IMG/VR virus record: IMGVR_UViG_3300047388_000010
Span: 1-32,865 of that record
DNA length: 32,865 bases
Direction: 5' to 3' (one strand)
Origin: a virus
How positions within the stretch are numbered: the stretch's first letter is position 1; the number at the start of each line of letters is the position of its first letter. The notes beneath the pieces were generated by a model, which ran no database searches, was not told where the DNA came from, and was given only the letters and a program-made list of their open reading frames with translations. Shown here piece by piece: positions 1 through 32,865 of the stretch. Made by a program: the position numbers and the translations under genes.

Positions 1-936
1 GAACTAGACGTAACAGTGACCAGTGGCACCAATGACACAATTGAAGTTAGGGCTAATGGTCAGTTGCTATTCAGCACAACGATTACTGCCGCTTCCGGTT
101 GGAAGCAGTCATACGTCTCACGTTCAGGTTTGTACGTTCGCGGTATTTCCAAGGCTACTTTTGATTATTTCTACTCATCATACAACGCATTCTCCCCAGC
201 GCCTTTGGACAATGAGTCATACTACAACCGCATCAGCGGAGGTTACTACGCAGACCAGTGGCAGAAGGACTGGGCTTACGACATTAGAACCGTAAGACGT
301 AAGATTAAGGGTAAGTGGACAAAGGTTGCACAGAAGTACAATCAGCGCTTTTACGATGAATTCGGACCAATGGTACATGAGATTAGAAAGTTTGATGTCA
401 AGTTTACCAGCGCCACACCGTCTTTGCAGTCTAAGTTGTATTTCAGCAACGATAGTCAGGTAGTCTGCACTGAGTTCTGGTCAGACCCAATGAATGCTCA
501 TTTCACTCTGGCAAACATCAGCAGGTACAACGCGGTAGTTAGTGGTGATGATACGCTGACAACTCAGGGTAACGGAACCATTGCCCAGAAGTTGTTTGTT
601 TACGGTCGTCCGGTAATTCAAGGGACTAAACTACAAATTGTTCAAGAAGACACTACAGCGCTGGGTAAGCGTCGTGGTCCTATCGCTATCGAGTATGCAT
701 CCCCTTGGATTCAGAACAAGCAGGAAGCAACCAACTTCGCCAACTGGCTAACCACTCACTGGCAAAAGGCTGATTCAGATGTAACACTAGAGGTATTTGG
801 TAACCCTCTTATTGAACTTACAGACCTAGTTCACGTCAACTACCTAGACATCAATGCTAACTACTACGTGGTAGGTATTGACAATGCATTTGACGGCGGA
901 CTTACCACAAAGTTGAGTTTGCGTAGAGCCAGTTAG
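1..936 (+). CDS. Minor tail protein, 5' end cut by the window edge
   Basis: The frame is open from base 1, so the true start lies upstream; at least 311 codons are visible. It is a beta-rich protein. The last third reads like the C-terminal part of siphophage tail-tip/baseplate proteins: an NWLTTHW helix, then a TLEVFGNPLIELTDLVHVNY segment, then a VVGIDNAFDGGLTTKLSLRR ending, a pattern typical of proteins that form the ring under the tail tube. No catalytic motif is seen. A promoter and the next structural gene follow directly, so it closes an upstream tail operon. The structural role rests on pattern recognition and position; the exact subunit is not determined. Confidence 0.65.
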   Translation, partial: ELDVTVTSGTNDTIEVRANGQLLFSTTITAASGWKQSYVSRSGLYVRGISKATFDYFYSSYNAFSPAPLDNESYYNRISGGYYADQWQKDWAYDIRTVRRKIKGKWTKVAQKYNQRFYDEFGPMVHEIRKFDVKFTSATPSLQSKLYFSNDSQVVCTEFWSDPMNAHFTLANISRYNAVVSGDDTLTTQGNGTIAQKLFVYGRPVIQGTKLQIVQEDTTALGKRRGPIAIEYASPWIQNKQEATNFANWLTTHWQKADSDVTLEVFGNPLIELTDLVHVNYLDINANYYVVGIDNAFDGGLTTKLSLRRAS

Positions 937-939
937 TAT

Positions 940-967
940 TTGACTTATCCTGTTGTTACGATATACT
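940..967 (+). promoter_or_regulatory. Sigma-70-type promoter for a leaderless gene
   Basis: TTGACT at 940-945, a 16-base spacer, and TATACT at 962-967. The ATG of the next gene starts at 974, seven bases after the -10, where transcription would begin. No Shine-Dalgarno sequence could fit in the mRNA. Confidence 0.7.
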
Positions 968-973
968 TATATT

Positions 974-1303
974 ATGACGACAGAGATTTGGACAGATTTC
1001 GACCCGAACCTTCAAATTCCTTCTGACTTGAAGAACGCCAAGATTGGTGTCAAGCCAGATGTTGTTTCTGATATTCCAGACCCAGATGCAAATATTGACC
1101 CTCAGAGCGAGTCTCTAGATGATAACTCATCCATGCTTGTCGAGGACGAACCTGCCAATGCTCTAGATACCCCGTCATCATACACCATTATTTCACAGAC
1201 AGTAAGAACAGACCCACAGGGCAATCAGGTTGTTGATGTGGTAATAGACGTTGAAGAGGTACCCGGAGCGGTAGATTATCAAGTGAGGGTATCACCAAAC
1301 TAA
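974..1303 (+). CDS. Acidic tail-associated protein, leaderless
   Basis: 109 residues if it starts at the ATG at 974; a TTG at 953 would add seven residues but lies inside the promoter, so ATG is preferred. The first 70 residues are acidic and proline-rich (DPNLQIP, DIPDPDANIDP) and probably disordered. The last 40 (SQTVRTDPQGNQVVDVVIDV, then PGAVDYQVRVSP) look like the first strands of a fibronectin-III or similar beta sandwich. It sits between two tail genes and is probably a small structural or connector protein. I do not recognise a named family. Confidence 0.6.
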   Translation: MTTEIWTDFDPNLQIPSDLKNAKIGVKPDVVSDIPDPDANIDPQSESLDDNSSMLVEDEPANALDTPSSYTIISQTVRTDPQGNQVVDVVIDVEEVPGAVDYQVRVSPN

Positions 1304-1304
1304 T

Positions 1305-2138
1305 ATGTTAACAGCCAAGGGAAAGACATTCATCAAGCGTTACCTAGCCGGTCAAGCCGGTAACGTTGTCGGTGCCATTTCCGTAGGTTGCGGCGGTACA
1401 GCAGCAACGATTAACGATGTTAGACTACAGTTTGAGTTCGCTAGAATTCCTGTAGCAATCACAACTTACGACTTCACAACCGACAGCCTAGTCTTCAAGG
1501 GCTCATTGGATGAGACTGTTTCAGGTAAGATTTATGAGGTTGGTTTATGGACATCTGAGGTCAACTCAGCAGCCGGTAATCAGGCCAGCCGAGAGGTCAC
1601 TTCATTCGACCTTGCAAACGAGGCTTGGACAAACGAGACGCCAGAATCCACTATTGCTCGCATCGGTGTAGATTCTCTAAAGCATACTCCCGCACTTAGC
1701 ACCACAGTGACCAGCGTTCTTTCTGGTTTGACACTAGATTTCTCAGGTAGTTCCTCACTAGACACTTTCGTCGTTGCATATAATGTAGATAATGCATTCT
1801 GTGCCAACATGAAGATTAAGTTCCTTACAGACTCTAGCAACTACTACACATTTACGATTACTTCACCATCTGTTGGTTACAGTTTTGCATCTTTCCAGAA
1901 GGGAACCGCAACTGTTACCGGCACGCCAGATTGGTCTAACATCAATCAGGTTGAGGTTGATACTACCGCCACGAGCGGCGGTAGCGCATCTGTCGAATGG
2001 GACGGTATTAGGATTGAAGACGTAGACACTCTTGCTCCTGAATACGGTTTGGTTGCACGATTCGTACCAGCATCATTCGTTACAAAGACTGATGGTCTAG
2101 TTCAAGATATCGAATACAGTCTAGCGGTAAGTCTATAA
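1305..2138 (+). CDS. Minor tail / fibre-associated protein with jelly-roll-like domain
   Basis: 277 residues. ATG lies one base after the previous stop; a weak GAGGG about 14 bases upstream is the only ribosome-site candidate, so translation is probably coupled. Residues 1-90 resemble the N-terminal domain of phage tail fibre or base proteins (KGKTFIKRYLAGQ, then ISVGCGGT). Residues 120-245 are a serine/threonine-rich beta domain ending in VEWDGIRIED, the sort of ending seen in carbohydrate-binding jelly rolls. The last 30 residues repeat the short-strand style of fibre attachment domains. Its TAA overlaps the ATG of the long fibre gene, so the two products are probably made together and assembled at the tail tip. 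Confidence 0.55.
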   Translation: MLTAKGKTFIKRYLAGQAGNVVGAISVGCGGTAATINDVRLQFEFARIPVAITTYDFTTDSLVFKGSLDETVSGKIYEVGLWTSEVNSAAGNQASREVTSFDLANEAWTNETPESTIARIGVDSLKHTPALSTTVTSVLSGLTLDFSGSSSLDTFVVAYNVDNAFCANMKIKFLTDSSNYYTFTITSPSVGYSFASFQKGTATVTGTPDWSNINQVEVDTTATSGGSASVEWDGIRIEDVDTLAPEYGLVARFVPASFVTKTDGLVQDIEYSLAVSL

Positions 2139-5100
2139 TGGCTAGACTGCTACTTCCGGCTTTACAGCCGGGTCACAACTACTACATGCAGTTCAGGGCT
2201 AGCGACGGTAACTCTGTATCCGACTGGTCCAACCGATTTTCAATAAGTACAACATCAGATGTTATAGCCCCAGACATTCCTGCGTGGGCTGTTAGCAATC
2301 CTTGGGTTGTTAGCGCAGACTCTTTCGTCGCAACATGGCAGCCTATCAACATGACCCTTGACCAAAACAAGGACTTTGACCACTATGAAATAACACTTTC
2401 TAACGGTACTGCAACAACAACCATCAGAACCACTAATGTTTCATATACATTAACATTTGACCAGAATAGAATCCTATTCGGAACTCCTGCTGCAACTGTT
2501 ACTGCAAAGATTCGTTCAGTTGATGCTGTTGGTAATACCAGCGCCTACAATGCTACCACCCAGAGCGCCACAAATCCAGCGCCTACAAATGTTGCATCTG
2601 TCACTGTAACTCCTCTCTATAATGCATTACAGTTTGAGTGGCCGGTAGTTGCAGATACAGACTTAATTGGTTATAGAGTAGACCTGTCTACAACATCTAG
2701 TAGCACCGGTTTTTCAACTGTGTACCAAAATCTAAATAACTCTTATACTTATCCAACAACTGCATTCTTGACTAGTTACTGGGTTAGAGTTTATGCTGTA
2801 GATAAGTTTGGAACCGTATCAGCAAGCCCTATTGGTGCTGGTCCGTTCAGTCCAAAGAGCACTTTCACAATAGACACTACGCCTCCTGCCAATCCGGGAA
2901 CTGTTACTGCTACGCCTAGTTTCAATACTACAACTCAGGAAGGTTACATAGACCTATCTTGGCCTCTGGGTGCGGAAGCAGACCTACAGGACTACATTGT
3001 TGAATATGGTCAAGTAACTGGTCAGTACACATACCAAGTAGTTGATAAGGCAAATCACGCTACCAGACTTGTTGTTGTTCCGGGCAAGGCTTACTACATT
3101 GGTGTCGCAGCAAGAGACTATTCTGGCAACGTGTCTGGTTACACATCACCGGCTGGTAATCCTATTACTTCCACAGCAGACACAACCGCTCCTAGCCAAC
3201 CTGCCGCTCCTACCGCTGTAGCAAATACGTTACAGATTCAGGTAAGCCATAGCGGTCTAAAGCAGGCCGGTGGAATACTTGAAAGAGATACTGATTATTA
3301 TGAGGTATACGCAGGAACTGCTGCTGCTCCTACAAATATGATTGGTACCATGCAGGCTAGCACGCTTGACGAAAGCGCGGTAGGAACATTCAATATTCCG
3401 GCGTCCGGTGGTGGAGCAACACAGAACTGGATTACTCGCGTCAAGGCTGTTGATATCGCTGGTAACAAGTCATCTTTCTCACCTGACTCGGCAGCCGCAG
3501 GAGTAGGACTAATTGCTGCTACCAACATCGTTAACGCAACCATTACCAGCGCGCAGATTGGAAGCGTCAATGCAAACCTAATCATCGCCGGTACGGGTAT
3601 CATCAACGACCTAGTAGTCAAGTCTAACCTTACTCTTGGAGATAGCGCCACAAATGGTGTCCTTAGGTCATCAGATTATCTAATTAGTGGTGGCAAGAGA
3701 GGTTTCTACCTAGATAGCACACAGTTGGTTATCAACGCCGGTAGTATCTCAGCAGCAGCAATCAATATTTCTGATAGCGTCAATCTCCTATCATATGATT
3801 ATGCAGCATTTGAGTATGCAGCATCATACTACCTACCAAGCGGAGCAAACAATCAGATTACTATTACTGGATTTTCTGTTCCAACTGGTTTCAGCACCTT
3901 CCAGTCAAAGTTCGGAACCCAGTGCTTCCAAGTCACTTCTTCTGCGCCGACAACCGTCCTTTTTGACAACGACCCATCAGGTGTTCCTTCTGGAAAGAAC
4001 AACCTAACCGCAAATAGTGATTATACGGTTTCATTCTATTACAGGGTTCAGTCCGGTACTGTGGGAGCATGGATTCCAAAGGTTAGGGTAAAGACTGGTA
4101 CTTCAACATTCTTAGATGTTGCTATGACTGCTTTCACGCCGGTAGCAGACAGTGTGTGGAGAAGGTACATTGGTAACGTAAATATTCCACCATCTTCACT
4201 AGGCCCAGCAGCATTGGTATTTACTACGGCTACGTCATCAATGACTACCACTTTTGATGGTATGCAGATTGAAGCAACTTCAACTGTATTGCCAACCAAC
4301 AACAACTTTGAAACTGCTGTAACTCCTTGGTCACAGATGACAAACGCTCCAACACTTTCTGTATCTCCAACGCAGTTCTTGTCTGGTTCAAACTCACTAA
4401 AGTCAATCTCAACAGCAAACGGAACTTTGGCTGTAAAGTCATACACAACCGTATTGACAGATGCGTTCCCTGTTACTGTTGGCGCTACCTATCAGGGTTC
4501 AATTTGGATGTTTGGTGCTGCGACCAACAGGTCAGCAAGAATGAACCTACAGTATTGGGATGCTTCCGGCGCATCTTTGGGAACTGTAATAGGTGATTCT
4601 AACACCATTAATAACACAGGATGGACATATCTAGAAAGTCCAACCTTCCTTGTGCCTGCTGGCTGTGCATATGTATCAATGTACTACGAAGTTCTTGCGA
4701 CAGTATCAACAGAAATTTTCTATGCAGATGTTGCAAAGTTCTGGAACGTCGCTGCTACACAGTATCGCGACCCCGGTGGAACAACTATCAATGGTAGCCT
4801 AATCAGAACTGGTGCTATCAGTTCATACAACAGTCTTACCATTAATGGTGTAACGTTGCCAACTTGGAGCATTGATACCGCTGGTGCTGCTCAGTTCGGA
4901 AGCCTATTAATTCGCGGTAACGCAATAGTTGGTTCTAACTCAGCAGAAGGAACTGGCTCCAACATTCAATCCTACTCATATGTGGCTGGGGTAACAGGTT
5001 GGAACATCAACTCAGATGGTAGCGCAGAGTTTGTCAATATGACTCTTTCTGGTAACTTGCTTGGAGCAGATGCTCAGTTCTCAGGAAGTCTTAACGTTCT

Positions 5101-7321
5101 TGGTAGTATCTCTGCTAACGGTTTGATGGGTGAGCAGATTCTAACCGACTCTGCTGGTTTCCACGTTTATAGTCCATATTCTGTAAACGTCAACAACGTT
5201 GTGTCTACATCTAATACCGTCACAGCAACAGCGGCTCAGAACCATGGTTTTGTTGTTGGAAACAAGTTGGTTATTTCTAATGTTGGCCTTTCTTGCGACG
5301 GTACGTGGACAGTTGCATCCACACCAAGCCTAACAACGTTTACATTTGTCACTACAGCGTCCGGTACATTTGGTTCTACTGCCGTAACTGGTCTTGCCCA
5401 GTCTTTTTCAACAGACCCCGGTGTACAGCGTCAAAAGTTGATTGAGTTTCCTACCGATGGTACCAATCCAAACATTATTTCTGGTAACCTAACAGCAGAT
5501 ACTCTTACCGTTAATATTGGTGCTACTTTGGGTGGAACCACAACCTTGCCTATCAGTTCAAGCCTAGTAATTGGTGCTAAGATTGTTGCTCCTACATCAG
5601 CACCTACAGTAACAAGGAATTATAACGACAACAACTTGTCTGGTGGCTCCGGTGGAACAACATATGGTATTTGTAAGGGTGATACAGGTAACTACTTTAT
5701 CGTTAATAGAACGGCAGGTACCAACTACATTCAAGAGTTCAACATTGCTACAGGTGCATTTGTATCAACAAAGTTTACTGACGCAACAACATCAGTATTC
5801 GGCGGTGTTACTCAATACTACTACTATAATGGAATTGTATACGATTCAACCAACTCCCTATATCACGTAGAGGTCACCACTGAAAGTGGTCAATATACAC
5901 TTTATGGTGGAAGAAAGATTATATACACATTCAATACATCTTGGACAAAGATAAACAGTTATACTGTCTTGTTCGAAGGTTATAACGTATTCCACAACAA
6001 TGGAACGATAGGATGGGACTACGTAAACAGTAGACCACTAATCATTTACAATGACGGTACAAACTTGAAGGTGACTCCCATTGGCCTTGCCACCGCTGTT
6101 CCAAATATTACTGGTGGTAGTGCTATTGCTGGTATCCCAAGTAGTAATATAAGTACAACAACTGTGTCCGGCTCTGGTGCCGGAACCATTACAGACCCAT
6201 CATTTGTAATGAGAATTGGTGCTCTTGATGGTGTTACTGCTGATAGATACTACATCAAGAACAGGGCATTCGGCTCCACCGCTTGGACACAGCAGTACCT
6301 ACCTTACAACAACACTCTAGCAACCAACCAGACAAATGAACAATGGGTTTGTGCTTACTCTGCAACGGAATCTGCTGCTTATTATGATTCTACAGCAACG
6401 AAGATTTATGGTATTCAGGGACAGAAGGTTGTTGAATACCAAACAAACGACGCATTTTGGAGTTCTGATGCAAGTATCAGTCACTATCGCTGGATTGGAT
6501 ATTCTTGGTATAACTCTGGTAATACTCATGAGACAGACCTAAGCCCAAGAAACAAGTACACATTTATCAAGCGTTCTCAGGCATCTGTAACAATTGTTTC
6601 TATTCCTAAGGGCGGTACTGACACGCCAGACTCAGCAAGGATATACATGGCTGATACCGGTACGGTTGGTACCGAACCTACTCTTAACCCGCCTGCTGGT
6701 GGAGGTCCGTGGCACCTAAGAGCAACCGTAACATATCCAAGCCAGACAGTTGCTATTGTATCAAACAACGGTACTACGGGTGGACAGCCTCTAACTACCG
6801 GAACAGTAACCTTCACTGGTGGTACCGTTGCTGCTATTAATTCAACAACATCAGACTCATTGGGTCCTCTAGTTAATATTAATGGTGATGGTACTTGGAG
6901 AATGTCTGGCTCTGTTAAGAGAGTTGGTACCGGTGTAATCGCTTCCTCTACTACGGTAACTGCTAGCACCGTAGCACAGAACGCAGGAAGTGTAACATTT
7001 GCACTAAAGGCTGGTGCTCGATATAGAGCAACTTGGATGGGAAACGTTGTGCCGGGAACTGCTGGACAGTATTTCAATATTGATTTTAAGCATGGTGTTT
7101 CTGCAAGCACAGGTGGAACGGTGTTTGCGCGTTCATTCTGGGATTGTAGAGCGGTAGGTCGTATTGTAACTGCATCCCTAATTAGTGAATTCATTGCTCC
7201 AACAACACAAACAGAAAACGTGGTTGCCGTACTAACTGGACAAGGTGGAACAGCAGGACTTTATGATGATGGTACCGCCGGAAGTTTCGCAGCGTACCTT
7301 GTAGTGGATGAGATTACCTAA
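2138..7321 (+). CDS. Giant tail fibre / receptor-binding protein (Fn3 and carbohydrate-binding-like domains)
   Basis: 1727 residues, the largest protein here. It starts at an ATG sharing one base with the previous TAA. Residues 1-43 look like the second half of a fibronectin-III domain; four more Fn3-type repeats follow at about 47-145, 150-247, 250-345 and 350-455, each with the WxP...Y, YxVRVxAxDxxGN and TTxP spacing. Residues 460-545 form an alternating hydrophobic stalk (NIVNATITSAQIG type) as in central fibre proteins. Two carbohydrate-binding-module-like domains sit near 548-718 and 720-870 (each ends in FDGMQIE or YADVAKF). Residues 1175-1465 have repeated Tyr/Gly-rich strands suggestive of a propeller, and 1560-1727 a C-terminal beta domain. 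This is a host-surface-binding protein by architecture; the receptor is unknown. Confidence 0.8.
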   Translation: MARLLLPALQPGHNYYMQFRASDGNSVSDWSNRFSISTTSDVIAPDIPAWAVSNPWVVSADSFVATWQPINMTLDQNKDFDHYEITLSNGTATTTIRTTNVSYTLTFDQNRILFGTPAATVTAKIRSVDAVGNTSAYNATTQSATNPAPTNVASVTVTPLYNALQFEWPVVADTDLIGYRVDLSTTSSSTGFSTVYQNLNNSYTYPTTAFLTSYWVRVYAVDKFGTVSASPIGAGPFSPKSTFTIDTTPPANPGTVTATPSFNTTTQEGYIDLSWPLGAEADLQDYIVEYGQVTGQYTYQVVDKANHATRLVVVPGKAYYIGVAARDYSGNVSGYTSPAGNPITSTADTTAPSQPAAPTAVANTLQIQVSHSGLKQAGGILERDTDYYEVYAGTAAAPTNMIGTMQASTLDESAVGTFNIPASGGGATQNWITRVKAVDIAGNKSSFSPDSAAAGVGLIAATNIVNATITSAQIGSVNANLIIAGTGIINDLVVKSNLTLGDSATNGVLRSSDYLISGGKRGFYLDSTQLVINAGSISAAAINISDSVNLLSYDYAAFEYAASYYLPSGANNQITITGFSVPTGFSTFQSKFGTQCFQVTSSAPTTVLFDNDPSGVPSGKNNLTANSDYTVSFYYRVQSGTVGAWIPKVRVKTGTSTFLDVAMTAFTPVADSVWRRYIGNVNIPPSSLGPAALVFTTATSSMTTTFDGMQIEATSTVLPTNNNFETAVTPWSQMTNAPTLSVSPTQFLSGSNSLKSISTANGTLAVKSYTTVLTDAFPVTVGATYQGSIWMFGAATNRSARMNLQYWDASGASLGTVIGDSNTINNTGWTYLESPTFLVPAGCAYVSMYYEVLATVSTEIFYADVAKFWNVAATQYRDPGGTTINGSLIRTGAISSYNSLTINGVTLPTWSIDTAGAAQFGSLLIRGNAIVGSNSAEGTGSNIQSYSYVAGVTGWNINSDGSAEFVNMTLSGNLLGADAQFSGSLNVLGSISANGLMGEQILTDSAGFHVYSPYSVNVNNVVSTSNTVTATAAQNHGFVVGNKLVISNVGLSCDGTWTVASTPSLTTFTFVTTASGTFGSTAVTGLAQSFSTDPGVQRQKLIEFPTDGTNPNIISGNLTADTLTVNIGATLGGTTTLPISSSLVIGAKIVAPTSAPTVTRNYNDNNLSGGSGGTTYGICKGDTGNYFIVNRTAGTNYIQEFNIATGAFVSTKFTDATTSVFGGVTQYYYYNGIVYDSTNSLYHVEVTTESGQYTLYGGRKIIYTFNTSWTKINSYTVLFEGYNVFHNNGTIGWDYVNSRPLIIYNDGTNLKVTPIGLATAVPNITGGSAIAGIPSSNISTTTVSGSGAGTITDPSFVMRIGALDGVTADRYYIKNRAFGSTAWTQQYLPYNNTLATNQTNEQWVCAYSATESAAYYDSTATKIYGIQGQKVVEYQTNDAFWSSDASISHYRWIGYSWYNSGNTHETDLSPRNKYTFIKRSQASVTIVSIPKGGTDTPDSARIYMADTGTVGTEPTLNPPAGGGPWHLRATVTYPSQTVAIVSNNGTTGGQPLTTGTVTFTGGTVAAINSTTSDSLGPLVNINGDGTWRMSGSVKRVGTGVIASSTTVTASTVAQNAGSVTFALKAGARYRATWMGNVVPGTAGQYFNIDFKHGVSASTGGTVFARSFWDCRAVGRIVTASLISEFIAPTTQTENVVAVLTGQGGTAGLYDDGTAGSFAAYLVVDEIT

Positions 7322-7324
7322 GAC

Positions 7325-7353
7325 TTGACACTGGCCGGTAGGCCAGTTATACT
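7325..7353 (+). promoter_or_regulatory. Consensus sigma-70-type promoter with palindrome in its spacer
   Basis: TTGACA at 7325-7330, a 17-base spacer and TATACT at 7348-7353, just after the stop of the giant fibre gene. The spacer carries a perfect inverted repeat, CTGGCC-GGTA-GGCCAG (7331-7346). It should drive the coiled-coil gene at 7377 and the genes beyond. Confidence 0.75.
7331..7346. repeat. Perfect 6-bp inverted repeat inside promoter spacer
   Basis: CTGGCC and GGCCAG separated by GGTA. It fills the spacer of the promoter at 7325-7353 and lies ten bases after the fibre gene's stop. It could be a repressor operator, or as RNA a short hairpin ending read-through from the fibre gene, although only a weak T-run follows. 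Confidence 0.6.
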
Positions 7354-7376
7354 TACAACAACAAAGAAAGAGAAAT

Positions 7377-7676
7377 ATGACTATACAGCAAACAGAACAA
7401 ACAGTACCTACTAGAGATGCTTTAAAGGTACAAGCAATTACACAACGTATTGCAGAGATTGTAGCACAGTACGAAGAGAGAAATGCTGACCTGCGCGCAG
7501 AAGCAACTCTGACCATTGGTGAACTTAACCAGCGTATCCAGAGTTTGTCTAGTGAGTTGCAGGCTGCACAGGCTCAAATTGAGTATCTTTCATCACCAGC
7601 AGAACCAGAACAGGTTCCGGCAGAAGAGACGGTCCCGGTAGATGAAGTTCCGCAGAAGTCAACGAGACGTAAGTAA
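7377..7676 (+). CDS. Small coiled-coil protein
   Basis: 99 residues, first gene after a strong promoter, with a purine-rich GAAAGAG just ahead of the ATG. Residues 12-65 are a long amphipathic helix with heptad spacing (ITQRIAEIVAQYEERNADL, then TIGELNQRIQSLSSELQAAQ), predicted to form a coiled coil. Residues 66-92 are acidic and proline-rich (EPEQVPAEETVPVDEVP), and the C-terminus is basic (STRRK). It lies between the fibre gene and more virion-like genes, so a structural, scaffold or chaperone role is possible. I do not recognise a family. Confidence 0.7.
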   Translation: MTIQQTEQTVPTRDALKVQAITQRIAEIVAQYEERNADLRAEATLTIGELNQRIQSLSSELQAAQAQIEYLSSPAEPEQVPAEETVPVDEVPQKSTRRK

Positions 7677-8061
7677 TCAGTATATCCCCCTAACACCACA
7701 GGACTATCCTGCTGGTGTAGCAGTTCAAACTGCTAAGGGGGCTTATCTGATTAATAAGGACGGTAAGAAGTACAGGATACCTTCAAAGAAGGTCCTAGAC
7801 TCATGGAATTTCCCTATCGTCGTCATCACTACCGAACTGGCATTGGAGAAGTACCCTACCGCCGTTCGTAAGTTGCCGTACCGTGACGGCTCTTTGCTAA
7901 ATAACATTGCCGATGGTAAACTGTATTTAGTATCAGCAGCAACTTTACGACATATAACGTCGCCGGAAGTATTCAGACGACTTGGTGTTTCCAAGGAAGA
8001 TGCCATAGTTGTTTCTGATGTTGAAATCAAATCTATGGACATGGGAGCAGAAATATACTAA
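7642..8061 (+). CDS. Hypothetical protein with YRIPSKKVLDSW-type motif
   Basis: 139 residues. The only start that keeps the whole conserved-looking region is the ATG at 7642, which overlaps the previous gene by 35 bases; no ATG, GTG or TTG occurs in frame for a long way after it. Residues 28-60 (GVAVQTAKGAYLINKDGKKY, then RIPSKKVLDSWNFP) form a small beta-hairpin-like motif, and a related stretch recurs at about 95-120 (DGKLYLVSAATLRHITSPEV), so the protein may hold two copies of one fold. It sits among tail genes and is probably a virion or cell-surface-related protein. The function is not known to me. Confidence 0.6.
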   Translation: MKFRRSQRDVSNQYIPLTPQDYPAGVAVQTAKGAYLINKDGKKYRIPSKKVLDSWNFPIVVITTELALEKYPTAVRKLPYRDGSLLNNIADGKLYLVSAATLRHITSPEVFRRLGVSKEDAIVVSDVEIKSMDMGAEIY

Positions 8062-8499
8062 ATGTCATCAGCGCAGTTCAACGTTATTAGTTGGAACCCC
8101 AACGACGCTTTGTCACCAGATAAACTACAGACGATGAGCGATAACGACGTGTACCTGCTTAACAACATGGCCCGTGCTCAGTACAATGGTTCCGGCATAA
8201 AGAAGGATACTGGAATCAGGATTGCTTCCGGCCTTGCGTTGATTACCGCTCGCAAGTCTAGGTACGCCACCGTTGCAGTAAACTTCAATAGTTATTTCAG
8301 CCAGAGTTGCAAGCCTCAGGTCACGACCGGTATAGTTGCAGATTCCCAGCGTCAGATATGGGCGACCCTACAGGGTCCGGGAGCGAACCTTCTGCCTACC
8401 TCTGATGGTTTCCAGATAACAGCCTACGTCGATACCCTAACCAAGATTAAGAAGATTACACGTAACTTCTATGTGTCTTGGCACGCTTTGGGGTACTAA
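8062..8499 (+). CDS. Tail-associated protein, paralogue 1 of a tandem pair
   Basis: 145 residues, ATG directly after the previous TAA. It shares its full length and many residues with the next gene: F-VISW near the start, D-YLLNNM at about 30, IASGLALITARKSR at 54-67, FNSYFS-SCKP-VTTGIV at 75-92, and a near-identical end NFYVSWHALGY. The F-N/S-YFS...C-P-VTT...VQG pattern and 145-residue size suggest a compact beta sandwich, possibly like the H-type lectin fold seen in phage receptor-binding proteins; that is an inference. Its position after the fibre gene fits a small virion surface protein. Confidence 0.6.
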   Translation: MSSAQFNVISWNPNDALSPDKLQTMSDNDVYLLNNMARAQYNGSGIKKDTGIRIASGLALITARKSRYATVAVNFNSYFSQSCKPQVTTGIVADSQRQIWATLQGPGANLLPTSDGFQITAYVDTLTKIKKITRNFYVSWHALGY

Positions 8500-8948
8500 T
8501 GGCATCAACAGAGTTCAAGGTAGTTTCATGGGCAGCCAACGTACCTTTCACAGATGACATGATTGATACGATGGTTAACAATGACAATTTCTTGTTCAAC
8601 AACATAACACAAGCAGACCAAAGCAAGACTCGTCCAGCAACAGACCACAGCCCGGTAACATCAACTAAGATAGCATCTGGCTTAGCCCTTATTACCTCTA
8701 GCAAGTCTAGGGAGAGGGTAGCAACAATCAGTTTTAACAGTTATTTTTCTCCAAAGTGTTTGCCTATAGTTACAACAGATATTGTGTCAAACTATCAGAG
8801 AACGCTGTACGTGACGGTACAAGGTTTTTCAAGAAGCCTTAGACCTACCGCCGCAGGGTTCCACGCACATGTCTTTGCAGAAACGTTATCAAAGACTAAG
8901 AGCATTCCTAGGAATGTGTATGTCTCTTGGAAGGCTCTAGGTTATTAA
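8499..8948 (+). CDS. Tail-associated protein, paralogue 2 of a tandem pair
   Basis: 149 residues, starting at an ATG that shares its A with the TAA of its paralogue; an upstream GTG in frame would add seven residues but lies inside that gene. It keeps the shared landmarks: FKVVSW, DNFLFNNI, IASGLALITSSKSR, FNSYFSPKCLPIVTTDIV, the TVQG turn and the ending NVYVSWKALGY. Differences are concentrated in residues 35-52 (inserted TRPATDHSPVTS) and in the surface of the last third, the pattern expected after duplication and divergence of a ligand-binding face. Same tentative fold as its partner. Confidence 0.6.
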   Translation: MASTEFKVVSWAANVPFTDDMIDTMVNNDNFLFNNITQADQSKTRPATDHSPVTSTKIASGLALITSSKSRERVATISFNSYFSPKCLPIVTTDIVSNYQRTLYVTVQGFSRSLRPTAAGFHAHVFAETLSKTKSIPRNVYVSWKALGY

Positions 8949-8970
8949 AATATAGAGGGGACTGTCGGTA

Positions 8971-9243
8971 TTGGCGAAAAGCCGATACAAGGGCAGGTAC
9001 TACTCTCCGAAGCGTAGAGCAGTCTACGCTGAGGGAGACCAGATTGACCACCTGACCCTGTTTGAACTACACAACTGGATATGTAATATTTGCAAGGAAA
9101 CGATAGACCCACATCGTAGATTCCCAGACCCGCTTGCGGCGACGGTAGAGCATGTCATTCCTTTGTGTAAAGGTGGAACACACACTTGGGATAATGTTAG
9201 ACCGGCACACGCCACTTGTAATTTTATAAAAGGTGCCGCATAA
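8971..9243 (+). CDS. HNH endonuclease (small)
   Basis: 90 residues from a TTG with a GAGGGG ribosome site about ten bases upstream. The HNH fold is clear: CNIC at 39-42 for structural zinc, VEHVIPLCKGGTHTWDNVRP carrying the catalytic histidine pair (EHV) and the central Asn, and HATCNFIKG with the last ligands. The first 25 residues are strongly basic (KSRYKGRYYSPKRR) and would bind DNA. It could be a free-standing homing-type nuclease inserted at the end of the tail module or a DNA-processing enzyme. The family is certain; the role is not. Confidence 0.85.
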   Translation: MAKSRYKGRYYSPKRRAVYAEGDQIDHLTLFELHNWICNICKETIDPHRRFPDPLAATVEHVIPLCKGGTHTWDNVRPAHATCNFIKGAA

Positions 9244-9250
9244 TTAACTC

Positions 9251-9835
9251 ATGAAGAATTGGAAAACGTTAACCGCTAGTAGTTTAACGGCATTAGCAAT
9301 AGCAGTGCCGATATATGCAGTTGCCCAAGATGCAAGTGGTTCTGCTGCACCTACCGCCGAAATTACTTTACCTCCTGTAACGGCAACAGTCCCCAGCGAG
9401 ACGGTGACCTTGCCGGTAGCAACTGTGACGCTACCTCCTAGAGCGGTGACCGTACAACCCTCGCCAATCTCTGTGCCGCTTCCTACGGAATTAATAACCA
9501 TCCGTGGGCCGGTAGTCATTCATCATGCTACTAATACCGTGACGGCCCATGTGACGGCTGTGAAGACCATATCTGCGCCAAGCAAGACCAAGACCGTCAC
9601 GGTAACCAAGGTCAAGACAAAACTTAGAACCGTTCTGAGAAATCAGAAAGTCACAGAACACAACACTGTCATAAAGAGAATTATTTTCACTACTGTATTG
9701 AGTATCGCTTTTGCTATACTTGGTTGCATTGGTATGTTGGTCGGATACTGGCTGGGCCGCAAGGACCAGCAACGCAACGAAAAGCACTTCTTGGGTAGCG
9801 TGTTAGATTCAATAACCTCCATCAAGAACCGCTAG
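9251..9835 (+). CDS. Membrane protein with signal sequence and C-terminal transmembrane segment
   Basis: 194 residues. Residues 1-26 are a signal-like segment (basic start, hydrophobic core to about 24, AVAQ-D possible cleavage or anchor end). Residues 35-85 are a low-complexity run of short proline and valine/threonine repeats (TVTLP, TVTLPP, VTVQP). Residues 112-131 are lysine/valine-rich, and residues 143-167 are a strong transmembrane helix followed by a basic, charged tail inside the cell. It therefore spans the envelope face with an extended external linker. With a holin gene 1 kb downstream it may serve in lysis (spanin-like or holin partner), but no family is recognised. Confidence 0.65.
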   Translation: MKNWKTLTASSLTALAIAVPIYAVAQDASGSAAPTAEITLPPVTATVPSETVTLPVATVTLPPRAVTVQPSPISVPLPTELITIRGPVVIHHATNTVTAHVTAVKTISAPSKTKTVTVTKVKTKLRTVLRNQKVTEHNTVIKRIIFTTVLSIAFAILGCIGMLVGYWLGRKDQQRNEKHFLGSVLDSITSIKNR

Positions 9836-9855
9836 CAAATTGTCTCAACATGTGG

Positions 9856-9861
9856 TATAGT
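9856..9861 (+). promoter_or_regulatory. Extended -10 promoter (TGG-TATAGT)
   Basis: GTGG precedes TATAGT; no convincing -35 is seen at the expected distance. Transcription would start near 9868 and give a leader of about 78 bases before the phosphoesterase ATG. Confidence 0.55.
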
Positions 9862-9867
9862 TGTCCC

Positions 9868-9945
9868 ATCAACTGAACACGGCCCGGTAAACGAGAAGTC
9901 GAGACAACCGCACGCCCGATGTTCGTTTGAAACAAAAGGAAATAA
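9868..9945 (+). promoter_or_regulatory. Candidate structured 5' leader
   Basis: The predicted leader can fold: GAACA (from 9874) pairs with TGTTC (about 9919-9923), a GGC/GCC pair lies just inside, CGGT can pair with ACCG, and CGA-GAAG-TCG forms an inner hairpin. TTGTCTC at 9840-9846 is also the exact reverse complement of GAGACAA at 9901-9907. A purine-rich ribosome site (AAAAGGAAA) follows the structure. No known riboswitch class was recognised. Confidence 0.35.
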
Positions 9946-10848
9946 ATGAACAATGTAATGAAATGGGCATTCGTAGGAGACCTACAGATTCCCTATCACG
10001 ACAAGCGCGCGGTAGCCTTGTTCTTCAAGGTTATGAAGAGTTGGAAGCCAGATGTTATTGATGTCGTAGGAGACATTGACGACCAGTTGGAGTATTCCAC
10101 ATTCAGTGACGGTACAACAGACGAGTTCTTCTCCGAGATTAACAAGAATGTCAAGGAGAACGAGAAGAATCTGGCTATATATGAGAAAGAAATGTCTAAG
10201 AGGACTGCTCAGGCTGTCAATCTTACTACAGAGTCTTTTGAATTACTAGAAGAACCAGTTATTCTTCCCACGAATCCTCTACCTTTCGTCAAGGAAAACG
10301 CCCTAGGCGCTAGAGAATTCTATACAGATTTACGTACTGCACACAAGACAGCCGAGATTCATGCCAGCCTAGGCAACCATGATATCCGCATCTTCAAGTA
10401 CATGGACAAGAAAGCACCGGACTATCTAGATGAGATTACGCCTAATATGCTTTGGGGTCTTGATGACCTTGGTATTAGTTGGAGGCTATATGAGTTACCT
10501 CCTGTTGAAAGATATGCGGGAATTTATGTCCACCATGGCGCTACTACTACAACTACTGGCCTCGCCGTCAAAAACGACATAGAGACATACAACATTAGTC
10601 TAGTACGTGGTCACGACCATCGTGGCGGTGTCGTCTACAAGTCTTACCCGATGACCGGCCAGAGTTTGGCCGGTATGGGAACTGGTCATCTTTGTGACCC
10701 CAACGGGTACGGTTTGAAGTACACAATCAACCCAGCATGGGAGCAGGGCTTCGGCATTGCTTACGTGGTGGATGGTAAGGCTCATCTACAGTTTATCCCA
10801 ATGAGAAACTATACCGTCGTTCTCGACGGTAAGGTATTCAACGGGTGA
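9946..10848 (+). CDS. Calcineurin-like metallophosphoesterase
   Basis: 300 residues with the metallophosphoesterase signature in order: GDLQIPYHD at 11-19 (first Asp and His), GDIDD at 42-46, GNHD at 143-146, HH at 196-197 and GHDHR at 222-226. These residues bind two metal ions and hydrolyse phosphomono- or diesters. A 70-residue helical, charged insertion (about 60-130) separates the GDxxD and GNHD blocks. ATG 9946 is chosen because AAAGGAAA lies just upstream and a structured leader precedes it. It stands alone behind its own promoter, between a membrane protein and the holin. Substrate unknown; related phage enzymes are DNA or nucleotide phosphatases/nucleases. Confidence 0.85.
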   Translation: MNNVMKWAFVGDLQIPYHDKRAVALFFKVMKSWKPDVIDVVGDIDDQLEYSTFSDGTTDEFFSEINKNVKENEKNLAIYEKEMSKRTAQAVNLTTESFELLEEPVILPTNPLPFVKENALGAREFYTDLRTAHKTAEIHASLGNHDIRIFKYMDKKAPDYLDEITPNMLWGLDDLGISWRLYELPPVERYAGIYVHHGATTTTTGLAVKNDIETYNISLVRGHDHRGGVVYKSYPMTGQSLAGMGTGHLCDPNGYGLKYTINPAWEQGFGIAYVVDGKAHLQFIPMRNYTVVLDGKVFNG

Positions 10849-10867
10849 ATCATAAGTCCTTAAGTGG

Positions 10868-10873
10868 TATAAT
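10868..10873 (+). promoter_or_regulatory. Extended -10 promoter for the holin gene
   Basis: GTGG-TATAAT, a perfect -10 with the TGN extension, and no clear -35. It lies 20 bases after the phosphoesterase stop. A strong AAGGAGG ribosome site (10888-10894) follows, five bases before the ATG at 10900. Confidence 0.65.
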
Positions 10874-10899
10874 TAGGTATCACGACTAAGGAGGTTAAG

Positions 10900-11130
10900 A
10901 TGAACATTTTCACGAAGTCGTTCTGGAAGGATACTTCCGAACGAGTTATTTCTACAGCAGCACAGGCAGCAGTTGGTGTTTTCACCGCAGCGCAGTCTAA
11001 CTTGCTTAATGTAGATTTCAAGGCAGCAGCAGCCGTAGTTGGCACCGCAGCCCTTGCCTCCTTCTTGAAGGCATTGGTCGCCGGTAAAGTTTCCGGTACA
11101 GTAAGTCCTGCCTCTCTAGTTAAGGAATAA
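10900..11130 (+). CDS. Holin (small actinophage type)
   Basis: 76 residues with the best ribosome site of the window (AAGGAGG, 5-base spacing) and its own promoter. The start NIFTKSFWKDTSERVISTAA matches the KAFWKDAxERAxxTxAQ opening of small actinophage holins (r1t-like group). Residues 16-33 and 40-62 are alanine-rich hydrophobic segments separated by a short NLLNVDF turn, giving two membrane passes; the end is short and hydrophilic. A holin permeabilises the membrane at a set time for the endolysin to reach the wall. No endolysin gene is visible here, so it must lie outside the window. Confidence 0.75.
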   Translation: MNIFTKSFWKDTSERVISTAAQAAVGVFTAAQSNLLNVDFKAAAAVVGTAALASFLKALVAGKVSGTVSPASLVKE

Positions 11131-11133
11131 GAA

Positions 11134-11304
11134 TTGATTATATGCAATAGATGCAAGGGGAAGGTATTCGTAGACCTGACGTTCACTGACAATAGGAACT
11201 ACGAAACCTTCTGCTTGCGTTGTGGTGATAGAAAGTTTGTTGGCTACAGTCATCCACTCTATACGCAAATTAAAGAGTATGTGAAGGCGGCACTTGTCGC
11301 GTGA
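11134..11304 (+). CDS. Zinc-ribbon miniprotein
   Basis: 56 residues from a TTG four bases after the holin stop; AAGGA inside the holin's last codons serves as ribosome site. The two zinc knuckles are CNRC at residues 4-7 and CLRC at 28-31, with aromatic-rich strands between, the classic zinc-ribbon layout. The final TGA overlaps the GTG of the next gene (GTGA), which supports both reading frames. It may bind DNA, RNA or a protein partner; no named family recognised. Confidence 0.7.
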   Translation: MIICNRCKGKVFVDLTFTDNRNYETFCLRCGDRKFVGYSHPLYTQIKEYVKAALVA

Positions 11305-11813
11305 CCACTACGAAGAAGCCTAGGCAAAAGCCTCTAAGGTATTTCTTCTACCGTGGTGACCTGCACAAGAAGATTCACATTAGTCGAGGCGATGACCTTA
11401 TTACCGCTTGGAATTATCCCAAGGGTAAGATGTTCAAGTACATTTACTCAGATGTTCGCAAAAACGGCGAACAAGCATTCACGACCCCACAAGTCGCTGA
11501 AATGATGGGGCGTACCGCCGAGAACGTATGGAGACACATCAGTTTTGGTGATGTCAAGATGCCGCAGCACACATACGGACTAGATGAGAACAGGAATATC
11601 TTCAAGTACATGTGGTCTGAAAAGGACATCATGGACTTGCACAGTTATTTGAAAACTGTCCACATCGGCAGACCACGAGCAGACGGTTTGGTTAGCACAG
11701 GAAAACTACCGACCGCCTCCGAGTTGCGCGCCATGGTGAGACAGGGTACAGTTCTGTACGTGAAGGACAGCGAAGGCAACTTCGTCCCGACATGGCAGGC
11801 AGAAAAATTATAG
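11301..11813 (+). CDS. Helix-turn-helix DNA-binding protein
   Basis: 170 residues from a GTG in a GTGA overlap. Residues 60-80 (FTTPQVAEMMGRTAENVWRH) form an excision-ase/MerR-like winged-helix or HTH motif: a turn after MMGR and a recognition helix TAENVWRHI. The N-terminus is basic (KKPRQKPLRY) and there is a second basic patch near 123. The last 35 residues could form another small domain. It lies between the lysis and replication genes, so a transcription regulator or origin-binding role is possible. Which promoter it controls cannot be told from sequence alone. Confidence 0.65.
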   Translation: MTTTKKPRQKPLRYFFYRGDLHKKIHISRGDDLITAWNYPKGKMFKYIYSDVRKNGEQAFTTPQVAEMMGRTAENVWRHISFGDVKMPQHTYGLDENRNIFKYMWSEKDIMDLHSYLKTVHIGRPRADGLVSTGKLPTASELRAMVRQGTVLYVKDSEGNFVPTWQAEKL

Positions 11814-11820
11814 GAGAAAT

Positions 11821-12024
11821 ATGGGAAGCGTATCATACAGAGCGAGGTTCACTCGTAACATGGGTAACTTCGAATCTCTACAGTTGGAAATTGGCGTAGA
11901 GGACGAGCCGCGCGAAGACGAGAAGTTTTCAGAGGCGTTCAACAGAGTTAAGGCTTTCGTGTCAGAGAGATTGCTGGATGAGATTGCCGAACTAGAAGCA
12001 GAAATCGGCAAGGTTCACAAGTAG
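11821..12024 (+). CDS. Hypothetical acidic protein
   Basis: 67 residues, ATG preceded by TAGGAG at good spacing. The first 15 residues are basic (SYRARFTRN); the rest is acidic and helical (EDEPREDEKFSEAF, then RLLDEIAELEAEIGK), ending in a probable short coiled coil. The stop shares its last base with the GTG of the next gene, so it belongs to the helicase operon. Family not recognised; small acidic proteins in this position often act as replication accessory or DNA-mimic proteins, but nothing here shows it. Confidence 0.6.
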   Translation: MGSVSYRARFTRNMGNFESLQLEIGVEDEPREDEKFSEAFNRVKAFVSERLLDEIAELEAEIGKVHK

Positions 12025-12362
12025 TGTCCAGTCCGAAGCAGGCGCATTCAATGTCGTCCTACTTTGGTACCAAGTACAAAGAAAAGTACGGTTTCGCTGC
12101 GAAGTTCAATCGTAACATCGCTCGTTGGAACTGGGACGGTATGTTGGAGGATATGACAGAGGTCCAGTTGATGGAACTTATTAATTATTACTTCACTACC
12201 GTCTCAGTCAACCAGCATTCTTTGGAATGGTTTTTCTACAACTACGACAAGTTGTTGGAGACCAAAGAGGTCATTGAAAAGGATATAGCAGAACAAGCAA
12301 TACTGCGCGAGGCTACAAGGATTCGCACAGAGGAATGGAGGAAGAGACATGGCAACAACTGA
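12024..12362 (+). CDS. Hypothetical protein upstream of the helicase (possible loader)
   Basis: 112 residues from a GTG sharing a base with the previous TAG. It is mostly helical and aromatic-rich (FAAKFNRNIARWNWDGM, ELINYYFTT, LEWFFYNYDKLL) with a basic tail (RIRTEEWRKRHGNN). It overlaps the start of the DnaB-type helicase gene by 14 bases, so the two are translationally coupled, the usual arrangement for a helicase loader or other helicase partner. That role is inferred from position only; no AAA+ or winged-helix motif is seen. Confidence 0.6.
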   Translation: MSSPKQAHSMSSYFGTKYKEKYGFAAKFNRNIARWNWDGMLEDMTEVQLMELINYYFTTVSVNQHSLEWFFYNYDKLLETKEVIEKDIAEQAILREATRIRTEEWRKRHGNN

Positions 12363-13608
12363 GTTAAAGGTCCTGAACTCCATTTGCTTCACTAAGGATA
12401 TACAGCCACTTTTGGCTGGTAATAACATCAATGAAATGTTTGTTGGATATTCTGATGTATGGCAGTTCATTCAGGAGTATTACGGAAAGCACAGGTCAAT
12501 ACCTGACACATCAATCTTGGAACAGAAGTTTGAATACTTCGACAAGATTGATGTACCGGGCGAGACCGGGTATTACGTAGACCTTCTGCGCGAAGAGTAC
12601 AAGACATCAGAACTACAAAAGATTACGTTGAAGTTGCGTGACGCAGTTGGCAGCATCCCATCTGATAGAATTCTAGATGGTGTAATAAAGGACCTTATGG
12701 GTCTTAAGAGTATTTCAACCGAATCGCAAGATTTGGATATCACTGACTTTGGTAAAGCAGTAGAGCATTACGAGGCAACAAAACTTAAAGCCGAGCAAAT
12801 GGGTGGCGTGCCGGGTATTCCTACTGGAATCAGTTTCATTGATAGTGCGTATACATCTGGTCTTGTTGGTGGCGACCTAGCGATTGTGCTAGGTTGGACC
12901 GGTAGGGCTAAGTCATTGCTTACGACCATGATTGCTATTAACGCATTCAACAAGGGTCACAGACCAATGATTGTCTCTATGGAGATGAAGTGCGAAAAGG
13001 TACGCGACAGAGCGTACACCATGATGGGTCACGGTTTGTTCAAGAACTCTGACCTAGCAAATGGTGACGTTGAGATTGATGATTTCAAGAAGTGGTCAGA
13101 GACGGTTCAGGGTAAGGGTTTCAACATTGTAGCCCACAACGGGGACAATGTAACACCAGCCTACGTCCAGTCAAAGTATGACCAATACCTTCCGAGCATC
13201 ATCATACTTGATTATGCTCAGTTGATGACCGATAACGCTAACTCATCTGACATGGTTGCGCGCATGCGTAACATGGCAGATGAATACAAGAGAATGGCGG
13301 TAGCCAAGGATATTCCTATTATTCTTATTTCATCTGCAACACCAGACAATACGTCAAGTATTAACCATCCTCCCATCGTTGAGCAGATTGCTTGGTCCAA
13401 GCAGTTGGCATTCAACGCTGACCTTGCCTTTGCGGTTCACCGCCACGACGGTAAGATGGAAGATGGTTCAGTAATTATTGAGATTGTCGGTAGGAAGAAC
13501 CGCAACGGTGAATTGTTTAGTGGATATTTCAGAGCCAATATTAATACTGGTATTTATGAAGAGTTCTTTTCACTTGAACAGGCAATGGGCTTAGTTAGCG
13601 ATATGTAA
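12349..13608 (+). CDS. dnaB: DnaB-type replicative DNA helicase
   Basis: 419 residues. The N-terminal 110 residues are a helical collar-type domain; the RecA-type motor follows. The P-loop reads GWTGRAKS (182-189), Walker B is IIILDYAQLM (284-293), and the region ISSATPDN through VGRKNRNGE (to about 385) carries the sensor and arginine-finger motifs of the DnaB family. It would unwind the fork 5' to 3' ahead of the phage polymerase. The start overlaps the previous gene by 14 bases. Oddity: the usual Gly before the P-loop Lys is Ala. It is shorter than bacterial DnaB (about 470) but typical for phage forms. Confidence 0.9.
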   Translation: MATTELKVLNSICFTKDIQPLLAGNNINEMFVGYSDVWQFIQEYYGKHRSIPDTSILEQKFEYFDKIDVPGETGYYVDLLREEYKTSELQKITLKLRDAVGSIPSDRILDGVIKDLMGLKSISTESQDLDITDFGKAVEHYEATKLKAEQMGGVPGIPTGISFIDSAYTSGLVGGDLAIVLGWTGRAKSLLTTMIAINAFNKGHRPMIVSMEMKCEKVRDRAYTMMGHGLFKNSDLANGDVEIDDFKKWSETVQGKGFNIVAHNGDNVTPAYVQSKYDQYLPSIIILDYAQLMTDNANSSDMVARMRNMADEYKRMAVAKDIPIILISSATPDNTSSINHPPIVEQIAWSKQLAFNADLAFAVHRHDGKMEDGSVIIEIVGRKNRNGELFSGYFRANINTGIYEEFFSLEQAMGLVSDM

Positions 13609-13618
13609 TAATACGTGG

Positions 13619-13624
13619 TATAAT
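13619..13624 (+). promoter_or_regulatory. Extended -10 promoter
   Basis: CGTGG-TATAAT eleven bases after the helicase stop, with no clear -35. It would start the mRNA near 13631 and drive the small gene at 13649 and the primase. Confidence 0.6.
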
Positions 13625-13648
13625 TCTATCAACTAGATAGGATTTACC

Positions 13649-13939
13649 GTGCATAACGACATTAAGCGTTTCGAATTGACTGGTACTGTGACAAGCGGTA
13701 CGTTTTTACAGACAAGAGAAAGGCTAATCCATGACGTTGAGGCCGGTATGAGGGATGAAGGTTTCATCCCTATACTGGACCTCATCCCACAGTTTACCCG
13801 CGAATACGACGCGGACACCGAAACGTTCTCTTTCACATTATCCGTATATGGAACACACGTAGGAGAAGAGAATTCGTGGCAACAAGCAGGAATGATGAAT
13901 GGTCGTCTGGTAGAGAAGTATTCTCAGCCAGTGAAGTAG
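13649..13939 (+). CDS. Hypothetical protein ahead of the primase
   Basis: 96 residues from a GTG with TAGGAT about eight bases upstream. It is a compact alpha/beta protein: FELTGTVTSGTF, a helix RERLIHDVEAGMRDEG, then FIPILDLIPQFTREYDADTE and a strand FSFTLSVYGT, a pattern I have seen in small phage replication-region proteins but cannot name. The final residues overlap the primase frame by 64 bases, the longest overlap in the window, which argues for coupled expression. Confidence 0.6.
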   Translation: MHNDIKRFELTGTVTSGTFLQTRERLIHDVEAGMRDEGFIPILDLIPQFTREYDADTETFSFTLSVYGTHVGEENSWQQAGMMNGRLVEKYSQPVK

Positions 13940-15003
13940 AGGCCGTCCTTCGCGCTCTGGGTATAGAGATAAAGGAAGAGACGGAAAACGACTTCCTCTC
14001 ACTTTGCCCCTATCATGGTAACACAGACACGCCTGCATTCAGCACGTCTAAGCGTTATGGTTATTCTATTTGTTTCAACCCATCATGCGCCAAAGGCGTA
14101 GACGTTCAACTTTCACTTGAAAGAATGGTGAGAGAGTTAAAGGGCATGGAGCAGTTCGTTGCCAAGAGGTTTATCGAGGCTCAGAAGCAGAATACCGGCG
14201 AATCATTCAAAGATAAGTTCGATTCCATCAGTATAGAAGACGAAACAGAACTAAAAGAGTTTCCAAAAGAACCTATCGACCTCATGCACAGCCGTCTAAA
14301 GAGACACCCGGCTGCACTAGAATATTTGCACGGTAGAGGTTTTAGCAACACCACCTTGGCAGCATTCAACGTGGGACTTGCGCTAAAAGCAGACAAGCCA
14401 ATATACAGGGCCACAGACATGATTGTTGTGCCAGCCTACGACCACAGGTCACGCCCGGTCGGTTTAGTCGGTAGAAGTCTAGAGGGTAAGAGTTTCAAGA
14501 ACTTTGGTGCAGAACCCAATGGTACTGGCTTCCACAAAAGCAAGATAGTGTGGAACTTGCAGAACGCGCGCAAGCATGAAACCATTATCCTTACCGAGTC
14601 AACATTCGATGCCATGAGGATTCACCAGTCTGGTTATCCCAATGTTGGAGCGCTTCTGGGCGGTAGTATATCTCAGGTTCAAAAGGCATTGCTGAGTAGA
14701 CATTTCACCCATGCCATTATCTTTACTGATAATGAACTTGGTGATGACATTGTATACCACAAGCATTGCGCCGCGTGTTTGAAGGCAAGATTTGATATGT
14801 GCCAAGGTCACAAGCCCGGTAGAGATTTGGGTATGAAGATAGCAGAGTCATTACCTAAGATGAAGATTTCTTGGGCTACGTACGATGATAGACACATTTA
14901 CGCACGCGATGTGAAGGACGCATCCGACATGACTGATGATGAAATCAGGCATTGTCTACGCAACACAATCAGTCACTACGAGTATCTTGAATGGCAATCA
15001 TAG
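13876..15003 (+). CDS. DnaG-type DNA primase
   Basis: 375 residues from a GTG with GTAGGAGA upstream; no better start lies closer to the end of the previous gene. A zinc finger comes first (C44-P-Y-H47 and C66-x4-C71). The TOPRIM domain follows with TIILTEST (Glu241) and the acidic FTDNE (Asp285) and a GRDLG (315-319) motif. It would lay down RNA primers at the fork with the helicase. Oddity: between FTDNE and GRDLG the TOPRIM core contains an extra C298-x2-C301-x7-C309-x2-H312 cluster, which looks like an inserted zinc knuckle. No helicase-binding C-terminal domain is evident. Confidence 0.85.
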   Translation: MATSRNDEWSSGREVFSASEVEAVLRALGIEIKEETENDFLSLCPYHGNTDTPAFSTSKRYGYSICFNPSCAKGVDVQLSLERMVRELKGMEQFVAKRFIEAQKQNTGESFKDKFDSISIEDETELKEFPKEPIDLMHSRLKRHPAALEYLHGRGFSNTTLAAFNVGLALKADKPIYRATDMIVVPAYDHRSRPVGLVGRSLEGKSFKNFGAEPNGTGFHKSKIVWNLQNARKHETIILTESTFDAMRIHQSGYPNVGALLGGSISQVQKALLSRHFTHAIIFTDNELGDDIVYHKHCAACLKARFDMCQGHKPGRDLGMKIAESLPKMKISWATYDDRHIYARDVKDASDMTDDEIRHCLRNTISHYEYLEWQS

Positions 15004-15005
15004 GG

Positions 15006-15034
15006 TTGCTTTGAGTATCAGATTGTGGTAGAAT
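15006..15034 (+). promoter_or_regulatory. Sigma-70-type promoter for the ssDNA-binding protein
   Basis: TTGCTT at 15006-15011, a 17-base spacer ending in TGG, and TAGAAT at 15029-15034. The leader contains a short AACGG-TTGAAT-CCGTT hairpin before the GAGGAA ribosome site. Confidence 0.65.
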
Positions 15035-15088
15035 AGAGTAACGGTTGAATCCGTTCAATACATAGAAAATTAGAGGAATTCAAATAAT

Positions 15089-15880
15089 ATGGCACTAGGA
15101 TTAAAGGAATATCAGGAGCGCAAGAGGGCAGAAGAGGCCCGACGTGAAGAGGCTGCTAAGCCCCGCGTACAGCGTTTTGCACTACAGAAGGACGGCGACT
15201 CAGCGATTGTTCGTTTCGGACAAGAGATTGACGATGACGCCAAGGGCTTCGACCCAGAGATTGGTAAGGGCGTAGTTCACATCTTCCACACAAACGGAGA
15301 TGACCCCAAGAATGGTTTCATGAATGCTGCAAAGTGTTCCACAGAAACTCAGGGCGCCTGCCTACCTTGCGAAAAGGTTCAGAACTCAAACGTTGAGTGG
15401 GAGCAGCGCAAGGGCTGGAAGCAGAAGGAAAAGTTCACCATCAACGTTATTGCTGGTGAGCCTAAGGAAGTTGAAATCAATGGTAAGAAGAAGTATTTCA
15501 CCACTGACCTTCCAGATGACGCCAAGGGCGGCACTGTCTACCTAGTAGAGCAGTCCACTTACAACGGAATCTACGACAGCCTTTCCAACTTCTTCCTAAA
15601 CACGAAGGCTTCCAAGGAGACAATCCTAGGTAAGACCTTCCAGATTACTCGCAAGGGTTCTAATTTCAACGACACATCTTACAGCATCATCCCGGTCGAG
15701 GACCTTCCGAAGACCGCAACTCCACTAAAGGAGTTTGAACTGGTAGATGTACAGGAAGTTTTGTCTGATGTACCTTACGGTCAGCAGGCTGCTTTCTACG
15801 CTAGAGGTAGTTCGCCAGTTGTAGAGCCAGAGTTGGCTTCCGCAACTGCCGGTGCATCTGTCTCAGAATCTCCTTGGTAA
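15089..15880 (+). CDS. Single-stranded DNA-binding protein, gp32-like
   Basis: 263 residues. The N-terminus is a charged helix (KEYQERKRAEEARREEA) as in the cooperativity arm of gp32-type proteins. The core has an OB-like beta pattern (ALQKDGDSAIVRF near 32-44) interrupted by H-x-C...C-x2-C (HIFH near 70, then KCSTETQGACLPC), matching the zinc-binding loop of T4 gp32. A long strand/loop region follows (FTINVIAGEPKEVE, GTVYLVEQSTYNGIYDSL). The C-terminal 30 residues are flexible, only mildly acidic, and end in SESPW. It would coat single strands during replication and help RecA. It has its own promoter, consistent with high-level need. Confidence 0.75.
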   Translation: MALGLKEYQERKRAEEARREEAAKPRVQRFALQKDGDSAIVRFGQEIDDDAKGFDPEIGKGVVHIFHTNGDDPKNGFMNAAKCSTETQGACLPCEKVQNSNVEWEQRKGWKQKEKFTINVIAGEPKEVEINGKKKYFTTDLPDDAKGGTVYLVEQSTYNGIYDSLSNFFLNTKASKETILGKTFQITRKGSNFNDTSYSIIPVEDLPKTATPLKEFELVDVQEVLSDVPYGQQAAFYARGSSPVVEPELASATAGASVSESPW

Positions 15881-16176
15881 CTAGAAGTTACAAGATTTAC
15901 ATGCGTTCCCCGCAGTGGGCTCGCAAGCGTGAACAAGTATTTAACCATTACGGTAAGAAATGCTACGCTTGCGGCTCACGGCGGGGTCCGCTGCATGTGC
16001 ATCATTTAACCTACGACCGTTTCGGCGGTAGGGAATTAATGAGTGACCTACGTCCTCTATGTATGCCTTGCCACAGAGAAGTAACTGCGCTACACTGGAA
16101 GATGGGCAAGCGCAGAGCAACAGGTCAGTTTGTATTCGCAACATTTATGAAAATGAAAAGGGCAAAGCCCTTCTAA
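15874..16176 (+). CDS. HNH endonuclease
   Basis: 100 residues from a TTG overlapping the previous stop by seven bases; the start YKIYMRSPQWARKREQV is the standard opening of McrA-type HNH nucleases, so the internal ATG at 15901 would cut into it. Zinc ligands CYAC (30-33) and CMPC (63-66) flank HVHHLTYDRFGG and the LSDLRPL-type helix (here LMSDLRPL); the His pair is the metal-binding catalytic site. The tail is basic. It sits inside the replication operon between the ssDNA-binding protein and the polymerase, a common location for free-standing homing nucleases. Confidence 0.85.
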   Translation: MVTRSYKIYMRSPQWARKREQVFNHYGKKCYACGSRRGPLHVHHLTYDRFGGRELMSDLRPLCMPCHREVTALHWKMGKRRATGQFVFATFMKMKRAKPF

Positions 16177-16189
16177 TCAAAGGATTTGA

Positions 16190-19100
16190 ATGAAGTACCA
16201 CGAGTTACACTTGCACGACCATTACTCAGTTCTGGACGGTGTTAACACCCCGACCGAGTACATGAAGAGGGCTAACGAGTTGGGCATGACCCACTTGGCC
16301 CAGACCAACCACGGAACGCTTTCCGGTTGGCGCGACTTTCAGAAGTCTGCTGCAACAGCCGGTATTATCCCAATTCTAGGTGTCGAGGCATACATCTCAG
16401 ACACAGACCGTTTTGACCGACGCTCAACAAATAAGCGTGCGGACGGTACCAAGGCATTCAACCACATAGGCATCCTTGCCATGAATGAAAATGGCATGCG
16501 CAATGTCAATGCCATGATGCAGGAAGCATGGACAGGCGGGTTCTACTCTAAGCCACGTATCGACATGGACCTGTTAGAACAGCACAATGAGGATATCGTC
16601 GTGCTCTCAGGCTGCCTAGGTGGTTTGTTGGCATCTGCCTTGACCACAGAGAACGGTCACGTCCCGGATTACCAGCGTGCGCTACAGTTGGCTACTCGTC
16701 TTAAGTTTATTCTAGGTGAGCGTTTCTTCATCGAGATTCAGGGCCACAACCCAGCCTACATCAACGCAGGTCTTTTGAAGATTGCCGAAGACTTAAAAAT
16801 CAAGCCGGTAGTCACATCAGACTGCCACCACGCTCGCAAGGAAGATTTGTGGATTCAAGAGGCCATGCTCATCCTGAGCACCAAGCCTGACATCAACAAG
16901 AGATTTGACTTTACCAAGTCTCAGCAGATGGAGCATCTAGAAAGGTACAACTACCTTTACCCAGACCGCTCACTCACCTTTGAGAAGTTTGGTCTGTATC
17001 TACATGCTGCACAAGACCATGTTGAGGCTCTAGCAAAACAGGGTATCGGTACCGAGCCCATTACGAATACCGACATCATCGCACAGATGGTTGGAGAGTA
17101 TCCACTATACAAGAACCTTGACCTTCTACCGACTCCCGATGCAACCATTGAGGATTTGGATGAGGAACTACGCCGTCAGGCGTTTGAGGGTTTGAAGGAG
17201 CGCGGTAAGGCTGACGACCCAGAGTATGTTGCTCGTGTAGAGGAAGAACTGGCTATCATCAAGCAGATGGGTTTTGCAGTATACTTTCTTATCCTATCTG
17301 ATATCGTTAGATGGGCCAGAGCGCAGGGCATCTTCATGGGTCCGGGTAGAGGTTCTGGTGTTGCATCTTTGGTCAACTATTCTCTATTCATTACCAATAT
17401 TGACCCGATACCCTACAAGTTGCTGTTCTTCCGATTCCTAGACCCAGACCGCCCAGACTGGCCCGACATCGACGTTGACTTTGAGGTCAAGCGTAGATAT
17501 GAGGTTAAGGAATACGTCAACCGTAAGTATGGTTATACCGCTAACATCATGACGTTCACGCTGTTCCGTGGAAAGTCTGCTATCAAGTCTGCCGCATCTG
17601 TTTTCCTTATCCCACAGGGTGAGGTAAACAAGGTTACCAAGATGCTCACTGACGACCCGGACTTCCCGGCTCTAGAGGTTTTCGCAACAAGTGAATCAAC
17701 AGCCGAATTCAGGAGAAAGTATCCTGAGGTTGAGCCGCTGGCACGCGCTCTAGAGGGTCGTATCAAGAGCACGGGAATGCACGCTGGCGGCACCGTTATT
17801 TCCAAGGTACCGATTGACCAGTACGTACCAATGCAAACCGCTACGGACCCACAGGATGAGGCTAAGGGACGTGTGCCGCTCATCGCGGTAGACATGACGG
17901 AGGCTGCCGAGATTGGCCTTATCAAGTACGACTTCCTTGGCTTGAATAACCTTACAGTTATTCTAGAGACAATCGCTGATATCAAAAAGAGGCACGGGGT
18001 AGAGATTGACCCGTACGAACTCATTGACCCAAACGATTTGTTGAAGGAAGACCCAGAGGTTTTGTCCATGCTTTCACAGGGACACACAAAGGCTGTGTTC
18101 CAGTGTGAAGGTGGCCCTTATACTAACCTACTATTGGACATGGGTGGCGTTCAGACGTTCAACGACCTCGTTGCATCCAACGCTCTCGTACGACCGGGCG
18201 CATCTAACTCTAGCATTGGTGCAAACTACATCAAGGGTAAGTTGACTGGTGACTACGAATTCATTCACGCTAGCACAGAGCCGTTCACCAGAGACACCTA
18301 CGGTCAGATTCTATTTCAGGAACAGCAGATGCAACTGTGTACGACGGTCGCCGGTATGTCGATGAGAGACGCTAATCAGGTCCGTCAGGCTATTAGCAAG
18401 AAGGTCAAAGAGAAGTTGGCCGTCTGGGAGCCTGCATTTATTGAGGGTGCAACCAAGACGCTTGGAGAAAAGAAGGCTCAGTTCCTTTGGACCGACTTGG
18501 AGAAGTCTGCTCAGTATGCCTTTAACAAGGCTCACTCAGTAGGTTACTCCTATATCTCATACTGGACTGCGTGGTTCAAGTATCATTACCCGGTCGAGTA
18601 TATGAACGCGGTACTGAACAACGTCGGAGGTACAGACAAAAAGGTTAAGTCCATGTTCTATCTCATGGAGACCAAGCGTCTAGGCGTAAAGGTTATGTTG
18701 CCTCACGTCAACGCTAGTGATGTCAACAACAAGGTTGAGGATGACGGTATCAGAATGGGTCTGTCTTCCATCAAGGGTATTGCGTCTAAGTCTGCTACCA
18801 AGGTAGTAGACGCTGCACCGTTCAGCAGTTATGAGAACTTGAAGGAAGTCAGCGCAACCAAGGGCTCCGGTATAAGTATCGGATTGTTGGCTGCGCTCAA
18901 CAAGATTGGTGGAGCAGCATTTCCAGACAACCCGCGCACCGGTAATGAAAGAGAAAACTTCTACGAGTATCTCAATATTCCAGCATTCACGGTAGACCTA
19001 GACCCGCACATCAAGACGCAGTTCAGGCTTTGCGAAGAATACACACAAGACGGTGCCTTCGTGGTTTGTGGCATGGTTTACAATATCAAGAACGGTCATG

Positions 19101-19528
19101 GCTGGACTCTGATAGAATACGTAGATGAGTCCGGTACCGCTGGAACGTTTACCAACACGTCCACCAAGATTGAAAAGGCCAACATGTATGTCATGTTGGT
19201 ATCAAACAACAGTATCGTCCAGTACGTCACCGTAGATGACCTTGTTAATGGCAAGGCCGGTGCTTTTGGCAAGTATTTGGAGAAGGAAAAACTGGAACTG
19301 AAAGATGGAGAATACCGTTGTATCTCCTATAAGGAACGCAGAAGCAAGGCCGGTAATGAAATGGCAGACGCCGTTTTCACTGACGGCGACAAGAACCTGT
19401 ACCCGACAATAATATTCAGTAAGTTGTTGGGCAAGGCAAAGATTCCATGCCTAACGTCAGCAAAGGTCAGGGCTTTCCTGAATGAGACTGACGATGGGTC
19501 ATACATATTAAAGGAGATTAACCAGTGA
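16190..19528 (+). CDS. dnaE: DNA polymerase III alpha subunit (DnaE type)
   Basis: 1112 residues, with AAAGGA seven bases upstream of ATG. A PHP domain opens the protein (HLHDHYSVLDG from residue 7; TNHG 39-42; GVEAY; SDCHH near 209). The C-family polymerase core carries the catalytic aspartates in PDIDVDF (425-431) and typical DnaE stretches (GPGRGSGVASLVNY; GMHAGGTVI near 530; ALVRPGA; FNKAHSVGYSYISYWTAWFK). The last 180 residues resemble an OB-like domain. It replicates the phage genome in place of the host polymerase. Slightly shorter than bacterial DnaE (about 1160-1180). The PHP TDHG motif reads TNHG. Confidence 0.95.
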   Translation: MKYHELHLHDHYSVLDGVNTPTEYMKRANELGMTHLAQTNHGTLSGWRDFQKSAATAGIIPILGVEAYISDTDRFDRRSTNKRADGTKAFNHIGILAMNENGMRNVNAMMQEAWTGGFYSKPRIDMDLLEQHNEDIVVLSGCLGGLLASALTTENGHVPDYQRALQLATRLKFILGERFFIEIQGHNPAYINAGLLKIAEDLKIKPVVTSDCHHARKEDLWIQEAMLILSTKPDINKRFDFTKSQQMEHLERYNYLYPDRSLTFEKFGLYLHAAQDHVEALAKQGIGTEPITNTDIIAQMVGEYPLYKNLDLLPTPDATIEDLDEELRRQAFEGLKERGKADDPEYVARVEEELAIIKQMGFAVYFLILSDIVRWARAQGIFMGPGRGSGVASLVNYSLFITNIDPIPYKLLFFRFLDPDRPDWPDIDVDFEVKRRYEVKEYVNRKYGYTANIMTFTLFRGKSAIKSAASVFLIPQGEVNKVTKMLTDDPDFPALEVFATSESTAEFRRKYPEVEPLARALEGRIKSTGMHAGGTVISKVPIDQYVPMQTATDPQDEAKGRVPLIAVDMTEAAEIGLIKYDFLGLNNLTVILETIADIKKRHGVEIDPYELIDPNDLLKEDPEVLSMLSQGHTKAVFQCEGGPYTNLLLDMGGVQTFNDLVASNALVRPGASNSSIGANYIKGKLTGDYEFIHASTEPFTRDTYGQILFQEQQMQLCTTVAGMSMRDANQVRQAISKKVKEKLAVWEPAFIEGATKTLGEKKAQFLWTDLEKSAQYAFNKAHSVGYSYISYWTAWFKYHYPVEYMNAVLNNVGGTDKKVKSMFYLMETKRLGVKVMLPHVNASDVNNKVEDDGIRMGLSSIKGIASKSATKVVDAAPFSSYENLKEVSATKGSGISIGLLAALNKIGGAAFPDNPRTGNERENFYEYLNIPAFTVDLDPHIKTQFRLCEEYTQDGAFVVCGMVYNIKNGHGWTLIEYVDESGTAGTFTNTSTKIEKANMYVMLVSNNSIVQYVTVDDLVNGKAGAFGKYLEKEKLELKDGEYRCISYKERRSKAGNEMADAVFTDGDKNLYPTIIFSKLLGKAKIPCLTSAKVRAFLNETDDGSYILKEINQ

Positions 19529-19758
19529 GTGAATCACTACAACAGGTAGAACAGATTGCAGCGTTTACGGCGTTGCTAGTAATCCACGCGGGTGGACACG
19601 TAAAGATTCCATTTGAGACTGTAGAGAATGGCCTACCGGCTGGACACGCGGTACACATGGAATGGGACGATGACAACAACCTTAACTTCTCAATCAAGTC
19701 GATTGAAGAAATTAAGGAGCAGCAGGAGGCAGATAGGATTGCCAATGCCCAGCAGTGA
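19525..19758 (+). CDS. Hypothetical small protein
   Basis: 77 residues from a GTG overlapping the polymerase stop by four bases. It starts with a helix (SLQQVEQIAAFTALLVIHAG), has a short beta section (HVKIPFETVENGLP, then MEWDDDNNLNFSI) and ends in a charged helix (EEIKEQQEADRI). The alanine/valine-rich helix is not long enough to be a membrane anchor. Cotranslated with the polymerase; no family recognised. Confidence 0.55.
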   Translation: MSESLQQVEQIAAFTALLVIHAGGHVKIPFETVENGLPAGHAVHMEWDDDNNLNFSIKSIEEIKEQQEADRIANAQQ

Positions 19759-20197
19759 AGAATTACAGTTTGCATTTGCTCCCGGAGAACTAGAACGAGA
19801 AGACTCAGAATACCATGCCAAAAAGGACGCATTGTCTAGGGAACTAGACAAAATAACTGAAAAGGTTAAGAGTCGTGAAATGGATATGCTTGCCAGCCAG
19901 ATTCACGTCGTCAACGACGACAAGGGATTCTGGATTGACCCGGTAGAGATGGATAAGTGGCAGGCTAAGTTAATGCTTGTTGTTACTGAGGTAGCAGAGG
20001 TAACCGAAGCGCTCAGGAAGTCTCAGGGACCATCAGCAGTAACAGAAGAGTTTGCTGATATCTTTATCAGGTGCCTAGATATCTACCACGTTTTGGTTGA
20101 GGCTGGCGAAGCAGAACCTAATCTTTATCAGGTCATTATTGATAAGGTTGAAAAGAACAAGACAAGACCACCCAAGCACGGTAATCGTTGGGGTTAG
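19745..20197 (+). CDS. MazG-like nucleotide pyrophosphohydrolase
   Basis: 150 residues from the ATG at 19745, which overlaps the previous gene by 14 bases; a longer frame upstream lies wholly in that gene and is ignored. The all-alpha NTP pyrophosphatase pattern is visible: KWQAKLMLVVTEVAEVTEAL with the EVxEV metal ligands, and TEEFADIFIRCLDI with the second ExxD pair. The first 60 residues are an extra helical arm. MazG-type enzymes hydrolyse NTPs or dNTPs, and phages use them to adjust nucleotide or alarmone pools. The ligand pattern EVAEV...EEFAD fits the family well. Confidence 0.75.
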   Translation: MPSSEELQFAFAPGELEREDSEYHAKKDALSRELDKITEKVKSREMDMLASQIHVVNDDKGFWIDPVEMDKWQAKLMLVVTEVAEVTEALRKSQGPSAVTEEFADIFIRCLDIYHVLVEAGEAEPNLYQVIIDKVEKNKTRPPKHGNRWG

Positions 20198-20203
20198 GTC
20201 GCT

Positions 20204-20249
20204 ATTCCCTACTTTCTATGCTATAATGGAACTATAGAAAGTAGGGAAT
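20204..20249. promoter_or_regulatory. Promoter inside a 16-bp perfect inverted repeat ahead of recA
   Basis: Left arm ATTCCCTACTTTCTAT (20204-20219) and right arm ATAGAAAGTAGGGAAT (20234-20249) are exact reverse complements around a 14-base loop. The loop holds TGC-TATAAT (-10 at 20222-20227), so transcription would start near 20234, at the beginning of the right arm. The right arm contains the GTAGGGA ribosome site of the recA gene (TTG start at 20250). Confidence 0.75.
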
Positions 20250-21260
20250 TTGTCAACTATTGAAGAAGTGCTAGCGAACCTAAACCCCAAGACGGCAGAG
20301 GCATTCCGCGTAGCATCAGAAGTAGAAAACGAAATCCTACCAACACCATCGCTCGGCCTGAATATGGCTATGGGCGGCATTGGGTATGGTAGGTTCACAA
20401 CCTTGTACGGTAACAAGGGCGGCGGTAAGACTACGTTCGCGCTACAGCAGGTAGCACAAGCACAAAAAGAAGGTAAGTCCACAGCGTGGATTGACGTAGA
20501 AAAGAATTTCAGTGCGGAGTGGGCTCAGCGCTTAGGCGTTAATACAGACCAAGTTCTACATACGCGCAAGGTCATGTCTATCGCAGACATGACAAACAAG
20601 GGTAGGGAATTAATCACAGCCGGTATTGATGTATTGGTTATTGATTCCATTTCCCAGTTGCTTCCGGCATCATTCTTTGAGGATGCCAAGGGCGACTCCA
20701 AGGAGTTTTCTGAGTTTGGTAAGACAGGCCAGATTGGTACCTTCTCAAAGAACATAGGTACCATGCTTAATACTCTCAACGGAGTAAATGAGAAAACAGC
20801 AATCATCATCATTTCTCAGATTAGAAACAAGATTGGCTCCTATGGAGCCTCTATCTCTTTAATGGGAGGCAATGCGCTAGAGCACGTTCATTCAACGTGT
20901 ATCAAGTTTTGGCGTACGCCGTCAGACATCATTGAGGCAGAGTTCCACGTGGGAGATGGATTGCTGTTGAAAAAGCCGGTAGGTGCTCCGATTACTTGGA
21001 CCATCGAAAAGAATCGCGGTGAAGGCGGTCAGATGTCAAATACCTACGACCTGTATCACACAGGAGACTTTGTAGGAATAGACCTGACTGGCGAAGTCGT
21101 CACTTTTGGTGTAGAATATGGAGTAATAAAGAAGAAGGGTAATTGGCTCACCATCAACGATGAACAGTTCAATGGTCGCAAAGCGGCCATTACCTACCTT
21201 CGTGATAACCCAGTTATCCAAGAGAAGATTTACGGAGAGATTCTTGCCAAATCCATTTAG
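20250..21260 (+). CDS. recA: RecA-type recombinase
   Basis: 336 residues from a TTG directly after an inverted repeat that holds the promoter and ribosome site. Walker A is GNKGGGKTT (54-62), the catalytic Glu is in WIDVEKN (Glu84), and Walker B is LVIDS (129-133). The IIIISQIRNKIGSYG stretch is the L1 region, followed by an ALEHVHST segment of loop L2. It would pair single strands coated by the phage ssDNA-binding protein, for recombination-dependent replication and repair. The short N-terminus and lack of the bacterial C-terminal domain match phage RecA/UvsX forms. The next gene starts 17 bases inside its end. Confidence 0.9.
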   Translation: MSTIEEVLANLNPKTAEAFRVASEVENEILPTPSLGLNMAMGGIGYGRFTTLYGNKGGGKTTFALQQVAQAQKEGKSTAWIDVEKNFSAEWAQRLGVNTDQVLHTRKVMSIADMTNKGRELITAGIDVLVIDSISQLLPASFFEDAKGDSKEFSEFGKTGQIGTFSKNIGTMLNTLNGVNEKTAIIIISQIRNKIGSYGASISLMGGNALEHVHSTCIKFWRTPSDIIEAEFHVGDGLLLKKPVGAPITWTIEKNRGEGGQMSNTYDLYHTGDFVGIDLTGEVVTFGVEYGVIKKKGNWLTINDEQFNGRKAAITYLRDNPVIQEKIYGEILAKSI

Positions 21261-21441
21261 CGACAAAGGTGCGGAAGCACAGCATGTTCAAACGTCTGGC
21301 GTGACTAAGGTTGTTAACTCAACGCTAGTGTGCGACCAGTGCTTTGAGGAAACCTCAGAGGGCGACTACTACGAGTCAAAGTCACTTCTAGTATTCACAT
21401 GCCCCAATGGTCACCAAAATGAAGTAAAGATTGAACTGTGA
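21244..21441 (+). CDS. Zinc-ribbon protein
   Basis: 65 residues from a TTG inside the recA end, with GGAGAG at suitable spacing; longer frames upstream run through recA and lack a ribosome site. Metal ligands are CDQC near residues 30-33 and C-PNGH near 51-55, with acidic ETSEGDYYES between. The stop overlaps the next gene's GTG (GTGA). It may be a nucleic-acid or RecA-partner ribbon, but the family is not recognised. Confidence 0.6.
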   Translation: MPNPFSDKGAEAQHVQTSGVTKVVNSTLVCDQCFEETSEGDYYESKSLLVFTCPNGHQNEVKIEL

Positions 21442-21752
21442 GCGAAGCATCAGAAGTAAAGCGAGATGGAGCCAAGGCTACCAAGAATTCCGGTAGAGGT
21501 CAGTATCAGAAGGGCGATGCCTTTCTTGATATATTCACCGTAGACTACAAGGAGTTCAGCAAGTCTTTCAGCCTTAGCCGCGATGTTTGGGCAAAGATTT
21601 GTGGTGATGCACTTCGCAACTCCCATAGCGAACCAGCACTTAAGATTATTCTTGGGTCTGGTAACACTAAGATTCGTCTGTGGGTAGTTGCGGAGCACAT
21701 CATCGAAGACTACATTAGACTTAGGAAGTTAGAAGAAGATGGACTCATTTGA
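21438..21752 (+). CDS. Possible Holliday-junction resolvase / PD-(D/E)XK-like nuclease
   Basis: 104 residues from a GTG in a GTGA overlap. The segment GRGQYQKGDAFLDIFTVDYK, then FSKSFSLSRDVWAKI, followed by ALKIILG and IRLWVVAE resembles small phage resolvase-like nucleases, in which a GD...D...E/DxK arrangement binds metal. Here the candidate residues are Asp27, Asp31, Asp36 and Lys38. The first 20 residues are basic and disordered. Its place next to recA, the zinc ribbon and later a RuvC-like gene fits recombination, but the fold is inferred from pattern only. Confidence 0.45.
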   Translation: MSEASEVKRDGAKATKNSGRGQYQKGDAFLDIFTVDYKEFSKSFSLSRDVWAKICGDALRNSHSEPALKIILGSGNTKIRLWVVAEHIIEDYIRLRKLEEDGLI

Positions 21753-22065
21753 GCAATATGGCATCAAGCCGTGGAGATTCGGTATGGATAACATAGAAGA
21801 TAGAAACACATTCGCCAGAGAGTGGCGCAAGCACATTCCGGCAGAGTTGAGAGCAATCACGTTCTTTCAATTCAAAGACCGTAAAGACTCAGTAGAGTTT
21901 CAAACGTATCTAATTTTTGAAGGTTTAGAATTGAGATGCGACCACGAGTTTGCATCCTCATTCATTGATGAACTAGGTGGACACCTTTGGGATTGTATAC
22001 CAGTTATTAGCGCTCAAATTGCTCATGACCTAGAGAACAGGACGTGGCAACATGCGAGTAATTAA
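21739..22065 (+). CDS. Hypothetical protein
   Basis: 108 residues from an ATG overlapping the previous gene by 14 bases, with AAGAAGATG providing a weak ribosome site. It is alpha/beta: WRFGMDNIEDRNTFAREWRK, a strand LRAITFFQFKDRKDSVEFQT, then YLIFEGLELRCDHEFASSFI. No catalytic motif or family is recognised. Expression is coupled both ways, because the next mini-gene starts 14 bases inside its end. Confidence 0.55.
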   Translation: MDSFEQYGIKPWRFGMDNIEDRNTFAREWRKHIPAELRAITFFQFKDRKDSVEFQTYLIFEGLELRCDHEFASSFIDELGGHLWDCIPVISAQIAHDLENRTWQHASN

Positions 22066-22156
22066 GGAACTAGAGATTTATGAAGTTAGTCTCGTCATGT
22101 ACCCGGCCAATCCTCACTGTGTCGTATTTGAGGTAGGTTACAAAGACAATGACTGA
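22052..22156 (+). CDS. 34-residue mini-gene resembling a prohead-protease motif
   Basis: ATG at 22052 overlaps the upstream gene by 14 bases, and the TGA overlaps the next ATG by 8 bases, so both ends are stitched into the operon. The peptide contains KELEIYEVSLVMYPANPHCV (residues 5-24). EVSLV-x-x-PANP is the hallmark of HK97-type prohead proteases, where it lies after the catalytic core. Here nothing of the core is present, so this is either a micro-protein built from the motif or a relic. No catalytic His or Ser context is visible. Confidence 0.45.
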   Translation: MRVIKELEIYEVSLVMYPANPHCVVFEVGYKDND

Positions 22157-22496
22157 TGAAAAGTTGGTAGAAGGTCTAGAGTATGTCTCTGGGATACAGG
22201 ATTTCATAGACCTTCACGCGGCGGTAGGAGACGAAGACCTACAAACCGCACTAGACCTAGCCTTGAAGTGTATCGCTAGACCAGATATCAAGATAGCAAC
22301 CGCTCGTAAGGCAATGGTGCAGATGCAGGGCTATGCGTTTAAGTTTAAGATGCAGGCTTTAGTCTACATGCAGATTCACATTGGAAAGACCGGCTCGGAC
22401 CAAAACATTAAGAAGAACGCATACATGTATGCTTCGGAACAATGTGATAAAATGGCACAAACACTAAAATACCTAGCAAGAGAGAATAGTTACTAA
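22149..22496 (+). CDS. Hypothetical helical protein
   Basis: 115 residues, ATG overlapping the mini-gene stop region. It is helical throughout: IQDFIDLHAAVGDEDLQTAL, then LALKCIARPDIKIATARKA and MQGYAFKFKMQALVYMQIHI. The C-terminal third is basic and polar (KKNAYMYASEQCDKM). It directly abuts the Cas4-like nuclease gene (TAA-ATG), so it could be a partner of that enzyme. Family not recognised. Confidence 0.6.
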   Translation: MTDEKLVEGLEYVSGIQDFIDLHAAVGDEDLQTALDLALKCIARPDIKIATARKAMVQMQGYAFKFKMQALVYMQIHIGKTGSDQNIKKNAYMYASEQCDKMAQTLKYLARENSY

Positions 22497-23288
22497 ATGA
22501 GAGAAATAGTAGAGACGAACCAGATGACTCTGGCCCAGAAGAAGTTTGACCTACCCAAATTGGCAGACCTGATTAACAAGGGTTACCTAGCCGATGGTAG
22601 AGAGCCTTCTGACCGTGCCAAGAAGTCATTTGCTCCGTCCGGTATCGGATATGGTTCAGGTACATGTGCTCGACAGTGGTTCTATGCTTTTACTGGTGGT
22701 GTTGTGCGCGAAGAGAGCGCAGATGCCACAGGTATAGCGAATATGGCATATGGTACAGATGCCCACACAAGGATTCAAAAAGTATTCAAGAACACAGGTA
22801 TTTTGGTAGAGGCAGAACGTAAGATTGATACGATTGGCTCGGACACCTTCCCGCCGATTCTAGGATTTGCAGACCTCGTAATCAAGTGGCAGGGCGAGGA
22901 AGCGGTAGGCGAGATTAAGACAACTACACAGGAGTCTTATGTCAGCAAGAAGGCTAAGAACCAGCCAGCGGGGTACCACTTGCTACAGGTTCTCATTTAC
23001 ATGAAGGTGATGGGTCTCAACAAGGGTTTTCTTATTTATGAGAACAAGAATCAGCAGAATCTATTAGTTTTACCAGTTACATGGAACCCGACCAATAAGA
23101 AGTTTATTGACGATGTGTTCGCATGGATGACAACTACATACAAGGCTTGGGAAGATGGGCAGAAGCCTATGCGACCATTCAAGTCAGATAAGTCACCAGC
23201 GTGCAAGTCTTGCGCATTCAAGACGCATTGCTGGACAGACAAGGAAGACGGCGTAGTAGATTTACCAGTATTGGACGTTCCAAAGTAA
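22497..23288 (+). CDS. Cas4/RecB-family PD-(D/E)XK exonuclease with four-cysteine cluster
   Basis: 263 residues, ATG immediately after the preceding stop. The nuclease residues are His90, Asp126 (GFADLVI), and Glu139-x-Lys141 (GEIKTT), with a Gln/Tyr motif near 160-164 (GYHLLQ). A single cysteine in the N-terminal part (GTCARQW, C57) and three at the end (C236-x2-C239, C245) give the Cas4/AddB-type iron-sulfur arrangement. The enzyme would degrade or resect DNA ends to make single strands for RecA. It is a free-standing phage Cas4; no CRISPR array or other cas gene is present in this window. Confidence 0.8.
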   Translation: MREIVETNQMTLAQKKFDLPKLADLINKGYLADGREPSDRAKKSFAPSGIGYGSGTCARQWFYAFTGGVVREESADATGIANMAYGTDAHTRIQKVFKNTGILVEAERKIDTIGSDTFPPILGFADLVIKWQGEEAVGEIKTTTQESYVSKKAKNQPAGYHLLQVLIYMKVMGLNKGFLIYENKNQQNLLVLPVTWNPTNKKFIDDVFAWMTTTYKAWEDGQKPMRPFKSDKSPACKSCAFKTHCWTDKEDGVVDLPVLDVPK

Positions 23289-23289
23289 T

Positions 23290-23331
23290 ATGCATCAATC
23301 AAATACCTTCGGTACGGGGGTGAGAAGGTAA
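23290..23331 (+). CDS. Possible 13-residue leader peptide
   Basis: ATG at 23290 lies one base after the nuclease stop, and the frame encodes MHQSNTFGTGVRR before a TAA at 23329-23331, directly followed by the ATG of the zinc-finger gene. Its codons pass through both arms of the hairpin at 23304-23330, so a ribosome translating it would open the structure. It is too short to prove; treat as a candidate. Confidence 0.3.
   Translation: MHQSNTFGTGVRR
23304..23330 (+). promoter_or_regulatory. Hairpin covering a ribosome-binding site
   Basis: TACCTTC (23304-23310) and GAAGGTA (23324-23330) are exact complements around a 13-base G-rich loop. The right arm is the AGAAGG ribosome site of the gene starting at 23332. 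Confidence 0.5.
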
Positions 23332-23631
23332 ATGATTGGTAATGAATTTACATGCGCCCGTCCCGGTTGTGGTAACAAGTCTTTCAAGACAACTCATAAT
23401 CAAAAATACTGCACGAATGAATGTTGCAGGATTGAGACAAATCGTAAGATTATGGAGAAATACCACGAACGAGTGGCAATTAAGCGCGGTAAGAAGCGAG
23501 AATGCAAGACATGTTCAACCCCTTTGTCCAGATATAATGAAAACGAAGACTGCGCACCATGCCAGACGCGGAAGCGCAAGGAGAATTTGGGAGAGGCAGC
23601 AGCCCTCGTCGGTTCGGTAAATTGGCTGTAA
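23332..23631 (+). CDS. Multi-cysteine zinc-finger protein
   Basis: 99 residues, ATG directly after a leader-peptide stop and with AGAAGG two to eight bases upstream. The N-terminal unit is C8-x4-C13 ... C27-x3-C31 (FTCARPGCGNKSF then YCTNECCR), and a second ribbon is C59-x2-C62 ... C73-x2-C76 (ECKTCST, DCAPCQTRKR). A basic helix joins them (KYHERVAIKRGKKR), so nucleic-acid binding is likely. It ends shortly before the promoter of the RuvC-like gene. I cannot name the family. Confidence 0.65.
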   Translation: MIGNEFTCARPGCGNKSFKTTHNQKYCTNECCRIETNRKIMEKYHERVAIKRGKKRECKTCSTPLSRYNENEDCAPCQTRKRKENLGEAAALVGSVNWL

Positions 23632-23637
23632 TCGTGA

Positions 23638-23643
23638 TATAAT
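23638..23643 (+). promoter_or_regulatory. Extended -10 promoter for a leaderless gene
   Basis: CGTGA-TATAAT; the ATG of the RuvC-like gene begins at 23650, exactly seven bases after the -10. No -35 is evident. No ribosome site could be present in that transcript. Confidence 0.65.
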
Positions 23644-23649
23644 GGTTAC

Positions 23650-24225
23650 ATGGGTTTCGCAGATTTAACTAAGCGCAAGGCGGGTAGAGTTATTGGAATT
23701 GATTGTTCCACTTTCTCACTCGCCTACGCTATTTTTGATGACAACAAGCCGGTAGCGTGTGGAGAAGTCCAATTCAATGGTAGCGATATCTATGAAAGAC
23801 TCAATGACGCAAGGCGCAAGACACAGGCTCTTGTGGACAACGGAATCCTTGTGGGTGACCACATCGGCATGGAGGCTGCTATCGTGGCGAAATCAGGTGC
23901 TCAGGTAGCCATTAAACTAGCCTATGTATACGGCGCGGTATTGGGTGTCTTGATGCAGAATAAGATGAATGTAGAAACAGTAGCGCCTATCACATGGCAG
24001 ACATACATTGGTAATGGTAACTTGAAGACAGAAGAGAAGAATCAAATGCGTATAGATTTCCCAGACCACAAAGATTCGTGGTATCAGAATGAGGGTAGGA
24101 AGAGACGCAAGCAACGCACCCTAGATTTTGCCAAGACCTTCTTCACGATTGCTAGCGACTCAGACAACGTAGGTGACGCTGTGGGTATTGCGTACTACAC
24201 GAGTGAAGCACTTACCCGCCGATGA
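23650..24225 (+). CDS. RuvC-like Holliday-junction resolvase (RNase H fold)
   Basis: 191 residues, probably leaderless. The first strand GRVIGIDCSTFSLAYAIFD gives catalytic Asp18, GMEAA gives Glu75 and the final ASDSDNVGDAVGIAYY gives Asp172/Asp176: the four-acid pattern of RuvC-type nucleases. A lysine/arginine-rich insert (GRKRRKQRT, 149-157) may contact DNA. It would cut branched replication or recombination intermediates so that the terminase can package linear DNA. It overlaps the following HTH gene (ATGA), so the two are expressed together. Slightly longer than bacterial RuvC (about 173). Confidence 0.8.
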   Translation: MGFADLTKRKAGRVIGIDCSTFSLAYAIFDDNKPVACGEVQFNGSDIYERLNDARRKTQALVDNGILVGDHIGMEAAIVAKSGAQVAIKLAYVYGAVLGVLMQNKMNVETVAPITWQTYIGNGNLKTEEKNQMRIDFPDHKDSWYQNEGRKRRKQRTLDFAKTFFTIASDSDNVGDAVGIAYYTSEALTRR

Positions 24226-24368
24226 GCCAGAAATTATATGAGAGCGAACGCTGGATGCGCTTAAAGTATCTAAGGCAGCGTCTCAGCGTAGAAGAGATTG
24301 CAGAAATCTGCAACGTAAAGCCCATGACAATCTACAGGGCCATTACTAAATTTAAGTTGAAAAGATGA
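24222..24368 (+). CDS. 48-residue helix-turn-helix miniprotein
   Basis: ATGA overlaps at both ends (with the RuvC-like stop and the next ATG) support it as a real gene. Residues 20-45 (RLSVEEIAEICNVKPMTIYR, then AITKFKLK) form a clean HTH: helix VEEIAEI, turn CNVKP, recognition helix MTIYRAI. The N-terminal 20 residues are basic and charged. Such a small HTH could be a transcription regulator, a recombination directionality factor or a small terminase-like DNA binder. It stands directly before the sugar cassette and could control it. Confidence 0.65.
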   Translation: MSQKLYESERWMRLKYLRQRLSVEEIAEICNVKPMTIYRAITKFKLKR

Positions 24369-25078
24369 AGTACAACATAATCAGTTTGAACGATGACCGC
24401 AAAGCATACTTTGATGTGCTGCGACAGATTCTCGGTGATGGTGAAATAGATATCCCAGCCGTGAATGCCGCAGAGGTCAACCTCCACGAAGAATTAGAAA
24501 ACAGAGGCATCGAACACCACGGTCACATCTGGGGTAATCCCAAGGCTGGTGAGTTGGGAGTCTGGCTATCAAACTATGATTGCTGGTTCACGGCAGCCGG
24601 TATGGACGAGCCTCTCATTGTCTTTGAGGATGATGCAATCGTTGACACATTCTTTTGGGAAAAGTTATATGACGTATACAAGGAACTACCAGACGATTGG
24701 GACTTTGTAGCCTTGTGGGTACCAGAGAACCAACACCTAGATTTCAGATATGAAACTGTCTATGAAAATGGCATACCGCGCATCAATAGGACCAGAGGCG
24801 ATTGGGAAACGTCTCAATACGACATTGGTGGCAGGTATGCCGCACTTGTGTATCAGGGGTACGGTATGGTATCATTGATGTACTCACCGAAGGGTGCGCA
24901 GAAACTTATTCAGTTGACCAAGGAGTACGGTATAACCGGGCCGGTAGACTGTTGGATTTACGAACAAGCCCACATGGGTAATCTAAACGGGTATGCACCA
25001 CGTCCAGAACAAGCAAGCATTGTTTATTATGACTGGAAAGCAGAATCCCACGTACAACTTACAGAAAGAATTAAATGA
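24365..25078 (+). CDS. Glycosyltransferase family 25-like
   Basis: 237 residues. The GT25 pattern is clear: an N-terminal strand YNIISLNDDRKAYFDVLRQI, then GELGVWLSNYDCW (62-74) and PLIVFEDDAI (83-92) with the acidic EDD motif for metal and nucleotide sugar, and GYGMVSLMYSPKGAQKLI as the acceptor-side helix. Family members transfer galactose or glucose in LPS and collagen; in a phage the acceptor may be a virion protein, cell surface glycan or DNA. It is the first gene of the sugar cassette and overlaps its neighbours by four bases on both sides. Confidence 0.75.
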   Translation: MKYNIISLNDDRKAYFDVLRQILGDGEIDIPAVNAAEVNLHEELENRGIEHHGHIWGNPKAGELGVWLSNYDCWFTAAGMDEPLIVFEDDAIVDTFFWEKLYDVYKELPDDWDFVALWVPENQHLDFRYETVYENGIPRINRTRGDWETSQYDIGGRYAALVYQGYGMVSLMYSPKGAQKLIQLTKEYGITGPVDCWIYEQAHMGNLNGYAPRPEQASIVYYDWKAESHVQLTERIK

Positions 25079-25311
25079 CCGGCAGACTAGTTTACGAAGT
25101 TAGACTTCGTAAGTCTAAGCGCAAGAACCAGCCTTGGCGCTGGGACGTGAGTTATCTATTAACTACGGACCCAGAATTCCCCGGTGTGGAAACCGGTAGA
25201 AGTCATATAGGCAGTAACTTTGGCTACACTAGATTTAAGTGGCAAGCCAAGAAGAAGATTGCTGATAAACTGATTAGCAATCCTTACCAGAAAGTATTTA
25301 CAGAACAATGA
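25075..25311 (+). CDS. Hypothetical basic protein in the sugar cassette
   Basis: 78 residues, ATGA overlap at both ends. It is basic and aromatic (YEVRLRKSKRKNQPWRWDVS) with a short strand/turn centre (TTDPEFPGVETGRSHIGSNF) and a C-terminal helix (WQAKKKIADKLI). It may be a small DNA-binding or accessory protein. No family recognised; its placement between a GT25 gene and an epimerase suggests coexpression only. Confidence 0.55.
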   Translation: MTGRLVYEVRLRKSKRKNQPWRWDVSYLLTTDPEFPGVETGRSHIGSNFGYTRFKWQAKKKIADKLISNPYQKVFTEQ

Positions 25312-26207
25312 AGGTATTAGTAACAGGAGCACAAGGCTTTATCGGCCAGTACGTCGTAGAAGAACTTGCTAGGCGAGGATACACGCCTGTAGAATTTGAC
25401 AGATACGACAAGGGTGCTCGTACACCGGGAGCAGAGTTCTTCCTAGGTGATATCACAGATGACGTTGCGGTAACCGAGGCGGTAGCCCACGTAGACGGAT
25501 TTATCCATCTTGCCGGTGTTCTAGGTACTCAGGAAACAATCAAGAACCCCAACCCAGCAGCGTTCGTAAACATTCAGGGTGGTCTTAACGTGTTCAAGGC
25601 TGCCGCTCAGTACAACGTACCGGGCGTAAACATCGCGGTAGGCAATCACTGGATGAACAACACTTACTCCATTACGAAGTCAACCATGGAGCGCTTCGTT
25701 GCCATGTTCAACACCGAGTCTGGTACAAAGATTAACATTGTTCGTCCGACCAACTGCTTTGGTCCACGACAGGTTTCATTCCCGCCGTACGGTCCAAGCA
25801 AGGTAAAGAAGATTACGCCAGCGTTCATCAACGCTGCTATCCGTAATCTTCCAATCGGTATCTATGGCGACGGTAATCAGGTTTCTGACATGATTTACGT
25901 TGAAGATGTAGCCAAGACGCTAGTCACGGCAATGGAGCACGCCGCTGACGGCAAGGTCTATGATAAGGCTTTTGAGGTTGGCTACGGCGAACCAATTACT
26001 GTTAACGAGGTCGCCCAGACTGTTATCAAGGTCGCTGGTTCTACCAGCACACTAGAGCACTCTCCTATGCGTCCGGGTGAAGAGGTCGGCGGTATTGTTT
26101 TGGCTGACCCATCAACACTCGCTCCACTAGGCATTTTCAAGAAGGATTTTGTTACTCTTGAAGACGGTCTTGCTCGCGCAATCGAATACTACAGGAAGTC
26201 CTTGTGA
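25308..26207 (+). CDS. NAD-dependent nucleotide-sugar epimerase/dehydratase
   Basis: 299 residues. The extended short-chain dehydrogenase signature is complete: TGAQGFIG (6-13) as NAD-binding GxxGxxG, FLGDITD (45-51), GFIHLAGVLGTQ (64-75), NTYSITK (118-124) with Tyr120-x3-Lys124, IVRPTNCFGPRQ and a DMIYVEDVAKTL motif near 205-216 typical of nucleotide-sugar epimerases. It would change the sugar of a nucleotide sugar that the neighbouring glycosyltransferases use. Length matches the family (about 300-330). Oddity: a Ser-Ser-x-x-VYG motif before the Tyr is replaced by IAVGNHWMNN. Confidence 0.85.
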   Translation: MKVLVTGAQGFIGQYVVEELARRGYTPVEFDRYDKGARTPGAEFFLGDITDDVAVTEAVAHVDGFIHLAGVLGTQETIKNPNPAAFVNIQGGLNVFKAAAQYNVPGVNIAVGNHWMNNTYSITKSTMERFVAMFNTESGTKINIVRPTNCFGPRQVSFPPYGPSKVKKITPAFINAAIRNLPIGIYGDGNQVSDMIYVEDVAKTLVTAMEHAADGKVYDKAFEVGYGEPITVNEVAQTVIKVAGSTSTLEHSPMRPGEEVGGIVLADPSTLAPLGIFKKDFVTLEDGLARAIEYYRKSL

Positions 26208-27046
26208 TAAACGGCCACAAGGTTGTAGTATTCACACCTTGGGGTCGTGAACTTACTGCATCTATACTCTTTGAGTATTTGAAGAGGGACCACGCCGCAG
26301 CCGTCGTAGACGAGTGGCATCTGTGGTTGAACACGGACGACGACCAAGTAAGAGATGTAGAGTATGGTCTTAATCTAGAAGAGGACAATGACTGGATTAA
26401 GACTTTCAGTCGTCCAGCAGGGCCGGTACTTCATCCCAAGCAGATGAACACTGGTAGGTTTTACGTGTACACGCAAGAACCTGAAACAATTTACGTCCGC
26501 ATGGATGATGATATCGTCTATATAGAAAAGAATGCTATCGCTAGGCTAGCAGAACATCGTCTAGATAATAAGTATCCTTTCATTGTGTTTCCAATCATTT
26601 GGAACAATGCGGTGTGTTCTCACTACCTACAGCAGATGGAGGCAATGCCTTCGTGGTGGGGCAAGGTCGGTAACCATTGCATGGACCCGGTAGGATGGGC
26701 AGACGCAGACTTTGCAGTCAATATTCATCATCATCTACTAAACATGATTGCTATGGATAGAGTAGAAGACCTATTCCTACACCACAGCATTCAACTGCCG
26801 CTAGCGCAGCAGTTCAGTGTCTCATCATTTGCACAAATTGGAAGCGAGTACAAAGCGGTTGACGGTATTCTTGGCGGTGAAGAGGAAGGTTGGCACACTA
26901 TTACTATGCCTTGGGAAACCAAGAGAGCAAACATGATTGTGCCTAACTCATTCATAAGCCACTTCTCATTCTATCACCAGCGTAATCATCTTCTTAAGAA
27001 TACTGACATCTTAGACCAGTACCGCGACATTTCCCAGAGCCTTTAA
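26204..27046 (+). CDS. Glycosyltransferase with DDD motif
   Basis: 280 residues from a GTG in a GTGA overlap with the epimerase. It is GT-A-like: N-terminal VVVFTPWGRELTASILFEYL, then TIYVRMDDDIVYIEKN with Asp101-103 as the metal/nucleotide-sugar motif, a core aromatic PFIVFPIIWNNAVC, and a histidine-rich acceptor-side region (NIHHHLLNM; VEDLFLHHSIQL). The C-terminal third has PNSFISHFSFYHQRNH. The sugar and acceptor are not identified. Its stop overlaps the next ATG by one base. Confidence 0.65.
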   Translation: MINGHKVVVFTPWGRELTASILFEYLKRDHAAAVVDEWHLWLNTDDDQVRDVEYGLNLEEDNDWIKTFSRPAGPVLHPKQMNTGRFYVYTQEPETIYVRMDDDIVYIEKNAIARLAEHRLDNKYPFIVFPIIWNNAVCSHYLQQMEAMPSWWGKVGNHCMDPVGWADADFAVNIHHHLLNMIAMDRVEDLFLHHSIQLPLAQQFSVSSFAQIGSEYKAVDGILGGEEEGWHTITMPWETKRANMIVPNSFISHFSFYHQRNHLLKNTDILDQYRDISQSL

Positions 27047-27756
27047 TGTTCACACCGAGGACTAATATGACTAGTTACATGCACCGAATCTGGATGGGCG
27101 GTGAGATGCCTGAGCGCTTCCAGCAGTACGGAGCGCTTTGGCAAGAACTCAATCCCAATTATAGGTTGAAGGACTGGGGCGAAGAAGAAATCATGGACTC
27201 TCCGTGGATTAACGTTAAGGTTCTTCAAGACCTCTACAGCAAGTCTTTACAACCGGGCGCAGATATGGTAGCCTATTACACACATGTTGCTGATGTAGTA
27301 GATTACGAATTGGTCTATTCGATGGGTGGCTGGTATTTCAACACAGACTTGAAACCACTAAAGCCGCTGAACACGCTAGCCTTCAATCGTGAACGCGCTG
27401 CATTTGCAATGGAGGATGACGTGCATGCCGTGAATATGGCAATGTACGCTCCAAGAGAAAATCCTGTGTTTGCAAAAATCATCGAGTTACTACCGGTAAG
27501 ATACTTTGGAATGCCCGGAGCCTTCATGAACGCCACGACAGGCGTACAACTAATCATGCAGGCTCTATCACAGCAACCTTGGGAAGTTCATCTATTTCCT
27601 AGAAATGTTTGGAACCCAATCCATTGGAGTGAATTCAATTATGGAACAGTCCCAGATGTTGACCGAGAGTATCCCGTGGAAACCGTGGCAGTACACGAGT
27701 GGTTGCACAGGACAAACCAACGAGGACAGAGAGTTCTAGAAAATGAAAACATTTAA
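27046..27756 (+). CDS. GT32-like (OCH1-type) glycosyltransferase
   Basis: 236 residues. The GT32 opening is present: YMHRIWMGGEMPERF, then WQELNPNYRLKDWGEEE. The core region VADVVDYELVYSMGGWYFNT, then DLKPLKPL follows the family pattern for the sugar-binding DXD motif (normally GGIYLDTD). Oddity: the first Asp of the DXD is Asn99 here (N-T-D), which may alter metal binding. The end (PWEVHLFPRNVWNPIHWS) is also typical. It may start at 27067, but 27046 is coupled to the previous stop. Likely acts in the same sugar pathway as its neighbours. Confidence 0.7.
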   Translation: MFTPRTNMTSYMHRIWMGGEMPERFQQYGALWQELNPNYRLKDWGEEEIMDSPWINVKVLQDLYSKSLQPGADMVAYYTHVADVVDYELVYSMGGWYFNTDLKPLKPLNTLAFNRERAAFAMEDDVHAVNMAMYAPRENPVFAKIIELLPVRYFGMPGAFMNATTGVQLIMQALSQQPWEVHLFPRNVWNPIHWSEFNYGTVPDVDREYPVETVAVHEWLHRTNQRGQRVLENENI

Positions 27757-27925
27757 TGTAGAGTACGAATTGCCAAACAAAAGAGCAATCGTCAAAGGTG
27801 CGTATTCTGAGTTGTGTATTGACGACAAGATAATCTTGGTCGATAGTGCAGACACAGAATACAACGCCGTGGTTGAAACCAGAATTGGTGGCGGCGCGGT
27901 AGTGAGAGTTACGGGCTTTAGGTGA
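27743..27925 (+). CDS. Small beta-rich protein
   Basis: 60 residues, overlapping the previous gene by 14 bases. It is nearly all beta (FNVEYELPNKRAIVKGAYSE, DDKIILVDSADTEYNAVVET, RIGGGAVVRVTGF), like a small barrel. The GTGA junction with the next gene ties it to the operon. No family recognised. Confidence 0.55.
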   Translation: MKTFNVEYELPNKRAIVKGAYSELCIDDKIILVDSADTEYNAVVETRIGGGAVVRVTGFR

Positions 27926-28173
27926 CGGATACCATCGCATATCAGGATATTGAATCCTTGCTAGCGTGGGACCCAAGCATAAGGTACGAGTACGACAATC
28001 GCGGTAATATCAGCGTGTTCGATTCACAGTATGGCATCTTCCTTGAAGTAGGTATAGGTGACACCATCCAAAGAATAGAAGACGGATTTGCTGTGATTCG
28101 ACAAGGTAGGACAAGTGGTTTGATTACTACCGCCACTATCATGCCCAAGATTACCGGACACATCAGAGGATAG
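27922..28173 (+). CDS. Hypothetical small protein
   Basis: 83 residues from a GTG in a GTGA overlap. It has a helix (IAYQDIESLLAWDPSI) and then a beta section (YEYDNRGNISVFDSQYGIFL, then EVGIGDTIQRIEDGFAVIRQ) similar in style to the previous gene, perhaps related. It ends one base before the dNMP kinase ATG. No function is apparent. Confidence 0.5.
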   Translation: MTDTIAYQDIESLLAWDPSIRYEYDNRGNISVFDSQYGIFLEVGIGDTIQRIEDGFAVIRQGRTSGLITTATIMPKITGHIRG

Positions 28174-28174
28174 T

Positions 28175-28771
28175 ATGCAGATTGTAGCATTGAGCGGGTA
28201 CGCTCGCGCAGGCAAGGACGAAGCCGCGAGCGTGCTCGTCTCAGATTTTGGTTTCAAGCAAGTGGCATTTGCTGATAAGTTGCGTGAAATGCTTTACCAG
28301 TTGAATCCTGTAGTTGGCATCGGGTCAATCTATTGTCAAGGTGACTTTGATAAGACCCACACTTGGAACAATATCTATGTTCAAGATATTATTAATAAGT
28401 ATGGTTGGGGAGGGTACAAAGAAACCCATTTTGGACCTGAGGTTCGCCGACTCCTACAGCGTTTAGGTACCGAAGCCGGTAGACTAACCCTTTGGGATTC
28501 AATCTGGATTGACGCAGCCTTGACAGGTCTTGGCGACGATGCTAAGGTAGTGGTTTCGGATGCACGATTCTTCAATGAGTTCGATGCCGTCCGTGACCGT
28601 GGTGGAGAGATTTGGCGTATTGACCGCCAAGGCGTCGGCCCAGCCAATGACCACCCGAGCGAGACAGAGGCAATAGCCTATCAGCACTTCGGTGCCTATT
28701 TCAAAAATGATGGTACTCTAGAAGAGTATAAACAACAAATTAGGGATTATGCCAATGCGCGTGGGATTTGA
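28175..28771 (+). CDS. Deoxynucleoside monophosphate kinase
   Basis: 198 residues. The P-loop is GYARAGKD at 8-15, followed by the kinase helix; LREMLYQLNP, YKETHFGPEVRRLLQRLGTE and VVVSDARFFNEFDAV are the family's substrate-binding and Asp motifs, as in T4 gp1-type dNMP kinases. It phosphorylates dNMPs, including modified or rare ones, to feed replication. ATG one base after the previous stop has no strong ribosome site, so translation is coupled. It overlaps the deoxyribonucleotidase gene by 23 bases, suggesting a pair that adjusts dNMP levels. Confidence 0.8.
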   Translation: MQIVALSGYARAGKDEAASVLVSDFGFKQVAFADKLREMLYQLNPVVGIGSIYCQGDFDKTHTWNNIYVQDIINKYGWGGYKETHFGPEVRRLLQRLGTEAGRLTLWDSIWIDAALTGLGDDAKVVVSDARFFNEFDAVRDRGGEIWRIDRQGVGPANDHPSETEAIAYQHFGAYFKNDGTLEEYKQQIRDYANARGI

Positions 28772-29345
28772 CTTAGACGGAGTGGGTTACGTATTCGGTG
28801 CGTCGGTAAGGAATTATCTTACCTCCATCGGTATCAACGTGGCCGAGGCTACCGACGACTTTTGTACCCACTGGGACTTTTATGAATTTTGGGGTATGAC
28901 TCGTGAAGAGTTTGCCAAGTATTGTGATGCTGGTGTAGATGCAGGATTCGTCTTCGCACCGGGAGATGGTTTAACACGACCGGGATTCTTTGACGCTATC
29001 AAGACTGTCAAGATGATGGGACACGACGTTATCATTGCAACGCACAGATTTCAAGGCAGTCCCGGTAAGGCTCAGGAGAATACCTATAGGTGGCTAGAGC
29101 CGGTATTGATGTATGTGGATGAAGTTCACTTCACAACAGATGGTGATAAGACTGGCTTCAATACAGATATGTTCGTTGAGGATTCCAAGCCAAACTATGA
29201 CCTTTTAGTCGCAAGCGGTCAAGATTCATACCTCATCAACAGACCTTGGAATGCTCCATACAATGACGACCGTCAGCGTATTGGAGATATCTATGACTAT
29301 GTGAGGGCGGTCGAACAACGCGCAAAGCGCGTTTCTGTGGTATAA
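28749..29345 (+). CDS. HAD-superfamily 5'(3')-deoxyribonucleotidase
   Basis: 198 residues; ATG 28749 and ATG 28755 are both possible, with no ribosome site deciding. Motif I is DLDGV (Asp8 and Asp10), motif II lies in DVIIATHRF (Thr in the ATH), and motif III/IV in KPNYDLL with an acidic VEDSKPN. A cap region carries TDDFCTHWDFYEFWG. It would dephosphorylate deoxynucleotides, balancing the upstream dNMP kinase. The last codons run into an AACGCGC-AAA-GCGCGTT hairpin and a promoter, and its TAA lies inside the -10 of the next gene. Confidence 0.75.
   Translation: MPMRVGFDLDGVGYVFGASVRNYLTSIGINVAEATDDFCTHWDFYEFWGMTREEFAKYCDAGVDAGFVFAPGDGLTRPGFFDAIKTVKMMGHDVIIATHRFQGSPGKAQENTYRWLEPVLMYVDEVHFTTDGDKTGFNTDMFVEDSKPNYDLLVASGQDSYLINRPWNAPYNDDRQRIGDIYDYVRAVEQRAKRVSVV
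29317..29333. repeat. 7-bp perfect inverted repeat upstream of a -10
   Basis: AACGCGC-AAA-GCGCGTT, in the last codons of the nucleotidase gene. It occupies the -35 region of the promoter whose -10 is TATAAT at 29341-29346. It could be an operator or act as an RNA hairpin. Confidence 0.5.
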
Positions 29346-29346
29346 T
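29341..29346 (+). promoter_or_regulatory. Extended -10 promoter for a leaderless gene
   Basis: TGG-TATAAT; its TAA is also the stop codon of the upstream gene. The ATG of the next gene starts at 29353, seven bases later. A perfect palindrome sits where a -35 would be. Confidence 0.65.
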
Positions 29347-29352
29347 TAATTC

Positions 29353-29520
29353 ATGCCCATTTATACATATAGGTGCGATAAGTGTGAAATTCAGGTAACA
29401 AAGATAATTTCCATGGACGCAAGAGACGAACAGGTTTGCGACGGTTGTAAAGAAAAGTTCAAGCGAATGATTGACCGTCCGGGACTTGTCTGGGCTCCAA
29501 CGGCAGGCGGTATGAGATAA
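29353..29520 (+). CDS. FmdB-like zinc-ribbon protein, leaderless
   Basis: 55 residues. The opening MPIYTYRCDKC is diagnostic of the FmdB-type small zinc ribbon; the ligands are CDKC (8-11) and CDGC (29-32). A C-terminal RPGLVWAPTAGGMR is flexible. The ATG is seven bases from the -10, so the mRNA is probably leaderless; the TAA shares its A with the ATG of the next gene. FmdB-type proteins are putative regulators; here it directly precedes the terminase genes. Confidence 0.75.
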   Translation: MPIYTYRCDKCEIQVTKIISMDARDEQVCDGCKEKFKRMIDRPGLVWAPTAGGMR

Positions 29521-30104
29521 TGAGTCTCATGCCTACCGAGAACGAAGGCGACCGCTTTGCAGAGATGCAAAAAGTCATAGAACTTTATGTTCAAAACATT
29601 AACCCTACGAAAATTGCTAACAGCGTTGGCATTCGTAGGGTTGATGTGCTTTCTCATATAGAGGCTTGGAGAGCCACGGCGGTAGGCTCTGACATAATGA
29701 AGGAACGTGTCGAGGAACTTATTGCCTCCATGGACCAGCATTATTCCTTGCTCATCCAGAAGGCATATGAAATCATTGACGAGGTTGACGACGAGGCTGC
29801 CCTAGAGGGCACCGGTAGAAAGTCAACCATGACCAGAGCGCAGATGCTGTCCCAGAAGTTGGGTGCCCTAAAAGCAATCGCTGACTTTGAGTCAAAAAGA
29901 ATCGACGTTCTACAGAAGAGTGGTCTTCTAGAGGCAGCAGACCTCGGAGATGAACTTGCAGCAATTGAAGAGAAGATGGAAAAGGTCTTCGATATCCTTG
30001 ACGAGTTCTTGTGCGGTAACTGTAGGCCAGTTATCCTAGGTCGTCTAAAGCCACTAATCAGCGGCGAACCAGCCGAGAATGTAGTTGTTGTGGTAAGTGG
30101 CTAA
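29520..30104 (+). CDS. Small terminase subunit (putative)
   Basis: 194 residues from an ATG sharing a base with the previous TAA; the next ATG is four codons on. The N-terminus has an HTH-like segment (NPTKIANSVGIRRVDVLSHI at 28-47), as needed for recognising packaging sites; the middle is a long amphipathic helix (EELIASMDQHYSLLIQKAYE, then IIDEVDDEAALE) for oligomerisation, and the last 60 residues are charged. It overlaps the large terminase gene by eight bases. The DNA-recognition role is inferred from HTH plus position; the sequence itself is not diagnostic. Confidence 0.6.
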   Translation: MSLMPTENEGDRFAEMQKVIELYVQNINPTKIANSVGIRRVDVLSHIEAWRATAVGSDIMKERVEELIASMDQHYSLLIQKAYEIIDEVDDEAALEGTGRKSTMTRAQMLSQKLGALKAIADFESKRIDVLQKSGLLEAADLGDELAAIEEKMEKVFDILDEFLCGNCRPVILGRLKPLISGEPAENVVVVVSG

Positions 30105-31932
30105 AGACTTTTACCAAGACCTGTTCAACAGACTCTCTGGTGAAGAGTTCGAAGAGATGCCGGTAGATGTTTTTGAATTTACTACCTCTGAGAACTACTG
30201 TGGTCTGAAAGAACTATCAGAGTATCAATATGCTCTGGTACGAAACATGTCTCAAATCTACAAGAGGGAAACCCTTGTAGCACTCTATGGTGGAGATGAA
30301 GCAAAGGCTGAAAGACGCTGGCGCGAAACGTGCCGTGAAATCATCATGCAACTTGGTAAGGGTTCCGGTAAGGACTTTACATCTACCGTCGCGGTATCAT
30401 ATGTGGTATATCTCCTACTTTGCCTAAAGTCACCAGCAGAATACTACGGTAAGCCCAAGGGTGACTCCATTGATATTATCAATATTGCTATCAACTCAGA
30501 CCAAGCCAACAGAGTTTTCTTCAAGAACTTCGTAGAGCGCATCAGGAACAACCCATGGTTCGAAGGTAGATATGAAGAAAAGCAAGGTAGTATCGAGTTC
30601 GACAAGAACGTGACCGTTTATTCTGGTCACTCAGAACGAGAAGCATTTGAGGGATACAACACCCTGCTTGTAATTCTCGATGAGATTTCTGGTTTCGCAT
30701 TGACCTCCAACACCGGACATCAGAACGCCAAAACTGCTCCCGCAATCTATGACATGTATAAGGGTTCTGTCACCAGTCGTTTTGCTGAGTTCGGTAAGTT
30801 GGTATTGCTTTCATTCCCTCGTTTCAAGGACGACTTCATCCAGCAGAAGTACAAGGAAGTTATTGCAGAAATTGAAACGATTGAACGCTCAGCAACTCTA
30901 AAGGTTGACCCAGAACTACCGGACGGTCAAGAGGGTAATGAGTTTGAGATTAAGTGGGAAGAGGATGAAATCATCCGTTATGCTTACCCATACACCTTTG
31001 CATTGCGCAGACCGTCTTGGGAAGTTAATCCGACCAAGAATCTACAAACAGATTATGCGCTAGACTTCTATCGCAACCCCGGAGATGCGCTGGGACGCTT
31101 CGCTTGCATGCCGTCCAACCTAGAAGATGGTTACTTCAAGAGAATGGATAAGGTCGAGGCAGCATTTTGTCGCATGAATGGTGTAGACGCCGAAGGCGTT
31201 TTTCATCCTAACTTCCAGCCTAAGGATGACGTTAAGTATTTCATGCACGTTGACCTTGCCCAGAAGCACGACAAGTGCGCGGTAGCAATGGGACACGTTG
31301 ACAAGTGGATACAGTATGATGTAGGGTCAAGTGGATACGTAGAGTACCTACCGCTCGTAGTGATTGATGCGCTGCGTTGGTGGACACCTACCAAAGATAA
31401 GTCAGTTGATTTCAAGGAAGTTGTAGAATACATCAAGGCTGTTCGACGTAGAGGATTCAACCTAAAGTTGGTCACCTTCGACCGTTGGAACTCTCACGAC
31501 ACCATGATGGAACTAGAACGTAATGGTATTAAGACAGAAGTTCTCTCTGTTGCTAAGAAGCATTACGACGACTTCCTGATGACTACTTATGACGACAGGC
31601 TTCTTGGTCCAGCAGAACAAGCACTTATTGATGAACTTGGCGAACTTCGTCTAGTAAAGGATAAGGTAGACCACCCTCGCAAGGGTAACAAGGATTTGTC
31701 TGACGCGGTGTGCGGTGCCATTTTCAACAGCGTCTCTCACACGCCTAAAGAAGAAAACTTGGAAGCAGATGCTCTCACTCTAGAAGACCTTAAAGAGATT
31801 GTCGATGACGACGAGAAGCAGGTTCTAAAATGGGACCGTCCGGGAGTTATCGTAGTTCCTAAGAAAACACTTAAAGAAGAAGCACCACAGAACATTCAAG
31901 ACATGATAGACGATTTCATGCGAGTTCTTTGA
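30097..31932 (+). CDS. terL: Large terminase subunit (ATPase and nuclease)
   Basis: 611 residues from a GTG overlapping the previous gene by eight bases. The ATPase motifs are clear: the Walker A Q-L-GKGSGKD (85-93) with Gly87, Lys92, Asp93, and Walker B LVILDE (191-196). The nuclease half carries MHVDLAQKHDK (near 380-390) and a final acidic DLSDAV motif (near 530), consistent with the RNase H-like nuclease. It translocates DNA into the prohead and cuts it. It ends 45 bases before a promoter and HNH gene. Confidence 0.9.
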   Translation: MAKDFYQDLFNRLSGEEFEEMPVDVFEFTTSENYCGLKELSEYQYALVRNMSQIYKRETLVALYGGDEAKAERRWRETCREIIMQLGKGSGKDFTSTVAVSYVVYLLLCLKSPAEYYGKPKGDSIDIINIAINSDQANRVFFKNFVERIRNNPWFEGRYEEKQGSIEFDKNVTVYSGHSEREAFEGYNTLLVILDEISGFALTSNTGHQNAKTAPAIYDMYKGSVTSRFAEFGKLVLLSFPRFKDDFIQQKYKEVIAEIETIERSATLKVDPELPDGQEGNEFEIKWEEDEIIRYAYPYTFALRRPSWEVNPTKNLQTDYALDFYRNPGDALGRFACMPSNLEDGYFKRMDKVEAAFCRMNGVDAEGVFHPNFQPKDDVKYFMHVDLAQKHDKCAVAMGHVDKWIQYDVGSSGYVEYLPLVVIDALRWWTPTKDKSVDFKEVVEYIKAVRRRGFNLKLVTFDRWNSHDTMMELERNGIKTEVLSVAKKHYDDFLMTTYDDRLLGPAEQALIDELGELRLVKDKVDHPRKGNKDLSDAVCGAIFNSVSHTPKEENLEADALTLEDLKEIVDDDEKQVLKWDRPGVIVVPKKTLKEEAPQNIQDMIDDFMRVL

Positions 31933-31957
31933 CGTAGCGCGCCGGTAGTGGTAGAAT
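31929..31957 (+). promoter_or_regulatory. Sigma-70-type promoter, near-consensus
   Basis: TTGACG at 31929-31934, a 17-base spacer ending in GTGG, and TAGAAT at 31952-31957. The AAGGAGG ribosome site (31965-31971) and ATG at 31977 follow, for the HNH gene. Confidence 0.75.
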
Positions 31958-31976
31958 GATAGACAAGGAGGCAGTA

Positions 31977-32630
31977 ATGACACAACTAATAGCAGATGAA
32001 ACAGAACGCGAACGGGTTGAAGCCGAAGCGCATCAACGTCCGTCACGCGCTGAAATTGTGCTTGCCTTGATTGACAGGGATGGTGATGTATGCGTTTACT
32101 GCCGCCGAGACTTCTCAGAGCGGGAGCGAACCATTGACCACGTTTACCCTCAATCAAAGGCATTCGCAGACGGCTGGACCTACGAGCAGGTTTGGGATAT
32201 GTCCAACCTTGCTCTTGCATGTAAGCCGTGTAACGCAAAGAAGTCTGACCAGATTCTTGACGAGGATGGTAACATTCCTTCTCGTAAGACAAAGACTTTT
32301 AGATACAGGCGAGACAAGAGGGCTACACGTCCTACCGAGCCATGTTATGACTGTGACAACGGCCACAACCTTTTCATTAATGAAATTTGTGCGGCCTGTG
32401 GTTGCGATGCCCAGCGGTTCCCCCGCTCTGCAAAGGTTAGAGCAGATGAGTGTGACCACGCCATAACATGGTGCTGGGCTTGTTGTATCGGTGTTGTTGA
32501 GCGTACAGGTGCCTTGGAGATGTTGTTCTTCGGAAACGAAGGGCACGAACCGGGACTATCACATGATGAGGCCATGGCTCGTGAGAGCGATGAGGTAAAG
32601 GCAATTTATGCTGGAACCCTTGACACATGA
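31977..32630 (+). CDS. HNH endonuclease with C-terminal zinc cluster
   Basis: 217 residues; the ATG at 31977 has an AAGGAGG six bases upstream, and a longer frame at 31956 starts inside the promoter and is not used. HNH residues: CVYC (39-42), IDHVYPQS (53-60, catalytic Asp-His), NLALACKPCN (77-86). A charged linker is followed by two more cysteine clusters (CYDC, then CAACGC near 140-150; CDHAITWCWACC near 170-180), an additional ribbon. An HNH directly beside the terminase is usual in phages that use cos-type or HNH-assisted packaging, so it may help terminase cutting. Confidence 0.8.
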   Translation: MTQLIADETERERVEAEAHQRPSRAEIVLALIDRDGDVCVYCRRDFSERERTIDHVYPQSKAFADGWTYEQVWDMSNLALACKPCNAKKSDQILDEDGNIPSRKTKTFRYRRDKRATRPTEPCYDCDNGHNLFINEICAACGCDAQRFPRSAKVRADECDHAITWCWACCIGVVERTGALEMLFFGNEGHEPGLSHDEAMARESDEVKAIYAGTLDT

Positions 32631-32730
32631 AGATATAGCCGCTAGGCTATTGGTTCTGGAAAACAAGGCGTACCAACTCATCAATGAGATTAAAAATCTG
32701 TTCCAAGATGTGCTTGACAGCCAAGAGTAA
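32608..32730 (+). CDS. 40-residue coiled-coil miniprotein
   Basis: ATG at 32608 overlaps the HNH gene by 23 bases with GAGGTAAAG upstream (a TTG at 32620 is an alternative). The sequence is one amphipathic helix (EDIAARLLVLENKAYQLINE, then IKNLFQDVLDS) that would form a coiled coil; net charge is negative. The end contains the TTGACA of the promoter at 32714. No family recognised. Confidence 0.5.
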   Translation: MLEPLTHEDIAARLLVLENKAYQLINEIKNLFQDVLDSQE

Positions 32731-32743
32731 TATAGTGTAGAGT
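32714..32743 (+). promoter_or_regulatory. Sigma-70-type promoter for the final gene
   Basis: TTGACA (32714-32719), an 18-base spacer, and TAGAGT (32738-32743). Transcription would start about 32750, within the left arm of the inverted repeat that follows. Confidence 0.6.
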
Positions 32744-32793
32744 AGCCGGTGTGCAGTAAGTCGTGGTGATTTTCCTACGCATGCACACCGGCT
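32744..32793. repeat. 12-bp perfect inverted repeat in the leader of the final gene
   Basis: AGCCGGTGTGCA (32744-32755) and TGCACACCGGCT (32782-32793) around a 26-base loop. Inside the loop CGTGG can pair with CC-T-ACG (one bulge), giving a stacked hairpin as RNA. A pyrimidine-rich GTTCCCTTCT follows. It may act as an operator, an attenuator or a 5' stabilising hairpin. Confidence 0.6.
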
Positions 32794-32818
32794 GTTCCCT
32801 TCTAAAGAAAGAAGTATA

Positions 32819-32865
32819 ATGTCTAGATTCAAGGATAAGGCGTCTGCTGTTTATGAGCAGGGCGT
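32819..32865 (+). CDS. Start of a gene cut by the window edge
   Basis: ATG at 32819, preceded by AAAGAAAGAAG, encodes MSRFKDKASAVYEQGV and runs off the window. Next after terminase in many phages is the portal protein, but 15 residues cannot identify it. It has its own promoter and structured leader, so its expression is set separately from the terminase. Confidence 0.5.
   Translation, partial: MSRFKDKASAVYEQG

Follow-up and report, generated by a model that had tools for sequence, protein, structure and literature searches.

A promoter within a perfect inverted repeat as a putative RNA insulator of recA translation in a large actinophage

Directly upstream of the recA gene studied here, a promoter-like element and a ribosome-binding site are combined in a single perfect inverted repeat, which raises the question of what this arrangement does to the expression of the gene. 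We analysed the locus in a 32.9-kb virus fragment (32,865 nucleotides; this whole stretch is referred to as the window; the genes and hairpins described in it at recA, at the GTG start 13649 and at the holin gene lie on the + strand). Its source is a large actinophage with affinity to the Streptomyces phages in the family Stanwilliamsviridae (~50-52% identity in DnaE and ~44% in RecA). The nearest relatives found are two IMG/VR contigs, G001 (recA locus L015; DnaE 70% and RecA 60% identical to the window) and G002 (recA locus L032; RecA 64% identical). A DNA-level similarity search of the recA locus against annotated phages gave no match, and a DnaB-profile search gained no further close relative.

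In the window, recA (20250-21260) encodes a UvsX/RecA-like recombinase (PF00154, E 1.7e-28), with a RecA C-terminal domain and a match to the UvsX-like family phrog_97. The TTG start codon at 20250 is supported by the relatives, which have TTG (L032) or ATG (L015) at the matching position. Upstream and in the same direction lie the genes for a DnaE-type DNA polymerase III alpha subunit (16190-19528; PF07733, E 2.1e-71) and a MazG-like pyrophosphatase (~19748-20197; phrog_3301, E 1.6e-15). The repeat is located between the MazG-like gene, which stops 6 nt 5' of the left arm, and recA.

The left arm, ATTCCCTACTTTCTAT (20204-20219), and the right arm, ATAGAAAGTAGGGAAT (20234-20249), form 16 bp with 100% complementarity, and are spaced by a 14-nt loop (20220-20233). 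Located in this loop is the extended -10 element TGCTATAAT (20219-20227), an exact match to TGNTATAAT, of which the first base, T20219, is also the final base of the left arm; no recognisable -35 element was found for this promoter. If the -10 element is followed by the usual 6-nt gap, the predicted transcription start is 20234, where the right arm begins. Because the right arm ends at 20249, abutting the TTG codon, it would constitute the entire 16-nt leader of the own-promoter transcript. Within it lies the Shine-Dalgarno (SD)-like sequence GAAAGTAGGG (20237-20246), assigned from the sequence and its position relative to the TTG start. The anatomy given in the preliminary description, with the promoter in the loop and the ribosome site in the right arm of a perfect 16-bp repeat, is borne out by the sequence.

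No other perfect inverted repeat in the window is as long. In 200 first-order Markov shuffles of the window, the longest stem measured 8-12 bp in 199 cases and 15 bp in one, and none reached 16 bp or more. The exact 16-mer of the arm was found in 11 viral contigs, approximately the number expected by chance for this length, given the size of the collection. The TGNTATAAT pattern occurs five times on the forward strand of the window and never on the reverse strand (13 and 1 times, respectively, in G001). Since these genomes are mostly one-directional, this bias is as expected of real promoters. The recA promoter and the promoters upstream are of the same extended -10 type.

A thermodynamic model gives a cost of 18.1 kcal/mol for opening the recA start region in read-through RNA versus 2.7 kcal/mol in own-promoter RNA; this gap takes no account of ribosomes that terminate on mazG 6 nt upstream and could loosen the stem at its base. 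The excess over shuffled upstream sequence is larger for recA (z 5.6) than for any other of 23 promoter-start pairs drawn from the window and both relatives. The read-through RNA is predicted to fold 4.5 sd better than shuffles, and the leader of the own transcript to be open. Burial of the SD in the former and its exposure in the latter, proposed at first from the letters alone, is thus also what the model predicts.

We consider it probable that the repeat acts as an RNA insulator hairpin around the recA promoter, which shields recA translation from upstream transcription. RNA reading through from the dnaE-mazG operon would contain both arms (the left arm is predicted in read-through RNA only), and with both arms present the recA SD would be folded into the 16-bp stem, resulting in poor translation. 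The promoter in the loop would give RNA starting at approximately 20234, with the right arm alone and the SD free, so that recA output would follow its own promoter and not upstream transcription. The observed basis of this reading consists of the sequence anatomy, the modelled energetics of the two transcripts and the covarying hairpins at terL described below; from these we infer the transcription start, the existence of read-through RNA, the drop in translation and the purpose of the arrangement. We propose insulation of dosage and not a timed early/late switch, because the promoters of recA and its neighbours look alike.

In both nearest relatives the extended -10 element of recA is kept, at 28-29 nt, and the leader is 16-17 nt long with an open SD (opening cost 4-6 kcal/mol). 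A strong perfect hairpin is found at the mazG-recA junction of both, just upstream of the -10 element, with 10 bp and a GCAA loop in one and 16 bp and a 3-nt AAT loop in the other; neither is accompanied by a T-run. Among the three phages, the SD of recA is covered by a hairpin in the window only. The combination of hairpin and promoter at this junction is therefore conserved in kind, but at recA this conservation does not extend to the device that buries the SD. The aim shared by the three phages may be to separate recA from the upstream operon, by different means.

These junctions lend some weight to a different explanation, in which the dnaE-mazG transcript ends at the repeat, a terminator or RNA-processing hairpin overlain by the recA promoter, and SD burial is a by-product: both relatives have their strong hairpin just 5' of the promoter, and in both genomes hairpins commonly precede promoters directly. 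We nevertheless find this explanation unlikely. Whereas intrinsic terminators have a GC-rich stem, a short loop and a T-run, the recA hairpin has an AU-rich stem (5 of the 16 pairs are G-C), a loop of 14 nt and no T-run after it. A terminator would require neither that the right arm starts at +1 nor that it ends at the start codon. The recA hairpin is also missing from the output of a terminator scan, which allows only loops of 3-8 nt.

Other structured elements occur in the same genomes. In both relatives, perfect repeats of 10-16 bp are found at many promoters, where the loop holds the -35 element (TTGACA or TTGATN) and the right arm forms the spacer between -35 and -10, and the arm sequences vary between sites (L047:2925, 3856, 6454 and 15963; L051:11976; L052:1047; L042:14192; L043:1845). 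At a small gene that is orthologous in both relatives (L042:16196-16270, L047:6454-6536), three alternating arms (left, middle and right) are present, of which the middle one can pair either upstream or with the leader; the pairing is kept despite sequence differences. A structured leader-like element, conserved between the window and the relatives (window 32744-32793; L041:161-209; L051:9126-9175) has covarying arms (AGCCGGTGTGCA/TGCACACCGGCT versus GGCCGGTAGGC/GCCTACCGGCC), a conserved loop (GTAAGTCGYGGTG..CCTNYGCA) and a likely TTGACA promoter upstream. Its copy in the window has no match in Rfam, and the genes downstream of it differ in the two relatives. The relatives also have a tmRNA gene and large arrays of tRNA genes (L041 and L051-L052), features that are likewise annotated in the Streptomyces phage NootNoot.

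The geometry of the recA repeat recurs before the large terminase gene (terL) in four genera of the subfamily Boydwoodruffvirinae (Samistivirus, Karimacvirus, Tomasvirus and Coruscantvirus). Perfect stems of 13-20 bp enclose TGATATACT in the loop and carry the SD in the right arm, with predicted opening costs of ~18-33 kcal/mol in read-through RNA versus 1.4-6.3 kcal/mol in own-promoter RNA. As at recA, the extended -10 element lies in the loop, the T of the TG is the last base of the left arm, and the right arm begins near +1; the gene, the subfamily and the arm sequences are different, and the -10 element is TATACT.

Arm sequences differ between these genera, and the pairing is maintained. 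In an alignment of 11 distinct sequences, 97.9% of the cells are paired over 18 pairs, and at seven of the 18 pairs both partners have changed with pairing retained, in 19 cells. The covariation score is 0.283 versus 0.120 for shuffled alignments and was reached by none of 500 shuffles, a test that related sequences can inflate. Controls with slid partners gave at most 2 pairs changed on both sides, and sliding destroys the covariation. The double changes include TCCC/GGGA to CCCC/GGGG, and CCTATATCC/GGATATAGG to CCTAAATCC/GGATTTAGG to CCCAAATCC/GGATTTGGG. Several distinct double changes of this kind constitute direct evidence that base pairing is under selection. The compensatory changes that the preliminary description named as a check are absent from recA, where L015 and L032 have an open SD, and present at terL of the Streptomyces phages. 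Judged by its refuting condition, relatives in which the pairing is broken without compensation, the hairpin at recA is not conserved.

We found no description of the terL hairpin in the open-licence papers searched, which is weak evidence of novelty. Environmental terL relatives do not have such a hairpin, and a scan of NootNoot for repeats with a nearby -10-like match revealed no site of this type besides terL. In the sister subfamily Loccivirinae, the terL junction has a different, tetraloop hairpin without a -10 element inside. That stem-loop (L148-L151) lies directly 5' of the large terminase gene; its tetraloops change (gaaa, ttcg, gtaa) and its stem covaries. A separate inverted repeat, AACCCTAC...GTAGGGTT, lies within the gene that precedes the large terminase gene (window 29601-29642; L046:17844-17885; L051:6131-6190). 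It is conserved in the window phage and both relatives, extends to 17 bp in L051, and is possibly a packaging site or an RNA structure.

The terL arms also bear on the suggestion, made in the preliminary description, that the palindrome may allow control by a repressor. Palindromes flanking a -10 element can be operators, and a dimeric repressor or activator bound here could act at the DNA level on the recA promoter. An unrelated viral contig (L355) has a palindrome spaced identically around a -10 element, with the SD outside the arm. We regard an operator as improbable. The recA arm has no second copy in the 32.9-kb window, even with up to 3 mismatches allowed, and so there is no site shared with other promoters there. 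At terL, complementarity over 13-20 bp persists through the changes in arm sequence, which recognition by a protein does not require. With an arm unique in the window, and arm sequences that are free to change from site to site as long as they still pair, control by a repressor is not supported.

Translational coupling would mean that recA is closed in read-through RNA unless ribosomes at the mazG stop codon loosen the left arm, and the upstream stop codon is suitably close (6 nt 5' of the left arm in the window and ~0-9 nt in the terL cases). It is very unlikely to be the explanation, as a terminating ribosome of standard footprint size would cover only ~5 of the 16 pairs in the window, and coupling leaves the strong promoter in the loop unexplained. 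Extrusion of the repeat as a DNA cruciform, exposing the -10 element as a single strand and modulating promoter opening, would predict the covariation equally but is extremely unlikely, because in the relatives the same promoter element lies outside the loop with the hairpin upstream, so that a loop position is not a promoter requirement, and cruciforms with 14-nt loops extrude poorly.

Hairpins that would act as RNA insulators in the same manner as at recA were found at further genes. Upstream of a small gene after dnaB with a GTG start at 13649, AATTCTATC (13622-13630) pairs with GATAGGATT (13636-13644), which carries the SD, and a -10 element is located at 13619-13624. The predicted opening cost is 14.6 kcal/mol in read-through RNA versus 2.3 kcal/mol in own-promoter RNA (z 4.6), and 11.2 versus 1.6 kcal/mol for the ortholog in G001 (z 3.2). 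Its orthologs in Streptomyces phages lack a promoter hairpin and overlap the gene for the helicase. A weaker site precedes the ATG (10900) of a holin gene (PF16945, E 1e-15): TCCTTA (10857-10862) pairs with TAAGGA (10887-10892, the SD), the -10 element TATAAT (10868-10873) lies between the two arms, and the modelled costs are 13.6 versus 3.2 kcal/mol (z 2.2). In G001, an endolysin-like gene has a perfect 11-bp hairpin over the SD (20.1 versus 2.2 kcal/mol), with a -10 element that lacks the TG extension and an internal promoter that is less certain; in the promoter-start comparison, one gene of G001 has a z of 3.1. Apart from these examples, TGTAATC and GGTTACA flank TGATATAAT at ruvC (window 23627-23652), and the predicted transcription start is the A of the ATG, which would make the transcript leaderless; ruvC of L015 has a different hairpin over the ATG.

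Searches with the loop-plus-inner-arm pattern gave mostly chance extensions, and besides terL only L233, L280 and L355 reach 10-11 bp. L280, on the minus strand of an unrelated viral contig, has the 11-bp repeat CCTTTGTCTAT/ATAGACAAAGG, whose loop contains TGCTATAAT and whose right arm contains AAAGG, with an ATG 8 nt later, and fits the device. L233 was set aside because it reads through many stop codons (perhaps using another genetic code), and L355 was rejected as an example because its SD lies outside the stem.

The trick itself is already known from phage T4, and what is new here is the genes at which it is found. In the T4 genes e, soc, 49 and I-TevI, the SD or start codon is sequestered in long upstream RNA, and promoters beside the ribosome site give transcripts without the hairpin's 5' strand, which are translated well (PMC3014915). 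The mechanism was shown for gene e, with a ~100-fold reduction, and reported for the other three (PMC3014915). The recA repeat resembles these cases in the predicted sequestration of its start region in read-through RNA (18.1 kcal/mol, z 5.6) and in the position of the extended -10 element (20219-20227), which would place +1 at about 20234 and yield a transcript without the 5' arm. The window phage is, however, unrelated to T4, the gene is different, and the stem is longer and perfect. T4 also has a separate late promoter class and a phage sigma factor that provide a timed switch, whereas the recA promoter and those upstream of it look alike. T4-like phages likewise differ in the conservation of the pairing at the same gene (PMC3014915).

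A read-through hairpin mechanism has also been proposed for sigG of Bacillus subtilis (PMC5942855), in that case for a gene on a bacterial chromosome and with sporulation sigma factors. In actinophages, the ESAS of cluster K mycobacteriophages are inverted repeats of ~17 bp just upstream of start codons, similar in size and position to the recA repeat; their imperfect arms follow a consensus shared across the genome, and an mRNA hairpin has little support in the view of the authors (PMC3203893). In contrast, the arms described here are specific to their site and pair perfectly, and the recA arm is unique in the window with up to 3 mismatches allowed.

As a single and tentative proposal, we suggest that the large actinophages of this lineage employ a general insulator, applied gene by gene, with arms particular to each site and a promoter in or beside the loop; that recA, the holin gene, the endolysin-like gene, terL and the small gene of the replication region are thereby deaf to read-through from neighbouring operons; and that the dosage of each of these genes is set by its own promoter, with no separate late sigma factor involved. 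The isolated Streptomyces phages NootNoot, Bmoc, Wofford, Tomas and Coruscant carry covarying terL forms, which makes the device directly testable. If the proposal is correct, the trick of T4 gene e would have arisen independently in large actinobacterial phages, where it would protect replication, packaging and lysis genes, and gene order and co-transcription alone would not predict co-expression in these genomes.
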